From contig NZ_AEYW01000007.1 in NCBI RefSeq assembly GCF_000192475.1, positions 1 to 64,000 of the forward strand: DNA of 64,000 nucleotides, read 5' to 3'. The stretch is from Ruegeria conchae (GTDB taxonomy: Bacteria; Pseudomonadota; Alphaproteobacteria; Rhodobacterales; Rhodobacteraceae). The notes beneath the pieces were generated by a model that worked only from the letters and a program-made list of their open reading frames with translations, was not told the DNA's origin and made no database searches. Shown here in pieces: positions 1 through 64,000 of this stretch; position 1 is the stretch's first letter, and each line of letters begins with the position of its first letter. The translations under genes and the position numbers were made by a program.

Positions 1-6
1 TTCTCA

Positions 7-33
7 AAACCCCCGCCAAAAAAGCGGGGGTTT
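7..33. terminator. Rho-independent terminator of the gene left of the window
   Basis: A perfect 7-bp GC stem (CCCCCGC at 10-16, GCGGGGG at 24-30) has an A6 loop, and flanking AAA/TTT allow three more pairs and a short U tract on either strand. It can end transcription entering from the left and insulate serC. The upstream gene lies outside the window. Confidence 0.75.
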
Positions 34-119
34 CGCCAATCGGAAACCTGTGTTCTGATTTGAGCCTGTTTTAGATGTCGTTTTTACCCAGCGAAGCGTC
101 TTTTCTGCTTGCTGCAGGT

Positions 120-192
120 GCGAAGGCCCCGTACCTCTGCCCGTGGGACACCCCTCCCCAACGAGGGGCGTGTATCTGGAAGGGTAATACAG
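120..192 (+). promoter_or_regulatory. Structured leader of serC (serC-motif candidate)
   Basis: A hairpin sits just before the serC ribosome-binding site: CCCCTC at 151-156 pairs with GAGGGG at 163-168 around CCCAAC, and ACA/TGT can extend it with a bulge. A conserved structured RNA called the serC motif is known upstream of serC-serA in alphaproteobacteria; position and context match it. Identity with that family was not tested by a covariance model, so this is inference from context plus a visible stem. Confidence 0.5.
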
Positions 193-1347
193 ATGACAAT
201 CGAACAACCGGCGACGCGGCCGGCCAATCCGCGTTTTTCCTCGGGCCCTTGTGCCAAACCCCCCACATTTGATCTGACCAAACTGGCGGATGCTGCCTTG
301 GGTCGTTCGCATCGTGCTGCGGTCGGCAAGGGCAAGCTGAAGGCAGCCATCGAAGGCACGCGCGAGATTTTGGGCATACCTGCTGACTACCGCATCGGTA
401 TCGTTCCTGCGTCTGACACTGGCGCGGTTGAAATGGCGTTGTGGTCTCTGCTGGGCGAACGCAAGGTCGAGATGCTAGCCTGGGAAAGCTTTGGTTCTGG
501 TTGGGTCACTGACGTTGTAAAGCAGCTGAAGATCGATGCCGAGGTGAAGACCGCCGATTACGGTCAGATCGTTGATCTGGCATCTATCGATTTCTCCAAT
601 GATGTTGTGTTTACCTGGAACGGCACCACCTCGGGTGTGCGGGTGCCGAATGGCGACTGGATTGCCAAGGACCGTAAGGGTCTGACGATTTGTGATGCGA
701 CCTCGGCAGCGTTTGCGATGGATCTGCCTTGGGACAAGCTGGATGTGACCACTTTTAGTTGGCAGAAAGTGCTGGGTGGAGAGGCTGCGCATGGGATGCT
801 AATCCTGTCGCCCCGCGCTGTTCAGCGGCTTGAAAATTATACCCCGGCATGGCCATTGCCGAAGATTTTCCAACTTACCAAGGCGGGCAAGCTAATCGAG
901 GGCATTTTCACCGGAGCAACGATCAACACGCCCTCGATGCTGGCGGTCGAAGACTACTTGTTCGCTTTGGACTGGGCGCGCTCGGTTGGTGGCTTGCAAG
1001 GCCTGATCGCCCGTGCGGATTCCAATGCGGGTGCGGTGCATGCGTTCTGCGATCAAAACGACTGGATCGGCAATTTGGCCGAGGACGCAGCGACACGTTC
1101 GAACACTTCAGTTTGTCTTAAGTTCACCGACGCGCGTATTCAGGATGGTTCGGCTTTTGCCAAGGCCGTGGCCAAACGGCTCGAAGCCGAAAACATCGCA
1201 CTGGATATCGGTGCCTATCGCGATGCCCCTGCGGGTTTGCGCATCTGGTGCGGTGGCACGGTCGAGACCTCGGATATCGAGGCGATGTTGCCATGGCTCG
1301 CATGGGCCTTCGAGACCGAGATCGCGTCGCAGACTGAAGCTGCCTGA
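193..1347 (+). CDS. serC: Phosphoserine aminotransferase
   Basis: 384-residue fold-type I PLP enzyme converting 3-phosphohydroxypyruvate and glutamate to phosphoserine and 2-oxoglutarate, the second step of serine synthesis. The PLP lysine is probably K192 in FSWQKVLGG, preceded by the cofactor-binding DATSAAF stretch. The N-terminus ([16 protein letters not shown]) is the long alphaproteobacterial form. The start at 193 is chosen because GGAAGGG lies 8 nt upstream; a longer frame from 109 would run through the structured leader. It is followed 57 nt later by serA, with a GC hairpin between them. Confidence 0.96.
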
Positions 1348-1354
1348 TGTTATT

Positions 1355-1376
1355 GCCGGGCCACCCAAGGCCCGGC
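1355..1376 (+). promoter_or_regulatory. Hairpin between serC and serA
   Basis: Perfect 8-bp stem GCCGGGCC/GGCCCGGC around ACCCAA. No U tract follows, so it is more likely an mRNA-stabilising or attenuating structure between the two serine genes than a full terminator. Confidence 0.45.
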
Positions 1377-1404
1377 GCTTCCATACAATTCAAGGACCAA
1401 AGAT

Positions 1405-3000
1405 ATGGCCCCCAAAGTACTCGTATCTGACAAACTCAGCGAAACCGCCGTACAGATCTTCCGTGATCGCGGCATTGATGTGGATTTCATGCCCGATCTG
1501 GGTAAGGACAAAGACAAATTGGCCGAGGTGATCGGTCAGTATGACGGCCTCGCCATCCGTTCGGCCACCAAAGTCACGCCCACCATTCTTGATAAAGCCG
1601 ACAAGCTGAAGGTCATCGGCCGTGCAGGGATCGGCACCGATAATATCGACAAGGATGCGGCTTCAAAAAAAGGCGTGATCGTGATGAACACGCCGTTTGG
1701 AAACATGATCACCACCGCCGAGCACGCCATTGCGATGATGTTCGCGGTCGCACGGCAAATTCCCGAGGCCAGCACCTCGACCCATGCTGGCAAGTGGGAA
1801 AAATCCAAGTTCATGGGGATCGAACTGACCAACAAAACACTCGGCGTGATCGGCGCGGGTAATATCGGCGGCATCGTTTGCGAGCGTGCGCTGGGGCTAA
1901 AGATGAAGGTTGTCGCCTATGATCCCTATCTGGGCGAAGAGAAAGCCGCCAAGATGGGCGTTGAAAAGGTCGAGCTGGACGAGCTGCTGTCACGTGCTGA
2001 CTTTATTACTCTGCACGTGCCGCTGACCGACCAGACTCGTAACATTCTGAGCCGCGAGAACCTTGCCAAAACCAAACCCGGTGTGCGCATTGTCAATTGC
2101 GCGCGCGGCGGTTTGGTCGACGAAGACGCGCTGGCGGAGGCGTTGCAGTCGGGACATGTCGCTGGGGCGGCTTTTGATGTGTTCAGCGAGGAGCCTGCCA
2201 AAGAGAACGCGCTGTTCAATCTGCCCAATGTTGTGTGCACACCTCACCTTGGCGCGGCAACGACCGAAGCGCAGGAGAACGTGGCGTTGCAGGTGGCCGA
2301 GCAGATTTCGAACTACCTGCTGACCGGCGCGGTAGAAAACGCGCTGAACATGCCAAGCGTTACGGCAGAAGAGGCCAAGGTCATGGGGCCGTGGATCAAG
2401 TTGGCCGGCCATTTGGGCAGTTTCATTGGTCAGATGACGGACGAACCGATTAAGGCGATCAACATCCTTTATGATGGCGTTGCGGCCGAGATGAACCTGG
2501 CGGCTCTGAACTGTTCGGTGGTCGCTGGGATCATGAAGAAATTCAACCCCGAAGTGAATATGGTTTCTGCTCCGGTCGTGGCCAAAGAGCGGGGGATTCA
2601 AATCTCGACCACCAATCAGGATAAGTCCGGAGCCTTTGAAGGCTATATCAAGGTGACCGTCGTGACCGGGAAACGCGAACGTTCGATCGGGGGAACCGTG
2701 TTCAGTGACGGCAAGCCGCGCTTTATTCAGATCAAAGGCATCAATATCGATGCCGAGGTTGGTGCCCACATGCTTTATACCACCAACGAGGATGTGCCGG
2801 GTATCATCGGTGCCTTGGGGCAAACTATGGGCACGCATGGTGTGAACATCGCGAACTTTACCCTTGGTCGTGCTGAGGCGGGAGGCGAAGCGATCGCGCT
2901 GTTATACGTCGACGAACCAGTTCCGGCTGAAGCGCGCGCGCAGCTGGCGGAAACCGGTCTGTTTACCCAGATCAAGCCACTGGAGTTTGAGGTGGCCTGA
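1405..3000 (+). CDS. serA: D-3-phosphoglycerate dehydrogenase
   Basis: 531-residue NAD-dependent enzyme for the first committed step of serine synthesis (3-phosphoglycerate to 3-phosphohydroxypyruvate). It has the long three-part architecture. The catalytic and NAD domains carry GVIGAGNIGG near residues 147-156, the catalytic ARGGLVDE arginine region and the CTPHLGAAT histidine. An intervening allosteric domain follows (about 320-450), then a C-terminal ACT domain (about 455-531) that usually binds serine for feedback inhibition. AAGGAC precedes the ATG. Same operon as serC. Confidence 0.97.
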   Translation: MAPKVLVSDKLSETAVQIFRDRGIDVDFMPDLGKDKDKLAEVIGQYDGLAIRSATKVTPTILDKADKLKVIGRAGIGTDNIDKDAASKKGVIVMNTPFGNMITTAEHAIAMMFAVARQIPEASTSTHAGKWEKSKFMGIELTNKTLGVIGAGNIGGIVCERALGLKMKVVAYDPYLGEEKAAKMGVEKVELDELLSRADFITLHVPLTDQTRNILSRENLAKTKPGVRIVNCARGGLVDEDALAEALQSGHVAGAAFDVFSEEPAKENALFNLPNVVCTPHLGAATTEAQENVALQVAEQISNYLLTGAVENALNMPSVTAEEAKVMGPWIKLAGHLGSFIGQMTDEPIKAINILYDGVAAEMNLAALNCSVVAGIMKKFNPEVNMVSAPVVAKERGIQISTTNQDKSGAFEGYIKVTVVTGKRERSIGGTVFSDGKPRFIQIKGINIDAEVGAHMLYTTNEDVPGIIGALGQTMGTHGVNIANFTLGRAEAGGEAIALLYVDEPVPAEARAQLAETGLFTQIKPLEFEVA

Positions 3001-3031
3001 GTGTCGCTGTTGAATTTCTGAAACAGATTGA

Positions 3032-3069
3032 TGCCCGGGCTTATGCAAAGCGCGGGCACCGCCTTTTCA
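3032..3069 (+). terminator. Probable terminator after serA
   Basis: Outer stem TGCCCG (3032-3037)/CGGGCA (3053-3058) encloses an inner GCTT/AAGC pairing, followed by CCGCCTTTT. The U tract is short and offset, so efficiency is uncertain. Confidence 0.5.
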
Positions 3070-3124
3070 AAGAGTCGTATTTGCGTCAGAAGTGCAGCAA
3101 TCGCAGATGCCCGAGGGGAACCAG

Positions 3125-3853
3125 ATGACCAACCCGATCTACGCAATCGGTGATTTGCACGGGCGCGTGGACGAGTTTGACCGCGCATTGTCGCTGATTG
3201 AGCACGATGGTGGTCCGGACGCCGAAATCGTATTTTTGGGTGATTACGTCGATCGAGGCCCAGATAGCAGGGGCGTCATTGACTGTTTGATCGCAGGACG
3301 TGATGCGGGCAGGCGCTGGGTCACCCTGCTAGGCAATCATGACCGGATGTTTTCGTGGTTTCTGGAGGATGTGCCACGTCACGATCCGCATATGTTGGTA
3401 GGATATCATTGGCTGCACGAGCGGTTGGGTGGTGTCGAAACACTTCAAAGTTATGACGTGTTCTTCGATCAGCAGACGCGCCTAGAGGATCTACATGCCA
3501 TTGCACGGGGCGCGGTTCCTGTGGCGCATCGGATGTTTCTGCGGGGGCTCGTGGCCATGCATCAAACGCCAGAGATTGCGTTTGTTCACGCAGGCATCCG
3601 GCCCGGAATACCGCTGAGCGAACAACGGGAAAATGATCTGGTGTGGATCAGGCAGAGCTTTCACAATCACCGTGGCCCGCATCCGAAGCTTATCGTCCAT
3701 GGACATACGCCTGTGGATCGGGCGACGCATTATGGTAATCGCATCAATCTGGATAGCGGTGCAGGGTATGGCCGCCCGATAGGCGTTGCGGTGTTTGAAG
3801 GTCGGGATTGCTGGTTGCTGACGGATAAAGGCCGCGTTGCGCTTTTGCCCTGA
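3125..3853 (+). CDS. PPP-family metallophosphatase (serine/threonine phosphatase-like)
   Basis: 242-residue calcineurin-like phosphoesterase. The bimetal signature is complete: GDLHGR at residues 9-14, GDYVDRG, GNHD, a later HAG and a C-terminal VHGHTP. These match bacterial PPP phosphatases of the PP1/PP2A-like and ApaH-related type. The substrate cannot be told from sequence; both phosphoprotein and dinucleoside polyphosphate activities exist in the family. The start at 3125 is chosen for the GAGGGGAA box just upstream; an in-frame ATG at 3092 lacks one. It ends 3 nt before the convergent matB stop. Confidence 0.85.
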   Translation: MTNPIYAIGDLHGRVDEFDRALSLIEHDGGPDAEIVFLGDYVDRGPDSRGVIDCLIAGRDAGRRWVTLLGNHDRMFSWFLEDVPRHDPHMLVGYHWLHERLGGVETLQSYDVFFDQQTRLEDLHAIARGAVPVAHRMFLRGLVAMHQTPEIAFVHAGIRPGIPLSEQRENDLVWIRQSFHNHRGPHPKLIVHGHTPVDRATHYGNRINLDSGAGYGRPIGVAVFEGRDCWLLTDKGRVALLP

Positions 3854-3856
3854 CGA

Positions 3857-5374
3857 TCAGGACTCTGTGAACAGGTCTTTGCAGCGGTCACGCAGGATGT
3901 TTTTTTGCACCTTGCCCATGGTATTGCGCGGTAGTTCGTTAAGCAGGATCAGTTGGCGGGGATGTTTAAAACGGGCCAAAGCACCCTGTATCGTATCCAT
4001 GATCGCTTCGATATCAGGCGTCTGACCGGGGGTCGGAACCAGAATGCCAACCGGGGTTTCTCCAAAATCCGGGTGGGGTACGCCGATCACCGCGCTCTCC
4101 AGCACGCCGGGTTGTTCATCCAGCAGCAGCTCGATCTCTTTAGGGTAAATGTTGTACCCGCCTGAGATGATCAGGTCCTTCCCGCGTCCGACGATGTGGA
4201 CATATCCATCCTCGTCGATCCGTCCCAGATCACCGGTGATGAAGAACCCATTTTCGCGCAGTTCGGCGGCGGTTTTCTCGGGCATTTGCCAATAGCCCTG
4301 AAACACGTTGGGGCCGCGTACTTCGATGATCCCGATTCCACCACTTGGCAGAGTCTCCCCCGATTCAGGGTCCGTGACCTTCAATTCGACATCTGGCAAG
4401 GGAAATCCAACGGTTCCTGCGCGGCGCTCGCCGTCGTATGGGTTTGACGTATTCATGTTGGTTTCGGTCATTCCGTAGCGTTCCAGAATGCGATGGCCGG
4501 TCCGGTCTTCGAATTGAACATGCGTGTCTGCCAGCAAAGGTGCCGATCCTGAAATGAACAGCCTCATATCCTGCGTCAGCTCCCGCGTGAACCGGTCGTC
4601 GCTTAGCAGCCGGGTGTAGAAGGTAGGCACGCCCATCATCGTTGTCGCCTGCGGCATCAGGCGCACCATGTCGTCCAGATCGAATTTCGGCAGAAAGATC
4701 ATCGATCCACCCGAGGCGAGCATGACATTGGTCGCAACAAACAGCCCATGCGTGTGAAAAATCGGAAGTGCGTGGAGCAGCACGTCGCTGTTGGTAAACC
4801 GCCACTCGTTTACCAGAGTCTCCGCGTTCGATAGCAGATTGGCTTGCGTCAGCATCGCCCCTTTCGAGTGTCCCGTCGTGCCCGACGTATAGAGGAAAGC
4901 GGCCAGATCGTCCTCGGTCCGGCGGACCGGTTCAAAGGCAGGAAGCATCCCCAACGCACGCCGTGTCAGGCTGCCCGAACCGTCCGCGTTCAGCGTCTCT
5001 AACCGGGCGTTGTTCTTTTGTGCGATATCAGCAAGCCCTGCCGCATTAGCTGCATCGCAGACAACCAGAGATGCGCCGCTGTTTTCGATGAAATAGCTCA
5101 GCTCTTGCGTCGTGTAGCCCGTGTTGAGGGGTAGAAAGATCAGCCCCGCCTGGACACAGGCGGCATAAAGCGCCAGTGCTTCGGCGGACTTCTCCACCTG
5201 CACTGCGACACGGTCGCCAGGTTCCAGTTCCAGTCCGGTCAGCGCATTGGCCAAACGGGCGGCCATGTCCAGAAACGCGGCATGGGTCAGTGTCTGACCA
5301 TCGGCGAGATGCAGAAACGGCGTATCCTTGCCCGCATGAATGCCAAACAAACGATCATAAAGCGGGTTGCCCAT
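3857..5374 (-). CDS. matB: Malonyl-CoA synthetase
   Basis: 505-residue member of the acyl-adenylate-forming superfamily, closest by eye to MatB, which makes malonyl-CoA from malonate, ATP and CoA. Seen are the P-loop-like YTSGTTGHSKG near residues 162-172, the YGMTE motif, the TGDLG ATP-binding aspartate region and the C-terminal catalytic lysine in PRNTMGKVQK. The start is at GGAAAGGAAAC-preceded ATG 5374; the longer frame reads back into hutC. It lies 67 nt downstream of hutC on the same strand, so cotranscription is possible. No malonyl-CoA decarboxylase neighbour is present. Other short-chain dicarboxylate or acyl substrates cannot be excluded. Confidence 0.85.
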   Translation of the reverse strand: MGNPLYDRLFGIHAGKDTPFLHLADGQTLTHAAFLDMAARLANALTGLELEPGDRVAVQVEKSAEALALYAACVQAGLIFLPLNTGYTTQELSYFIENSGASLVVCDAANAAGLADIAQKNNARLETLNADGSGSLTRRALGMLPAFEPVRRTEDDLAAFLYTSGTTGHSKGAMLTQANLLSNAETLVNEWRFTNSDVLLHALPIFHTHGLFVATNVMLASGGSMIFLPKFDLDDMVRLMPQATTMMGVPTFYTRLLSDDRFTRELTQDMRLFISGSAPLLADTHVQFEDRTGHRILERYGMTETNMNTSNPYDGERRAGTVGFPLPDVELKVTDPESGETLPSGGIGIIEVRGPNVFQGYWQMPEKTAAELRENGFFITGDLGRIDEDGYVHIVGRGKDLIISGGYNIYPKEIELLLDEQPGVLESAVIGVPHPDFGETPVGILVPTPGQTPDIEAIMDTIQGALARFKHPRQLILLNELPRNTMGKVQKNILRDRCKDLFTES

Positions 5375-5441
5375 CCCGGTTTCCTTTCCATCCGACGCTG
5401 GAATTCTGTCTCGTAAATGGCGGGGGGTAAAGCCCGGAAAA

Positions 5442-6146
5442 TCAGAATTCGGTGGACATCCGGTAGCCCGCTGCAAAGTACATTTTGGCGAAGGTCACCG
5501 GCTGACCTTGCAGCCATGTGATGCGCTCTGCCGTAAAGACGGGCTCTCCTTCGGACACATCCAAAAACCCGGCCAATGTGGCGTCAGCGCGGCTGGCTAG
5601 AAATGTCAGCTCGACATTTGTGAACGGGACGGTTTGCACCAGCCAGTCATTCGGTCCGATACTTGAGAAATCGGCCTGTTCCACTTGCGGTACGCTGTCG
5701 ATCACGATCCAGCGGTCCTCGAACTGAAAGGGTGTGTTGGTGGAAAAATGCATGCATCGCACATGCATGACTCGCTGATCCACGCGCAGGGCCAGACGAG
5801 CCGTCAGCCAATCGGGAGCGGTCTGTGTTTCCTGCGATACCAGAGCATAGCGATAGGTGCCGCCCGCAGCTTCAATCTCATCACGGACCAGAGGAATGGT
5901 GAATCGTGCCTGACGCTGCGGAGCGCTGAGAACCCGGGTGCCCGCCTTTCGACGCCTTTCCAGAAACCCTTCATCCGCCAATTCCCGCAGCGCACGGTTG
6001 ACTGTGGTGCGGGTGCACGAAAATTCCACCGCAAGCTCTTGCTCATTGGGAAGCAGGGCATCCGGTTGCCATTCGCCGGATCGGATGCGTTGCAGGACGG
6101 TTTGCTTAATGTCTTTGTAGCTGGTGGTATCGCTTGTCTGGGTCAT
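5442..6146 (-). CDS. hutC: Histidine utilisation repressor, GntR family
   Basis: 234 residues: an N-terminal GntR winged helix (about 9-75, with the NEQELAVEF and TRTTVNRALREL recognition helix) and a C-terminal UTRA ligand-binding domain (about 95-230). HutC proteins repress hut genes and are relieved by urocanate. It starts 3 nt after the hutF stop, so hutF and hutC form one transcription unit and the repressor probably controls itself as well as the divergent hutIHGU operon. Confidence 0.92.
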   Translation of the reverse strand: MTQTSDTTSYKDIKQTVLQRIRSGEWQPDALLPNEQELAVEFSCTRTTVNRALRELADEGFLERRRKAGTRVLSAPQRQARFTIPLVRDEIEAAGGTYRYALVSQETQTAPDWLTARLALRVDQRVMHVRCMHFSTNTPFQFEDRWIVIDSVPQVEQADFSSIGPNDWLVQTVPFTNVELTFLASRADATLAGFLDVSEGEPVFTAERITWLQGQPVTFAKMYFAAGYRMSTEF

Positions 6147-6149
6147 GAT

Positions 6150-7505
6150 TCAAAGTTCCGCCAGCAGGTCACTCATCGCCGCGCGATAATTGGTCAGGAT
6201 CGCATCGCGAGCGATGTGCCGCCCGCCGCACACTTGATGTCGCCCGGCAGACCACAAATCGGTCACAGTTCCGTCTGGCGCCGCAAAGCAGAGCCCGTCA
6301 AGCAGTTGATCGTCGCGCAGACTGCACAGAGTTGGGTGGCTGCGATCGATTGCGACCAGATCGGCAAGGTGACCCACAGCTATATTTCCAGCCGCGCGCC
6401 CAAGGGCTTGCGCTCCACCTCGTGCGGCCCCGGTATATAGAGCCTGACCAACCGATCCTTCGCCGCGCACCAAAACCGTGCGCGCTTTGTCACGCAACCT
6501 TTGGGAATATTCCAGCGTCCGCAACTCCTCAGGCAGTGAAATGCGTACATTCGAGTCTGATCCGACACCAAAGGCACCTCCGGCGTCGGTATAGAAAGCC
6601 CCATTGAAGATGCCATCGCCCAGATTGGCCTCGGTGATCGGGCAGAGACCTGCCACCGCTCCGGATTGGGCGAGGGCGCGGGTTTCATCATCGGTCATGT
6701 GGGTGGCGTGGATCAGGCACCAGCGCTCGTTCACGTCCGCGTTGTTCAGCAACCAATCCACCGGACGCTGACCCAGAGCGGTCTCGACATCCGCGACCTC
6801 CTTCTCTTGCTCAGAGATGTGGATGTGCACCGGACCGTTAGGAGTTGCCTCGAGCACCTGATGCAGGTCATCCGGTGAGGTTGCGCGCAAGGAATGCGGC
6901 GCGATGCCAATCTGACTATCTGCGTGGGGCAGCAGTGGTTGGCACTCTTCAGTAAGCCGCAAAAACCGATCCACATCATTGCTGAAGCGTAACTGACCCC
7001 CTGCCAGCGGCTCTTGTTTGACGCCGCCATAGGTGTAGAGCACCGGCAGATGCGTCAGGCCAATCCCGGTTTGGCTTGCTGCTGAAAAGATGCGCTGGCT
7101 CAGCTCGGAAAGCTGCGTATAGGGCGCACCGCCGGGTTGTTGGTGGACATAGTGAAACTCCCCGACCGAGGCATACCCGGCCTCCTGCATTTCCATGAAA
7201 ACCAGTGCAGCGATGGCTTCGATGTGCTCAGGGGTGAGGCGATCCAGAAAGCGGTACATCAGGGTGCGCCAGGTCCAAAAGCTTTCGCGCCCGGTAGCGC
7301 GGGTTTCGGTCATACCGGCCATGGCGCGCTGAAAGGCGTGGCTGTGCAGGTTGGCCAAAGCGGGAAGCAGGACATCGACACGGGTGTCGCTTGGATGGGC
7401 GTCTTTCCCGTGTTCCAGCTTCGTGATCCGGCCGTGTTCGATTTCAACCCGAAGATCGCTAACCCAGTCAGAGCCTAACAGGGCCGTTTTGGCATGAACC
7501 GTCAT
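6150..7505 (-). CDS. hutF: Formimidoylglutamate deiminase
   Basis: 451-residue amidohydrolase. HutF removes ammonia from N-formimidoyl-L-glutamate, giving N-formyl-L-glutamate for HutG. The metal site begins at H54/H56 in ANLHSHAF; later HIHISEQ and a GVGSDSN aspartate complete the site. The start at 7505 (MTVHAK) is preceded by GGAA; upstream in-frame codons run through the divergent promoter region toward hutI and are rejected. Its presence together with HutG shows the five-step histidine pathway rather than the HutG-type formiminoglutamase route. Confidence 0.93.
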
Positions 7506-7520
7506 CGCAATTCCATTTTG

Positions 7521-7550
7521 TGTAGACTTTATGTATTTACCCGTATACGA
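7521..7550. promoter_or_regulatory. Possible HutC operator between hutF and hutI
   Basis: The 81-nt divergent spacer contains TGTATTTAC (7532-7540) and the 8-bp palindrome CGTATACG (7542-7549). GT-N-TA-N-AC-like half sites fit the HutC subfamily of GntR proteins only loosely. The location between the two divergent hut operons is the main support. Confidence 0.35.
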
Positions 7551-7586
7551 AAAAATCAAGCGCAGGGGGAGCCCAAAAGAATCGCC

Positions 7587-8792
7587 ATGACGAAAAAAAC
7601 CGTAATTTGCAGCAAACAGGTGGCCACCATGGGGGGCGACCAGCCCTATGGGATGATTGAGGATGGCGCGATTGCCGTCGAAGGATCGCATATCGTATGG
7701 GTGGGCCTCCAATCTGAAGTTCCTGCAGCTTATGCTGATTGGCAGCGTGTTGATTTTGGTGACCGACTGATCACGCCCGGGCTGATTGATGCCCACACCC
7801 ATGTAGTATTTGGCGGCAACCGCGCGGTTGAATTCGAGATGCGCCTAAACGGAGCGACCTACGAGGAAATCGCGCGCGCGGGCGGGGGCATCCTGTCGAC
7901 CGTAAACGGCACGCGGGCGGCAACAGAAGATGAGCTGCTTGCAAGCGCTCTTCCGCGCGTGGATGCGCTGTTGGCCGAAGGTGTGTCCTGCATCGAAGTG
8001 AAGTCCGGCTATGGGTTGGATACCGAAACCGAGTTGCGCATGCTGCGTGCCGCGCGCCGGATTGCGCAGGAGCGACCCGTTCGGGTTAAGACCAGTTTTT
8101 TGGGCGCACATGCCACTCCGCCAGAATATGCGGGCCGCGACGATGCCTATATCGATGAGGTTTGCATTCCGACCCTACGCGCGGCCCATGCCGAAGGACT
8201 GGTGGACGCGGTGGATGGGTTCTGCGAAGGCATTGCCTTTGACCCCACACAGATCGAACGGGTTTTTGTTGCCGCGCAAGAGCTTGGCTTGCCGGTGAAG
8301 CTGCACGCTGAGCAGCTGTCTAACCTCGGCGGGGCTAAACTGGCCGCAGCCTACGGGGCTCTTTCCGCTGATCATATTGAATATCTGGACGCCGACGGTG
8401 TTGCCGCCATGGCCACCGCCGGAACGGTTGCGGTCCTTCTGCCCGGCGCATTCTACACGCTGCGCGAGACGCAGATACCGCCAGTTGAGATGTTGCGCCA
8501 GCAGAATGTGCCAATGGCGCTGGCGACCGATTGCAATCCGGGGTCATCACCGCTGACCTCTCTGCTTTTGACGATGAATATGGGATGCACCCTGTTTCGC
8601 ATGACGCCCGAGGAAGCCCTGGCAGGTGTCACCCGCGTCGCGGCCCGCGCCTTGGGTCTGGATAATACGGGCATGATCGCACCCGGTTTGAGTGCTGATC
8701 TCGCTGTCTGGGACATCTCCCATCCGGCCGAACTGTCCTATCGCATCGGTTTCAACCCGCTGCACAAACGTATCTTTGGAGGTGAGGAATGA
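7587..8792 (+). CDS. hutI: Imidazolonepropionase
   Basis: 401-residue amidohydrolase opening the imidazolone ring of 4-imidazolone-5-propionate to N-formimidoylglutamate. The metal-binding DAHTH motif is at residues 69-73 (H70, H72); LHAEQLS and the late ATDCNPGSS aspartate complete the site. The ATG at 7587 is taken; an AGGGGGAG box lies 16 nt upstream, rather far, so the exact start is a little uncertain. The stop overlaps the hutH start by 4 nt, indicating translational coupling. Confidence 0.95.
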
Positions 8793-10324
8793 CTCCCCTA
8801 CCGCTCACTCCGGGCCAGGTGTCGCTGGATCAATTGGCTGAGATTTATTGGACCGAGGCTGCGATCTCGCTTGATGATGCCTGCCGACCCAAGGTAGACG
8901 CCGCTGCGGCTCGTATAGCGCAAGCCGCCGAAGGGACTGAGCCCGTCTATGGCGTGAATACCGGCTTCGGTAAGCTGGCGAGCCATAAGATTGCGGCCAA
9001 GGACACCTCGACCCTGCAGCGCAACCTGATCCTCAGCCACTGTTGCGGGGTGGGTCCTGCGGTGCCGCGTCGTCTGGCGCGGCTGATGATGTCGCTCAAG
9101 CTGCTGTCCTTCGGGCGCGGGGCGTCAGGGGTTCGCTGGGAGCTTGTCGAATTGCTGCAACAAATGCTGGCGCGAGGTGTGACGCCCGTGATCCCGGCGC
9201 AGGGTTCGGTCGGCGCGTCAGGTGATCTGGCGCCCTTGGCGCATATGACCGCAGTGGTGATCGGGGAGGGCGAGGCAGAGGTAAACGGCTCCGTTATGCC
9301 GGGTGCCGAAGCTTTAAGGGCAGCCGGGTTAGAGCCGATTCAGCTTGGTCCAAAGGAAGGTCTTGCGTTCATCAATGGGACGCAATTTTCGACCGCCTTT
9401 GCGCTGGCTGGATTGTTCGAAGGCTGGCGTTCGGCGCAAAACGCACTGGTGATATCGGCGGCCTCGACGGATGCAATCATGGGATCCACCGCCCCTCTGC
9501 AGCCCGAAATTCACGCGCTGCGGGGGCATCGCGGCCAGATCGAGGCAGCAGCGGCGATGCGGGCCACACTGGACGGCTCTGAAATCCGCGAAAGCCATCG
9601 CGATGGGGATACTCGCGTTCAGGACCCATACTGCATTCGTTGCCAGCCACAGGTGACGGGAGCGGCGATGGACGTAATCCGGCAAGCTGCCGCAACACTG
9701 GTGATCGAGGCCAACGCGGCCACCGACAATCCACTGGTTTTGACCGATCCGGATACCATCGTATCGGGCGGGAACTTCCACGCCGAGCCGGTGGGCTTTG
9801 CCGCGGATATGATCGCACTGGCCCTGTCTGAAATTGGAGCGATCGCACAGCGTCGGATTGCGCTGATGGTCGATCCTGCGCTCAGCTTTGATCTGCCACC
9901 ATTCCTGACGCCAGAGCCAGGGCTGAACTCGGGCCTGATGATCGCCGAGGTCACTACGGCCGCTCTGATGAGCGAAAACAAGCACCTGGCCAACCCCTGC
10001 GTGACAGACAGCACGCCCACATCGGCCAACCAGGAAGACCACGTCTCGATGGCTGCGCACGGGGCGCGGCGGCTGGGCCGGATGGTGGATAATCTGAACT
10101 ATATTTTGGGGATCGAACTGCTCTGTGCCGCACAAGGCATCGAGTTCCGTGCGCCTCTGGCTACCAGCAAGTCGCTGATCAGCGTCGTTGGGCGTTTGCG
10201 CGAGGATATTCCGTCGCTAGGCGATGATCGCTATCTGGCGCCCGAGTTGGAGTCGGCGAAGTCGTTGGTCGAAAGCGGCGCTGTTCTACAGGCGGCTGCT
10301 CTGACTATGCCGGAGCTGTCGTGA
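8789..10324 (+). CDS. hutH: Histidine ammonia-lyase
   Basis: 511 residues, normal for the family. The enzyme deaminates histidine to urocanate, the entry step of the pathway. The Ala-Ser-Gly triad that cyclises into the MIO cofactor is A143-S144-G145 in [11 protein letters not shown]. Other signatures are YGVNTGFG near residue 54, and QDPYCIRC and SANQEDHVS in the later part. Third-codon usage matches the neighbours. It overlaps hutI upstream by 4 nt and hutG downstream by 1 nt. Confidence 0.97.
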
Positions 10325-11115
10325 TGCAGGTTTTCAGCGTTCAGCGTGGCGATGGGCCTATCGTTCTGGGACAGCCGCATGGCGGCACGTTTGTACCTGA
10401 CGACATTGCCGCGCGATTGAACGCGAACGGGCAAAATCTGGCGGATACGGATTGGCACATCAACAAGCTCTACGATGGGCTGGTGGCCAATGCGACGGTC
10501 GTGCAATCCCATATCCACCGTTATGTGATCGACGCCAACCGAGACCCTGCGGGCGCATCATTATATCCGGGGCAGAATACGACAACACTGGTGCCATTGA
10601 CCGATTTTGACGGTCAGACGATCTGGGCAGAAGGACAGGAGCCCTCAGCCGATGAGATTGAAGCGCGACGCATCGCTTACCACGCGCCCTACCACAACGC
10701 GCTTGAGCAAGAGCTTGAAAGGGTGCGCGCAAAACACAGGGTTGCGATCCTGTTTGACTGCCACTCGATCCGCAGCAAGATCCCGTTCCTGTTCGAAGGC
10801 ACCCTGCCGGATATGAACATCGGCACCGATGGTGGGGTGACCTGCGCATCTGGCATCGAGGCTGCGGCCTACGAATTTTCGCATTCCTCCCCTTACAGCA
10901 CCGTCCTGAACGGGCGATTCCGAGGGGGCTGGACGACCCGCCACTATGGCCGCCCGAATGAAGGCCTGCACGCGATCCAGATGGAGCTGGCGCAATCCAC
11001 GTATCTTTCCACCGAAACCCCTCCGTGGGCGTTTGACGAGAAGAAAGCCAGCCGTCTGCGCCGCTGGCTGGTGGATATTCTCGACGCCATCCAAGACACC
11101 GCATTGGAGCTTTGA
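10324..11115 (+). CDS. hutG: N-formylglutamate amidohydrolase (deformylase)
   Basis: 263 residues from the ATG at 10324, which shares its A with the hutH stop; an in-frame GTG at 10321 is an alternative. The family hydrolyses N-formyl-L-glutamate to glutamate and formate, the last step when HutF is present. Conserved stretches include QPHGGT, the DANRDP block and FDCHSIRS, where the metal histidine lies. One nucleotide separates its stop from the hutU start codon. Confidence 0.93.
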
Positions 11116-11116
11116 C

Positions 11117-12799
11117 ATGACCGATCCTCGCAAGAATACCCGCGATATCTATCCGCCCACCGGCCCTGAACTGAACGCAAAAAGCTGGGTGACCGAAGCA
11201 CCATTGCGGATGATGATGAACAACCTGCATCCGGACGTGGCCGAAAACCCACATGAGCTGGTGGTTTATGGCGGCATCGGTCGCGCGGCGCGGACATGGA
11301 ACGATTTCGACCGGATCGTCGCAGGGCTGAAGGATCTCGAAGAGGATGAAACCCTGATTGTCCAGTCGGGCAAACCGGTGGCGATCATCCGTACTCATAA
11401 AGATGCACCGCGCGTTCTAATCGCCAACTCGAACATCGTGCCGCATTGGGCCAATTGGGATCATTTTAACGAGCTCGATAAGAAGGGCTTGATGATGTAC
11501 GGCCAGATGACGGCTGGTTCGTGGATCTATATCGGTACGCAGGGCATCGTTCAGGGCACCTATGAGACCTTTGCCGAGGCAGGTCGTCAGCACTATGGCG
11601 GTGACCTTACTGGCAAGTGGATTCTGACCGGTGGTCTGGGCGGCATGGGTGGCGCACAGCCTCTAGCAGCGGTGTTTGCCGGGGCCAGTTGTCTGGCAGT
11701 TGAGTGCAATCCGGACTCGATCGATTTCCGCCTGCGAACCAAGTATCTCGACGAAAAAGCCGAAACGCTGGACGAAGCGCTTGAGATGATCGACCGCTGG
11801 ACAAAGGCGGGCGAGGCGAAATCTGTGGGTCTGCTGGGCAATGCGGCGGAGGTGTTCCCCGAGATTTACGCGCGGATGCAGGCCGGTGGCATGCGCCCCG
11901 ATATCGTCACTGACCAAACCAGCGCCCATGACCCGATCAATGGGTACCTGCCGATCGGTTGGAGCATGGCACAGTGGAAGGACAAGCGTGAGACTGATCC
12001 CAAAGCGGTTGAAAAGGCTGCGCGTGCGTCGATGAAACAGCATGTGGCTGCGATGGTTGATTTCTGGAACGCGGGCGTTCCGACGCTCGACTATGGCAAC
12101 AACATCCGGCAGGTGGCGCAGGACGAAGGCTTGGAGAATGCCTTTGCGTTCCCCGGCTTTGTCCCTGCCTATATCCGCCCGTTGTTCTGCAAGGGCATCG
12201 GCCCTTTCCGCTGGTGCGCCCTGTCTGGTGACCCCGAGGATATCTATAAGACCGACGCCAAGATGAAGGAGCTGTTTCCCGAGAACGAACACCTGCATCG
12301 CTGGCTGGACATGGCGCAGGAACGCATCGCGTTTCAGGGTCTGCCCGCACGTATTTGCTGGATCGGCCTCGGCGATCGCCATCGCGCCGGATTGGCCTTC
12401 AACGAAATGGTAGCCAATGGCGAGCTGAAAGCGCCAGTTGTCATTGGACGAGACCATCTGGACTCGGGCTCGGTAGCCAGCCCCAACCGCGAGACGGAGG
12501 CGATGCTGGACGGATCGGATGCGGTATCGGATTGGCCGCTGCTGAACGCGCTGATCAATACGGCGAGCGGTGCGACATGGGTTTCGTTGCATCATGGCGG
12601 CGGCGTTGGCATGGGTTTCAGCCAGCACGCAGGTGTGGTGATCTGTGCAGATGGCACCGAAGATGCCGCACGGCGCCTGGAGCGGGTGTTGTGGAACGAT
12701 CCCGCCTCGGGCGTGTGGCGCCACGCGGATGCGGGGTACGAGATCGCCAAAGACTGCGCCCGCGAACATGGGCTGCGGCTGCCAGGTATTCTGGGCTAG
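11117..12799 (+). CDS. hutU: Urocanate hydratase
   Basis: 560 residues, the usual length. It adds water to urocanate to give 4-imidazolone-5-propionate and carries a tightly bound NAD+. The glycine-rich NAD loop [11 protein letters not shown] lies near residues 174-184, and the C-terminal half carries [16 protein letters not shown] and the [15 protein letters not shown] block. The start at 11117 directly follows the hutG stop. It is the last gene of the hutIHGU operon; serB follows after a 68-nt gap containing a hairpin. Confidence 0.97.
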
Positions 12800-12825
12800 G
12801 CCAAACTGCCTCTGGTGAAAATGCT

Positions 12826-12849
12826 GCACCTGCGATATCTCGCGGGTGC
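12826..12849 (+). promoter_or_regulatory. Hairpin between hutU and serB
   Basis: GCACC-T-GCG (12826-12834) pairs with CGC-G-GGTGC (12841-12849), nine pairs including one G-T, around ATATCT. No U tract follows; the serB Shine-Dalgarno box (CGGAGG) starts only about 7 nt downstream. It could weaken read-through from hutU or influence serB translation. Confidence 0.35.
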
Positions 12850-12867
12850 GCAACTCGGAGGCCTGAC

Positions 12868-13743
12868 ATGTACGTAGCCACTCTGCTGACCAACCCAGCG
12901 ACCCCTTCGCTAGAGGCAACGCTGGTCGAGTCGTTGCGGAATGCTTGGGGCGGGGGTGATGCGAACTGGCTGTGTCCCGATGAGGCGGCTGAGTTTTCCT
13001 TGCGACATATTCCCGACAATCGCTGGGACGTATGGGCCGACTTGCAGCAGATGGGCGTGGATCTGGTCGTGCAAAAGGCCGAAGGTCGCCGGAAAAAGAT
13101 GCTGTTGGCCGATATGGACAGCACGATGATCCAGCAGGAATGCATCGACGAACTGGCTGATGAGGCTGGTGTGGGCGATCGGGTCAAGGACATCACCGCA
13201 CGCGCGATGAATGGCGAGCTGGATTTCGAAGGTGCGCTGACCGAGCGCGTCGGCCTGTTGAAGGGGCTGGATGAAGGCGTGATCGGCAAGGTTCTTGAGG
13301 AACGGATCACGCTGATGCCCGGCGGTAAGGCCTTACTTTCCACGATGCGCGCGAATGGTGCCTACGCCGCTTTGGTATCGGGTGGTTTTACCGCTTTTAC
13401 AGCCAAGGTCGCCGAAGAGCTTGGGTTCGATGAGAACCGGGCGAATACATTGCTGGCTGAGGATGGCAAGCTTACCGGCGACGTGAAGCGGCCCATTCTT
13501 GGGCGACAGGCCAAAATTGAGGCATTGGAGCAGATAACGGCCAGCCTTGGCATTTCAGAAAGTGATGCAATCGCCGTTGGTGACGGGGCCAATGATCTGG
13601 GAATGTTGGGCCGCGCGGGCACGGGTGTAGCGCTGCACGCCAAGCCCTCGGTCGCTGCCGAATGTGATGTCCGCGTAAATCACGGCGATCTGACTGCTCT
13701 GTTATATTTGCAGGGATATGCTAAGGCGTCTCATCGCTACTGA
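12868..13743 (+). CDS. serB: Phosphoserine phosphatase
   Basis: 291-residue HAD-superfamily enzyme performing the last step of serine synthesis. The nucleophile motif DMDST is at residues 82-86, the motif II serine lies in LVSGGFTAF, the lysine in RPILGRQAK and the GDGANDL aspartates near residue 235. The N-terminal 75 residues look like a degenerate ACT-like regulatory region as in other SerB proteins. The start at 12868 follows CGGAGG; a longer frame inside hutU is a shadow. All three serine genes now lie within 14 kb, separated by the hut cluster. Confidence 0.95.
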   Translation: MYVATLLTNPATPSLEATLVESLRNAWGGGDANWLCPDEAAEFSLRHIPDNRWDVWADLQQMGVDLVVQKAEGRRKKMLLADMDSTMIQQECIDELADEAGVGDRVKDITARAMNGELDFEGALTERVGLLKGLDEGVIGKVLEERITLMPGGKALLSTMRANGAYAALVSGGFTAFTAKVAEELGFDENRANTLLAEDGKLTGDVKRPILGRQAKIEALEQITASLGISESDAIAVGDGANDLGMLGRAGTGVALHAKPSVAAECDVRVNHGDLTALLYLQGYAKASHRY

Positions 13744-13773
13744 TCGCGTATATTCACCTTTCAATTTGGTTGC

Positions 13774-14601
13774 TCAAAGCCTGCGAGCAGAGTAATTTTG
13801 CTGCAATGCTACCGGGTCCCAAAATGCTTCAAGTTCGGTGGTCGAATAACCAAGTTTGATGGCCAAGTTTAGTACCGCGTTCAGAAGCGGTTCTTGAATC
13901 TCTCCAATATCTGTTCGCAGGATTCGCTGTACTTTATCTACAGGCGGTGACGAAACGTTGTACTGGGCCGGACCGGCGAACCTGTTCAGAAATAATTTCA
14001 ACTTTGGATCGTTAGCCGCGTATAGGTCCTCAAACTTATAAATTCCCGAAAATCCTGGCACATCGTGCTGTTCTAAAGCGAATTGGTTGATCTCAAGCCA
14101 ATTGAACAAGTTTTTCTCGAATGGCGAGAAGGTCTCAGCATTCTCAGCCACATTCTTGTGATAGACAGTTGGGTCGTTCGGATGAATTGCAGCAATTCTT
14201 TCCGTGCGCCTACCTCTGGAGACATTTGGAACAAATATCCCATGGGTGGCGTGAGACGCGGCGACACTAAATGGATTTCGAACTAGATGCGCAAATCGCA
14301 GAGATTCACCAAAGCGCGCCGCAAAATAGGGCAGCCATGCGTAACTTGTCCAACCTACATCGATGTAGCTTTTGTCTTCCGCAAGAAGATCTTCAATCTC
14401 GATCAGCTTGCGCTGGATCTGCACATGTTTGCCAAGAACGCCAAAGTAATTCCGTGGGCGACGGAATACCCTTCTGGAATGATAATCCGGGCCGATTCCT
14501 TCATGCTCAACGGTAACTTGAGGCAATGAATCTGCCAGTATCGACGCCAGATTTTGTGTCGATGTTCGACCCGTTGAAAGAAGAAATCTGACGGTCGCCA
14601 T
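13774..14601 (-). CDS. Sulfotransferase-like protein
   Basis: 275 residues. The N-terminus MATVRFLLSTGRTST resembles the 5'-phosphosulfate-binding loop of PAPS-dependent sulfotransferases, and LVRNPFSVAASHATHG resembles the 3'-phosphate-binding RxP...S segment. No signal peptide or membrane helix is seen. The acceptor is unknown; cell-surface polysaccharide modification is a family possibility only. The gene is visibly AT-richer than its neighbours, and stands alone between serB (convergent) and arsR (divergent), which suggests lateral acquisition. Confidence 0.6.
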   Translation of the reverse strand: MATVRFLLSTGRTSTQNLASILADSLPQVTVEHEGIGPDYHSRRVFRRPRNYFGVLGKHVQIQRKLIEIEDLLAEDKSYIDVGWTSYAWLPYFAARFGESLRFAHLVRNPFSVAASHATHGIFVPNVSRGRRTERIAAIHPNDPTVYHKNVAENAETFSPFEKNLFNWLEINQFALEQHDVPGFSGIYKFEDLYAANDPKLKLFLNRFAGPAQYNVSSPPVDKVQRILRTDIGEIQEPLLNAVLNLAIKLGYSTTELEAFWDPVALQQNYSARRL

Positions 14602-14707
14602 ATTGGTTTCTTAACTCCACTCTTTCCTAAGCAATAAGTCGTGGAATCTTCCGGTGCAAGCTAGGGATTTATCAGCGAAACCCAATCGAATAGACCGGCC
14701 ACTTGAT

Positions 14708-14729
14708 TATTTAACCAAAAAATTAAATA
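14708..14729. promoter_or_regulatory. Inverted repeat upstream of arsR-type gene (candidate operator)
   Basis: TATTTAA (14708-14714) and TTAAATA (14723-14729) form a perfect inverted repeat with an 8-nt CCAAAAAA spacer, ending 8 nt before the ATG at 14738. ArsR-family repressors commonly bind such AT-rich repeats over their own promoter. The surrounding 14602-14737 gap holds no other recognisable element. Confidence 0.45.
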
Positions 14730-14737
14730 GTAGACTT

Positions 14738-15067
14738 ATGACGCCACTGCTGACCGCATTTTCCGCCTTGTCTGATGCCACTCGGTTCTCGATTGTTGAG
14801 CAACTGATGGACGAAGGCGAGCTGCCCGTCGGCGACCTGATTGAAGGCAAAGGCATGTCAGGGGCTGCGATCTCGCGTCACCTGAAGGTCCTGCGCGAGG
14901 CCGGGTTGGTGCAACAACGGGTGCGCGGCACGCAGCGGATGTATTCGGTGCAGCCTGAGGGTCTACGCGCAATTGCCGAGTGGACGATTTCGAAACGACA
15001 ATTTTGGGAAAGCAGCCTCGACCGTTTGGGCGAACTTATTGAAAAGGAGAACTCATGGCCGACCTGA
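14738..15067 (+). CDS. ArsR-family transcriptional regulator
   Basis: 109 residues with a winged helix covering most of the chain; the recognition helix is AAISRHLKVLREAGLV. No CxC-type metal-binding pair is present, which separates it from arsenic or zinc sensors and fits the subgroup paired with AHSA1/SRPBCC genes. The start at 14738 is preferred over an upstream in-frame ATG at 14654 because the inverted repeat and AT-rich promoter-like sequence lie between them. The 3' end overlaps the next gene by 13 nt. Confidence 0.85.
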   Translation: MTPLLTAFSALSDATRFSIVEQLMDEGELPVGDLIEGKGMSGAAISRHLKVLREAGLVQQRVRGTQRMYSVQPEGLRAIAEWTISKRQFWESSLDRLGELIEKENSWPT

Positions 15068-15483
15068 AACTGGAACGAGATTTTCCCGTCAGCCCCGAGG
15101 ACCTGTTCGCATGGGTTAGCGATGGCGCAAAGCTGCTGAAGTGGTGGGGGCCTGAGGGTCTGCATGTGCCGGAACATGATCTCGATTTTTCGCGCATTGG
15201 TCCGTGGTATTCGGTGATGCAGAATGGCGAGGGCCAGCAATTCAAGGTTTCGGGGCACGTCACCCATATCGATCGGCCAAAATCGGTTGGATTTACATGG
15301 GCATGGCACGACGATCAGGATCAGCGCGGTGCCGAAAGCCATGTGACCTTTTCGGTTTCCGCGACCGACAGCGGATCACGGCTGGTGGTCGATCATCGCG
15401 AGCTTGTTGATGCCGAGTCGGCCACGAACCACAACGAAGGCTGGACGTCTTCGCTGCGCAAGCTCGAAGCACTTTGCAATTAG
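15055..15483 (+). CDS. SRPBCC (AHSA1-like) protein
   Basis: 142 residues with the START/Bet v1-type fold signature of the AHSA1 family: an N-terminal FPVSPEDLFAWVSD strand-helix, the WWGPEG motif and a C-terminal NHNEGWTSSLRKLE helix. Such proteins bind hydrophobic ligands; the actual ligand is unknown. The AAAGGAG box inside the end of arsR drives its translation. ArsR-AHSA1 pairs are a common arrangement in proteobacteria. Confidence 0.82.
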   Translation: MADLKLERDFPVSPEDLFAWVSDGAKLLKWWGPEGLHVPEHDLDFSRIGPWYSVMQNGEGQQFKVSGHVTHIDRPKSVGFTWAWHDDQDQRGAESHVTFSVSATDSGSRLVVDHRELVDAESATNHNEGWTSSLRKLEALCN

Positions 15484-15505
15484 GTTTTCATCAGGGAGGA
15501 GCGAT

Positions 15506-15826
15506 GTGCCCCAATATTTGTTTGTTTATCACGGGGGCCACACCCCAACTGATCCCGCCGAGGTCGAGGCGACCATGGCCGCCTGGGGTGCATGGTTTCA
15601 GGACATTGGCGGTTCGCTGGAGGTTCCCGGAAACCCCGTGGGTCAATCCTATACGGTCAGCAGAGGCGGGGTCGAAGATAATGGCGGCGCCAATCCGGCC
15701 TCGGGGTTTACGGTTGTAAAGGCTGATAGCATCGAAGCCGCAACCGCGATGGCCAAGGGCTGCCCGATGGTGGTGAACGGCTCAGGCTCGGTCGAAGTGG
15801 CCGAGGTGCACGAGATCGAGATGTAA
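15506..15826 (+). CDS. YCII-related (DGPF-type) protein
   Basis: 106 residues starting at GTG 15506, with AGGGAGGA 6 nt upstream. The chain reads as a ferredoxin-like YCII domain (PQYLFVYHGG start, WGAWFQDIGG, and the alternating strands ending EVHEIEM). Members often accompany AHSA1 genes and sigma factors, with no settled reaction. It lies 22 nt after the SRPBCC gene and completes a three-gene operon. The convergent asparaginase ends 3 nt downstream. Confidence 0.8.
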   Translation: MPQYLFVYHGGHTPTDPAEVEATMAAWGAWFQDIGGSLEVPGNPVGQSYTVSRGGVEDNGGANPASGFTVVKADSIEAATAMAKGCPMVVNGSGSVEVAEVHEIEM

Positions 15827-15829
15827 GTC

Positions 15830-16828
15830 TTAGCCGGGGAAGTCCGGCGCTGGCTTGATCACACCACATTCCAGCCCGCGACGGCTGTATTGCGTAGCGT
15901 TCATGAATTTGCGGGTGGCCGGGTGATCGGCCGCCAGCACGCCCAAGCTTACCAGAATGGCCGCGATGGCGCATTCGCTGGCGCGGGTCGTGCCATCGGT
16001 GATTTTCAACGCCACACCCATCCTCTTCTCGGGAATGATGGCGACAAAGACGGCTTCGGCCCCTGTTTTGATTGCCACGCGTCCATTCATCGCGCGCATT
16101 AATTCGGTACAGGCGCGGGTTTCTCCGGCGACAAGTTCAGGGTGCTTCACCATCGCCGCCGTAAGCTGCACCGCCGCTTCGCTGGAGCGATCAGAACGGT
16201 CTGCGGCAGAGGCAAACCAAGCCATCGATCGTGCAAGCCCTACCAGTGACGTCGCAAAATTTGGGGCCGAGCAACCATCGATCCCATAGGTTGGGCTGGT
16301 CTCGCCTGTGGTTTCTTCTATGGCAGACAGACAGGCCTGCTGAACTGGATGGTCGATTTCCAAGTATTCCGGCCCGGCGCCCATATGCTGTGCCAATGTC
16401 AGGAACCCGCTATGCTTGCCTGAGCAATTGTTGTGTATCTGGCAGGGCGTATCGTCCGCCAGGATCAGTCCGTCTCGGGCTGCCATGTCAGCGGGTTCCT
16501 GCGGACCGCAGCGCAGATCGAGCTCGGACAGGCCGAGGTGATCGAGCCATGCGGACACGCGATCGGTATGGATATGCGCCCCGTTATGCGAGGCACAGGC
16601 CAGTGCCAGATGTTCGCTGTTCAAACCGTATTTCGCCGCCGCACCCGAGGTGATCAACGGCAGGGCCTGGATCATTTTGGCCGAGGATCGGGGGTAGATT
16701 ATCGCGTTCGGATCCCCCCAACTGCGCACGATCTGACCACGATCGTCACAGATCACTGCGTGACCCAGATGCAGGCTCTCTAATAGCGATCCGCGCCAGA
16801 GTTCTGTCATCGGTACGGCTTGTGTCAT
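15830..16828 (-). CDS. L-asparaginase, Rhizobium etli type II family
   Basis: 332 residues of the Asparaginase_II family, which is unrelated to E. coli AnsA/AnsB and hydrolyses asparagine to aspartate and ammonia. Diagnostic segments are PRSSAKMIQALP near residue 47, the NNCSGKHSGFL block near residue 135 with the catalytic Ser-Lys pair, and GIDGCSAPNF. There is no signal peptide, so it is cytoplasmic. The start at 16828 (MTQAVP) has GGGGTGG upstream; an ATG eight codons earlier is possible. Confidence 0.88.
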   Translation of the reverse strand: MTQAVPMTELWRGSLLESLHLGHAVICDDRGQIVRSWGDPNAIIYPRSSAKMIQALPLITSGAAAKYGLNSEHLALACASHNGAHIHTDRVSAWLDHLGLSELDLRCGPQEPADMAARDGLILADDTPCQIHNNCSGKHSGFLTLAQHMGAGPEYLEIDHPVQQACLSAIEETTGETSPTYGIDGCSAPNFATSLVGLARSMAWFASAADRSDRSSEAAVQLTAAMVKHPELVAGETRACTELMRAMNGRVAIKTGAEAVFVAIIPEKRMGVALKITDGTTRASECAIAAILVSLGVLAADHPATRKFMNATQYSRRGLECGVIKPAPDFPG

Positions 16829-16869
16829 GTCCACCCCATAAATCATGCGCAAAAATCTGCCAATCGCCC

Positions 16870-16886
16870 TTTCGCCTGTGGCGAAA
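16870..16886. promoter_or_regulatory. Inverted repeat between asparaginase and ialB-like gene
   Basis: TTTCGC/GCGAAA with a CTGTG loop lies in the 179-nt divergent promoter region. It could be an operator; nothing identifies a regulator. Confidence 0.2.
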
Positions 16887-17007
16887 CCTGCGTTAGTGTG
16901 TGTATGTCGACAATCATCGGAATACGCAACTGAACAGACGAACCGGCAGGGTTCGCACGCATGTCCGATGGGTATGAGGTATTAGGTCGGGCTAGGAGGC
17001 TGGACAG

Positions 17008-17541
17008 ATGGGACTAAAGCTCGTTCGCGTGATCGCGGGCCTGTGTATGGCAGGAATGGCGACAACGGCAATCGCTCAGCAGGCGACTAGTACGAACCGC
17101 GTCGCGGCAAAGACCGATTGGAGCGTGTTTGTCGAAGAAGACCCCACCGAATGCTGGAGCGTTTCCGCGCCCAAGGAAACAGTGAACACACGCGGTGGTC
17201 GCGTCGTTTCCGTGCGGCGCAGCGATATCCTGCTGTTTGTGTTCTACCGCCCAAATGCTGAGGTCAAAGGGCAAGTGACCTTTACCGGCGGCTATCCGTT
17301 TGCCTCTGGATCGACTGTCAATCTACTTGTCGATGGCAGCGAATTCGAACTGTTCACGGATGGCGAATGGGCGTGGCCTGCAACTGCCTCGGACGATGCC
17401 AAGATCGTCACGGCTATGAAGCGCGGAAGCGAAGCCGTGCTGACTGCCCGTTCGGAACGTGGAACACAAACCAAAGATACGTTCTCATTGCTGGGTTTCA
17501 CGGCCGCGATCGAAGACGCTGAAAAGCGCTGCACGAACTAA
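17008..17541 (+). CDS. Invasion-associated locus B (IalB) family protein
   Basis: 177 residues with a signal peptide (hydrophobic core VIAGLCMAGMATTAIA, cleavage near AIA-QQ). The mature part has the IalB pattern DWSVFVEEDPTECWSVS, SVRRSDILLFVFYRP and a terminal EKRC. IalB-like proteins are periplasmic or envelope-associated; apart from Bartonella erythrocyte invasion their role is unclear. GGAGG lies 8 nt upstream of the ATG. Monocistronic, with a strong terminator after it. Confidence 0.8.
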   Translation: MGLKLVRVIAGLCMAGMATTAIAQQATSTNRVAAKTDWSVFVEEDPTECWSVSAPKETVNTRGGRVVSVRRSDILLFVFYRPNAEVKGQVTFTGGYPFASGSTVNLLVDGSEFELFTDGEWAWPATASDDAKIVTAMKRGSEAVLTARSERGTQTKDTFSLLGFTAAIEDAEKRCTN

Positions 17542-17563
17542 AGTGCACACAGATATGACCTCG

Positions 17564-17588
17564 AAACCCCGCTATCCGGCGGGGTTTT
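17564..17588 (+). terminator. Rho-independent terminator after ialB-like gene
   Basis: CCCCGC (17567-17572) pairs with GCGGGG (17579-17584) around TATCCG and is followed by TTTT; flanking AAA can pair with the Ts, so it may work in both directions. Confidence 0.85.
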
Positions 17589-17717
17589 CTACGTATGGGT
17601 AGATCTTTTGGGTTTATTGGAAATTTATCCAACGTCAGAATGTGTTTTTGATCCGTGTCAAAGCCGACTTCTCAAATTTCTGAACTAATCAGTTTAGACC
17701 AATTTGAGGAGTTGGCA

Positions 17718-17888
17718 ATGAATCCAAACAAATATCTGTCCGCGCTTTTGGTGGCGTCTTCGGTGATCCTTGCAGGATGCGAGAAGGAAGCGGAAACTTA
17801 TCCAATTACGGGTGAGCAATGTGGACCGGAAGATCCCGTAAAAACTCTGGATGCAGAAGATTGTTACATCCCACCTGCAGTAAACTGA
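17718..17888 (+). CDS. Small lipoprotein
   Basis: 56 residues. The signal peptide ends in a lipobox LAGC, so the mature lipoprotein would be about 35 residues anchored by its first cysteine. Two further cysteines (in EQCGPED and EDCYIPP) could form a disulfide. TGAGGAG precedes the ATG at 17718, and a hairpin follows the stop, so it looks like a real monocistronic gene. No family is recognised. Confidence 0.65.
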   Translation: MNPNKYLSALLVASSVILAGCEKEAETYPITGEQCGPEDPVKTLDAEDCYIPPAVN

Positions 17889-17894
17889 TAAAAA

Positions 17895-17926
17895 TGGACC
17901 GCTGAGGTTTCTGCCTTGGCGGTCCA
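17895..17926 (+). terminator. Hairpin after the small lipoprotein gene
   Basis: TGGACCGC (17895-17902)/GCGGTCCA (17919-17926), with an inner AGG/CCT pairing. The following AACTTGATT is a weak U tract, so termination is likely but not strong. Confidence 0.6.
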
Positions 17927-17988
17927 ACTTGATTGGGCGTGGGTTTTGATCTGTGATAGACAGGTGTCTCTGTCAGGAGGATCGAGGT

Positions 17989-18366
17989 ATGCGATGGGCT
18001 ATTGTTTTTCTGCTGTTTCCCATGTCCGCAGTTGCGGACCCAACACTGGAGTGTATCGACGCCGGATCGCAGGTTGAGATTGGGTCTTGTGTTTCGGACA
18101 TGGAAACGCGCGTGAATGCCGCGATAGACTCCAGCTATTCCTTGGCACTTGGCGCTGCAAGGGAACTGGATGACGTCACCGGCCGCGCTGTTGCCACGCC
18201 CGCGCTGGAGGCATCGCAAAACGCGTGGACAGCTTATCGCGATGCACAGTGCGAAGCGGTGGGTGCGTCGTTTGGTGGTGGATCAGGCACCGGCATTGCC
18301 ATAACTGCGTGCCGCGTTGATCTTGGGCGGGCACGTGTTGACGAATTGCTGCGCTATGCAAATTGA
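17989..18366 (+). CDS. LprI-like (DUF1311) secreted protein
   Basis: 125 residues with a signal peptide (AIVFLLFPMSAVA). The mature chain has the lysozyme-inhibitor LprI N-terminal domain pattern: paired cysteines around CIDAGSQVEIGSCVSDMETR, then SQNAWTAYRDAQCEA, and a later AITACRVDL cysteine. Members are periplasmic, and some inhibit lysozyme; function here is not proven. The start at 17989 follows CAGGAGG and a second purine run; an upstream in-frame ATG at 17953 lacks one. Confidence 0.75.
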   Translation: MRWAIVFLLFPMSAVADPTLECIDAGSQVEIGSCVSDMETRVNAAIDSSYSLALGAARELDDVTGRAVATPALEASQNAWTAYRDAQCEAVGASFGGGSGTGIAITACRVDLGRARVDELLRYAN

Positions 18367-18379
18367 TGCACGATTTCTT

Positions 18380-18407
18380 TTGATCTTTGTGCGCGTTCCT
18401 ATATAGA
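18380..18407 (+). promoter_or_regulatory. Candidate sigma-70-type promoter of rlmN
   Basis: TTGATC (18380-18385) and TATAGA (18402-18407) are separated by 16 nt, 36 nt before the rlmN start. Match by eye only. Confidence 0.35.
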
Positions 18408-18443
18408 GGCGCATCCCAAGCCAGAATCCATTGAGATAGCCAC

Positions 18444-19631
18444 ATGTCGCCCAAAGCGCCGATCACTCAAGATGTCATGACCATCCCCCGCAAATTGCCC
18501 GAGGGGAAGGTGAACCTTGTTGGCCTCACCCGTGATCAATTGCGCGATGTGCTGATTGAGCATGGTACACCGGAAAAGCAGGCAAAGATGCGCACCGGCC
18601 AGATCTGGCAGTGGATCTATCAATGGGGTGTGCGCGATTTTGGTGAGATGACCAACCTCGCCAAAGCTTATCGGGCACAACTTGCCGAGAATTTCTTAAT
18701 CGAAATCCCCGAAGTCGTGACACGTCAGGTGTCCGAGGACGGCACACGCAAATACCTGTGTCGCATCGCGGGAGGGCACGAAGTAGAGGTCGTCTACATC
18801 CCCGAAGAAGATCGCGGTACGCTGTGCATCTCGTCTCAGGTCGGCTGCACGCTGACCTGCTCATTCTGTCATACGGGTACACAGAAACTGGTGCGCAATC
18901 TGACTGCGGCAGAGATCGTCGGGCAGGTCATGATGGCGCGGGACGATCTTGAGGAATGGCCGACACCCGGTGCCCCCAAAGACGAGACACGGCTATTGTC
19001 GAATATCGTGCTGATGGGTATGGGCGAGCCGCTCTATAACTTTGAAAATGTCCGTGACGCAATGAAGATTGCCATGGACCCCGAAGGAATTTCTCTGTCG
19101 CGCCGACGTATTACCCTGTCGACTTCGGGTGTGGTGCCTGAAATTGAACGTACCGCCAAGGAAATTGGCTGCCTATTGGCGATCTCGTTCCACGCCACAA
19201 CCGATGAAACCCGCGACGTGCTGGTGCCAATCAACAAGCGCTGGAACATCGAAGAGCTGCTGCAGGCACTGGCCAGCTACCCCAATGCCTCGAACTCCGA
19301 GCGAATTACGTTTGAATACGTGATGCTGGATGGCGTGAACGACAGCGATGAGGACGCGCATCGACTGATCGAGCACATCAAGCGCCATAAGATTCCGGCC
19401 AAAATCAACTTGATTCCGTTCAACGAATGGCCCGGTGCGCCTTACAAGCGTAGCTCGAACAATCGCATCCGAGCCTTTGCCAATATCATCTATCAGGCGG
19501 GTTATGCCTCACCCATCCGCAAAACGCGCGGTGAGGATATCATGGCTGCCTGCGGGCAGTTGAAATCGGCCACCGAACGCGCCCGAAAATCGCGCAAGCA
19601 GATTGAGGCCGAGGCTGGCCTGAACCGTTAG
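18444..19631 (+). CDS. rlmN: Dual-specificity rRNA/tRNA methyltransferase RlmN
   Basis: 395-residue radical-SAM enzyme that methylates C2 of A2503 in 23S rRNA and A37 in some tRNAs. The cluster-binding motif is C135-x3-C139-x2-C142 in [12 protein letters not shown]; the GMGEPL loop and [13 protein letters not shown] follow. The methyl-carrying cysteine is in the C-terminal IMAACGQL. An in-frame ATG twelve codons downstream (MTIPRK) is an alternative start. Confidence 0.96.
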
Positions 19632-19671
19632 ATTCCGCAGATTGTCCGCCACTACGATAAACTTAATAAAT

Positions 19672-19692
19672 TGAATGCTGTTTTGGCATTCA
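19672..19692. promoter_or_regulatory. Inverted repeat upstream of the cytochrome P460-like gene
   Basis: TGAATGC/GCATTCA around TGTTTTG, perfect over 7 bp, in the 225-nt gap between rlmN and the P460-like gene. It may be an operator or an incomplete terminator for rlmN. The rest of the gap shows no gene. Confidence 0.3.
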
Positions 19693-19856
19693 GAATTTGC
19701 TATGTCTAAGGGGCATCTGCTCTGGTTGGGGGGTCACTAGCAAACACAAAGTGGTGAAGTTGCTGGGGCGGTGCTGGCAACACTATTTAAGGCCGCTATC
19801 ATTTTTCGAACTTAATGCGGCATTTCGGCGAACTGATCAGTCAGGGAGGCCATAGA

Positions 19857-20480
19857 ATGATTACAAGACACCTGCCGATCGTTAAGATCGTGCTGTTTAT
19901 TGCGGTATTGGGGCTTATTTCTGTTGCGGGAAATGCACAGAACAACGATCAGGATGCTCATCTGGCCATTGAAAACCCGGCTGATCTGTCCAAGGAAGAT
20001 GCTCAGGCTCATTACAAATCTCTGTCCCGGCGCATGGAACGAGGCTATGCCGCAGCCCAGTTGGACGTGCTTTTGAACTATCAAGCCTGGCCGCTGTTCA
20101 ACGATGCGCCGTATATCTCGGCCACCCATGGGCAGCGCTATGTCAACAGCTACGCCAATCGCATGGCGCATAATTACGGAACCTTGCAGGAAGGTGAGCT
20201 GTTGCCTGTGGGCTCGGTTCTGGCCAAAGACAGCATGACAGTCACCGACGAGGGTAACGTGCATCCGGGTGCCTTGTTCGTGATGGAAAAACTACCGGCG
20301 GGTACCAACCCTGAGACAGCAGATTGGCGATATATCATGGTGATGCCGGATGGTTCACTGTTTGGCGACACGATGGGCTTTCGCGCGTCCGAGGTCGATT
20401 ACTGCCATGTCTGCCACGAGGCCGTTGCTGACAGGGATTATACGTTTTACGTACCTGAAGAGTATCGCGTCGAGAACTGA
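19857..20480 (+). CDS. Cytochrome P460-like secreted haem protein
   Basis: 207 residues: a signal peptide (VLFIAVLGLISVAGNAQ), a P460-like beta domain (about 80-175, with WRYIMVMPDGSLFG) and a single c-type haem motif C183-H-V-C186-H187 near the C-terminus. Family members oxidise hydroxylamine or, as cytochrome c'-beta, bind small gases; a lysine in SVLAKDS is a candidate for the haem crosslink but this is unproven. CAGGGAGG precedes the ATG. It ends 3 nt before the convergent U32 gene. Confidence 0.72.
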   Translation: MITRHLPIVKIVLFIAVLGLISVAGNAQNNDQDAHLAIENPADLSKEDAQAHYKSLSRRMERGYAAAQLDVLLNYQAWPLFNDAPYISATHGQRYVNSYANRMAHNYGTLQEGELLPVGSVLAKDSMTVTDEGNVHPGALFVMEKLPAGTNPETADWRYIMVMPDGSLFGDTMGFRASEVDYCHVCHEAVADRDYTFYVPEEYRVEN

Positions 20481-20483
20481 ACT

Positions 20484-22136
20484 TCAGCTTGCCGGTAAGC
20501 TCAGTTCGGTGGCCTCACGGCGGCTAAGTTGTTCACCCTGCTTGCGTTTGGACAGAACCTCGCGTGCACGCGCGTATTTCTCATCCTGCCAGAAGATCAA
20601 ACAGCCGTTGCAGCCTTTGCCGCAACACCCTTCGGTTCCGATGCGATTGGTTTTGAAGCGACGTTCGTTGCCGTCTTCTCCGATCTTCTCAATCAGTTCA
20701 TCGCGGCGGCGCGCATAAGCTTTGGCGTTGTCGCGACCCGTGGTCTCCACCCCTTGCACCAGCTTGTCGAACCGAATGCGGCTCCAGTGTTCGTCCGTCA
20801 GGGCGCGTTCCTTGCGCAGGACCGAGTAGACAGGGAAACGCGCGCGTAAATCTTCGATATCCTCGTGATCGAACAGCGTGAATGGCAGGCGGATAATTGT
20901 CTTAGTGCTCCCATGCACCACGTCTAGTCTCGCGCCATCTTGGGCGCGTTCAAAGTCATAGACTCGTAACAGAACCGTCTCGCGTGAAATCGGAGAGACG
21001 AAGTCCAACACGTCCTCCGGTTCCAGCTTGTTTTTCACCTCAACCAGAAAGGCATCCTGAATCACCTCGGTGACGATCCCCGCATATTCCCACTGCGCGA
21101 TAGACGCAGTGTGCTCGTAGTCATGGGCGTAGTTTGTCAGTCGGCCTTCGTGGAAGGCCAGCGTGTAGCCTCGGTTCCCGACGGTTTCGAGCTCACGCAT
21201 GTAAGGTTTCGGGTCCCAGTTCTCGGGGTCGGCGTGATAATCGTCGATAGCCATGCGATAGGCGCGCGCGACGATGGCAGCATAGTATTCCGACTTGCCG
21301 CGCCCTTCGACCTTCAGGCTGTCGACGCCGATCTTCAGGTATTCATCCAGTTTCGGCATAATGCACAGATCGCGCGAGTTGAGGATGTAGGACCCCCGGT
21401 CATCCTCTTCGATGGGCATTAAATCGCCGGGGCGGCAGCCTTCTTCCAACAAGAACTCGAACAGGTCGGCGTTTTCGTCGGTAATGCGTAGCTCCTGATG
21501 CGTGCCATCTTTGAGGCGCAGCTTCAGACCATAATTCCAGCGGCAGGAATTGGCGCAGTTGCCTTGGTTCGCTCCGCGTTCGGCCATGAAGTTCGATAGC
21601 AGGCAGCGGCCCGAATAGGTCATGCACATGGCGCCGTGGACGAATGCCTCAAGCTTGATGTCGGGACATTTTTCGCGAATCTCGACCAGTTCGGGGTATG
21701 AGACTTCGCGCGCCAGTACTACAAGCTCAGCCCCCTGATCCTGCCAGAACTTCACCGACAGCCACGAACAGATATTGGCTTGCGTCGAGATATGCAGCGG
21801 CAGTTCCGGTGCCCGTTCGCGGACGTATTGGAACACTCCGGGGTCGGCGATGATCAGCCCGTCAGGTTTCACCTTGCGGACAGTGTCGATGTATTCGTCC
21901 AGCTTCGGAATGTCCTTATTGTGCGAGAACAGGTTCAGCGTCAGGTACGCGCGCCGGCCATGGTTATGGCAGAACTCGACCCCCTCGATTACCTCTTCCA
22001 GCGAGAACTCGGATTTCGTGCGCAGCGACATATCCGGTGTGCCCAGATAGACCGCATCCGCGCCATATAGGATGGCGAGTTTTAACTTGCGTAGATTGCC
22101 CGCAGGCATCAGCAATTCGGATCTGGACTGGGTCAT
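20484..22136 (-). CDS. U32-family iron-sulfur protein (TrhP-like)
   Basis: 550 residues. Annotated peptidases of this family are now mostly known as tRNA or ubiquinone hydroxylation factors. The TIM-barrel half starts LLMPAGNLRKLKLAILYGADAVY-like; the cluster ligands appear in GAMCMTYSGRC and GNCANSCRW. An extra C-terminal cysteine set, GCCGKGCNGC near residue 515, may bind a second metal site. TrhP (5-hydroxyuridine in tRNA) is the best guess by length and cysteine pattern, but the exact paralogue is uncertain. Monocistronic on the minus strand. Confidence 0.7.
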   Translation of the reverse strand: MTQSRSELLMPAGNLRKLKLAILYGADAVYLGTPDMSLRTKSEFSLEEVIEGVEFCHNHGRRAYLTLNLFSHNKDIPKLDEYIDTVRKVKPDGLIIADPGVFQYVRERAPELPLHISTQANICSWLSVKFWQDQGAELVVLAREVSYPELVEIREKCPDIKLEAFVHGAMCMTYSGRCLLSNFMAERGANQGNCANSCRWNYGLKLRLKDGTHQELRITDENADLFEFLLEEGCRPGDLMPIEEDDRGSYILNSRDLCIMPKLDEYLKIGVDSLKVEGRGKSEYYAAIVARAYRMAIDDYHADPENWDPKPYMRELETVGNRGYTLAFHEGRLTNYAHDYEHTASIAQWEYAGIVTEVIQDAFLVEVKNKLEPEDVLDFVSPISRETVLLRVYDFERAQDGARLDVVHGSTKTIIRLPFTLFDHEDIEDLRARFPVYSVLRKERALTDEHWSRIRFDKLVQGVETTGRDNAKAYARRRDELIEKIGEDGNERRFKTNRIGTEGCCGKGCNGCLIFWQDEKYARAREVLSKRKQGEQLSRREATELSLPAS

Positions 22137-22199
22137 AGAGATACCGGGCTAAGGATCAAGGGCGTCTTCTACGCCAAAACCCCTGTGCCCAAAACCCCG

Positions 22200-22544
22200 T
22201 TACCTGCGACTGAACCGCGCTGTGCCGATGACCTCGATCAGTTGTTTTCGAACAGGTTCCGGTTGCGCCTCGACCGCGTTCAGCACCTCGCGCAATTCGG
22301 CGCGCAGCCCATGCATCTGGTCGATCAGCGAGATCATCATCGACAGTGCGTCGGCCTCCATATCGTATTGGTCATGCAGCTCGCATGCCAGTTCCAGTCG
22401 GGCAACGTCAATGCGCTGATATCGCAGCCCTTGCTCCGATTGCTCGGGGATCACGATCTCAGCTGCCAGATATTCGGTTAGGCGATCCGAAGTCAGGCGG
22501 GCGATGGTTTCGATCAGTTCGGCTTCGGTCAATGTGCGGCTCAT
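22200..22544 (-). CDS. cbpM: Chaperone modulator CbpM-like protein
   Basis: 114 residues, mostly helical, with LRYQRIDVARLELACELHDQYD and a C-terminal helical region as in CbpM, which binds the J-domain of CbpA and inhibits it. The start overlaps the cbpA stop by 4 nt, so the pair is translationally coupled, the arrangement known for cbpAM. Sequence conservation of CbpM is low, so the call leans on this linkage. Confidence 0.75.
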   Translation of the reverse strand: MSRTLTEAELIETIARLTSDRLTEYLAAEIVIPEQSEQGLRYQRIDVARLELACELHDQYDMEADALSMMISLIDQMHGLRAELREVLNAVEAQPEPVRKQLIEVIGTARFSRR

Positions 22545-23458
22545 GACGGCATTCCTTTGCGCGGATCATAGCTGTGGGTTTCGCGCCATGTCTCCATGAA
22601 TTGCTTCAATTCATCGTCTACCATGTCCGGCATTGCGACGGTCAGTTCGATGAACTGATCACCCCTATCGGACGAGCCGCGCTTCTTGACCCCTTTGCCA
22701 CGCAGGCGCAGGGTTTTGCCGCTGCTGGTCCCTGCAGGGACACTGACATTGACGCCCCCGTCGATGGTGGGCGCTTGGACCTTGCCGCCCAATACCGCCT
22801 CGTCAATGGTGATGGGCAACGTAATATGGATGTCATCGCCCTGACGGTCAAACACCGGATGATCCGTGACCGAGATGGTGACCAGCGCATCCCCAGGAGG
22901 GCCTTCACCATATCCCGGTGCTCCCTTGCCACGCAGGCGGATGGTTTGACCGGTCGTGATGCCCGCCGGTATCTTCACTTCAATCCGGTTCCCATTCGGT
23001 AGGGTCAGCTTTTGGCTGGCGCCGAATACAGCATCCAGAAAACTGATATGCAGTGAGTAATTCAGGTTGTGCCCTGGCGCGTGGAACTCTTGTGTTCGTT
23101 GGCCATAACCACCCCGCCCGCGCATGAACTCGGCGAAGATGTCGGACATGTCGTCTTGCTCGGTCGAATACCCGCGATAGGGGTTGCCTGCAGCTTCGGC
23201 ATAGTCCCGATAATATTGCTGCCGTGGACGTTCCTGACCGGACGCATCGATCTCGCCATTGTCATAGCGTTTGCGTGTTTCGGGATCTTTCAACAGGTCA
23301 TAAGCAGCGGCAGCGGCTTTGAACTTGGCTTCGGCTTCCGCATCACCCGGCTTAAGGTCCGGGTGACACTCCTTCGCGATCTTCCGGTAGGCTTTCTTGA
23401 TCTCGGCATCGTTGGCGTCTTTGGCGACGCCAAGAACGGAATAGGGATCGTCGCTCAT
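22541..23458 (-). CDS. cbpA: DnaJ-family co-chaperone CbpA
   Basis: 305 residues: a J-domain (1-70) with H32-P33-D34, a glycine-rich linker (about 75-130), and two C-terminal substrate-binding domains without the zinc-finger region, which makes it CbpA/type II rather than DnaJ. LRLRGKG occurs in both substrate domains as usual. The start at 23458 follows GAGAGG; codons further upstream are not supported. It would stimulate DnaK. Confidence 0.92.
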   Translation of the reverse strand: MSDDPYSVLGVAKDANDAEIKKAYRKIAKECHPDLKPGDAEAEAKFKAAAAAYDLLKDPETRKRYDNGEIDASGQERPRQQYYRDYAEAAGNPYRGYSTEQDDMSDIFAEFMRGRGGYGQRTQEFHAPGHNLNYSLHISFLDAVFGASQKLTLPNGNRIEVKIPAGITTGQTIRLRGKGAPGYGEGPPGDALVTISVTDHPVFDRQGDDIHITLPITIDEAVLGGKVQAPTIDGGVNVSVPAGTSSGKTLRLRGKGVKKRGSSDRGDQFIELTVAMPDMVDDELKQFMETWRETHSYDPRKGMPS

Positions 23459-23619
23459 ATTGCCTCTCGTCGATGTAGGTATGGTCTGGCCTTGATGAAG
23501 GTATTTTATCATGTGATTTCAACAGGTCAAAAAACCTTCGGAGTCGAATTACCTCGCAAATTCTGGTTGTCCTGCTAATATCTGCATGTTTCGAAGTGTT
23601 GATTGTCGGAGATCACCTT

Positions 23620-24009
23620 ATGTCGCGCAGAATAAAATCCGCTCTCGCGTTACTAGTCGGGAATGCCATCGGGTTGTTGCTTGCTTCGCTGCTGCTGGCG
23701 GGCTTTGCAATCAAGCCGATCTCGTTCATCGTTGTAGTGATTGTCTTTACGCTGGTTCAAGTCGTAGCCGAACCGTTGATCCTGAAGCTGGGCGAGAAGA
23801 AGGCCCCGGCGCTGAAAGGTGGGATCGCACTGATTGTCACATTTGTGGGCTTGCTGGTGACCGATCTGATAACAGCGGGGCTAACAGTTGGAGGTATTTC
23901 CAACTTACTGGCAGCGACTTTGCTGGTATGGCTGGGCGCGTTGATCGCCAGCATCGTGCTGCCAATCTACGTGTTCACCGAGCTGCGTGAACCTAAGAAG
24001 AAATCATAA
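23620..24009 (+). CDS. Small integral membrane protein, phage holin superfamily IV type
   Basis: 129 residues with four predicted membrane helices (about 8-30, 33-53, 65-87, 92-115). Length and helix spacing resemble the 4-TMS phage holin IV membrane family, which is common on bacterial chromosomes and has no settled function. No phage genes are nearby. CGGAG lies upstream of the ATG at 23620. Its stop overlaps the convergent neighbour's stop by 6 nt. Confidence 0.6.
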   Translation: MSRRIKSALALLVGNAIGLLLASLLLAGFAIKPISFIVVVIVFTLVQVVAEPLILKLGEKKAPALKGGIALIVTFVGLLVTDLITAGLTVGGISNLLAATLLVWLGALIASIVLPIYVFTELREPKKKS

Positions 24010-25104
24010 CGCGTTCAGGCTGGCCTCGATCGCCGGCCACAGTTCTTCTACCGGCTCGCACCCGACAGACAAGCGGATAAAGGCAGGGTCGACCGCATCG
24101 CCCCAGCGGGCACGCCGCTCGGCTGAGCTGTGGACACCGCCGAAGGATGTGGCAGGGCGCAGCAGGGGGCAGGCGTTGATGAACTGTTCGGCCTTGGCCT
24201 CAGACTCCAGCGTGATTGTCAGCAGAAAACCGAACCGAGCGGTTTGGGCAGCCGCCAATGCGTGCGATGGATCACCGGGCAGGCCGGGATAGCGAATGTG
24301 TTTCACGGCCGGGTGCGATGCCAACAGTTCGGCCAGAACTTGCGCCGAGCTACACATGCGATCAAACCGCACATCCAGCGTTTCAAGGCCACGGTGCAAC
24401 AACCACGCCTCGTGCGGCCCCGGTATCGCACCTGAAACGCGGCGCCAATCCTCTACCCGTTCCATGATTTGCGCATCGCGGCTGGCGACATGGCCCATCA
24501 GCAGGTCCGAATGCCCGCCCATCGCCTTCGTATCCGAACTCACCACCACATCGACGCCAAGGTCCAGTGGGCGTTGGCCCAATGGTGTCATGGTTGTGTT
24601 GTCGGCAATCGTGATGCCACCAGCCTCGCGCACGGGCCTGGCGATTGCTGGCAGATCAAGCATATCCAGACCGGGGTTCGATGGGCTTTCCAAGAACACG
24701 ACATCAATTCCATCAAAGCCACCTTCGGCAAAGGCAGTAGTTGGGCGTTCGACGATTGAAACGCCTAGATTCGACAGGAACCGGTCGGCCAGTAGCCGGG
24801 TCACATAGTATCCGTCGGATGGGATCAGCAAACGAGACCCTGCTTTGACCGTGGCAAACAGCGCAGCCGAAATCGCCCCCATGCCAGAAGGAAAGCTGAG
24901 GCAAGGCGCGTTTTCGAGATGCGACAGGACGTGCTCCAGGTGAACCCAAGTCGGGTTGTCGACTCGGCCATAACTGGCGTGACCGTCTGGATCACCCGGC
25001 AAATGAAACATGCTGCTTTGGGTCAATGGCAGGGCCACAGGCTCGCCCTTGTCCAACGCGTTTCCGCGCAGGTGGAGCATCTCGCCGGTCTTGGGTTTAG
25101 TCAT
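24004..25104 (-). CDS. Cystathionine gamma-lyase/synthase-like PLP enzyme
   Basis: 366 residues of the Cys/Met-metabolism PLP family. The cofactor lysine is K193 in SSDTKAMGGHSD; FPSGMGAI, DNTTMTP and the R-containing IRLSVGCE near the C-terminus complete the active site. Whether it is a gamma-lyase, beta-lyase or gamma-synthase cannot be decided from motifs. It starts 3 nt after the LOG-family stop, so both genes probably share a transcript. Confidence 0.8.
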   Translation of the reverse strand: MTKPKTGEMLHLRGNALDKGEPVALPLTQSSMFHLPGDPDGHASYGRVDNPTWVHLEHVLSHLENAPCLSFPSGMGAISAALFATVKAGSRLLIPSDGYYVTRLLADRFLSNLGVSIVERPTTAFAEGGFDGIDVVFLESPSNPGLDMLDLPAIARPVREAGGITIADNTTMTPLGQRPLDLGVDVVVSSDTKAMGGHSDLLMGHVASRDAQIMERVEDWRRVSGAIPGPHEAWLLHRGLETLDVRFDRMCSSAQVLAELLASHPAVKHIRYPGLPGDPSHALAAAQTARFGFLLTITLESEAKAEQFINACPLLRPATSFGGVHSSAERRARWGDAVDPAFIRLSVGCEPVEELWPAIEASLNAL

Positions 25105-25107
25105 AGC

Positions 25108-25950
25108 TCAGCGCCCCGGAATTTGGTCACGCGGGGGAGCAGGTTCCCAGTTCTCGATGATCTCGACCGCCTCTTGCGCGGTGTCGACAAAGCGGAACAG
25201 GTCCAGATCTTCGTCCGAGATGGTGCCCGCGTCCGCCAGCGCCTCCCAGTTGATGACTCTCTCCCAGAACTCACGCCCGAACAGCAGGAACGGAACGCGT
25301 TCCATCCGTCCTGTCTGGATTAGGGTCAGGGATTCGAACAACTCATCCATGGTGCCGAACCCGCCCGGGAAAATAGTGATGGCGCGGGCGCGCATCAGGA
25401 AGTGCATTTTGCGGATAGCAAAATAGTGGAAGTTGAAGCTGAGATCAGGCGTTACATACAGGTTCGGGGCCTGTTCGTGCGGCAGCACGATGTTCAGGCC
25501 GATCGAATAGCCACCCGCATCCAGTGCACCGCGATTACCCGCTTCCATTACGCCGGGTCCGCCGCCGGTGACGATCACATTCTCACGGCAACCGGTCTGG
25601 TTCGATTTCTCTGTCATCAGGCGCGCAAACTCGCGCGCCTCATCGTAGTATTTTGACAGCCCGGCCAAAGTCTCAGTCCGCGCCGTGTGTTTCTGGGCTG
25701 GTTCCGGGATGCGCGCACCGCCAAACATGACGATAGTCGAGGTGATCTCACGCTCGGTCATGATCATCTCGGGCTTGAGCAACTCCAGTTGCAGGCGAAC
25801 GGGGCGCAGCTCATCCCGGCACAGGAAATCATCATCAGCGAAGGCAAGTCGATAGGCCGATGACCGCGTCTGCGGCGTGTCCGGCACTTCGCTTGCGGTC
25901 GAGCGGTCGGTCTGTGCGTCGCGAAAGGGGCTGAGGCGATCTTCTCTCAT
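25108..25950 (-). CDS. LOG-family protein (TIGR00730-like)
   Basis: 280 residues. The lysine decarboxylase-like Rossmann fold shows GGGPGVMEAGNRGA and the PGGFGTMDE motif of cytokinin-activating LOG phosphoribohydrolases. The N-terminal 75 residues are an extension seen in the longer bacterial group, which includes nucleotide hydrolases related to PpnN. Physiological substrate unknown. The start at 25950 follows CAGGGAA; longer in-frame sequence overlaps the divergent dehydratase gene antisense and is rejected. Confidence 0.82.
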   Translation of the reverse strand: MREDRLSPFRDAQTDRSTASEVPDTPQTRSSAYRLAFADDDFLCRDELRPVRLQLELLKPEMIMTEREITSTIVMFGGARIPEPAQKHTARTETLAGLSKYYDEAREFARLMTEKSNQTGCRENVIVTGGGPGVMEAGNRGALDAGGYSIGLNIVLPHEQAPNLYVTPDLSFNFHYFAIRKMHFLMRARAITIFPGGFGTMDELFESLTLIQTGRMERVPFLLFGREFWERVINWEALADAGTISDEDLDLFRFVDTAQEAVEIIENWEPAPPRDQIPGR

Positions 25951-26028
25951 AAACGGGGTTCCCTGCTTGCGTGTTTCCAAAACAGCTATAGGGTTCGCGG
26001 GAAGAGTGCCAGTCACGGAAAGACAAGA

Positions 26029-26940
26029 ATGGATTGGAAAAGTGAAATATTGGCAGCGCGGGATCGCATTGCCGGACATGCACAAATCACACCTGTGATG
26101 CAGAGCAATGCGCTGGGTTATCCGCTCGAGTTGAAGCTGGAGCATATGCAACACACTGGCAGCTTCAAAGCGCGCGGCGCGTTCAACACTTTGCTCAGCA
26201 TGGATGTTCCTTCGGCGGGCGTGGTGGCGGCATCGGGTGGCAACCATGGAGCGGCTGCGGCTTATGCGGCGCATGCGTTAGGTCATCCGGCGAAGATTTT
26301 TGTGCCCGAGCTTGCAGGACCGTCGAAGATTTCCCTGATCGAACGGATCGGAGCCGATCTGAGCGTGGTTCCGGGGGAATATGCCAACGCTTTGACCATG
26401 GCTCAGGCACATGAGGCTGAATCTGGTGCAATGCAAATCCACGCCTATGACGCGCCCGCAACTGTTGCCGGGCAAGGGACGTGTTTTGCTGAATGGGACG
26501 CGCAGGGTTTGCAGGCAGATACAGTTCTGGTTGCTGTCGGTGGCGGCGGCCTGATTGCTGGGGCGCTGGCTTGGTTTCAGGGTGCGCGCAAGGTTGTGGC
26601 TGTCGAGCCGGAAACCTCCTGCGCGCTGAATGCTGCCTTGGCTGAAGGTGAGCCGGTTGATGTTTCGGTCTCAGGCATTGCAGCGAATGCGTTAGGCGCA
26701 CGTCGAATTGGCGATATCTGCTTCGGTCTGGCACAGGGGATGACTTCGGTTTTGGTTCCCGATGAGGCGATAGCGCAGGCCCAGCAGACATTGTGGCAAG
26801 CTCATCGAATTTTGGTGGAACCAGCTGGGGCGGCAGCCATGGCTGCGCTGATCTCAGGTGCATATCAGCCCGAACCAGATGAGCGGGTTGCGGTTCTTAT
26901 CTGCGGTGGGAATATTGCGCCGGACCCCCTGGCTGATTGA
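26029..26940 (+). CDS. Serine/threonine dehydratase family protein
   Basis: 303-residue fold-type II PLP enzyme. The Schiff-base lysine is K47 in GSFKARGA; the asparagine loop ASGGNHG and the phosphate-binding GGGGLIAGA follow. No C-terminal ACT domain, so it is not the regulated biosynthetic IlvA. Threonine or serine deamination, or a related racemase activity, are the candidates. Divergent from the LOG gene across 78 nt; bioR follows after 44 nt. Confidence 0.8.
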   Translation: MDWKSEILAARDRIAGHAQITPVMQSNALGYPLELKLEHMQHTGSFKARGAFNTLLSMDVPSAGVVAASGGNHGAAAAYAAHALGHPAKIFVPELAGPSKISLIERIGADLSVVPGEYANALTMAQAHEAESGAMQIHAYDAPATVAGQGTCFAEWDAQGLQADTVLVAVGGGGLIAGALAWFQGARKVVAVEPETSCALNAALAEGEPVDVSVSGIAANALGARRIGDICFGLAQGMTSVLVPDEAIAQAQQTLWQAHRILVEPAGAAAMAALISGAYQPEPDERVAVLICGGNIAPDPLAD

Positions 26941-26971
26941 ATTAACTGCTTGTGGAAACACGTTGTGAATT

Positions 26972-26981
26972 TTATCTATAA
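26972..26981. promoter_or_regulatory. BioR box upstream of bioR
   Basis: TTATCTATAA, an exact copy of the known alphaproteobacterial BioR consensus, three nucleotides before the bioR start codon. It implies that BioR represses its own gene. Confidence 0.8.
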
Positions 26982-26984
26982 TTT

Positions 26985-27584
26985 ATGACTGCGACCATTG
27001 CCGACACGATATATCAAGCGCTGAGCCAGAAGATCATAACTGGCGACCTTGCCGCCGGTGAGAAGTTGCGTCAGGACCATATCGCGCGCGACTTTGAAAC
27101 CAGCCATGTGCCGGTGCGCGAAGCGCTGCTGCGGCTTGAGGCACATGGATTGGCCAAAAGCGAGCCGCGAAAGGGCATGCGTGTCACTGCCTTGGACCCC
27201 GCCGAAGTGCGTGAGGTGATCGAAATGCGTGTCGCGCTTGAATCTCTGGCATTGCAGCATTCAGCGCAAAACATGACCCCAACCGCACTGAAAGTAGCTG
27301 ATCGGGCGCGAAAAGACTGCGATGAGGCTGACAGTATGCCGCAATGGGAAGCGCGGAACAGAATCTTTCACCGAGCTATCCTGACGCCATGCGGCCTACC
27401 TCGCCTGTTGCATGCGATTGATGATCTGCATATTGCCAGCGCGCGGCATCTGTTCGCGCACTGGCGACCAAAATGGATGCAGCGGATCGATACGGATCAC
27501 GCGGCCATAATTCAGGCGTTAAAAAGCAAAGATGTGTCAGCGGCGACATCGATTCTGGTGCGCCATATTCGCCGCGCAAATTGA
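26985..27584 (+). CDS. bioR: Biotin repressor BioR, GntR family
   Basis: 199 residues: an N-terminal GntR winged helix (about 5-70, recognition region HVPVREALLRLEAHGL) and a C-terminal FCD-type ligand domain with the metal-site pattern (FHRAIL, then a late DHAAII histidine). Assigned to BioR rather than another GntR because a perfect BioR box lies directly upstream and two more precede bioY. BioR is the biotin regulator of alphaproteobacteria lacking the BirA DNA-binding domain. Confidence 0.88.
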   Translation: MTATIADTIYQALSQKIITGDLAAGEKLRQDHIARDFETSHVPVREALLRLEAHGLAKSEPRKGMRVTALDPAEVREVIEMRVALESLALQHSAQNMTPTALKVADRARKDCDEADSMPQWEARNRIFHRAILTPCGLPRLLHAIDDLHIASARHLFAHWRPKWMQRIDTDHAAIIQALKSKDVSAATSILVRHIRRAN

Positions 27585-27640
27585 GTTCTTTCAGGCAGTT
27601 AAGTGCTATTTTTTCACCGCTGAAGATTTCACTTGATTTT

Positions 27641-27650
27641 TAATAGATAA
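27641..27650. promoter_or_regulatory. BioR box 1 upstream of bioY
   Basis: TAATAGATAA differs by one base from the BioR consensus in reverse orientation (TTATAGATAA). It is centred 41 bp from the second box, near four helical turns, so two dimers could sit on the same face. Confidence 0.6.
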
Positions 27651-27681
27651 AAATGTTGATCATGAGTCAACTGGCAAATAA

Positions 27682-27691
27682 TTATCTATAA
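27682..27691. promoter_or_regulatory. BioR box 2 upstream of bioY
   Basis: TTATCTATAA, perfect consensus, 12 nt before the bioY ATG and overlapping the region where the polymerase would initiate or clear. Confidence 0.8.
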
Positions 27692-27702
27692 AAGGAAGTA
27701 CA

Positions 27703-28290
27703 ATGAAAGCCATGCTGCGATCCGCCTTGCCGACTACCGGTGCGCTCAGCCCGGCGGGACAGATCATCCGTGTCGTGATGGGCATCCTTCTGCTGACAGC
27801 CAGCGCAAAAGTCCAAGTGCCATTTTGGCCGGTGCCGATGACCCTGCAGGTCGCTGCCGTCATGGCGATTTCTGCAGCTTTCGGGATGCGCCTCGGATCC
27901 GCAACTGTGATTGGCTACATGGTGGCTGGGGCCGTCGGTCTGCCGGTTTTTGCTGGGACACCCGAAAAAGGCATCGGACTGGCCTATATGATGGGCGGCA
28001 CTGGTGGCTATCTGCTGGGCTTCGTTTTTGCCTCGGCCATCGTCGGATGGGTGGCGGATAATCTGCGCAAGCTGTTTTTGGTCCCGGCCATGTTAGCTGG
28101 ACTTGTAGCGATATACGCTCTGGGTCTGGGGTGGCTGGCCCAGTTTGTACCTGCGGACAAAGTGCTGGTTTACGGTTTCAGCCCGTTTATCGTAGGTGAT
28201 CTCGTAAAGATCGCGTTGGCGGCCGTTATCGTGATTGGCCTGCCAACGGGTTTGATGCAGAAAATCCGCGGGTCGCAAGCGGATGCTTGA
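27703..28290 (+). CDS. bioY: Biotin transporter substrate-binding (S) component
   Basis: 195 residues, about six membrane helices, with the BioY signatures [13 protein letters not shown] near the N-terminus and the VGLPVFAG segment in the middle. BioY captures biotin as the S-component of an energy-coupling-factor transporter; no ATPase (bioM) or T-component (bioN) is adjacent, and solitary BioY proteins are known. AAGGAAG precedes the ATG. It overlaps bioB by 8 nt, linking uptake and synthesis in one operon. Confidence 0.93.
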
Positions 28291-29248
28291 TACAGGACAG
28301 GACATCCGCAGCAACTGGACCGTGGATGAGGTGGAGGCGCTACTGCGCCTCCCGCTGCTGGATCTGGTTGGCCGTGCAAATACCATCCATCGGACGTATC
28401 ACGACCCGGAAGACATTCAGAAGGCCAGCCTGCTATCGATCAAAACCGGCAGCTGCCCAGAAGATTGTGCCTATTGCCCTCAATCCGCGCATCACCGCGA
28501 GGTCGAACTGACCAAAGAGAAATTGATGGACCCCGGGCATGTGGTCTCGCTGGCGAAACAGGCCAGGGAGGCCGGGGCCGAGCGGTTCTGCATGGGGGCC
28601 GCGTGGCGCCAAGTGCGGGATGGGGAAGAATTTGACAATGTTCTTGAAATGGTTCGGGGCGTTCGCAATCTGGGGATGGAAGCCTGCGTGACACTGGGCA
28701 TGTTAAAGCCGCATCAGGCCCAACGACTCGCCGACGCGGGACTAACCGCCTACAATCACAACCTCGACACCTCGCCGGAATTCTATGGTGAGATCATCGG
28801 GACGCGCACCTATCAGGATCGGTTGGAAACACTCAGCTATTGCCGTGACGAAGGTATCGATCTGTGTTGTGGAGGTATCATCGGCATGGGTGAAAGTCTG
28901 CGGGATCGTGCTTCACTATTGCAGGTTCTAGCGAGTTTTGACCCACATCCCGAAAGCGTTCCGATCAATACTCTGATCCCGATTAAGGGTACTCCGCTGG
29001 AGCATCGAGAGAAGGTGAGCATCTTCGATCTGGTGCGCATGGTTGCGACCGCACGTATCACCATGCCAGCAACCCGCGTACGCCTGTCGGCGGGCCGGTC
29101 TGACTTTTCGACCGCAGAGCAGGCATTGTGTTTTCTCGCTGGCGCAAACTCGGTTTTCTACGGAGATGTTTTGCTGACCGCACCCAATGCTGGAACACAA
29201 AATGACAGGAACATGTTTACACTTCTTGGCGCAATAGCAGAAGATTGA
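28283..29248 (+). CDS. bioB: Biotin synthase
   Basis: 321-residue radical-SAM enzyme inserting sulfur into dethiobiotin. The [4Fe-4S] motif is C58-x3-C62-x2-C65 in CPEDCAYC; cysteines and the arginine for the sacrificial [2Fe-2S] cluster occur in VTLGML-CVT, DLCCGG and the VRLSAGR segment. Other bio genes (bioF, bioD, bioA) are not in the window. Confidence 0.96.
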
Positions 29249-29339
29249 CGCATGTAGGGTTGCTTGCGTCGCATTGCGCCATGGTTCCACCTTGCGTATA
29301 GGCCACATCAACGTGAACAGATTCTCTAGGGAGACGCCT

Positions 29340-30167
29340 ATGTCAAACGCGCAACTGGAAGCCGCCATCGAAGCCGCCTGGGACATGCGTGATACGATCA
29401 CACCGGCCACGACGGGCGAGCAGCGTGAGGCCATCGAGGATACTCTGAATGCGTTGGACAGCGGTTCATTGCGCGTTGCCGAAAAGCAGGCAGATGGCAA
29501 CTGGCACGTAAATCAGTGGGCTAAGAAGGCCGTTCTTCTGGGTTTCCGTATCAAGGATATGGAGATCCAAAATGGCGGCCCGCAAGCCGGTGGCTGGTGG
29601 GACAAGGTCGACAGCAAGTTCGCCGGTTGGGATGAGAACCAGTGGCGCGCTGCAGGATTCCGGGCGGTGCCCAACTGCGTCGTGCGCAAGTCAGCCTATA
29701 TTGCACCCGGTGCGGTGTTGATGCCGTCATTTGTGAACCTGGGTGCTTATGTGGACGAAGGCACCATGGTCGATACCTGGGCAACGGTCGGTTCTTGCGC
29801 ACAGATCGGAAAGAATGTGCACCTGTCGGGCGGTGTTGGCATCGGCGGAGTGCTGGAGCCAATGCAGGCTGGTCCCACCATCATCGAAGATAACTGCTTT
29901 ATCGGCGCCCGTTCCGAGGTTGTTGAGGGCTGTATTGTCCGCGAAGGCTCGGTTCTGGGCATGGGCGTATTCATTGGCAAGTCGACCAAGATTGTCGATC
30001 GCGAAACCGGTGAGGTTATGTATGGCGAGGTTCCGCCCTATTCGGTGGTTGTTGCAGGCTCGATGCCGTCCAAGAACAACGTCAGCCTGTATTGCGCGGT
30101 CATCGTGAAACGCGTTGATGAAAAGACGCGCTCGAAAACCGGGATCAACGATCTGCTGCGCGACTGA
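29340..30167 (+). CDS. dapD: Tetrahydrodipicolinate N-succinyltransferase
   Basis: 275 residues: an N-terminal helical domain, a left-handed beta-helix made of hexapeptide repeats (about 105-230, including the [19 protein letters not shown]-type turns) and a C-terminal tail. It succinylates tetrahydrodipicolinate in the succinylase branch of lysine and diaminopimelate synthesis; dapE, two steps later in the pathway, lies at 34037. The start at 29340 is fixed by AGGGAGACG; an upstream in-frame ATG is not supported. Confidence 0.95.
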
Positions 30168-30186
30168 TCCTGAGCTGTTTATTTAA

Positions 30187-30220
30187 GATTTGGCCGCAGA
30201 GCAGATGTTGCGGCCAAATC
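30187..30220. terminator. Bidirectional terminator between dapD and Rieske gene
   Basis: A perfect 12-bp stem (GATTTGGCCGCA at 30187-30198, TGCGGCCAAATC at 30209-30220) with a 10-nt loop separates two convergent genes. TATTATT follows on the plus strand and AAATAAAC-derived Us on the minus strand. Confidence 0.8.
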
Positions 30221-30222
30221 TA

Positions 30223-31410
30223 TTATTGCTTGGGCATCAACCCCAGCACTGTCTGTTGAAAGAAATCTATTGCGGCCTCGCCGCCAGCGCCTATGGCGAG
30301 AGCGCCCACTTCGAAGCGCGGAGATTGCATGGATTTTTGCATCTTTTCGCAAACCCAGACATCTTCGGTTTGGAAATCGCCCGTTTCCAACGGGTGTTTG
30401 GTCCAGTGCGAGGATTTGATCAGCCCTGTTTCGGCATCGTACCCGGGAATGTCAGCCGCGCGGTGCGTGTAAGTAAACCAGCCCTTCGGAGACCAGTTCC
30501 GCACCCTTAATCGCATCCTGTTTGCGCTTATGGGTTCCATCGTTGAAATCGAGAATCCCCAGGGATTGGGCGTTAGGATCGTGGTTGGGAAGAGCATGTA
30601 GACCCCGCCATACCCCGGAGTTTCAGCATTTTTAACGGTTTTCAAACCTGAACCTTTGGCGGAGTTTTCAACGAATTGCGGAATCCTGTGTTTCACACCT
30701 TCGCGCTCGGTCGACCACCAAATCATATTTTGACCAAACACCTCCCACAGGTTTTTGTCATGGGTCGGCCCTCCCAGCGTGTCTTTGTGCAGATAGGCGA
30801 GATGATAGCCATCAATTGCGTTCTCGAAGAAGACCTTCCAATTGCACTCGATTTCATAAACCACGTTGTCGGGATTTTCCTGCAGCTCGGTCGAGGTCAG
30901 ATCATGCGGCCAAGGAACCTGATCCAGCCCGCTCAGCCAGTTGTCAAAATCCGCATCCGGGTCAGGATTAACGAAAACAAGATTGCGAAATACGCCCACA
31001 GCCGCCCCAAAAAGAGCATTGGATTTCTTGTCGAGATCAGGAAAGCACTCACGCTGGGCAGGAACTCCGCGCAAAGCACCGTCCAGATTATAGACCCAGT
31101 TGTGATAGGGGCAGACAATGGTTTTGCCTGCATTGCCGCATCCTTCCAGAAGTTCTGTACCACGATGGCGGCAAAGATTGTGAAACCCGCGTAACTCACC
31201 ATCGGCGCCTTTGATGACAATTACGGAATTTGCTCCGGCTTTGATCGTGCGAAAATCTCCGGGTTCAGGAAAATCCATTGTCACACCGGCAAAGGTCCAG
31301 CAGCGGCTGAAGATTTGTGATTGCTCAACCTGAAACCAATCCTCTGAAACATAGGCTTCTCGCGGTAGTCGGTTTTTCGGTTTGTCGGGTAGCGATGCCG
31401 GGGCTTGCAT
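30223..31410 (-). CDS. Rieske non-haem iron oxygenase, alpha subunit type
   Basis: 395 residues. The Rieske [2Fe-2S] site is C80-x-H82-x17-C100-x2-H103 (CRHRG, CPYHNW). The mononuclear iron ligands are H203 and H208 in DGYHLAYLH plus a C-terminal acidic residue near DVWVCEK. The family hydroxylates aromatics or demethylates quaternary amines; the substrate here is unknown. No ferredoxin or reductase gene is adjacent, so electrons must come from elsewhere. The start has GGAAGTG upstream. A tandem TetR-type operator begins 15 nt before the ATG. Confidence 0.83.
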   Translation of the reverse strand: MQAPASLPDKPKNRLPREAYVSEDWFQVEQSQIFSRCWTFAGVTMDFPEPGDFRTIKAGANSVIVIKGADGELRGFHNLCRHRGTELLEGCGNAGKTIVCPYHNWVYNLDGALRGVPAQRECFPDLDKKSNALFGAAVGVFRNLVFVNPDPDADFDNWLSGLDQVPWPHDLTSTELQENPDNVVYEIECNWKVFFENAIDGYHLAYLHKDTLGGPTHDKNLWEVFGQNMIWWSTEREGVKHRIPQFVENSAKGSGLKTVKNAETPGYGGVYMLFPTTILTPNPWGFSISTMEPISANRMRLRVRNWSPKGWFTYTHRAADIPGYDAETGLIKSSHWTKHPLETGDFQTEDVWVCEKMQKSMQSPRFEVGALAIGAGGEAAIDFFQQTVLGLMPKQ

Positions 31411-31424
31411 GTCACTTCCTTAGA

Positions 31425-31456
31425 TTGTCAAAAATGATAATTGTCATTATTGACAA
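31425..31456. promoter_or_regulatory. Tandem TetR-type operator
   Basis: Two abutting 16-bp units: TTGTCA-AAAA-TGATAA (31425-31440) and TTGTCA-TTAT-TGACAA (31441-31456). The second is a perfect inverted repeat with a 4-nt spacer; the first has one mismatch. The site lies between the Rieske gene and the divergent operon carrying a TetR regulator, its likely partner. Confidence 0.7.
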
Positions 31457-31514
31457 TAAAGCGATTTGTCCAGTATCCAATTTCAAGATTTCGACCGAAG
31501 GATAAGGCGGGTAG

Positions 31515-31787
31515 ATGAAACCTGGAAAAAGCCTAAGGCATCACAAATGGATGACTATCGCGGCTGTGCTGGTGCTGCTGGCATCAACACTGGCGGGGGT
31601 ATATGCGATCTGGGGTGTGGTTTTTGTGTACTGGGGCGTTCTGGCAATTCGATCAGGGCAGGCCTTTCTTGTTGAAGCTATTGAGCGCAAAGAGAACCCG
31701 GTTTTGTTCTGGGTGCTAACGGCGATGTGGTTCGGCTTCGGAGTACTTTACATCCTGACGGACATTTTCCCCACTCAGACCGCCTGA
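31515..31787 (+). CDS. Small two-helix membrane protein
   Basis: 90 residues with two or three hydrophobic segments (about 13-50 and 63-85) joined by a charged loop containing VEAIERKENP. No family recognised with certainty. GGCGGG precedes the ATG. It is the first gene of a three-gene operon with tetR and an unknown gene, divergent from the Rieske oxygenase, so it may be co-regulated with it. Confidence 0.6.
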   Translation: MKPGKSLRHHKWMTIAAVLVLLASTLAGVYAIWGVVFVYWGVLAIRSGQAFLVEAIERKENPVLFWVLTAMWFGFGVLYILTDIFPTQTA

Positions 31788-31798
31788 ATGATTGACTC

Positions 31799-32392
31799 AT
31801 GCCCAGAACCAGTTTGAAAGATGTCCGTACGAAGGAAATACTGAGCGCATTTACCAGATGTGTCGCGCGGTATGGATTGGATGGCTCAACACTCGCCCGT
31901 ATCTCCGAAGAAGCGGGGATCGCGCGGCCTCTGCTTCGTCACTACCTTGGCAATCGCGAAGAAATGATCCAGCGCCTGCTGGACCATGTCCTGAGTGATT
32001 TTGCTATGCGGACAAAAACCTTCTTCGATATGTTGCCAGCAACAGGGCGCATTGATGCTTTGATCGAAGCGTTGTTTGGACGCGTTGATTATTCTTCTGA
32101 AAGCGCCGCCGTTTTTGCGGCTTTGGTAGCGGCCTCGGAGCGACACAAAGAAATTCGCCAACCCCTGTTGCGCTTCGTATACGAGTTTGAAGATCGTATC
32201 GCTGCTGAGATCAGTGCTGAGAATACAAGCGCTGATCCGAATCTTGTGGATGTCGCGGCTGCAGGGATCACAGCGATTTACTTCAATACAGATGCTGTAA
32301 TGCCCTTGGTTCCAAAGGAAGGTTGGCGCGACAGGCAACGGGCAGCCGCATTGGTTTTGCTGGAAGCGGCCTGCCAGAGCGATCGGACCTGA
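31799..32392 (+). CDS. TetR-family transcriptional regulator
   Basis: 197 residues with an N-terminal TetR helix-turn-helix (about 8-55; STLARISEEAGIARPLLRHYLGNRE) and a helical C-terminal ligand domain. The N-terminal part looks like the BetI-type subgroup. It follows the small membrane protein by 11 nt and probably binds the tandem 16-bp operator at 31425-31456, controlling both this operon and the Rieske gene. The inducer is unknown. Confidence 0.85.
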   Translation: MPRTSLKDVRTKEILSAFTRCVARYGLDGSTLARISEEAGIARPLLRHYLGNREEMIQRLLDHVLSDFAMRTKTFFDMLPATGRIDALIEALFGRVDYSSESAAVFAALVAASERHKEIRQPLLRFVYEFEDRIAAEISAENTSADPNLVDVAAAGITAIYFNTDAVMPLVPKEGWRDRQRAAALVLLEAACQSDRT

Positions 32393-32393
32393 G

Positions 32394-32774
32394 TTGACCC
32401 ACACTCTGGCTCAGCGTATTGCGGGCCTTATGCAGAAGCAAAAGAAACCCTCGCGTCAGCAAGTCTATACTCTTCTGGTTCAGATTGGCCGGAAGGATGG
32501 AGATGGTTTGCCAAAAGACGCAACCGGAGCCGCGCTGATGTGCTTTGCCAGCGGTGTGGATGAGGCAGAAGCCGTGCGTGAAACGGTGGCGATTTTAAAA
32601 CAGGCCGATACCGCTCCTCTGGATGTCACCGGCTACGGCACGCTTGCCGAGCGTGAAGCGCAGGGGCACGATATCGATCCGGATGAGCGGGCATTGATGC
32701 AGCGGGCGCTGGACGAAAACGCCGTCATAGTTGCGCAGATGACGCCATTCTTTGGAGACGAGAGCCCGGCTTAG
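32394..32774 (+). CDS. Conserved protein of unknown function downstream of tetR
   Basis: 126 residues from a TTG at 32394, one nucleotide after the tetR stop; an ATG at 32430 (MQKQKK) is the alternative start. The chain is soluble and charged, with helical segments ([30 protein letters not shown]). No family recognised. Its stop overlaps the convergent receptor-like gene by 4 nt. Confidence 0.5.
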
Positions 32775-33829
32775 TTTCGCGCTCCGAACCATTTGCGGTA
32801 GATTTCATCATAGGTACCGTCTTCGCGAAGAGACAGCAGTGCTTGGTTGACGTCTTCAACCAAAGGCGATCCGGTTGGGAAGGCGATGCCATAATTTTCG
32901 CGTAGGAAAATCCCGCCGGTCATACTTGCCGTTCTTCGACCCTCATGACTGGCGTAATAGGACAGAATGGGCGCATCGAATACGACTGCATCCAGATCCT
33001 TGTCTTTGAACGCAGCCAGCATGTCCTGAAGGTCGGCATAGCCCGTGAACTCGATCTCGCGGCGGTTCAGAAAGTTGGCTGCTGTTGAATCAGAGATGGT
33101 TCCGACTTGCTTGCCATAGAGGTCATTAACCGAATTCACGCTGCCGGTTATCGCATCTACAGTCATCACCGATGTGATCCGGGCCGTAAACACCGATACG
33201 ATGAACAGCGAGGAAACCACCAGCACAACCCCCAGAATGCGCCCAAACGGCGTGCGGGGCATCCGCTCTTCAAACCCGCCATTGACCACGAGGTTGAGCG
33301 CCCACCAGAAGGAAGGGAACCAAGCCTCATTCAGTTTCCGGTCAAAATAGGGCTGCGCGCGTTTCTCGAAACTCCACATCAGCATGCCGCCGCCCAGAAG
33401 AATGGCAAAGGCCAGACCAATTGCGATGAACAGCTCGCGCGACAGCAGGGCGTGCAGTAAAGACGGTTGGCGCGCTGCCTCGGACGGAACCATGATCTGT
33501 AGCCCGGCTTCAAAGATGGGCTGGGTGAAATCCATTCGGGTTTCACGCATGGCGGTGATTGAAATATTCGCAATGGCCAGATCGGCTGACCCGTCTTGAA
33601 CGGCCCCCAGCATTTCGCCAAAGCTCTCGACCCGGTTGATCGAATACTCCCAGCCCAGCGACTCAGATAACGCCGCCAGCAGGTCCATCGAGAAACCGGT
33701 CTGGACCCCGTCCTCGACAAACGAGAACGGAGGGCGGGTCACAGTTGTAACCGTGAGGGTCTGAGCCTGGCTTTGCTGCGCGAGAGTCGCGAAAGTCAGG
33801 CAGATCAATGCGAAGAAGACGCGCTTCAT
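32771..33829 (-). CDS. Ionotropic glutamate receptor-like ligand-gated channel homologue
   Basis: 352 residues: a signal peptide (1-22), the first lobe of a periplasmic solute-binding domain (about 24-125), a membrane helix (132-153), a re-entrant pore-like loop (about 171-190), a second helix (196-216) and the second lobe (about 217-350). This S1-M1-P-M2-S2 order is that of prokaryotic glutamate receptors such as GluR0. The potassium filter TVGYGD is replaced by NGGFEE at 183-188, although the flanking R-x-PRT is kept. It may not conduct potassium. Ligand unknown, probably an amino acid. Confidence 0.72.
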
Positions 33830-34036
33830 TTGGAATCACCTGTTTCGCGGCCCTCTAACCTAGTTCGGGGCAGCGCGGCAAGGCAGCCGCAGGGTCAAGG
33901 CTCATGTTTTGTTGGGGTGCTAAAATCGAAGTCTTTGGATTTTGGATTGGAAATCTGACTATTCGGGGTTGGCAAGCCGGGCAATTCGTTGAATCTGTGC
34001 ACGAACACCGGCATCCATCAGAACAAGAGGCCCGTT

Positions 34037-35176
34037 ATGACCGATCCAGTTGAGCTGACCGCAAATCTGATCCGTTGCCCTTCGGTCACACCCGAAGAGG
34101 GCGGCGCGCTGGTTTTACTGCAACGTGAACTTGCGGATGCAGGTTTTGAATGCACCCGTGTGGATCGCGGAGGCGTCAGCAACCTATTTGCGCGTTGGGG
34201 CAAGAAAGGACACGCTCGCAGCTTTGGCTTCAACGGCCACACGGATGTTGTTCCCTTGGGTGATGAGGCCGCTTGGACCGCGCCCCCGTTCGGAGCAGAA
34301 ATTCGTGATGGAGTGATGTATGGCCGTGGTGCGACGGACATGAAATCTGGTGTGGCAGCCTTTGCCGCAGCAGCCATTGATTTTGTGCGCAATACGCCTC
34401 CGGATGGTGCGGTGATTCTGACAATTACAGGTGATGAAGAGGGTGATGCGGTCGATGGCACTGTCGCCCTGCTGGATCACATGGATGCGACGGATGAGCG
34501 GATGTCGGTCTGTCTAGTAGGGGAACCAACCTGTCCGAATAAGATGGGTGAAATGATGAAGATCGGTCGGCGCGGCTCAATGTCAGCTTGGTTTATCGTG
34601 ACCGGGGTGCAGGGGCATTCTGCTTATCCGCACCGGGCGAATAACCCATTGCCAGCAATGGCGCGGTTGATGGATCGGCTGGCCAGTCGCGAGCTGGATC
34701 AGGGGACCGACCACTTTGATGCCTCAACATTGGCCGTGGTGACGATCGATACGGGCAATCCAGCGACGAACGTCATCCCGGCGCAATGCTCTGGAACAGT
34801 GAACATTCGGTTCAATGACCTGCACTCGGGCGTCAGCCTGAGCGACTGGTTGAAATCCGAGGCTGAATCAGTTGCCAAGGCGTTTGGAGTTGAAATCGAA
34901 ACCAAGATCAAAATCTCAGGTGAGAGCTTTCTGACTCCTCCGGGTCGGCTTTCGGATCTGGTAGCGCGCGCCGTTGAGTCAGAAACCAATATCTGCCCCG
35001 AGCTTTCAACCACTGGCGGCACATCGGATGCCCGGTTCATCAAGAACCATTGCCCAGTGGTCGAATTCGGGCTGGTCGGGCGCACGATGCATCAGGTTGA
35101 TGAGTGCGTTGAGGTGGCACAAATTCATCAGCTCAAGGCAATATACGCGCGTATTCTATCGGATTATTTTGCCTGA
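34037..35176 (+). CDS. dapE: Succinyl-diaminopimelate desuccinylase
   Basis: 379-residue M20-family dimetal hydrolase releasing succinate from N-succinyl-LL-diaminopimelate. Metal and catalytic motifs: [12 protein letters not shown] near residue 68, [11 protein letters not shown] near 96, GDEEGDA near 132, and a late [10 protein letters not shown] histidine. The start at 34037 has AAGAGG upstream. The 207-nt gap before it shows no gene. dapD lies 4 kb away in the same orientation. Confidence 0.94.
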
Positions 35177-35179
35177 TTG

Positions 35180-35755
35180 ATGCAAAAGACTTTGGTCATC
35201 ATGGTGAAAGAGCCACGTCCGGGGCGGGTGAAAACCCGTCTGGGACGCGATATTGGCATGGTCGGTGCGGCTTGGTGGTTTCGACATCAAACGCGGTCAC
35301 TTGTCCGACGCCTGCGCGATCCGCGCTGGCAGATTGTTCTGGCGGTTACTCCGGATCGGGAGGGGATGAAAAGCCGTGTCTGGCCAGTCGATCTGCCGCG
35401 TAAGCCGCAAGGGCGCGGAAATCTCGGTGATCGTATGGGGCGGATGCTGCGCGGTGCCCCCGATGGGCCAGTATGTTTGATCGGTGCAGATATTCCGGGG
35501 ATTACACGCGGACACATCGCGCGGGCCTTCGACGCATTGGGCCGGGCTGAAATCGTGTTCGGGCCAGCCCCTGACGGGGGCTATTGGTTGGTTGGTGCGC
35601 AGCGTTATAGTGCGTTGCCGTCAGGGATGTTCAACAACGTGCGCTGGTCGACTGAGAGTGCTTTGGCCGACACGCTGGCTTCGGTAAATGGACGTCGAGT
35701 GACGTTGCTGGATCACCTGCGCGATGTGGATACCGTGGCCGATCTGCACGGCTGA
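35180..35755 (+). CDS. TIGR04282-type (DUF2064) glycosyltransferase-like protein
   Basis: 191 residues with a nucleotidyl/glycosyltransferase A fold. Seen are VKEPRPGRVKTRLGR at the N-terminus, IGADIPGIT with the metal-binding DxP-like aspartate, and PAPDGGYWLVG. Family members are related to CofC and MobA-like enzymes, with no settled substrate. The ATG at 35180 overlaps nothing but follows the dapE stop by 3 nt; a TTG at 35177 is also in frame. Confidence 0.75.
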   Translation: MQKTLVIMVKEPRPGRVKTRLGRDIGMVGAAWWFRHQTRSLVRRLRDPRWQIVLAVTPDREGMKSRVWPVDLPRKPQGRGNLGDRMGRMLRGAPDGPVCLIGADIPGITRGHIARAFDALGRAEIVFGPAPDGGYWLVGAQRYSALPSGMFNNVRWSTESALADTLASVNGRRVTLLDHLRDVDTVADLHG

Positions 35756-35812
35756 CCCGACAGGCCGCTTTTTGGTCATGACGCGGTCGCATGCCCGTGC
35801 TAGGCCAAACTC

Positions 35813-38071
35813 ATGACACGCATTCCGACCAAGCAAGAGGTCCTCGACTGGATCTCGGCGAACCCTACCCTGACCTCGAAACGTGATATCGCCAAGGCCT
35901 TTGGCATCAAGGGCGCAGATCGGATCGACCTGAAGCGCATCCTGAAAGAGCTTGAGGCCGAAGGGCATTTGGAAAAGCGCAAGCGCAGCTATCGTGATCC
36001 TGACCGCCTGCCGCCGGTCAGCGTGTTGCAGGTCAAGGCTCCGAACGCGGATGGCGATCTGTTTGCGCGACCGTTGGAATGGCACGGTGAGGGGATCGAG
36101 CCCATTATTCTGCTCATCACCCGCGCCAGCGATCCGGCATTGGGCGAGGGTGACCGCATTCTGGCCCGTCTGATCGTTGTGCACGAGGAAGACCATAATT
36201 ACGAGGCGCGTCTGATCCGCCGCATCGGAACCAACCCACGCAAGGTCGTTGGCATCTTCCGCAAAGGGGCCGAGGGTGGCCGGATCGTACCTATCGACAA
36301 GGCTGGTTCCACCGAATGGCTGGTCGCGGACGGGGCCGTTCTGGGCGCCAAGGACGGGGAGTTGGTCGAGGCCGAGCAGGCCGGACCCAAGAACCGCATG
36401 GGCCTGCCACGCGCGCGCATTGTTGAACGGCTTGGCGATCCGACCGAGCCCAAGGCTGTCTCATTGATCGCCATCCACCAACATGGCATTCCTGACGATT
36501 TCCCGGACAATGTGATTGAAGAAGCCGACAAGTCCAAACCTGTTGGCCTGAAAGGGCGCGAAGACCTGCGGGATATGCCCTTGCTGACCATCGATCCTGC
36601 GGATGCACGGGACCATGACGACGCCTGTTATGCGCACGCAGACGATGATCCGAAGAACAAAGGTGGCCATGTAATCTGGGTCGCCATCGCCGATGTGGCC
36701 GCCTATGTGCAGCCCGGTACGGCGCTGGATCGTGAGGCACGCAAACGGGGCAATTCCAGTTACTTCCCCGACCGCGTAGTGCCGATGCTGCCGGATCGCC
36801 TGTCCGGTGATCTGTGTTCCCTGCACGAAGGCGTGCCGCGCGCCTGTATCGCGGTTCGGATGCAGATTGATGCCGAGGGTAACAAGATCGGCCACCGCTT
36901 TGCACGGGGTCTGATGCGTTCAGCCGCCTCACTGAACTATTCCGAGGTGCAGGAAGCGATCGATGGCAACCCGAACGACCGCACCGAGCCGTTGCTGGAG
37001 ACCGTTCTAAAACCGCTCTATGCCGCCTATGACGCGTTGAAAAAAGCGCGGGCGGAGCGCCAACCGTTGGAGCTGGACTTGCCTGAACGCAAGATCGTTC
37101 TGAGCGATGCTGGCGAGGTGACCAGCGTCGCGTTCCGTGACCGATTGGATGCGCATAAGTTGATTGAGGAGTTCATGATCCTCGCCAATGTCGCTGCCGC
37201 CGAGACACTGATTGCCAAACGCCGCCCGCTGTTGTTTCGCGTCCACGAAGAGCCCGCACCTGAGAAGCTGGAAAGCCTGAGAGAGACGGCGCAAGCAGCA
37301 GGTTTGAATCTGGCCAAAGGGCAGGTGTTGCAGACCCGCCACCTGAACGCGCTGCTGAATGCTGCCGCGGGTACCGAAGATGCCGAGCTGATCAACCTAA
37401 CCACTTTACGGTCGATGGCGCAGGCCTATTACAGTCCTGAAAACTTTGGACATTTTGGACTCGCCCTGCGGAATTATGCACATTTCACCTCACCCATCCG
37501 CCGCTATGCGGACCTGATCGTGCACCGCGCGCTGATCACGGCCCATGGCTGGGGGAAGGATGGGCTGACCGAGGAGGAAATCGCGCGGCTGGAGGAAACG
37601 GCCACCCATATCTCGGACACGGAACGCCGTTCCATGATGGCCGAGCGCGATACGACTGATCGCTATCTGGCGGCCTATCTTAGCGAGCGGGTCGGCAATG
37701 AGTTCACAGGCCGGATCAGCGGTATCGCACGTTTCGGGGCCTTCGTGAAGATGGATGAGACCGGAGCGGACGGTCTGGTGCCCGTGCGCTCGCTGGGGCG
37801 TGAGTTCTTTCATTTTGACCGTGAAGCCGGGACACTGATGGGTTCGGATACCGGCCTGATTATTGCCATTGGTCAGCGTGTCACCGTGCGGCTGACCGAG
37901 GCTACGCCTGTAACCGGTGGATTGGAATTGGAACTGCTCTCCATCGATGATCAAGCCCTGCCACGAGGACGCGGTCCAACCAAACGCGGGTCGCGGCGCA
38001 AGGCGGTCAGCACCAAGCGCAAGAAGGACAAAATCAAGCGCAAGGTTGAACGCAAACGCCGTCAGAGATGA
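35813..38071 (+). CDS. rnr: Ribonuclease R
   Basis: 752 residues: an N-terminal helix-turn-helix (about 1-60), cold-shock-like OB domains, the RNB catalytic domain (about 255-590, with the metal-binding IDPADARDHDDAC), an S1 domain (about 625-710) and a lysine/arginine-rich tail. It degrades structured RNA 3' to 5'. AHFTSPIRRYADL marks the end of the RNB domain. Convergent with the next gene; the two stops overlap by 10 nt. Confidence 0.95.
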   Translation: MTRIPTKQEVLDWISANPTLTSKRDIAKAFGIKGADRIDLKRILKELEAEGHLEKRKRSYRDPDRLPPVSVLQVKAPNADGDLFARPLEWHGEGIEPIILLITRASDPALGEGDRILARLIVVHEEDHNYEARLIRRIGTNPRKVVGIFRKGAEGGRIVPIDKAGSTEWLVADGAVLGAKDGELVEAEQAGPKNRMGLPRARIVERLGDPTEPKAVSLIAIHQHGIPDDFPDNVIEEADKSKPVGLKGREDLRDMPLLTIDPADARDHDDACYAHADDDPKNKGGHVIWVAIADVAAYVQPGTALDREARKRGNSSYFPDRVVPMLPDRLSGDLCSLHEGVPRACIAVRMQIDAEGNKIGHRFARGLMRSAASLNYSEVQEAIDGNPNDRTEPLLETVLKPLYAAYDALKKARAERQPLELDLPERKIVLSDAGEVTSVAFRDRLDAHKLIEEFMILANVAAAETLIAKRRPLLFRVHEEPAPEKLESLRETAQAAGLNLAKGQVLQTRHLNALLNAAAGTEDAELINLTTLRSMAQAYYSPENFGHFGLALRNYAHFTSPIRRYADLIVHRALITAHGWGKDGLTEEEIARLEETATHISDTERRSMMAERDTTDRYLAAYLSERVGNEFTGRISGIARFGAFVKMDETGADGLVPVRSLGREFFHFDREAGTLMGSDTGLIIAIGQRVTVRLTEATPVTGGLELELLSIDDQALPRGRGPTKRGSRRKAVSTKRKKDKIKRKVERKRRQR

Positions 38072-38448
38072 TAGGTTAACGCGCGCGCAATCAGCCAGCC
38101 GTGGCGTGTGGGGTCAATCTGATCGGGCGCATCGAATAGAATGGCGCGATTGCCATCGATCTGATCCTCACCGGGAAAAGCAGAAGTGAAATCCCCCATC
38201 AGTCTGCTCTGGCAGTGCACGAACAACGCAAACCGAGCGGCTTTGTGTCCGCCCAGTCGGATCGTTGATCCCTTGGGTGCCAAATAGGCTGGCTGACCCC
38301 ACCGCAACGCTTCTTCCAGAGGCTGGGCCGGCGGTAGCGAGGCCGCAGTTTCGAAAATCAACTCGCGCAGCATAAGTGCTCCTGCGCGAGTTTCTTCTGG
38401 CATCGCCCCGTAAGCTGCGGCGACTTTTGCATCCTCAAAGGGTGTCAT
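38062..38448 (-). CDS. DUF1801-domain protein
   Basis: 128 residues. LEEALRWGQPAYLAPKGSTIRLGGHK and FALFVHCQSRL resemble the YdhG/DUF1801 fold, which is related to frataxin-like small proteins without a settled role. It overlaps the upstream GST gene by 4 nt, so it is the second gene of that operon, probably under control of the divergent WYL regulator. Confidence 0.72.
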   Translation of the reverse strand: MTPFEDAKVAAAYGAMPEETRAGALMLRELIFETAASLPPAQPLEEALRWGQPAYLAPKGSTIRLGGHKAARFALFVHCQSRLMGDFTSAFPGEDQIDGNRAILFDAPDQIDPTRHGWLIARALTYHL

Positions 38449-39143
38449 GACAGTGGGATCGCCTGTTCCATTCGATCGATATAGCTGCTGAGCAGCTTAT
38501 CCTGTTTGATCCGGCGGGTCAGGGGGGTGTCGGACGGTGTCGCGCGCATTGCCGCCAGCATTGGACCGACGCTCATGTCCGCCGAGGTCGGTTCCTCTCC
38601 CATCAGGTAGGGCGATTGCCAAAGATAGGTTGAGATAGCTTCAAGGTCGCGCTCTAGCCGGTCCTGTCGTTCTGCGGGTGAGAATCGGGAAACACCCTGA
38701 AAGGCCAACCCTTTGACAACGGATTTACGGATCGAGTTCGAAACCGGCTTGCGGATCAGTGCTGGAATGACTGTGAAGAACGTATCGCGCAGGATTGGCC
38801 AGACCTCATCATTGGCCCAGCGATCCTGGACGACATGGAAGTAAAGATGTTCCTCGGCCATGCGGATTAGAGTACGGGATTGGGCTTTTTGCAGGCCATT
38901 CAAACCGGCATCGAAATCTGCACCCTGAGACTCGAGCCACTCGCGGATCAAGTCGCTGTCGGGGATCAGGCGCTCGGGTGTGCGCAGAACCGGCAGTTTC
39001 TGATGCGGCATCTTGCGGGGGTCCAAAAGGTCGGACCGCTGCCAGCGCTGTCCTGCCCGTTGAAGCATCAGGGCGGTTTTCACACAGAACGGGCTGGCAC
39101 TGAACAGGCCGAACGCAGAGGGGAAAGTAAGAAGGGTCAGCAT
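38445..39143 (-). CDS. Glutathione S-transferase family protein
   Basis: About 232 residues. The N-terminal thioredoxin-like domain reads FSASPFCVKTALMLQRAG, with a CxxK-like start of helix 1, followed by KLPVLRTPERLIPDSDLIREWL carrying the cis-proline and SD-type glutathione contact. A helical C-terminal domain follows. The start at 39143 is chosen for GGAG six nucleotides upstream; ATGs at 39146 and 39155 are alternatives. Sequence further upstream is the palindromic operator region and is unlikely to be coding. Confidence 0.75.
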   Translation of the reverse strand: MLTLLTFPSAFGLFSASPFCVKTALMLQRAGQRWQRSDLLDPRKMPHQKLPVLRTPERLIPDSDLIREWLESQGADFDAGLNGLQKAQSRTLIRMAEEHLYFHVVQDRWANDEVWPILRDTFFTVIPALIRKPVSNSIRKSVVKGLAFQGVSRFSPAERQDRLERDLEAISTYLWQSPYLMGEEPTSADMSVGPMLAAMRATPSDTPLTRRIKQDKLLSSYIDRMEQAIPLS

Positions 39144-39183
39144 CATCAGCTCCATAATTGGGATGTCCGAGGGATACGCCTGA

Positions 39184-39206
39184 CTAATGACAGTTTCTGA
39201 CATTAG
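39184..39206. promoter_or_regulatory. 23-bp palindromic operator between GST and WYL regulator
   Basis: Arms CTAATG-N-CAG (39184-39193) and CTG-N-CATTAG (39197-39206) are exact inverted copies around TTT, except one A/A mismatch pair. It sits 40 nt from the GST start and 19 nt from the WYL regulator start, the natural place for the divergent regulator to act on both genes. Confidence 0.7.
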
Positions 39207-39225
39207 GTTTAGGTTAGTGTGCAGT

Positions 39226-39933
39226 ATGTCTCGTACCGCTCGCCTGTTTCAGTTGATGCAAGCCCTGCGTTCTGGCCCATCACCCAGAACGTCGGTCCAG
39301 CTGGCACAGGATTTGGGCGTTTCACCGCGTACAATACATCGGGACATCGATGCTTTGCGTGCTCTGGGGGCCGTAATAGACGGCGAGGCCGGGTTTGGGT
39401 TTACCCTGATCGAAGATGCAACTTTGCCACCACTGGGTTTTACCAATGACGAGCTTGAAGCATTGGTATTAGGTCTACGAGAGGTGCAGTTGATTGGCGA
39501 TCCGGCGCTGTCTGATGCGGCAAGCGAGGCCTTGCGAAAGCTGCAGGGCCGGTTGCCGCAGCGCCAATCCCACCGACTAAGTCATGCTGTTCTGACTGCC
39601 ACGCGGTTTGACAGGCCAGCGGTGCCAACAATTGATGTTGCAGTCCTGCGCCAAGCAGCATGGGACGAACGCGCGGTTGAGTTTGCCTATACCGATGCCA
39701 AGGGCGTGGGAACCCGGCGTCGGGTCAATCCACTGAGTATCGTCTACATGGATCGCGCCAGCGTTCTGCTCAGCTGGTGTCACTTGCGCGAGGACTTTCG
39801 CGTTTTCCGGCTGGACCGTATGCAAGACATGGACGTGTCCGACGAAAGCTTCCGCCCCAAGCGCGTGCCGTTACTGCGAGAGGCGATTGCCCGCATTCGT
39901 GCTGAACGCGAGGCACAGGAACAGGAAAGCTAA
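39226..39933 (+). CDS. WYL-domain (YafY/DeoR-like) transcriptional regulator
   Basis: 235 residues: an HTH_11 domain at the N-terminus (about 5-60, with SVQLAQDLGVSPRTIHRDIDAL) and a WYL-type domain (about 130-215; RRVNPLSIVYMDRASVLLSWC, FRLDRM). WYL domains sense nucleic acid or small ligands in other systems. The start at 39226 is preferred because the earlier in-frame ATG at 39187 falls inside the palindrome. Divergent from the GST/DUF1801 operon. Confidence 0.82.
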   Translation: MSRTARLFQLMQALRSGPSPRTSVQLAQDLGVSPRTIHRDIDALRALGAVIDGEAGFGFTLIEDATLPPLGFTNDELEALVLGLREVQLIGDPALSDAASEALRKLQGRLPQRQSHRLSHAVLTATRFDRPAVPTIDVAVLRQAAWDERAVEFAYTDAKGVGTRRRVNPLSIVYMDRASVLLSWCHLREDFRVFRLDRMQDMDVSDESFRPKRVPLLREAIARIRAEREAQEQES

Positions 39934-40003
39934 TTTTCTACATTTTGAGAAATACCGATTTTGCGCTATCATTGAACCTGAGCAGTAATCAGGAAAAATC
40001 GGA

Positions 40004-41320
40004 ATGCGTAAGTGCGTAGGTGGCGTCATGACCGCCGCATTATGGGCATCCATCGTGCAGGCGGATACAACAGACAAATCGATAAGGCCTCTGGCCCGAC
40101 CATTGGTCGACAATATTCAACTGGCTTCGGCAGACGTGATGGTTTCGGTAAGACCAGTATTGCGTCCTGAGGTCGAACATTATCGCGTATCTGCCGAAGG
40201 GAACGCGCGCTTTCAGGCTTGGCTTGGAGCGTTTCGCGAGCGGGCCCGCGCTCAAGGAATCTCGGCCCGGACGCTGGACAGAGCATTGGCCGGGGTGACC
40301 TATGACAGCAACATCATCAAACGAGATCGCAATCAGGCTGAGTTTTCAAAACCGATCTGGGAGTATCTGGATTCGGCAGTTTCAAAAACGCGGATTTCGA
40401 ATGGACGCGCGGGCTTGGACCGGCATCGGGAAACTCTGACGCGGATAGAGGCGCAATATGGCGTTGAAAAAGAGGTTGTCACCGCTATTTGGGGGCTCGA
40501 AACCTCGTTCGGAACCTATCGGGGTGGCAAGCAAACTATCAGATCGCTCGCGACACTGGCCTTTGATGCACGGCGGGCGAGTTTCTTTGAATCCCAGCTT
40601 ATCGCGGCCCTTCAGATCCTGCAGTCCGGGGACGTGGATGCTGTGAATATGGTCGGCAGTTGGGCCGGAGCGATGGGGCACACGCAGTTCATGCCGACCT
40701 CATTTCTGGATCACGCAGTAGATTTCGATGGCGATGGGCGCCGCGATATTTGGTCGGACGATCCAACTGATGCTCTGGCGTCGGCCGCTGCCTATCTGGC
40801 AAAGCATGGATGGACCAAAGGCCAACCATGGGGGGTAGAGGTCAAGTTACCATCCGGCTTTGATTATGCAGATGCAAGACGAGACGTTACACTGATGCCG
40901 TCAGAATGGGCGGCCCGAGGAGTTCTGGCGCACACAGGCCAGGTGGTGTCCGACTATGGAAAAGCTGCAATTTTGTTGCCAGCGGGTGGCCGTGGTGTTG
41001 CTCTGATGATTTTCGATAATTTCAAGGTGATCGAGGCATACAATGGTGCCGATGCTTATGTGATCGGGATCGGGCATCTGTCTGACCGGCTTGCAGGCGG
41101 TGCTCCGTTTCAAGCCGAATGGCCACGTGGAGATCGCGTGCTGAGTTTTACCGAAAAGAAAGAGTTGCAGCGTCGGTTGACGCAGGCTGGGTTTGACACT
41201 CAAGGGATTGATGGTCGCACCGGTCCGAATACGATCAATGCGGTCCGAGCGTTCCAGGTCGCTCAAGGGCTGGTTCCGGACGGGTACCCGTCGCTCAGTC
41301 TGCTGGAGCGGATGCGTTGA
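40004..41320 (+). CDS. Lytic murein transglycosylase, MltB family
   Basis: 438 residues: a probable signal sequence (GVMTAALWASIVQA), the MltB-type lytic transglycosylase domain (about 65-360) with the catalytic glutamate in IWGLETSFG and the GAMGHTQFMPTSFL block, and a C-terminal PG_binding_1 domain (about 385-438). It cleaves peptidoglycan glycan strands with 1,6-anhydro formation. CAGGAAAAAT precedes the ATG. No lipobox, so it is periplasmic rather than lipid-anchored. Confidence 0.88.
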   Translation: MRKCVGGVMTAALWASIVQADTTDKSIRPLARPLVDNIQLASADVMVSVRPVLRPEVEHYRVSAEGNARFQAWLGAFRERARAQGISARTLDRALAGVTYDSNIIKRDRNQAEFSKPIWEYLDSAVSKTRISNGRAGLDRHRETLTRIEAQYGVEKEVVTAIWGLETSFGTYRGGKQTIRSLATLAFDARRASFFESQLIAALQILQSGDVDAVNMVGSWAGAMGHTQFMPTSFLDHAVDFDGDGRRDIWSDDPTDALASAAAYLAKHGWTKGQPWGVEVKLPSGFDYADARRDVTLMPSEWAARGVLAHTGQVVSDYGKAAILLPAGGRGVALMIFDNFKVIEAYNGADAYVIGIGHLSDRLAGGAPFQAEWPRGDRVLSFTEKKELQRRLTQAGFDTQGIDGRTGPNTINAVRAFQVAQGLVPDGYPSLSLLERMR

Positions 41321-41359
41321 AAGTAAGGGCGGACCAAATGGGCCGCCCTTTGATCGTGA

Positions 41360-42757
41360 TTAGGACGCGGATTTCATCAATCCCCTGTTGTTGATTTCTT
41401 CCAATGCTTCGTCCAGCGATTTGTTAATACGCACAAACATCTCATCGATGTCCTCAGGCGTCAGGATCAGGGGTGGCGAGATGATCATCCGGTCGCCCAC
41501 GTGGCGCATGATCAGGTTGTTCGCAAAGCAGCGGTCGCGACAGATATACCCAATCGTGCCGGGTTCAGACGCAAATTTGGCGCGGCTTGATTTATCCGGT
41601 GTCAGCGCGATTGACGCCATCATTCCAACGATCTTAGCTTCGCCGACCAATGGGTGATCAACCAGTGCCTCCCATTTCTTCTTCAGATAGGGGGCCGCAA
41701 CATCGCGGACATGATCCACAATTCCTTCTTCTTCCAGAATGCGCAGGTTTTCCAGCGCAACCGCAGCAGCAACGGGATGGCCGGAATATGTATAACCGTG
41801 GTTGAATTCGGTGTTGCCGATAACTTCGGCGATTTCATCATTTACGATAGACCCACCGATAGGCGCGTAGCCCGAGCTGAGGCCTTTGGCGATGGTCATG
41901 ATGTGTGGTCTGATGCCGACAGTTTGTGACCCGAACCAATTCCCAGTCCGACCAAACCCGCAAATCACCTCATCTGCGATCAACAGGATATCGTATTTGT
42001 CGCAAATACGTTGGATTTCCGGCCAGTAAGTGTCTGGCGCAACGATAACACCACCCGCACCCTGCACTGGCTCGGCGATGAAGGCTGCGACTCGGTTTTC
42101 ACCAAGCTCTAGAATGGCCTCTTCCAATTCGCGTGCGCGGGCGAGGCCAAACTCTTCAGGGGCGAGGTCACCACCTTCGGCCCACCAGTTTGGCTGGTTA
42201 ACGTGATGAATATTTGGAATCGGAATGCCACCTTGCGCATGCATTCCGGCCATACCACCCAGCGATGCGGATCCAACCGAAGAACCGTGATAGGCATTCT
42301 TGCGGCTGATGATGATATTCTTGTCCGGCTGACCTTTCTCAGCCCAATAGGTGCGAACCAGACGGATATTGGTATCATTGGCCTCGGACCCGCCAGCGGC
42401 GAAGAACACGTGATTCAGATCACCGGGTGCAAGTTCAGCAAGCTTGGCGGCCAGTGCGATAGCCGGGATGTGGGTCGTTTTGAAGAACGTGTTGTAATAC
42501 GGCAGTTCGCGCATTTGACGGGCGGCGGCGTCGGCCAGTTCATCGCGGCCATAGCCGATATTGACGCACCAGAGCCCGGCCATGGCATCCAGAATCTCTT
42601 CACCTTCGCTGTCGGTCAGATACACGCCGTTGGCGCGGGTGATGACACGTGCGCCTTCCTCACCCAGCGATCCATTTGCCGAGAACGGGTGAATGTGATG
42701 CGCCGCATCCAGCGCCTGCAATTCGGCGGTGGGCATGTGATTGGTGATAGTGGACAT
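41360..42757 (-). CDS. Class III aminotransferase, probable polyamine (putrescine)-pyruvate aminotransferase
   Basis: 465-residue fold-type I PLP enzyme. The catalytic lysine is in TIAKGLSSGY; FFAAGGSEANDTN binds the phosphate and ADEVICGFGRTG carries the pyridine-binding aspartate. The sequence resembles SpuC-like enzymes, and the polyamine transporter next door supports that substrate, though other amines cannot be excluded. GGAGA precedes the start at 42757. A TGATCAAAT site lies 39 nt upstream, matching two sites near the GntR gene and potF. Confidence 0.8.
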   Translation of the reverse strand: MSTITNHMPTAELQALDAAHHIHPFSANGSLGEEGARVITRANGVYLTDSEGEEILDAMAGLWCVNIGYGRDELADAAARQMRELPYYNTFFKTTHIPAIALAAKLAELAPGDLNHVFFAAGGSEANDTNIRLVRTYWAEKGQPDKNIIISRKNAYHGSSVGSASLGGMAGMHAQGGIPIPNIHHVNQPNWWAEGGDLAPEEFGLARARELEEAILELGENRVAAFIAEPVQGAGGVIVAPDTYWPEIQRICDKYDILLIADEVICGFGRTGNWFGSQTVGIRPHIMTIAKGLSSGYAPIGGSIVNDEIAEVIGNTEFNHGYTYSGHPVAAAVALENLRILEEEGIVDHVRDVAAPYLKKKWEALVDHPLVGEAKIVGMMASIALTPDKSSRAKFASEPGTIGYICRDRCFANNLIMRHVGDRMIISPPLILTPEDIDEMFVRINKSLDEALEEINNRGLMKSAS

Positions 42758-42795
42758 CGGCGATTCTCCTGCAAGCGTGATTGCAGGATAGAATA

Positions 42796-42804
42796 TGATC
42801 AAAT
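42796..42804. promoter_or_regulatory. GntR-type site upstream of the aminotransferase
   Basis: TGATCAAAT, with a TGATCA core shared with the two sites at 43503-43517 and 43603-43617. The flanks diverge (TTTTAC instead of CCAAA). Confidence 0.45.
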
Positions 42805-42832
42805 TTTACACTGTCAATCGAATCGCTGCATT

Positions 42833-43516
42833 CTAGGTGCTGGGCAGCGCGTCGCCCATCATTCCCATACCTTGCTCAATGTCCTGTGCCGTTGCCAAAG
42901 CAGCCTTCTCCGCATCCTTATTGCGCAGTGCGACGATGATATCCTTATGTCTATCGGGTAGGCTTTGGGTGCCGAATCGACCGCAAACAATCCGCAATGA
43001 AGGGCCGAATCTCAACCACAGACGTTCGGCCAGGTCGACCAGAATCGGGGCATCGGCATGCGAATACAGGGCTTGATGAAAGGCGTGGTTCAATCGCAGA
43101 TATCCGCCAACATCCCCATCTGTAATCATGAGGTCGAGCCGTTGATCCAGCTTCTCCAGATGGTCAATTTCGGTCGACGAAATGTTCCTGGTGGTACGCC
43201 TTGAAAGCTCTGTTTCTATTGATATTCTTGCAAAAATCATCTGTTCGATATCATTGGCAGATAATAAGGGTACGCTGACCCGTCGGTTGCCTTGAAAGAT
43301 CAGGGCGCCGTCAGAAATTAGGCGTCGTATCGCCTCGCGCACCGGGGTCATGCCTACGCCCAACGAATCAGTCAGACCCTGAATCGTTACCGGCTGTCCT
43401 GGCACAAGATCACCAAACAGGATCTGCGATTTCAGAGTGCGATAGACCTGTTCATGCGCAGGGCGTTTTTCTTCATCATCCGGCTGTGTGCTCGCCTTAT
43501 TTTTGATCAAATCCAA
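42833..43516 (-). CDS. GntR/FCD-family regulator of the polyamine locus
   Basis: 227 residues: a GntR winged helix (about 20-88; VGMTPVREAIRRLISDGAL) and an FCD C-terminal domain (about 95-220; HAFHQALY and RHKDIIVALRNKD carry the usual metal-binding histidines). The start is a TTG at 43516 supported by TGAGGT 7 nt upstream; no ATG is available. The gene lies between the aminotransferase (same strand, 75 nt away) and the divergent potF operon, and an operator-like site covers its own start codon. Confidence 0.8.
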   Translation of the reverse strand: MDLIKNKASTQPDDEEKRPAHEQVYRTLKSQILFGDLVPGQPVTIQGLTDSLGVGMTPVREAIRRLISDGALIFQGNRRVSVPLLSANDIEQMIFARISIETELSRRTTRNISSTEIDHLEKLDQRLDLMITDGDVGGYLRLNHAFHQALYSHADAPILVDLAERLWLRFGPSLRIVCGRFGTQSLPDRHKDIIVALRNKDAEKAALATAQDIEQGMGMMGDALPST

Positions 43517-43517
43517 A
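43503..43517. promoter_or_regulatory. GntR-type site over the gntR start codon
   Basis: TTGATCAAATCCAAA, identical over 15 nt to the copy exactly 100 bp downstream at 43603. It covers the regulator's TTG start, suggesting autoregulation. Confidence 0.6.
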
Positions 43518-43602
43518 TGGTTTACCTCAATCCGCGCGTTTCTATCTTGTCTGAATTTACACCTGTTCCGACCATAGGTGAAACCACTGCAAAACGCAAA
43601 AC

Positions 43603-43617
43603 TTGATCAAATCCAAA
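43603..43617. promoter_or_regulatory. GntR-type site upstream of potF
   Basis: TTGATCAAATCCAAA, 39 nt before the potF ATG, in the position of a promoter-blocking operator. Confidence 0.6.
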
Positions 43618-43656
43618 AAAAAGTGAAAATAGCCGCATAATCGCAGGGAGAAGACT

Positions 43657-44742
43657 ATGAAACTAAAAACGCTGGGGATGACAGCGATCGTCGCATTGGG
43701 GACTTCGGCCGCTTTTGCCGAAGAAGTGCGTGTCTATAACTGGTCCGACTATATTGACGAGGAGTTGCTGAGCAAATTCGAAGAAGAGACAGGCCTGACC
43801 CTGATCTATGACGTGTTTGATAGCAATGAGGTTCTGGAAACCAAAATGCTGGCCGGTGGGTCAGGTTATGATGTGGTTGTGCCTTCGGGAACGTTTTTGC
43901 AACGCCAGATTCAAGCCGGCGCGTTCCAGGAACTCGACGCAGCCAAACTATCGAATGCAGGAAACCTGTGGGATGTGATTCAGGAGCGCACCGCAGGGTA
44001 TGACCCCAACAATGCTTACTCGATCAACTATATGTGGGGAACCACCGGCATCGGCTTGAATGTCGACAAGGTCAAAGAGGTGCTGGGCGACGATGTTGCG
44101 CTCAACAGCATGGATCTGGTGCTGAAGCCTGAAAACATGGAAAAGCTGGCCTCGTGCGGTGTCCATTTCCTGGATGCACCCGCCGAGATCATTCCGATGG
44201 TGCTGCAATATATCGGCGAGGACCCGGATAGCCATGACACGGACGTCATTGCGAAGACCGAAGAGGTTCTGACCGGCGTGCGTCCATATGTGCAGAAGTT
44301 CCACAGCTCGGAATACATCAATGCGCTTGCCAACGGTGATATCTGTGTGGCCGTCGGTTGGTCAGGGGACATTCTGCAAGCTCGGGATCGTGCCGATGAG
44401 GCAGAAAATGGTGTGGTCATCGAATACCATCCATTCGCGGAAGGCTCGCTGATGTGGTTTGACCAGATGGCGATACCTGTTGATGCACCAAATCCGGAAG
44501 GCGCACACAAGTTTCTGGACTTTATTCTGGATGCCAACAACATGGCTGCCGCGTCGAACTATGTTTACTACGCCAACGGTAACAAGGCTTCGCAAGAGTT
44601 CCTGGAAGAGGACGTAATCGGAGATCCGGCGATCTATCCGGATGATACGACGATGCAGAATCTCTATATCACCACGCCTTATCCGGCAAAAACCCAGCGG
44701 GTGGTGACTCGTCTCTGGACCAAAGTGAAATCAGGCACCTGA
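43657..44742 (+). CDS. potF: Putrescine/spermidine ABC transporter, periplasmic binding protein
   Basis: 361 residues: a signal peptide (MTAIVALGTSAAFA, cleavage near AFA-EE) and a type II solute-binding fold of the PotD/PotF family. YNWSDYIDEELLSKFEEETG is the family start, followed by GYDVVVPSGTFL and NYMWGTTGIG. Acidic and tryptophan residues for amine binding are present (WSD, GWSGD). First gene of potFABC-oxidase; a strong hairpin follows it, which may leave the binding protein more abundant than the membrane parts. Confidence 0.9.
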   Translation: MKLKTLGMTAIVALGTSAAFAEEVRVYNWSDYIDEELLSKFEEETGLTLIYDVFDSNEVLETKMLAGGSGYDVVVPSGTFLQRQIQAGAFQELDAAKLSNAGNLWDVIQERTAGYDPNNAYSINYMWGTTGIGLNVDKVKEVLGDDVALNSMDLVLKPENMEKLASCGVHFLDAPAEIIPMVLQYIGEDPDSHDTDVIAKTEEVLTGVRPYVQKFHSSEYINALANGDICVAVGWSGDILQARDRADEAENGVVIEYHPFAEGSLMWFDQMAIPVDAPNPEGAHKFLDFILDANNMAAASNYVYYANGNKASQEFLEEDVIGDPAIYPDDTTMQNLYITTPYPAKTQRVVTRLWTKVKSGT

Positions 44743-44752
44743 TCTGATTGAT

Positions 44753-44779
44753 GCGCAAGGCAGACAAACTGCCTTGCGC
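44753..44779 (+). promoter_or_regulatory. Stem-loop between potF and potA
   Basis: Perfect 11-bp stem GCGCAAGGCAG/CTGCCTTGCGC with an ACAAA loop, 10 nt after the potF stop. A weak ATATTTAT follows, so partial termination or 3'-end protection of potF mRNA is likely. Confidence 0.65.
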
Positions 44780-44812
44780 CATATTTATCCTGACCGATTA
44801 CCGGGGGCCACT

Positions 44813-45940
44813 TTGAACACTGAAGTCTTTGCGCCGTGGGACGACCCGCAGGCGAAACCCTTGATCCAGTTCCAGAACGTCACCAAACGATTTGGCGCAT
44901 TCACCGCAATCGATAACCTTTCGCTGGATATCTATGAGCGTGAGTTCTTTGCTCTGCTTGGGCCGTCGGGCTGCGGAAAGACCACGATGATGCGGATGCT
45001 GGCCGGTTTTGAAACTCCGACCGATGGCCATATCCTTCTTGGGGGTCAGGATATCGATCCGATCCCGCCCAATAAGCGGGCGGTGAACATGATGTTTCAG
45101 TCTTACGCCCTGTTCCCTCATCTGAGCATCTGGGACAATATCGCTTTTGGTCTGCGTCGGGACAACATGCCCAAGCGCGATCTGGAAGAACGAGTTGAAG
45201 AGATGTTGCGCCTGACCCGCCTTGAGCAGTTTGCGCGCCGTAAGCCGCATCAGATCTCGGGCGGTCAACGCCAACGCGTGGCGCTGGCCCGGTCATTGGC
45301 CAAAGCGCCAAAACTGCTTTTACTCGACGAACCCTTGGGGGCGCTGGATAAGAAGCTGCGTCAAGATACCCAATTCGAGTTGATGGACATTCAGGAAAAG
45401 ACCGGCACGACCTTTGTCATCGTGACTCACGACCAGGAAGAGGCGATGACCGTTGCCAGCCGAGTGGCTGTCATGGATCAGGGCAAGTTGATGCAAGTGG
45501 CGACACCCGATCGCATCTATGAGACACCGAATTCCGTCTATGTCGCTGATTTTATCGGCGACGTGAACATCATCGAAGGGCGCGCCACGGCACAAGGGGA
45601 TGAAAACTATCGGATTGATTGGGCCGAGGGGCAACCTCCGCTCACAGCCTCAACTGCAACCCAATTGTCCGATGGGCAGGGCTGCCATCTGGCGATCCGT
45701 CCCGAGAAAGTCGCCATTTCAGCCGAGCGCCCCACAGATGCGATCAATGCGATCCAGGGCAAGGTGCATGACATCGCTTATCTGGGCAACCTGTCGACCT
45801 ATCATGTTGAGCTGCCAGACGGCACGATCATCAAAGCACAAACGGCGAATACCCGTCGTATCTCGCGCCGCTCGTTTACTTGGGAAGACCCGGTCTGGCT
45901 GTCCTGGACAGCGACTGCCGCAGTCTTGTTGGAAAACTGA
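44813..45940 (+). CDS. potA: Polyamine ABC transporter ATP-binding protein
   Basis: 375 residues from a TTG at 44813, which follows GGGGG; an upstream in-frame TTG at 44774 lies inside the stem-loop and is rejected. Walker A GPSGCGKT at about 50-57, Q-loop MFQSYALFPH, signature ISGGQRQR, Walker B LLLLDEP and the switch histidine in VTHDQEE are all intact. The C-terminal TOBE regulatory domain covers about 290-370. It energises the PotB/PotC pair. Overlaps potB by 1 nt. Confidence 0.92.
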   Translation: MNTEVFAPWDDPQAKPLIQFQNVTKRFGAFTAIDNLSLDIYEREFFALLGPSGCGKTTMMRMLAGFETPTDGHILLGGQDIDPIPPNKRAVNMMFQSYALFPHLSIWDNIAFGLRRDNMPKRDLEERVEEMLRLTRLEQFARRKPHQISGGQRQRVALARSLAKAPKLLLLDEPLGALDKKLRQDTQFELMDIQEKTGTTFVIVTHDQEEAMTVASRVAVMDQGKLMQVATPDRIYETPNSVYVADFIGDVNIIEGRATAQGDENYRIDWAEGQPPLTASTATQLSDGQGCHLAIRPEKVAISAERPTDAINAIQGKVHDIAYLGNLSTYHVELPDGTIIKAQTANTRRISRRSFTWEDPVWLSWTATAAVLLEN

Positions 45941-46830
45941 TGCGTCGCGCTGTTCTGATCGCCATTCCCTATGTCTGGCTTCTGGCGCTGTTTCTGGTGC
46001 CGTTCTTTATCGTTCTGAAAATCTCACTTTCGGACACCGCGCTGGCCATTCCACCTTACACGCCGACATTGGATTTCTCTGAGGGCTGGACAGGCATTAA
46101 GAACTTCTTCAGCCAGCTTGATCTTGAGAACTTCGTTTGGCTGACCGAGGACGATCTATACTGGAAAGCTTACCTTTCCAGCGTCAAAATCGCCCTGATT
46201 TCAACAATTCTTACGCTGATTGTCGGCTACCCGATCGCCTACGCGATGGCGCGCGCGCCTGAAGAATGGCGGCCCACATTCATGATGTTGGTTATCTTGC
46301 CCTTCTGGACGTCATTCCTAATCCGGGTCTACGCGTGGATGGGCATTCTCAGCAATGAAGGTTATCTGAACCAACTGCTGCTGTGGACGGGCATTATCTC
46401 AACCCCGCTGACCATTCTTAACACCAATACGGCGGTCTATATTGGCATCGTCTACACTTATTTGCCCTTCATGATTCTGCCGATTTACTCGTCTCTAGAA
46501 CGTATGGACGGGTCGCTGATCGAGGCCGCCGAAGACCTTGGGTGTTCGCGCATGCAGGCTTTCTGGTTGATCACAATCCCTCTTTCACGCCCGGGTATCA
46601 TCGCGGGTTGTTTTCTTGTGATGATCCCGGTGATTGGTGAGTTCGTGATCCCGTCGCTTCTGGGTGGCTCCGGAACTCTGATGATCGGTAAGGTTCTTTG
46701 GGAAGAGTTCTTCTCGAACCGCGACTGGCCGGTCGCCAGTGCGGTGGCCGTTGTTTTGCTACTGATCCTTGTGATTCCGATCGTGCTGTTCCAGCGCAAC
46801 CAGCAAAAGCAGACGGAGGCTGAACAATGA
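45940..46830 (+). CDS. potB: Polyamine ABC transporter permease 1
   Basis: 296 residues with about six membrane helices and the cytoplasmic EAA loop (LIEAAEDLGCSRMQAFWLITIPLSRPGI) that contacts PotA. Order and sequence fit PotB/PotH-type permeases. Its ATG shares the A of the potA stop; 4-nt overlap with the next permease. Confidence 0.9.
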   Translation: MRRAVLIAIPYVWLLALFLVPFFIVLKISLSDTALAIPPYTPTLDFSEGWTGIKNFFSQLDLENFVWLTEDDLYWKAYLSSVKIALISTILTLIVGYPIAYAMARAPEEWRPTFMMLVILPFWTSFLIRVYAWMGILSNEGYLNQLLLWTGIISTPLTILNTNTAVYIGIVYTYLPFMILPIYSSLERMDGSLIEAAEDLGCSRMQAFWLITIPLSRPGIIAGCFLVMIPVIGEFVIPSLLGGSGTLMIGKVLWEEFFSNRDWPVASAVAVVLLLILVIPIVLFQRNQQKQTEAEQ

Positions 46831-47645
46831 GCAGACTCAGCTGGTTCAACACAGTGTCGCTGACGTTGGGGTTCGCGTTCCTGTATATCCCGATGATCAT
46901 CCTGATCATCTTCAGCTTCAACGAAAGCAAGCTTGTCACGGTCTGGGCCGGGTTTTCGACCAAATGGTACGGAGAGCTGGTTCAGAACGAAGCGTTCCTT
47001 GACGCGGCATGGGTTACACTGCGGGTTGCTGTGTTCTCGTCTACTTTGGCGACGATCCTTGGCACGGCTGCGGCATATGTTCTGGTGCGTGGCGGGCGGT
47101 TCTTTGGACGAACGCTATTCTCGGGGATGATCTACGCCCCTCTGGTGATGCCAGAGGTGATAACGGGCCTGTCTCTGCTGCTGTTATTCATCGGGATCGG
47201 GTTGGATCGGGGGATCCTGACCATCGTTCTGGCTCATACGACATTTTCCATGTGTTTCGTTTCGGTCGTCGTCTCTTCGCGCCTTGTTACATTTGATAGG
47301 TCGCTGGAAGAGGCCGCGCTGGATTTGGGGTGCTCGCCGGGGCAGGCTTTTCGTCTAGTGACGTTGCCGATCATTGCGCCCGCCGTAGTTTCCGGCTGGT
47401 TATTGGCGTTTACCTTGTCGCTTGATGATCTAGTCATTGCGTCCTTCACCTCAGGACCATCCGCCACGACACTTCCCATCAAGATTTTCTCGGCTGTGCG
47501 TCTGGGTGTCAGTCCAGAAATCAACGCGTTGTCGACGCTTATGATCGCTGTGGTAACGGTGGGTGTCATCACCGCATCATTGGTGACCAAACGCGCGATG
47601 ATGCGGCAAAAGCAGGATGAACAAGCCGCGGCGCGCACCGAATGA
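46827..47645 (+). CDS. potC: Polyamine ABC transporter permease 2
   Basis: 272 residues, six membrane helices, EAA loop LEEAALDLGCSPGQAFRLVTLP. The N-terminus (FLYIPMIILIIFSFNESK) is typical of PotC/PotI-type permeases. It overlaps potB and the following oxidase gene by 4 nt each, so the whole unit is translationally coupled. Confidence 0.9.
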   Translation: MSRLSWFNTVSLTLGFAFLYIPMIILIIFSFNESKLVTVWAGFSTKWYGELVQNEAFLDAAWVTLRVAVFSSTLATILGTAAAYVLVRGGRFFGRTLFSGMIYAPLVMPEVITGLSLLLLFIGIGLDRGILTIVLAHTTFSMCFVSVVVSSRLVTFDRSLEEAALDLGCSPGQAFRLVTLPIIAPAVVSGWLLAFTLSLDDLVIASFTSGPSATTLPIKIFSAVRLGVSPEINALSTLMIAVVTVGVITASLVTKRAMMRQKQDEQAAARTE

Positions 47646-48943
47646 AGCGAATCTTTTCGGATTACGCCTACAGTGCGGCCCCTCGTTCAGGATGCTGGTG
47701 GGACGAGACGATTGAGGCACCTGATTGGCCTAAGCACCAAGGAGAGCTGAAGGTCGATGTTGCCATAATCGGTGGCGGGTTCACGGGCCTATCTGCAGCG
47801 CTGCATTTAGCGAAAGAGGGCGTATCGGTTGCTGTGTTCGAGGCGAACTCTCTGGGCTGGGGCGCGTCAGGGCGAAACGGAGGATTCTGCTGTCTGGGTG
47901 GTTCGAAGCTCAGTGAAGCCACTCTCAGACGCCGTTACGGTGCAATTGAGGCAGCAGCATATTTTCAGGCTGAAAAAGACGCAGTGTCGTTGGTTGCCGA
48001 TCTTCTGGCGCGTCATGAAATCGATGCGGACAGGCACTCGCGGGGTGAAACTCAACTGGCCCATTCCAAGCGAGCGATGGCACGACTACGTCAAAGCGTC
48101 GCCTCAGAAGGCCAGCTGCATGAGCAGCATGAACTGGCAGATTTAGGGTTGGGAGGCGCGTTCTTTGGCGGATACACAACGCCTGTAGGCTTTGGTTTGA
48201 ACCCTCGTAAGTACCTTTTTGGTTTGGCCAACGCAGCGCAGGCTGAGGGTGCAAAGTTGTACCAACACAGCCCGGTTCAGAAGATATGCAAAATCGCGCA
48301 AGGCTTTGATCTGCATACCCCCACCGGTCAAGTTCGGGCTTCGAACGTGCTAACCTGCACAAATGGGTATTCCAGCGAGGATTTACCCCAATGGATGGCT
48401 GCGCGCTATATGCCGACGCAATCGACGGCTTTTGTCACACGCGTTCTGTCCCAAAACGAATTACAGGCTCAAGGCTGGACTTCGGATCAGATCGCATATG
48501 ACACGCGCAACCTGCTGCATTATTTCCGGTTGATGCCCGATAGGCGGTTTCTGTTCGGAATGCGTGGGGGATTGATGTCGTCACCCCGTGCCGAAATGCG
48601 CATTCGGCAAAAGGCGTTGCAGGATTTCAGACGCTTGTTTCCTGCGTGGGCCTCGATTGACGTTACGCATATCTGGTCCGGTATGGTCTGCCTGTCCCGC
48701 GCCCTCGTGCCCTTTGCGGGTCCGGTTCCGGATCAAGCCGGGTTGTTTGCGGGCTTTGCATATCACGGCAACGGCGTTGCTATGGGGACCTATTGTGGCC
48801 GAGCCCTCGCCCGGATGGTCCTCGGGCAACCGAGCGAGCTTCCTTTGCCGATCAAGCAACCGCCAACCCGTTTTCCATTGGGTAGATGGCGTCGTGCCTT
48901 GATGCCGCCAGCCTATGCATTGCTTGGTCTTGCGGATCTATAA
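47642..48943 (+). CDS. FAD-dependent amine oxidoreductase (PuuB-like)
   Basis: 433 residues of the DAO family. The FAD-binding Rossmann motif GGGFTGLSAALHLA is near residue 42, GWGASGRNGGF near residue 77, and the C-terminal FAD contact is FAGFAYHGNGVAMGTYCG. Gamma-glutamylputrescine oxidase and other DadA/SoxA-like amine oxidases share this build; coupling to the polyamine transporter makes an amine substrate likely. No gamma-glutamylputrescine synthetase is in the window. Its stop overlaps the convergent kinase gene by 6 nt. Confidence 0.82.
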   Translation: MKRIFSDYAYSAAPRSGCWWDETIEAPDWPKHQGELKVDVAIIGGGFTGLSAALHLAKEGVSVAVFEANSLGWGASGRNGGFCCLGGSKLSEATLRRRYGAIEAAAYFQAEKDAVSLVADLLARHEIDADRHSRGETQLAHSKRAMARLRQSVASEGQLHEQHELADLGLGGAFFGGYTTPVGFGLNPRKYLFGLANAAQAEGAKLYQHSPVQKICKIAQGFDLHTPTGQVRASNVLTCTNGYSSEDLPQWMAARYMPTQSTAFVTRVLSQNELQAQGWTSDQIAYDTRNLLHYFRLMPDRRFLFGMRGGLMSSPRAEMRIRQKALQDFRRLFPAWASIDVTHIWSGMVCLSRALVPFAGPVPDQAGLFAGFAYHGNGVAMGTYCGRALARMVLGQPSELPLPIKQPPTRFPLGRWRRALMPPAYALLGLADL

Positions 48944-49711
48944 GGCCTGAATTTCCAATTCAAAGGCCCGAACATATTCGGGTGATCCGTTTTCGACCCG
49001 CCACAGACAATAGGCCGCCATTCGCCAGCCATACCAAGAGCGCAGAGATAAGTATCGCGCAGTAACTTGGTGCCGATCATAGGCGGTTAGAAAGTTCGTT
49101 ACCTCCACCTCCGACAGAGGTGTACCGCGATAAAGCTGCTGCATCGCGGGCGATAAAAATATCGCTAAGTCTTCGCATGGGTCACCCGAGGCCGGACATT
49201 GCCAGTCGATGAGTGTCAGCCCGGCTGATGATTGCAGAATGTTGCCCGCCACCGGGTCACCATGGATCAGACATCGCTCGGCAAAGGGTGGTATTTGCCC
49301 CCGCGGTTTCAACGCGATCAGCTGCTGTGTCTCAGCGTTCTGGCAACTGCGCAAAATCTGCTCAGCATGGCATCTCAGATCCTCGCTGCCATTGCAGCCA
49401 GTGGGGAGGTCCAGATTTATCGATAGACTGTGTAGTCGCCTCAGCAGAACCGCGACGTTTTCGACGCCTTCGCGCCATGGATTGCCTGGTGCATGATCGT
49501 AGTAAACCCAGCTCGCCTTCTCGAAAGACCCGGTCGCCCGTAGATTGGGCACGAAGCCGGTGCTGTTGAGTGCGCGCAAGCAGTTCGCCTCAAGTCTAGC
49601 GTCGTTGCGAAACAGTGGGTTCTGAAACGGTGCGCGATACAGCTTGAGGACCGCGTCGCTGTGATCCGACAGTACCTTCCACACCTGATTTGTACGCCCA
49701 CCGTACAGCAC
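48938..49711 (-). CDS. Choline/ethanolamine kinase-like (APH) phosphotransferase, probably 5'-frameshifted
   Basis: 257 residues from a GTG at 49711, the only usual start in frame. The aminoglycoside-phosphotransferase fold shows the nucleotide loop GGRTNQVWKV at the very N-terminus, VLKLY (ATP-binding lysine), catalytic LIHGDPVAGN and the metal-binding LIDWQCP. A true family member should begin 20-40 residues earlier. The same frame stays open and protein-like upstream to about 49847 but has no start codon; adding one base at the TTT of 49836-49838 would join it to a GTG at 49866. The gene may be disrupted or the base call wrong. Confidence 0.65.
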   Translation of the reverse strand: MLYGGRTNQVWKVLSDHSDAVLKLYRAPFQNPLFRNDARLEANCLRALNSTGFVPNLRATGSFEKASWVYYDHAPGNPWREGVENVAVLLRRLHSLSINLDLPTGCNGSEDLRCHAEQILRSCQNAETQQLIALKPRGQIPPFAERCLIHGDPVAGNILQSSAGLTLIDWQCPASGDPCEDLAIFLSPAMQQLYRGTPLSEVEVTNFLTAYDRHQVTARYLSLRSWYGWRMAAYCLWRVENGSPEYVRAFELEIQAL

Positions 49712-49858
49712 CTGGAATTGGGCTCGAACATCAATCAGCCCTTGAGAATGTAACTGGGCAACCAGCTTTGGCGGAGGTGGGATTTGGTCAGACAGGGAAG
49801 TTACCAGATTGAGCAGCGAGTCGATTTTGCCAAGCTTTGACCTGCGCCGCCCAACAGA

Positions 49859-50524
49859 TCAAGCACCTGTTCGGATTTGAGTAACCTCATTCGCAGATAC
49901 TTCTGCCCCGCTTTCAAGTGTTAACATGACCGCGCCGTCACCAACTTGGGCCTCAACAACACGGCCAAAAGCTGCGGTGGGGGTTTCAGCCAGCAATTTG
50001 TCTCCCTTATAGCTCGCGAGAGACGCAGAGTAACTCCCTGCCAGAAACGCAGTGCCGGTACTGTCAACACCGTGCCATTCGAATTCGGTTTCATCGACGG
50101 GTACGGTAATTCGGTCGACCACGTCGCCCTGCGTGTTGCGGATGATCAGTTCAGCTCTGGTTGCATCAGGAGCTGCACTGGAAAAGAGCGTAACAGGCTG
50201 GTTTTCAAACTGAAATGGTGCGGCAACTTGAACATCCATACCAACCCAACTGGCAAGCTGATTCAGATTGACCGATCCCAACGTCAAAGCCAGACCAGAT
50301 AAAAGTTCATTTGCTTTGACCTGTTGTTCGACCATCGAATACTGCGCGAGCTGCGAGGCGTATTCTGATGAGTCCAATGGTTCCAGCGGATCCTGATTTC
50401 GTGCCTGTACCGTCAGCATGCGCAGGAATGTCTCGAAATCCGACGTCAGAGCAGAACGTTGCGCGTTGCTGGGTACACCTGAGGTTGCAATTGGGTTTGC
50501 GGTTGAACTCGACAGGGTGATCAT
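49859..50524 (-). CDS. flgD: Flagellar hook assembly/capping protein FlgD
   Basis: 221 residues. The N-terminal FlgD segment is clear: DFETFLRMLTVQARNQDPLEPLDSSEYASQLAQYSMVEQQ. A FlgD Ig-like/Tudor region (about 85-215) follows. It caps the growing hook during assembly. The start lies 3 nt after the fliK stop, and hook-length control and hook cap genes are often paired. The 3' end runs into the presumed 5' end of the kinase gene. Confidence 0.93.
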   Translation of the reverse strand: MITLSSSTANPIATSGVPSNAQRSALTSDFETFLRMLTVQARNQDPLEPLDSSEYASQLAQYSMVEQQVKANELLSGLALTLGSVNLNQLASWVGMDVQVAAPFQFENQPVTLFSSAAPDATRAELIIRNTQGDVVDRITVPVDETEFEWHGVDSTGTAFLAGSYSASLASYKGDKLLAETPTAAFGRVVEAQVGDGAVMLTLESGAEVSANEVTQIRTGA

Positions 50525-50527
50525 CGC

Positions 50528-51748
50528 TTAAAGCCTCACATCAAGGCCACCACGCGGGCCGGATTGAACTATTGGTGCATTATGAAACTCATCAACAGCG
50601 ACCTCCGATGTGTCAGAGAACTGCTGAGCCTCGGGATCTTTTTCTTGCTCTGCTGTGTTACCGGACAGGCCCAGATCAAGCGACATACCTTGGTATCCAA
50701 GTTTCTCGAATTCAGCGGATAACAGCGCGATGTGCCGCCGCATCAAATCAAGCGTTTCTGGCCGTTCCGTCATGATCATCAGATGCAACCCATCTTCACG
50801 GTTGGTTAATGTGATCGAGACGCGGCCCAGTTCCTCGGGGTTGAGGGCAATGTCTACGCCCTGAACGCCGGGCCTTGCTGAGATGACGGCTGCCAGTTGG
50901 CCCGCAATGGCGCGGGCATATTCGGCGCGATGGGGTATAAATGGTGTTATGCCCATGGTTTCCCGCTGCGTGGGCACAATTGTGGCTTCCTTTAGTGTCG
51001 GAATATCGAGAATCTCGTGTACTGTTGCAGGTTCGCGGATTGTGTCCACAGGAGCTATATTTGTGGCTTGGGCCGATATCAGCGCATTTGTGGCGCTAGC
51101 TGTTTGCTGCTGCGAGACTACTTTAAATACCGACGCGATCGGTGTGTCTAAATCCGGGCGGATGCCGACTTCGGTCGAATTTCGAGACTGAAACGGGCGT
51201 GCATTCGAATCCGGGCTGATCCCGGACCGACCTAGCGTCCGTGTGAGCACCCGTTTTTCAACTTTATCGGATTTTTGTTCCGGCGCTGGCGGGATTTCGG
51301 ACGCTGCAGGGGTGGTCGAACTTATTGTTGTCGACCTATTTGTCTGATCGGTTGGTGAAGTGGATATGTTCTGATTAGACACCGGATCTACAGCGGGCGA
51401 GGGTACTGCTATTTCCGACTGTCTTGGCGCTTGCAATTCGCTGTCCGCAAGCGTCAACAGTTGCGGAAACGCAGCCTCGGGATTTGGCAGCTCCTCATCA
51501 CCGTTTTGGGATAGTGGTTTCACAGTAGTTCTAACAGAGTCGTTGATTTCGACATCCGGCTGTTCTTCTACTGCGACTTTCTGTTTTGAAATTGTTGGCA
51601 AGCTCTCAGGATCGTTCAACTCGGCCTCTTCGTTCATGACGTCCTCAAAGGCCTGAGCTCCCTTGTTCTCTCGCGCCCCCCCGTGCTGGGCATCGGATTT
51701 GCTTCCTGTTGTGGTTGAGGCCGTCAAAACGGTCAGCGGGTTGGACAT
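50528..51748 (-). CDS. fliK: Flagellar hook-length control protein FliK
   Basis: 406 residues. A long low-complexity, Ser/Thr/Pro/Glu-rich N-terminal half (1-270) acts as the ruler in this family, and a C-terminal domain (about 285-375) holds the conserved LNPEELGRVSITLTNREDG stretch that switches export specificity. GGAGCAAG precedes the ATG. First gene of the minus-strand flagellar pair, divergent from flgJ. Confidence 0.85.
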   Translation of the reverse strand: MSNPLTVLTASTTTGSKSDAQHGGARENKGAQAFEDVMNEEAELNDPESLPTISKQKVAVEEQPDVEINDSVRTTVKPLSQNGDEELPNPEAAFPQLLTLADSELQAPRQSEIAVPSPAVDPVSNQNISTSPTDQTNRSTTISSTTPAASEIPPAPEQKSDKVEKRVLTRTLGRSGISPDSNARPFQSRNSTEVGIRPDLDTPIASVFKVVSQQQTASATNALISAQATNIAPVDTIREPATVHEILDIPTLKEATIVPTQRETMGITPFIPHRAEYARAIAGQLAAVISARPGVQGVDIALNPEELGRVSITLTNREDGLHLMIMTERPETLDLMRRHIALLSAEFEKLGYQGMSLDLGLSGNTAEQEKDPEAQQFSDTSEVAVDEFHNAPIVQSGPRGGLDVRL

Positions 51749-51796
51749 TTCTTGCTCCGGCTGTGTTTGCCTGACCCGGACTCTGACCTCAGGAGG

Positions 51797-51812
51797 TTAC
51801 AATTATTTTAAC
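51797..51812. promoter_or_regulatory. Candidate CtrA box between fliK and flgJ
   Basis: TTAC-N7-TTAAC (51797-51812) matches the CtrA consensus TTAA-N7-TTAA with one mismatch and sits in the 113-nt divergent spacer between two flagellar transcription units. CtrA controls motility in many Rhodobacteraceae; binding here is inferred. Confidence 0.4.
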
Positions 51813-51861
51813 TGCTTTCCTCTTTGATCATGAAAGTTCGAAGCAATTTACGGAGAATCCA

Positions 51862-52134
51862 ATGTCGATATCAGCGATTGGAGCAACGACGCCGGCCGCT
51901 CAAGCTTCAGATAAGCTTAGAGCTGCCTCAATCGAGCTTGAGGCGACCTTTCTCGCCGAGATGTTGAAATCCGCGGGCCTTGGGCAGGCGCGGCAATCGT
52001 TCGGAGGAGGCGCAGGTGAAGATCAGTTTTCTTCGTTTCTAATTCAGCAGCAGGCCCAGCAGATGGCCCGCGCTGGTGGAATTGGTCTGTCAGAGGTTCT
52101 CTTTAATGCAATGATGGAGAAGGCCGATGGGTGA
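51862..52134 (+). CDS. flgJ: FlgJ-like rod-binding protein (no muramidase domain)
   Basis: 90 residues equal to the N-terminal rod-binding domain of FlgJ: KLRAASIELEATFLAEMLKSAGLG and SFLIQQQAQQMARAGGIGLSE. The C-terminal peptidoglycan hydrolase domain is absent, the normal state in alphaproteobacteria, where a separate hydrolase is used. ACGGAGAAT precedes the ATG. It overlaps flgN by 8 nt. Confidence 0.85.
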   Translation: MSISAIGATTPAAQASDKLRAASIELEATFLAEMLKSAGLGQARQSFGGGAGEDQFSSFLIQQQAQQMARAGGIGLSEVLFNAMMEKADG

Positions 52135-52474
52135 AAATCCGATAAAGGCGTTGGAGGATCTGCTGGATCAGGAGCGTAAGGCATTGATAGGCGGCGATCT
52201 TGACGACCTGAACCGATTGGCACCTGAAAAGGAAGACCTGATTGATGCTCTCAACGGCCTGAAAGTCATTGATAGCGACGGCCTTGTTCGTGTTCAGATG
52301 AAAGTCGCGCGTAATCAGGCACTATTGACCAGTGCAGCCGAGGGCATCCGCGCCGTTGCTGAACGCATGTCGGAACTGCGTCGCGTGCGTCAGGAGTTCA
52401 GTACTTATGACGCGGCGGGTCAGCGGAATGGGTATTCGGTGCGCTTGCAGGCAAAGCTGGAGAAGCGTGCATAA
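52127..52474 (+). CDS. flgN: FlgN-like flagellar chaperone
   Basis: 115 residues, almost entirely helical with heptad-like spacing (ALEDLLDQERKALIGGDLDDLNRLAPEKEDLIDAL). This is the pattern of FlgN, the export chaperone for hook-filament junction proteins. Identification rests on this pattern and on the flagellar neighbours, because FlgN sequences diverge strongly. Confidence 0.7.
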   Translation: MGENPIKALEDLLDQERKALIGGDLDDLNRLAPEKEDLIDALNGLKVIDSDGLVRVQMKVARNQALLTSAAEGIRAVAERMSELRRVRQEFSTYDAAGQRNGYSVRLQAKLEKRA

Positions 52475-52489
52475 GGCTGGGTTTGATTC

Positions 52490-52509
52490 AAATCCAAAGC
52501 TTTGGATTT
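52490..52509. promoter_or_regulatory. Perfect 20-bp palindrome upstream of flagellin
   Basis: AAATCCAAAGCTTTGGATTT is exactly self-complementary, 15 nt after the flgN stop and 175 nt before the flagellin start. As RNA it forms an 8-bp stem with an AGCT loop followed by ATTCG; as DNA it is a symmetric protein site. Either a weak terminator or an operator. Confidence 0.5.
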
Positions 52510-52684
52510 ATTCGTCTTAGCACTCCGTTAGGGGATCAGGGTCAAAGTTGGGATTGCACCTGGAACAGCAGGTGGCGCGAAGGCCACAGGGCGCGACGCA
52601 AAGGTCAGAACGACGGAATGCCCGCCGGTTCGGTGGGTCCAACATGGGCGTCGAAGGCGCTCGAACGCAAAGAGGATGACAAAT

Positions 52685-53932
52685 ATGTCCAGCATTCTGA
52701 CGAACAATGGCGCAATGGTTGCGCTGCAAACTCTCAAATCCGTAAACAAGAACCTGGCGATGACGCAGAACGCGATTTCGACCGGTAAAGATGTGGCGAC
52801 GGCCAAGGACAACTCTGCCGTCTGGGCTATTTCCAAAGTGATGGAATCGGACGTTAAGGGTTTCAACGCCATCAAAGACAGCCTGGCGCTGGGTGAATCC
52901 ACAGTGGCAGTTGCACGGAACGCTTCGGAAACGGTTACAGATCTGCTGAACCAGATGAAAGGCAAGATTGTTGCGGCACAGGAAGACAATGTCGACCGCG
53001 GCAAGATCAATGACGATGTGACGGCATTGCGGGACCAGATCGCATCGGTCGTAGGCGCGGCGCAATTCAATGGTCTAAACCTAGTCGATGGGTCGGCAGG
53101 TACAGCGTCCATTCTTGCGTCGCTGGATCGTGATAGCGCTGGAAACGTAAATGCATCATCAATTTCGGTTGCGAGCCAGGATTTGTCGACCGGCGGCTAT
53201 GCGTCGAAGGGGGTTCTGGCGGGGTCGGATAACGTAACCACCGACAATGATGCGGCCGGGTTCACAATGGATAAGTCCGGCGGTTCGGGTGATATCGTTA
53301 TCGACAGCTCGACTGACAACTTTGCTGCTGGTGACCAGGTGTCGATTACCATCGGTGACAAAGTTGCTTCCTATACGGTTCAAGCTGGAGATCTGGACCC
53401 GTCGGGCACCTACGACTCAGCTTATACTGATGCGATTGTCGCAGTTGGGTTGAAGAACCAGATTGATGCCTTGGGTATTACCGGTGTGGCTATCGACTAT
53501 GACTCCAGCGCGGCGGGTACGCTCTCATTCGTTACCGGGACTGCAACAGCGGGTTCCGACGCAGATCGCGATGTGACCGTTTCGGCGCAATTCACCAATG
53601 CCGGAGCAGGCGGTTTGGGTGCGTTGTCGTCGATTGACGTATCGACCGATGCAGGTGCCGCGGCAGCACTAGGAACCATCGAGACACTGATCAATACCGC
53701 GATTGATGCATCGGCCGCATTTGGTTCGTCGCAGGGCCGGATTGAAACCCAGAAAGAGTTCATCTCGAACCTGGCGGACTCGTTCAAATCCGGTATTGGC
53801 TCATTGGTCGACGCCGACATGGAAGAGACGTCGGCGCGGTTGCAGGCTCTGCAGGTGCAACAACAACTGGCGACGCAGTCTCTTTCTATTGCGAACCAGG
53901 CTCCGCAGTCCATCCTGTCGCTGTTCCGCTAA
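52685..53932 (+). CDS. fliC: Flagellin
   Basis: 415 residues. The N-terminal D0/D1 region reads SSILTNNGAMVALQTLKSVNKNLAMTQNAISTGK-like with the conserved NAIS and the later AQFNGLNL; the C-terminal D1/D0 ends in LQVQQQLATQSLSIANQAP and the final SILSLFR. The middle (about 150-330) is acidic, Gly/Ser/Thr-rich and variable, as expected for the exposed D2/D3 domains. Cysteine-free. The start at 52685 has GAGG 9 nt upstream; an ATG nine bases earlier is too close to it. A structured leader of up to 175 nt precedes it. Confidence 0.96.
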   Translation: MSSILTNNGAMVALQTLKSVNKNLAMTQNAISTGKDVATAKDNSAVWAISKVMESDVKGFNAIKDSLALGESTVAVARNASETVTDLLNQMKGKIVAAQEDNVDRGKINDDVTALRDQIASVVGAAQFNGLNLVDGSAGTASILASLDRDSAGNVNASSISVASQDLSTGGYASKGVLAGSDNVTTDNDAAGFTMDKSGGSGDIVIDSSTDNFAAGDQVSITIGDKVASYTVQAGDLDPSGTYDSAYTDAIVAVGLKNQIDALGITGVAIDYDSSAAGTLSFVTGTATAGSDADRDVTVSAQFTNAGAGGLGALSSIDVSTDAGAAAALGTIETLINTAIDASAAFGSSQGRIETQKEFISNLADSFKSGIGSLVDADMEETSARLQALQVQQQLATQSLSIANQAPQSILSLFR

Positions 53933-54009
53933 TTCAGGAACTCAGCCGGGGCGCGCGTACCGTGCCCCGGCCTTAACTGCCCGCTGATGGACAATCGGAA
54001 GGATTTCAA

Positions 54010-54384
54010 GTGACTCCGCAAACGCTCGCCCAACGCGCTTATGCGCAATCTGCTGCACCGACGCGAACGCCCCGGGATACGGAATATGAGGCGATATCCA
54101 AAATCACACATCGCCTAAAGTCTGCGTCAGCACGCATGGAAACGGATTTTAGCGCCTTCGTCCAGGCATTGCATGAAAACCGCCGGTTATGGAGCGTGTT
54201 GGCGACCGATGTTGCGGATGCTGATAATGCACTGCCGAACAATCTGCGGGCTCGAATATTTTATCTCGCTGAATTCACGGAACAACACAGCAGTCAGGTG
54301 TTGGGAAATAAAGCGACAGTAGAGCCGCTGCTTGAAATCAACATGGCAGTCTTGCGAGGACTGCGTCAAATGAGGGGGAATTGA
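54010..54384 (+). CDS. flaF: Flagellar biosynthesis regulator FlaF
   Basis: 124 residues from a GTG at 54010. The FlaF pattern is visible: AYAQSAAPTRTPRDTEYEAI near the start, FVQALHENRRLW in the middle and LLEINMAVLRGL at the end. FlaF promotes flagellin synthesis and secretion in alphaproteobacteria, opposing FlbT. It shares one base with the flbT start codon. Confidence 0.88.
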   Translation: MTPQTLAQRAYAQSAAPTRTPRDTEYEAISKITHRLKSASARMETDFSAFVQALHENRRLWSVLATDVADADNALPNNLRARIFYLAEFTEQHSSQVLGNKATVEPLLEINMAVLRGLRQMRGN

Positions 54385-54785
54385 TGGGCGGTCTGGTGCT
54401 AAAGCTTGCCCCAAAAGAGCGGGTTCTGATCAACGGTGTCGTCATCGAAAATGGTGAACGCCGCAGCAGATTTTCCATCATGACACCGCAAGCCAATGTT
54501 CTGCGTCTGCGCGATGCTATTCACCCTGAAGAGGTGAACACTCCAGTGCGTCGTGTCTGCTATGCAGCACAGCTTGTGCTGTCTGGTGACACAGAACCCG
54601 ATCAGGCGCGTCAGCAGTTGCTGCGACGCGTAGAGGAGTTAAGCCAAGTCTTTACAGATACCGATAGCCGCCGGGTGTTGGCCGATGCCACAGAAGCGTT
54701 GGTGGCCGAGCAATACTATAAGTGCCTAAAAGCGTTGCGCTCTCTATTACCGCGAGAAGAGCGGTTGATGGCGTATGAGCAATGA
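54384..54785 (+). CDS. flbT: Flagellin mRNA repressor FlbT
   Basis: 133 residues. LKLAPKERVLINGVVIENGERRS at the N-terminus is the FlbT signature; the C-terminal half is helical. In Caulobacter, FlbT binds the 5' leader of flagellin mRNA and promotes its decay; the long structured leader of the flagellin gene here would be its target. A GGGGGA box precedes the ATG at 54384. 4-nt overlap with the following gene. Confidence 0.92.
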   Translation: MGGLVLKLAPKERVLINGVVIENGERRSRFSIMTPQANVLRLRDAIHPEEVNTPVRRVCYAAQLVLSGDTEPDQARQQLLRRVEELSQVFTDTDSRRVLADATEALVAEQYYKCLKALRSLLPREERLMAYEQ

Positions 54786-55579
54786 CCTTTCAACCGGTCG
54801 TACCCACCGGTGGAATTGTGGGCTGGCGAATTCTTCAGCGGACGTATGACGCGCAACTGCAAAGTTTTTCAAACTCGTCGATTAATGAGCGTGAGACAGC
54901 GTATTTTCTGAAAAACATAGGAAATGTTCGCTCGGCTGAAGATCTGGTTGCTGATCGTCGCTTACTACAGATCGCCTTGGGTGCCTTTGGCCTCGAAGAT
55001 GATCTGAACAATCGGTTTTTTATACAAAAGATCCTGTCGGACGGTACTCAGGCGGAGGATGCATTGGCGAACAGGTTGGCTGACAACCGATATCGTGACT
55101 TTGCAAAAGCTTTTGGATTGGGGCCGGGTGAGATTCCAAAGACGGGTTTGGTCAGCGCGATGGAGAAGATCGCCGAAGATAATATGGCCGCCCGGTTCGA
55201 AATATCGGTTGGTGAATCCGATGAATCGGTGCGTATCGCACTATTCACGCAGCATGCCTTGCGCGAGATAGCTCAACAAGGTGGTAGTGAGAACAGAAAA
55301 TGGTTCGACCTTATGGGATTGCCACCATTGCGCAACATGATGGAAACGGCATTAGGCCTGCCCAGATCATTTGCACAGTTGGATTTAGACAAACAACTTG
55401 AAGTCTTTAAGGATCGGTTGCAACGCGCCACCGGATCCTCGGATCTGGCGCAATTTACGGACATAGAAGCCGTCGAAATTTTGACGGATACCTATCTGGC
55501 CCGCAGCCAGATCGCGCAATTCCAGAGTGTAACTTCTCCTGCGCAGACGGCGTTGATCCTGCTGGGTGGCGGGTTTTGA
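54782..55579 (+). CDS. DUF1217 flagellar-locus protein
   Basis: 265 residues, largely helical, with FLKNIGNVRSAEDLVADRRLLQIALGAFGLEDD near the N-terminus. DUF1217 proteins occur in alphaproteobacterial flagellar clusters and have no assigned step. Coupled to flbT by a 4-nt overlap, which supports a role in filament production or its control. A 7-bp inverted repeat (AACTCCG/CGGAGTT, 55585-55607) follows, and the rest of 55580-55731 shows nothing. Confidence 0.75.
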   Translation: MTFQPVVPTGGIVGWRILQRTYDAQLQSFSNSSINERETAYFLKNIGNVRSAEDLVADRRLLQIALGAFGLEDDLNNRFFIQKILSDGTQAEDALANRLADNRYRDFAKAFGLGPGEIPKTGLVSAMEKIAEDNMAARFEISVGESDESVRIALFTQHALREIAQQGGSENRKWFDLMGLPPLRNMMETALGLPRSFAQLDLDKQLEVFKDRLQRATGSSDLAQFTDIEAVEILTDTYLARSQIAQFQSVTSPAQTALILLGGGF

Positions 55580-55731
55580 TACTAAACTCCGGATGTCGGA
55601 CGGAGTTCGATCTGGGTCAGAAATCGCCAAAGCTCTGAAGCGTGAATTCGAGTGTGGTAAAGACCTGGCTTCGGCAACTAGGTGTTCAGATCTTTCGACG
55701 CGTCGTATCCGCTAACAATTTAAGTATCCGG

Positions 55732-57297
55732 TTAGATATCTGCAGAAGCTTGCAGTGCAAAAGAACTAATCGGTTGCGAAACGTTATGCAGCTTGATCTC
55801 TCCTAACGGGATGGCCTGTTTACAGGCGGGCTCGATATCGTGGGATACAACGATTCTGTGACCGGCTGTTTTGCCATATTCCCCTAGTCTGGCGGCGATA
55901 TTCGCCGCTTGTCCGATCACTGTGAAATCCAGCCGCTCTTGTGAGCCTACATTGCCGTAAGTAACACGACCATAGGCGACGCCGATTGAGCAGTCGCAAT
56001 GATAATCATTTTCGCCGTTGCGAAGCTCAGCCAGTTTCTCGACGATCTCAATCGCCGATAGCTGCGCGTTGGTCCGGGCTTTAGCGGCGTCGTCACCCGC
56101 CGGGAAAACAGCCAATACCGCGTCGCCGATGAATTTCAACACTTCTCCATCATGGTCGTGCACGATCCCCGATACTGTTTCGAAGAACGCGTTCAACAAA
56201 TCGATGTATTCATCGCGGCCCAACGTCTCTTCGAGCGCGGTTGAGTTGCGCAGATCGCAAAACATAATAGCCGCATCTATATCATCACCATCACCTCGGC
56301 GGATTTCACCGCCCAAAACCCGAGCGCCCGATCGTTTTCCAACATAGGTTTCAAGCAAAACCTGGGCGTTTTCGCGCTGCATGAAGACCTCGTAGAAGCG
56401 CGCGATTACGGAAGAGCACTCAAAAACCAGGCCAAGGTTTTCTGTTGTGAATCCATCTGGGTGATCACTGGTCAGGGTCAGGACGTTTATTCGCCCATCT
56501 GAAAAGGGTAGTGGCATGGCAACATAGTCTGTTGCCCCTTTCGCGCGCAGATCTTCGATGATCGGAAAACTGTTATGCGGATTGTCGTTGTTCAGGCGTT
56601 GACGCACGCCGCCCAGTCCGTTTGAGACGTGGCGCAGGGGGCTATTGGTAAAGGCAGGGTGATCGTGGATCTCGTAGGTCGGGGTGTGGGTCGAAATCTC
56701 GGCCGTGTCCTTTTCCCAGATGTAGTGTTTGCCTGCGATCAAAGGGTGCAGCGACCAGACCAGGATGCTAAGGCGTTGTATTGCGATGCCGTGTTCCAGC
56801 ATTTTCTCGGCCAGTGCTTTGGTGAAAGCATCGGGTGTTGCGATATCCGACGCTCCGCGCATCAACCAGTCGATCAAAGGCCCGCTGATATTGCCGTCAT
56901 CGGGTTGCCGAAGTTGGTTTTCTCCAAGGTCGATCCGCGTCGCCGTGTTGGGCATAAAGCCGATATGTCCTTGAATGGCTGCGCTTTCGGGAAAGGCATC
57001 TTCATAGGCCCAGATCGAGTTACTCAGGTGCTCTTCCGGCAGGCTGATGTCGTGATAGGTTGCGGTGCCCTTGAACGGACAGAATGTTTGCAACTCAGTC
57101 TCGGGGCTGAGTTCGACGCACAGGTCTTCACGCGGGATGTAAACCGAAGGGGGCAGCCGCGTTTCATACATGACCTTGGCGTTATGACTTTCGGCGAGCA
57201 GGATATCACCACGGTAGATCGCAATCCGCCCTTTTAACGGTTCAACCGAAATACCATAGCCTTTGACATTTGGTGTGGCATGGACGTTCATCTGCAA
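55732..57297 (-). CDS. DUF427 / class III nucleotide cyclase fusion protein
   Basis: 521 residues: an N-terminal DUF427 domain (about 15-115; YRGDILLAES and TELQTFCPFKGTATYHD), a middle region (about 125-320) that may be a GAF-like sensor, and a C-terminal class III cyclase domain (about 335-510). The cyclase has both metal aspartates (MFCDLRNST and FIGDAVLAVF), the adenine-type lysine before FIGD and LDFTVIGQAANIAARL, so it should be active and make cAMP. No membrane helix. It lies 84 nt downstream of the membrane winged-helix gene on the same strand. Confidence 0.8.
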   Translation of the reverse strand: MQMNVHATPNVKGYGISVEPLKGRIAIYRGDILLAESHNAKVMYETRLPPSVYIPREDLCVELSPETELQTFCPFKGTATYHDISLPEEHLSNSIWAYEDAFPESAAIQGHIGFMPNTATRIDLGENQLRQPDDGNISGPLIDWLMRGASDIATPDAFTKALAEKMLEHGIAIQRLSILVWSLHPLIAGKHYIWEKDTAEISTHTPTYEIHDHPAFTNSPLRHVSNGLGGVRQRLNNDNPHNSFPIIEDLRAKGATDYVAMPLPFSDGRINVLTLTSDHPDGFTTENLGLVFECSSVIARFYEVFMQRENAQVLLETYVGKRSGARVLGGEIRRGDGDDIDAAIMFCDLRNSTALEETLGRDEYIDLLNAFFETVSGIVHDHDGEVLKFIGDAVLAVFPAGDDAAKARTNAQLSAIEIVEKLAELRNGENDYHCDCSIGVAYGRVTYGNVGSQERLDFTVIGQAANIAARLGEYGKTAGHRIVVSHDIEPACKQAIPLGEIKLHNVSQPISSFALQASADI

Positions 57298-57381
57298 CCT
57301 CCCCTGGCCAAGCCCTTATATGATGGGCCTTCAGGGTGACGATTCCAAGATGCGCACACAGATTTTACCGCGGTGAAGCAG

Positions 57382-58083
57382 TCAGACCATCTGAATTACG
57401 TCTTTTTCGATCGACAACATGTAGCCTTTTTTGGCGATGTTTTTCACCAGCAATTCACTGACCATCTGATTGCCGAGTGCGTCCCTTAGGCGTTTGATAC
57501 GGGTGGCCCCAGCGGCTTCTTCGCAATCGACCACGTTCCGCCCTGAAATCATGGCTTCGATCTGCGCTCCGGACAGAACTTCGTCATCCAGCCGGGATTC
57601 GGCTAATACCGACAGGGTTTCCATTGCTGCGGGAGTTAGCCTGAAATCCATGTTGTTGAGGTAAACCGTGTTTTCCTCGCGGCTGATCAGCAGCGAGGTC
57701 ACCTGAATCCCGGTCCGCTCAATCTGCGCCATGCGGCGATTCAGCAGGACTAGCATCACCAGAAACACCAACGCGGTAATCAGCATGGCGCTGGCAAAGA
57801 CCAGCAGCACGAAGATCACCATGCGATAGCTGGACAGCGTATCGGCGAATGCTGTGCCGGATTGGGCCAATATTTCCAGCAGGCGGATTTCGGATTGTGA
57901 GGTCAGGTCAGACTCGACAAACAACCGCTCGACACGCGCGTTGAAAGCGTTCGCATCCGGTAGCGTCCAGAATAGGAAAACCGCTGCAGTCACCAGGATC
58001 GCGACGACTGCCGCTATCCCCAGACCAACCAGCCGAACCCCCGAGCGACGCGCTTCAGTAACGGAGATAGTATTTTCCGGCAT
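57382..58083 (-). CDS. Membrane-anchored protein with C-terminal winged helix
   Basis: 233 residues: a short N-terminal tail, membrane helix 1 (about 16-41), a periplasmic stretch (about 42-90), helix 2 (about 92-119) and a cytoplasmic C-terminal domain. The end (RIKRLRDALG, LLVKNIAKKGYML) resembles the recognition and wing segments of OmpR/CadC-type winged helices. The topology is the reverse of ToxR/CadC, whose DNA-binding domain is N-terminal. GGAAGG precedes the ATG at 58083. Its 5' end overlaps the preceding small gene by 29 nt. DNA binding is inferred. Confidence 0.6.
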   Translation of the reverse strand: MPENTISVTEARRSGVRLVGLGIAAVVAILVTAAVFLFWTLPDANAFNARVERLFVESDLTSQSEIRLLEILAQSGTAFADTLSSYRMVIFVLLVFASAMLITALVFLVMLVLLNRRMAQIERTGIQVTSLLISREENTVYLNNMDFRLTPAAMETLSVLAESRLDDEVLSGAQIEAMISGRNVVDCEEAAGATRIKRLRDALGNQMVSELLVKNIAKKGYMLSIEKDVIQMV

Positions 58084-58342
58084 TGGCCTTCCTTTGATCC
58101 AGTCCATTCGCCTCAAAAACGGTCATCACGTTCAGCAGGGTCCAGCCGTTTGATTTCAGCCGCTTTGCGACTTCGTTCTGGGCCGAGCCCTTATCGCAGC
58201 TTGAGACCTGCATGACGCCATAGTGCAGGCGCAAGGGATTGTCCTGCTTGGCTTTGTAGTCGGCATAGCAATCTGCCGCGATGGCCTGCGACCCAACCGA
58301 TATCAGGGCCGTCAGAGCCAGAGAAGAGAGGATCTGTTTCAT
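58055..58342 (-). CDS. Small secreted protein overlapping the membrane winged-helix gene
   Basis: 95 residues with a signal peptide (ILSSLALTALISVGSQAIA, cleavage near AIA-AD). The mature part has two cysteines (ADCYADY and VSSCDKG) that could form a disulfide. No family recognised. The 29-nt overlap with the next gene implies coupled translation, so the product may be the periplasmic partner of the membrane regulator. Confidence 0.6.
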   Translation of the reverse strand: MKQILSSLALTALISVGSQAIAADCYADYKAKQDNPLRLHYGVMQVSSCDKGSAQNEVAKRLKSNGWTLLNVMTVFEANGLDQRKANAGKYYLRY

Positions 58343-58518
58343 GGGCTGCATCCTGCGCATGGGTTGGGCGGATATTCAATAACCTCAGGGGGTTTGCGGT
58401 GCTGATATTGGATAACAGATTGCCGTTATTGCTTGTCTGGAGGGGGTGGTCGCAGTGTCGGGTTATCAGTTTCGCGGTCCGTCACGGGCCTGCCCCATCA
58501 TCCGAAAGGACACGTATC

Positions 58519-58998
58519 ATGCACCGGAAATTTATTGCTCTGATCATAGCCGTCGCCGTTGCCATCACCGGGATCTCAGCGTCACAGGCACGGGCAGCAG
58601 ATACCAGGGATATTCTCGGAGGACTGGCTGCAATCGCGATCATTGGTGCGGCGGTCAATCACTACCATCAAGAGAAGAAGCGTGACGAAGAGGCCGAGCG
58701 CCGCAAGCGTCATAAGAAGGCTGAAGCCAAGGCGGAAAAGGCTAGGAAAAAACATGCTGTTCGCCCGCTGCCAAAGCGGGTTGCTCGTTATGACTTGCCG
58801 CAACGTTGCCTGCGTACGTTTAATGCCTACTCGAAAAAGCGTCCGCTGCTTGGGCCGAACTGCCTGAAGAAGCACTATAAACATGCCGATAGCCTGCCAC
58901 ACCAATGCAAGGTTGGTTTCTGGAATGGTAAAAGGGTAAAACGGGCATACGAACCCGCCTGCCTGCGCCAGAAAGGATACCGCGTCGTTTACCAGTAA
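58519..58998 (+). CDS. Basic secreted protein of unknown function
   Basis: 159 residues with a signal peptide (ALIIAVAVAITGISASQARA), a hydrophobic glycine/alanine-rich segment (about 34-46), a lysine/arginine/glutamate helix (about 52-78) and a basic C-terminal domain with four cysteines (QRCLRTF, GPNCLKK, HQCKVGF, PACLRQ). AAAGGA precedes the ATG at 58519. Divergent from the small secreted gene at 58055. Not recognised; the cysteine spacing suggests two disulfides. Confidence 0.6.
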   Translation: MHRKFIALIIAVAVAITGISASQARAADTRDILGGLAAIAIIGAAVNHYHQEKKRDEEAERRKRHKKAEAKAEKARKKHAVRPLPKRVARYDLPQRCLRTFNAYSKKRPLLGPNCLKKHYKHADSLPHQCKVGFWNGKRVKRAYEPACLRQKGYRVVYQ

Positions 58999-59108
58999 CC
59001 GGTTTCGAGCAGGAGTGGCGCCATAGAAGCGCCACGCGGGAGAGGGTGGCGCAAGCTGCCCTCTTCTTTTTTCTTGCGCCCGGCAAGGAAACGCGGTTTG
59101 CCAATGGT

Positions 59109-59726
59109 ATGACGACACCTGATTTCGAACTCGAACGGGCTTTGCTAGCGCGCGGATACACCCGAATTGCCGGGGTGGATGAGGTTGGGCGTGGTCCATT
59201 GGCCGGGCCTGTTGTTGCGGCAGCGGTGGTATTGAATCCGCAGGATATTCCGGACGGGCTGAACGATTCCAAAAAACTGACGGCCAAACGTCGCGTTGGT
59301 TTGGATGAGTCATTGCGCAATCGGGCAGAGGTCGCGGTGGCCGAAGCCACAGTTGCCGAGATAGATGAGCACAACATCCTACGCGCCTCTCATCTAGCGA
59401 TGGTGCGTGCGGTCGCGGCGCTCGACCCGGCACCGGATTTTCTGCTGATCGATGGGAATATGATTCCGCGCGGGATGAAACTACCCTCGCAAGCCGTGGT
59501 GAAGGGTGACGCTCGATCGATGTCGATTGCGGCAGCGTCGATCATTGCGAAAATCTGGCGTGATCAATTGATGGTGGATTTGGCGCAACAGCATCCCGGC
59601 TACGGGTGGGAGGCAAATGCCGGATATCCGACAAAACAGCACCGCGAGGCGCTGCGAAATCTCGGGGTGACCCCACACCATAGACGTTCGTTCAAACCGG
59701 TCCACAATATCTTGTATCAAGAGTAA
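59109..59726 (+). CDS. rnhB: Ribonuclease HII
   Basis: 205 residues. It cleaves RNA in RNA-DNA hybrids at single ribonucleotides. The catalytic acidic residues lie in GVDEVGRGPLAGP (Asp and Glu near 21-22) and LLIDGN, and the remaining one in SIAAASIIAKIWRD. The start at 59109 (MTTPDFELE) gives the usual length; no clear ribosome-binding site is seen, and an in-frame ATG at 59046 is the alternative. ccrM follows after 105 nt. Confidence 0.95.
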   Translation: MTTPDFELERALLARGYTRIAGVDEVGRGPLAGPVVAAAVVLNPQDIPDGLNDSKKLTAKRRVGLDESLRNRAEVAVAEATVAEIDEHNILRASHLAMVRAVAALDPAPDFLLIDGNMIPRGMKLPSQAVVKGDARSMSIAAASIIAKIWRDQLMVDLAQQHPGYGWEANAGYPTKQHREALRNLGVTPHHRRSFKPVHNILYQE

Positions 59727-59739
59727 ATTGTAAGTTGCT

Positions 59740-59783
59740 GATTCAAAAAAGAAATTGACGGCGAATCATCTTTGACTCATCCT
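59740..59783 (+). promoter_or_regulatory. ccrM promoter region with three GANTC sites
   Basis: GATTC (59740-59744), GAATC (59763-59767) and GACTC (59774-59778) fall within 39 bp, around a TTGACG -35-like element (59755-59760). GANTC is the CcrM recognition site. Methylation-state control of ccrM expression is known in Caulobacter; here it is inferred from site clustering. Confidence 0.5.
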
Positions 59784-59822
59784 TGTCTCAACCAAATGAG
59801 CGCAAAAGCGCCGTGGAACTGA

Positions 59823-60935
<1,113 letters not shown>

Positions 60936-60986
60936 TTTACTCAATACCGCCGGTGCCTGTGGCCTGACACAAGGCACTAAGCCTTG

Positions 60987-61015
60987 CCCCGCCGTTTTGG
61001 CGGGGTCTTTTGTTT
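60987..61015 (+). terminator. Rho-independent terminator after ccrM
   Basis: CCCCGCC (60987-60993) and GGCGGGG (60999-61005) around GTTTT, followed by TCTTTTGTTTT. Textbook form. Confidence 0.9.
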
Positions 61016-61074
61016 TCTTCTATAGGATGATTGCATAGGGTAGCCCCTGACCGCGCATATGGGAGACCGATGCA

Positions 61075-62463
61075 ATGACCGAGACAACCGCCAGTCAATC
61101 TCGTCTGAGCAGACTGTTCTTCACGCAGCCGGACAATTATGACCTAGACAACAAGTACACCGAAGCTGCGCTGGAGCGAAATAAGCGTGAGGGTTTGGAG
61201 CTTGCAGTTCGGGCGCGTTGGATCGCAATGGCCTTTACGGCACTATTGCTGATTTACCTGAATCCCCACTGGGAGGTTCTCTGGTACCATTTCATTCTGT
61301 TGCTGATCTGCGCCAATGGTTGGCTGATCCGACGTGCGGGGCGCGTTGGTCAATCCCGAACAGAGCTATTTTTGATCTTCATTGATCTGCTGATCATGAC
61401 ATTGGGTATGATCGTTCCTAACCCGTTCAGCGACGACGTGCGGCCGCTGGCAATGCAGTATCGGTTCGACAACTTCCAGTATTTCTTCATCATTCTGGCT
61501 GCAGGAACTCTTGCCTATTCCTGGCGTACCGTCATCGCGATTGGTACTTGGACGGCATTCATGTGGACAGCAGGTTGGGTTATCGCATGGTGGGTCTCCA
61601 CGCCGATACCGGGGATCAGCGAGCGTGTATCCGAGGCCTTGGCAGGTTATCCAGACGTCGCAGAATTCATGGATCCCAACAGTTTCATGCCGACGCTTCG
61701 TATTCAGCAGGTGATTGTTTTTGTCATGGTTGCAGTGACGCTTGGTGTTTCGATGCGGCGCCTCAATCGCTTGTTGATGTCGAATGCCGGGCTTGAACGT
61801 GAGCGCGCGAACTTGTCGCGCTATTTCTCTCCGAATGTGGTTGATGAGCTGAGCCAGAACGATGAGCCTTTGAAGCAAGTCCGCAAAGAAGACATTGCGG
61901 TTCTTTTCATCGACATCGTTGGGTTCACCAAGTTTTCTGCAGGGCGCGATCCGTATGAGGTCATCGAGGTGTTGCGCGGGTTCCACGCGCGGATGGAGAC
62001 AGAGGTGTTTCGCCACCATGGAACGCTAGACAAGTATCTTGGAGACGGATTGATGGCTACGTTTGGCACACCGCTGCCGGGTGAATTGGATGCGAGCAAT
62101 GCATTGGCTTGTGCCCGGTCGATGGTCGATATGATCGACCGCTGGAATATTGATCGCAAACGCGCCGGTGAGGCAGAGATCCAGATCGGAGTAGGGGTTC
62201 ATTATGGCTCAGTTGTCCTGGGTGATATCGGAGCGAACCGGCTGGAGTTCGCCGTGATAGGCGATGCGGTAAATGTTGCTGCAAAGCTTGAGGCAATGAC
62301 GCGCGAATGCGCTGCCCGCATAATTGTCAGCGATGCATTGCGCGCCCAAGCGTTGCAAGAAACACCGAACTCAGAAGACTTGATGGCAGGATTTGAACAG
62401 CGGCCGGATCAGACGGTGCGAGGTGTCGCCGCCCCGATGGATTTTTGGGTGCTCCAAAAATAG
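61075..62463 (+). CDS. Membrane-bound class III adenylate cyclase
   Basis: 462 residues. The N-terminal membrane part has about six helices (roughly 47-215), then a short coiled linker (LERERANLSRYFSPNVVDEL) and a C-terminal cyclase domain (about 265-435). Metal aspartates are in LFIDIVGFT and YLGDGLMATF; LDKYLGDG supplies the adenine-selecting lysine and LEFAVIGDAVNVAAKLE the transition-state residues. Signal sensed by the membrane part unknown. Second cyclase gene within 7 kb. Convergent with alkB. Confidence 0.88.
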   Translation: MTETTASQSRLSRLFFTQPDNYDLDNKYTEAALERNKREGLELAVRARWIAMAFTALLLIYLNPHWEVLWYHFILLLICANGWLIRRAGRVGQSRTELFLIFIDLLIMTLGMIVPNPFSDDVRPLAMQYRFDNFQYFFIILAAGTLAYSWRTVIAIGTWTAFMWTAGWVIAWWVSTPIPGISERVSEALAGYPDVAEFMDPNSFMPTLRIQQVIVFVMVAVTLGVSMRRLNRLLMSNAGLERERANLSRYFSPNVVDELSQNDEPLKQVRKEDIAVLFIDIVGFTKFSAGRDPYEVIEVLRGFHARMETEVFRHHGTLDKYLGDGLMATFGTPLPGELDASNALACARSMVDMIDRWNIDRKRAGEAEIQIGVGVHYGSVVLGDIGANRLEFAVIGDAVNVAAKLEAMTRECAARIIVSDALRAQALQETPNSEDLMAGFEQRPDQTVRGVAAPMDFWVLQK

Positions 62464-62465
62464 GG

Positions 62466-62522
62466 GCTCCCGCCTGTCAGAACCGCATCAAAGATGCGAT
62501 CCTTCCTGTTGGGCGGGGGAGC
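62466..62522. terminator. Nested hairpin between convergent cyclase and alkB genes
   Basis: Inner CGCATC-AAA-GATGCG (62484-62498) is perfect; outer GCTCCCGCC (62466-62474) pairs with GGCGGGGGAGC (62512-62522) with two extra Gs. No clear U tract on either side. Confidence 0.4.
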
Positions 62523-62541
62523 ACGCTGGCGCGTGCTGCGG

Positions 62542-63678
62542 TTAGGTGCGAGGCAGAGGGTTCTGCGCCTTGTTATAGGGCTGCCAGTCGGCGATCTCGG
62601 GATAGTATTGACGTCGCCACGCTCGGACCTTGGGGTTCATGATGCGTCGCCACAATGGTGGGATCATCGCAGCAATTGTCATGACCGGATACCCATATGG
62701 CAGTTGCGGGGCGGCGTCCTGAGAATGGTGTTGCAGCAAAGGGAACCTGCGGCTTGGTTTGTAATGGTGATCCGAATGGCGTTGCAGGTTGATAAGTAGC
62801 CAGTTCGACGCTTTATGCGACGCGTTCCACGAGTGGCGCGGGTGGACGTGTTCGTACTTACCGTCCCCCAGGTATTTTCGCGTCAGGCCGTAATGTTCGA
62901 CATAGTTGACCAATTCTAGCTGCCAGATCGCGGTACCTGCCTGCAGCAGGAATAAGCCTATCCCGGCCCATCCTCCGAGCAGATACGCCAGAAGCAGCAT
63001 GGTCGATTGCAAGGCCCAATACCGCCAGAAGGGGTTCGTGGAAGCTGTCCAGGGGCGGTCTTTGCGGGCCAGTTTGTTCGCTTCCGCGTGAAACGCCGAT
63101 TTCAGACTTTGGCGCAGGACGCGCGGATAGAAACGGTGGAAGCCTTCGTTGTAGCGTGCGGTCACAGGGTCGCGTGGGGTGCCAACATAGCGGTGGTGGA
63201 CCAGCAGATGTTCCGACCGGAAATGGGAGTAAAGCACCATCGACAGCAGGATATCACCCAGCCATCGTTCCAGCTTGCCTTTCTGGTGCATCAACTCGTG
63301 GCTGTAATTGATTCCGATCGTGCCTGAAATAACGCCCATGCCGAAGAATACGCCAATTTTTTCGATTGTGGTCAGTCCCGTTGCGCGGGTCGTGTACCAG
63401 ATCAGTCCGTAAAGCGTGAGGAACTGCACCGGAGCCCATGCTTTGGTCAGCCAAATATACCAGTCCAGCTCTTCATCTGGCGCATCCGGGTCGGCATTTT
63501 CCAAGTTAAGCCCCGTCAGTTGATCCAGCACAGCAAAGGCCCACCAAGTTGAAAGAGGCACAATCAAGACCCACCAACCACCAGCGAAGGAGGTCATCCA
63601 AATGAGTGGGACCAGCAGGTATGAGACCCAAAATGGAACGGCAGATTGCCAGCGAGAGAGGGTGTCAGATGCAATCAT
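62542..63678 (-). CDS. alkB: Alkane 1-monooxygenase
   Basis: 378-residue integral membrane di-iron hydroxylase of medium-chain alkanes. The histidine boxes are complete: HELMH, HLLVHHRYVGT, the NYVEHYGL HYG motif and LQRHSDHH. About six membrane helices. Rubredoxin and rubredoxin reductase genes needed for electron supply are not in the window. Closely related families (xylene monooxygenase, fatty-acid-type hydroxylases) have different spacing, so AlkB is preferred. Confidence 0.9.
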   Translation of the reverse strand: MIASDTLSRWQSAVPFWVSYLLVPLIWMTSFAGGWWVLIVPLSTWWAFAVLDQLTGLNLENADPDAPDEELDWYIWLTKAWAPVQFLTLYGLIWYTTRATGLTTIEKIGVFFGMGVISGTIGINYSHELMHQKGKLERWLGDILLSMVLYSHFRSEHLLVHHRYVGTPRDPVTARYNEGFHRFYPRVLRQSLKSAFHAEANKLARKDRPWTASTNPFWRYWALQSTMLLLAYLLGGWAGIGLFLLQAGTAIWQLELVNYVEHYGLTRKYLGDGKYEHVHPRHSWNASHKASNWLLINLQRHSDHHYKPSRRFPLLQHHSQDAAPQLPYGYPVMTIAAMIPPLWRRIMNPKVRAWRRQYYPEIADWQPYNKAQNPLPRT

Positions 63679-63737
63679 CTTGGGGCTCCAAAGCGTTGCC
63701 CGAACAGTAGACCGCTCTTTATGTTTTGCACAGCGGT

Positions 63738-64000
63738 CTATTGGCCGCGCCAGAGATCGAACCCCTTGCGCATAACGGTGGGTAAGTCGCTGGGTTTGAA
63801 CTGGTGTTTGTCCATGATCACAAAATCATCCGGAGTAAACCCATCGGGCAGTTTGGTCGTCCAGATACGCAGGATCAGGTGAAAATGGGTGAAAGTGTGC
63901 CGCACTTCGCCCGGTATTTCTTGCCAACGCGCCGGGAACGGAGGATTTTCTACAGGCGCGTCGGACCAGTCCGAGCCGGGCCAGCCCAACATGCCGCCCA
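63738..64000 (-). CDS. mutY: A/G-specific adenine glycosylase, C-terminal part (cut by window end)
   Basis: At least 87 residues; the 5' part is outside the window. GGMLGWPGSDWSDAPVE and HTFTHFHLILRIW match the NUDIX-like C-terminal domain of MutY that recognises 8-oxoguanine opposite adenine. The helix-hairpin-helix and iron-sulfur parts would lie beyond 64000. Start not determinable. Confidence 0.85.
   Translation of the reverse strand, partial: GGMLGWPGSDWSDAPVENPPFPARWQEIPGEVRHTFTHFHLILRIWTTKLPDGFTPDDFVIMDKHQFKPSDLPTVMRKGFDLWRGQ

Follow-up and report, generated by a model that had tools for sequence, protein, structure and literature searches.

Can the parts of a ToxR-type envelope sensor be put together in reverse order, with the partner gene first and the DNA-binding domain last? 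The question is raised by two overlapping genes in the 64,000-nucleotide stretch of the Ruegeria conchae contig NZ_AEYW01000007.1 that was analyzed here (the window). A first-pass annotation, made from the letters, described a 95-residue exported protein whose gene overlaps by 29 nt that of a two-helix membrane protein with a C-terminal winged helix, and proposed that the two form an inverted ToxR/ToxS-like envelope sensor. Here the gene for the exported protein is called sec, that for the membrane-tethered regulator reg, and the divergent gene for a basic secreted protein, which shares their operator region, div (Table 1).

Table 1. Features of the sec-reg locus, with positions numbered along the window.
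Feature	Position	Strand	Remarks
reg, membrane-tethered regulator	57382..58083	-	233 aa, ATG start 58083
C-terminal OmpR/PhoB-type winged helix of reg, residues 128-226	57406..57702	-	Pfam, model, fold match
Predicted transmembrane helix 2 of reg, residues ~88-114	57742..57822	-	part of modelled helix 63-125
Predicted periplasmic loop of reg, residues 41-87	57823..57963	-	acidic; conserved
Predicted transmembrane helix 1 of reg, residues 18-40	57964..58032	-	hydropathy, charge; within modelled helix 6-40
sec, small exported protein	58055..58342	-	95 aa; export read from sequence
sec/reg overlap	58055..58083	-	29 nt
reg ribosome-binding site AAAGGAAGG	58087..58095	-	inside sec frame
sec signal peptide, by eye	58274..58342	-	AxA before residue 24
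Candidate operator box C, GTTATTGAATATC	58371..58383	-	holds -35-like TTGAAT
Candidate operator box B, GTTATCCAATATC	58404..58416	-	33 bp from C
Half-site A, GTTATTGC (GCAATAAC on - strand)	58425..58432	+	
div, divergent basic secreted protein	58519..58998	+	159 aa; shares operator region

The sec-reg gene pair and its distribution

Both open reading frames are as the first-pass annotation gave them, and the overlap between them is exactly 29 nt at 124 of the 135 loci carrying both genes, a count over two collections in which some genomes were entered twice. At the remaining 11 loci the overlap measures 11-32 nt in five and is absent in six, one of which is a wrong-strand match. The 29-nt overlap also occurs in two plasmid records. 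A purine-rich ribosome site precedes the reg start at 112 of 114 loci. Because the 29-nt overlap is fixed and the ribosome site is kept, the end of the sec frame and the beginning of reg place mutual constraints on their sequence. No sec match at E ≤ 0.01 was obtained at three of 138 loci, two of which (L116 and L124) have a diverged sec upstream of reg. The third is in genome G041, where reg is close to the end of a contig and sec was located on a different one.

Linkage of the two genes in relatives, which the earlier proposal presupposed, was borne out by a neighbourhood survey. The 80 closest named-genome loci contain sec in 80, div in 80, an RNase HII gene in 78 and a CcrM-like methylase gene in 76 cases, with four of the 80 loci containing 3.6 kb or less upstream. 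At the 28 most distant loci (L111-L138) sec was matched in 25 and div in only 7, the div search having used the window's protein as sole query, so that diverged copies may be missed. Loci L001-L030 and L031-L110 form two collections with genomes partly repeated, and counts that mix them are not independent. The unit fixed across the family is sec-reg, and div and the DUF427-cyclase gene downstream of reg are features of the closer relatives. As an observation the sec-reg pair is confirmed, in its genes, its conservation, the overlap, the fold match and the conserved local boxes.

A single reg match apiece was found in 315 of 394 genomes of the family, with identities of 69-100% among the matches listed (best of family genomes). 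When the 79 family genomes lacking reg were re-searched with a 22-row reg profile, none matched (0/79), though this search included no positive control. In the class as a whole, reg was matched in 5 of 385 genomes (E ≤ 1e-6), all within the family of the window, and sec matches the same five (E ≤ 0.001). A sec profile found no match in 62 of the 79 genomes without reg (0/62, the 17 less complete ones being omitted), and matched 7/7 reg-bearing control genomes, three of which had supplied a profile row. Among the best 80 of 554 reg matches, the named carriers are Ruegeria, Phaeobacter, Leisingera, Tritonibacter, Salipiger, Thalassovita and an uncultured Roseobacter, the top matches being Ruegeria at 97%.

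In the annotations consulted, neither gene has a functional label. NCBIfam holds no model that reaches its cut-off for reg or sec of the window, and two annotated Parasedimentitalea plasmid records label sec, reg and div "hypothetical protein". These plasmids, pQS-2 (L145) and pW43D (L146), of 92-111 kb, carry the CcrM-like methylase, RNase HII, div, sec and reg; in both Parasedimentitalea species the plasmid-borne block consists of core-looking genes. Literature searches found no description of the sec-reg pair, within the open-licence papers and the terms covered. The portion of PMC9836097 available to us contains nothing on the pair, and the words "winged helix" and "transmembrane" are absent from the main text of a Phaeobacter motility paper (PMC12363192).

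The first-pass annotation had suggested two candidate targets, div and the DUF427-cyclase gene. The former stood in part: div shares the boxes described below and is present at 80/80 close loci but at only 7/28 of the most distant, and we rejected it as a fixed part of the system. Its product has a signal peptide by eye, a hydrophobic stretch of small residues, a very basic Ala/Lys/Arg stretch and four cysteines in its C-terminal part, and reached no Pfam family at its cut-off. The DUF427-cyclase gene (55732-57297, - strand; DUF427 N-terminal, adenylate/guanylate cyclase domain C-terminal) does adjoin reg in 64 of 80 loci (within 1.5 kb downstream, same strand), but none of the eight best box scores listed for the window lies near it, and it was set aside as a conserved partner or target. 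A second cyclase-domain protein is encoded at 61075-62463. The end of a flagellar cluster (flagellin, FlaF, FlbT, DUF1217; 52676-55579, + strand) lies beside the locus. A flagellar link was also discarded: FlaF, FlbT and DUF1217 genes follow at only 35-36 of 80 loci, 75 of which contain more than 3.5 kb downstream.

Architecture of the two proteins and comparison with known systems

The winged helix that had been read in the C-terminal part of reg was recovered by structure prediction and fold search. Residues 147-223 match Pfam PF00486 (Trans_reg_C) with an E value of 1.9e-5 and 25.0 bits, just below the cut-off of 26.2, and 20 of the 22 aligned reg members match the same family at E ≤ 0.01 (best 3.2e-7). 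An AlphaFold model built from 22 sequences, of moderate confidence (pLDDT 77.8, pTM 0.46), consists of helix 6-40, helix 46-57 and a single long helix, 63-125, followed by a domain with strands 131-134, 139-142 and 145-148, helices 151-165, 172-180 and 189-202, and a wing formed by strands 213-216 and 220-223. Foldseek and VIA-align placed residues 127-228 among OmpR/PhoB-type domains. VIA-align gave Z 12.2 for RpaA (2.5 Å, 96 residues), 11.8 for PhoB, 11.3 for CadC (2.7 Å, 97 residues), 9.9 for ToxR and 9.8 for a TcpP transcription complex chain, matches that bear on the winged-helix domain of reg alone. The third-helix residues R195, K197, R198, L199, R200 and D201, like G220-Y221 in the wing, do not vary among the 22 reg members. 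Pfam gave neither a receiver-domain nor a LytTR match for reg at E ≤ 1. We consider it very probable that reg is a DNA-binding regulator, tethered to the membrane and carrying its winged helix at the C-terminus.

The cytoplasmic orientation claimed for this domain agrees with the predicted topology. In the means of 135 sequences, basic residues outnumber acidic ones at the N-terminus (2.66 versus 1.76) and after helix 2 (3.07 versus 1.39), while the intervening loop is acidic (3.72 basic versus 7.13 acidic). As this charge distribution fits, both ends of reg are predicted to lie in the cytoplasm. Over 38 sequences, the loop (residues 41-86) has a mean top-residue frequency of 0.77 compared with 0.79 for the winged helix, and the membrane helices are less conserved (0.55 and 0.68). 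That the loop is conserved like the DNA-binding domain suggests, at the level of sequence, that it is a constrained contact or sensing surface.

The sec protein appears to be exported as a small domain. By eye, its AxA site falls immediately ahead of the first of two conserved cysteines, 25 and 49, and a lipobox-like motif occurs in just 5 of 135 sec sequences. Two cysteines past residue 18 are present in 61 of 63 non-redundant sequences, and from their placement in the model a disulfide across the sec hairpin is plausible. The mature part is modelled as beta-beta-alpha-beta-alpha (pLDDT 86.1), with strands 25-33 and 38-46, helix 51-64, strand 68-76 and helix 81-91. Foldseek found no match to it in the PDB at E ≤ 0.001, the best VIA match to the PDB (Z 5.9, 2.5 Å, 51 residues) is below the meaningful level, no PDB sequence matched at E ≤ 1, and no Pfam family recurred among 29 sec members. 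By analogy with known systems, it is plausible that exported sec is the periplasmic partner of reg.

How does this architecture compare with regulators already described? The available part of a survey of transmembrane transcription regulators (PMC10269533) counts 50,302 proteins, of which 17% have two membrane regions and few have been validated by experiment. The class requires a DNA-binding domain in the same chain, which reg has by homology, and at least one transmembrane region, where reg has two hydrophobic stretches by hydropathy and model (PMC10269533); from sequence and model, reg thus fits the class. The nearest functional parallels are the co-component systems, which, in the part of PMC9214523 at hand, combine an N-terminal HTH and a single helix with a downstream partner gene that often overlaps. 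Like ToxR/ToxS, TcpP/TcpH and VtrA/VtrC, reg has a membrane-tethered winged helix of the OmpR/CadC type, and like the co-component systems in general it has an adjacent, overlapping gene for an exported or periplasmic partner, the sec signal peptide being assigned by eye (PMC9214523). In contrast to these three pairs, its DNA-binding domain is C-terminal and it has two membrane helices; a small loop takes the place of the periplasmic domain, and the partner gene, sec, lies upstream and is encoded first, whereas in co-component systems the regulator gene comes first (PMC9214523). Partner domains of the VtrA/VtrC type are lipocalin-like; sec, modelled as beta-beta-alpha-beta-alpha and with a best Z of 5.9, below the meaningful level, could have a fold of this or of another kind. 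In VtrA/VtrC systems the two proteins also form an obligate periplasmic complex, as sec and reg may do. With its order reversed, sec-reg lies outside the co-component class but, by analogy, may work alike.

The same reversal sets reg apart from the ToxR/CadC family layout of N-terminal winged helix, one helix and C-terminal periplasmic domain. E. coli CadC has the same winged-helix fold as reg (Z 11.3), but it places that domain at the N-terminus, ahead of one helix and a large periplasmic sensor. The first-pass annotation was therefore right to call the pair inverted with respect to ToxR, CadC and TcpP, the partner gene lying upstream, the DNA-binding domain being C-terminal and the helices numbering two rather than one. 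In OmpR/PhoB response regulators the winged helix is C-terminal, as in reg, but reg has no receiver-domain match and has membrane helices in its place.

The further claim, that no system of this build had been described, holds insofar as the open-licence literature yielded no description, but related layouts are known. Overlapping regulator and partner genes are known from the co-component systems (PMC9214523), and the LytTR protein HigX of Caulobacter (PMC13384398) shows that alphaproteobacteria have proteins whose C-terminal DNA-binding domain follows membrane helices. According to the sections of that paper available, HigX, like reg, is alphaproteobacterial and lineage-conserved, with membrane helices first and the DNA-binding domain last; it has a LytTR domain, four helices and no apparent periplasmic domain (PMC13384398), whereas reg combines a winged helix with two helices and its gene overlaps that of an exported protein. 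HigX is the nearest precedent we found for the helices-first order in alphaproteobacteria.

Tandem boxes between sec and div

Alignment of the sec/div intergenic regions revealed three conserved elements upstream of sec, namely half-site A and two GTTATYNRATAWC boxes, B and C. These divergent-promoter boxes are new, being absent from the first-pass annotation. Half-site A has the consensus GCAATAWC, and an A-like sequence is present in 105 of 116 intergenic regions, the 116 being the loci, out of 138, at which sec and div were both matched. By eye, the TTGAAT of box C stands about 18 nt ahead of CANNRT; a promoter and terminator scan of 57200-58700 found none.

With up to two mismatches allowed per box, the spacing of boxes B and C is 33 bp in 83 of the 116 regions and 32 bp in 25, and 8 regions are without the pair. 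Shuffled regions contained a pair at 33 bp in 0/2320 cases; as the shuffles were mononucleotide and the loci are related, this result speaks for the presence of the pair and not for independent events. Counted upstream of sec irrespective of div, the pair at 32-33 bp occurs at 113 of 135 loci, made up of 28/30 and 78/80 in the closer collections and 7/25 in the distant group (L111-L138). The boxes thus either characterize the closer relatives or, in the distant loci, have diverged beyond what the test recognizes.

A strict form of the motif has four matches in the window's genome against two in the control, and two of the four are the operator. In nine close relatives the locus accounts for 17 sites and another 7 lie outside it (9 rows), the control giving 8 rows. 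Across the ten genomes the strict motif is private to the locus, although a regulon with looser sites would escape this search. Since the motif stands above control at this locus only, it points to a dedicated local regulator, and reg, the one predicted transcription factor encoded by the three genes sec, reg and div, is the economical reader of the boxes. A large regulon was rejected, as strict-motif matches outside the locus are not above control in the ten genomes. For one motif copy (L150) the other genome of the genus has an equivalent, about as far from reg, and the gene downstream of L150 presumably resembles lolA; the coding sequence enclosing another copy (L147) resembles what we take to be a bacterioferritin.

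A proposed circuit and its rivals

From analogy, and from the privacy of the boxes, we infer a mechanism that comprises export of sec, the membrane topology of reg and its binding to DNA, contact between the two proteins, autoregulation, a signal and ownership of the boxes. We tentatively favour reading sec-reg as a self-contained envelope-sensing transmembrane regulator of inverted form that regulates itself, with sec as co-sensor or inhibitor. In this mechanism reg would be an inner-membrane protein with both termini cytoplasmic; the winged helix at its C-terminus would bind DNA from the membrane, and its 47-residue periplasmic loop and one long helix would relay a signal to the winged helix. 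Exported sec, as a small disulfide-linked domain, would act on the reg loop as co-sensor or inhibitor, and the 29-nt overlap with its internal ribosome site would couple synthesis of the two proteins. In the closer relatives reg would bind the tandem GTTATYNRATAWC boxes upstream of sec and thereby control its own operon and possibly div. It is possible, though somewhat doubtful, that the pair is in addition a family-wide cassette in which sec comes first and contains the reg ribosome site, with reg, in the closer relatives, reading a private tandem operator for both divergent genes.

We favour the autoregulating sensor because of the winged-helix fold, the invariant basic residues of the DNA-reading helix and the predicted topology, and because of the co-occurrence of reg and sec, the overlap with its internal ribosome site and the local boxes. 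It is weakened by the moderate confidence of the reg model and by the distant loci, which keep reg and yet have the box pair in only 7/25; there the boxes may have drifted or may be owned by another regulator. The form of the boxes weakens it further, since they are 7-1-7 inverted repeats with outer halves matching Zur boxes of the same genomes. Such repeats are found more often with Fur-family proteins than with OmpR-type domains.

Zur is thus a serious rival reader of the boxes, although we consider it unlikely that B and C are variant Zur sites, with zinc starvation inducing sec-reg, div or both, and reg acting elsewhere. The sec boxes share their GTTAT-N3-ATAAC shape with Zur boxes; the Caulobacter Zur motif is given as GTTA-N5-TAAC in the part of PMC4176598 available. 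In the window's genome GTTATTCCATATC is found at the divergent start of a Fur-family gene (beside an ABC ATPase gene) and a ZnuA gene, and the zur-znuA regions of 30 genomes contain TGTTATNNNATAACA-like boxes, 11 of these 30 regions (L191-L220) having two box-like sites 31-33 bp apart, a spacing that matches that of the sec/reg boxes. A Zur matrix scored box B at a mean of 14.0 (range 7.8-18.1, 29 genomes), the minimum of its own training sites being 13.3, and within the window box B has the best score (16.1) and box C the third best (9.3). Against Zur control, box C scores lower with this matrix (mean 11.8), YNR forms the centre of 56 of 58 sec boxes but of 0 of 40 Zur boxes, and the YNR form is above control at the sec-reg locus only. 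The centres of the 40 Zur boxes are RNY in 23, RNR in 12, YNY in 5 and YNR in none, some registers being ambiguous. Judged by sequence, the sec boxes and the Zur boxes form separate classes that share their outer halves.

A second alternative, which we regard as about as unlikely as Zur control, holds that sec and reg are merely translationally coupled, so that sec is a regulated envelope protein with a function of its own and reg senses membrane state, redox or a ligand without it. The pertinent evidence is whether sec changes together with the reg loop. Over the 51 rows left at more than 15% difference, sec/loop covariation gave a partial r of 0.437 (1/2000 permutations), but upon removal of seven outliers (L023, L113, L116, L119, L124, L136 and L137) r dropped to 0.133 (205/2000), and the same outlier-free test gave 0.303 for sec versus the winged helix (N 44) and 0.295 for sec versus RNase HII (N 30). 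Because the covariation is lost without the outliers and is exceeded by the winged-helix and RNase HII comparisons, it was not counted as evidence, and its loss weakens the favoured reading. Shortened sec sequences without the C-terminal AGxYYLRY motif occur in lineages L023, L113, L116 and L124. In L113 and L116 the reg loop is altered and longer, whereas in L023 and L124, where sec is shortened or diverged, it is not; these two lineages, with an intact loop beside a shortened sec, favour mere coupling and count against the favoured reading. The co-occurrence of sec and reg and their conserved overlap argue against it. Finally, that the reg winged helix has turned into a protein-binding domain and reg is no transcription factor is most improbable: in its favour, the Pfam match falls just below its cut-off and DNA binding by reg is a prediction, but recognition-helix residues R195, K197, R198, L199 and R200 and the wing pair are invariant throughout the 22 members.

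Returning to the autoregulating envelope sensor as the favoured reading, the privacy of the boxes makes the sec-reg circuit directly testable. If the reading is true, reg would be a core envelope-control circuit, unstudied as far as the open-licence literature shows, and ToxR-type logic, a membrane-held winged helix together with a small periplasmic partner, would exist with the order of its parts reversed. The sec-reg pair is possibly an undescribed cell-envelope sensor of marine relatives of Ruegeria.
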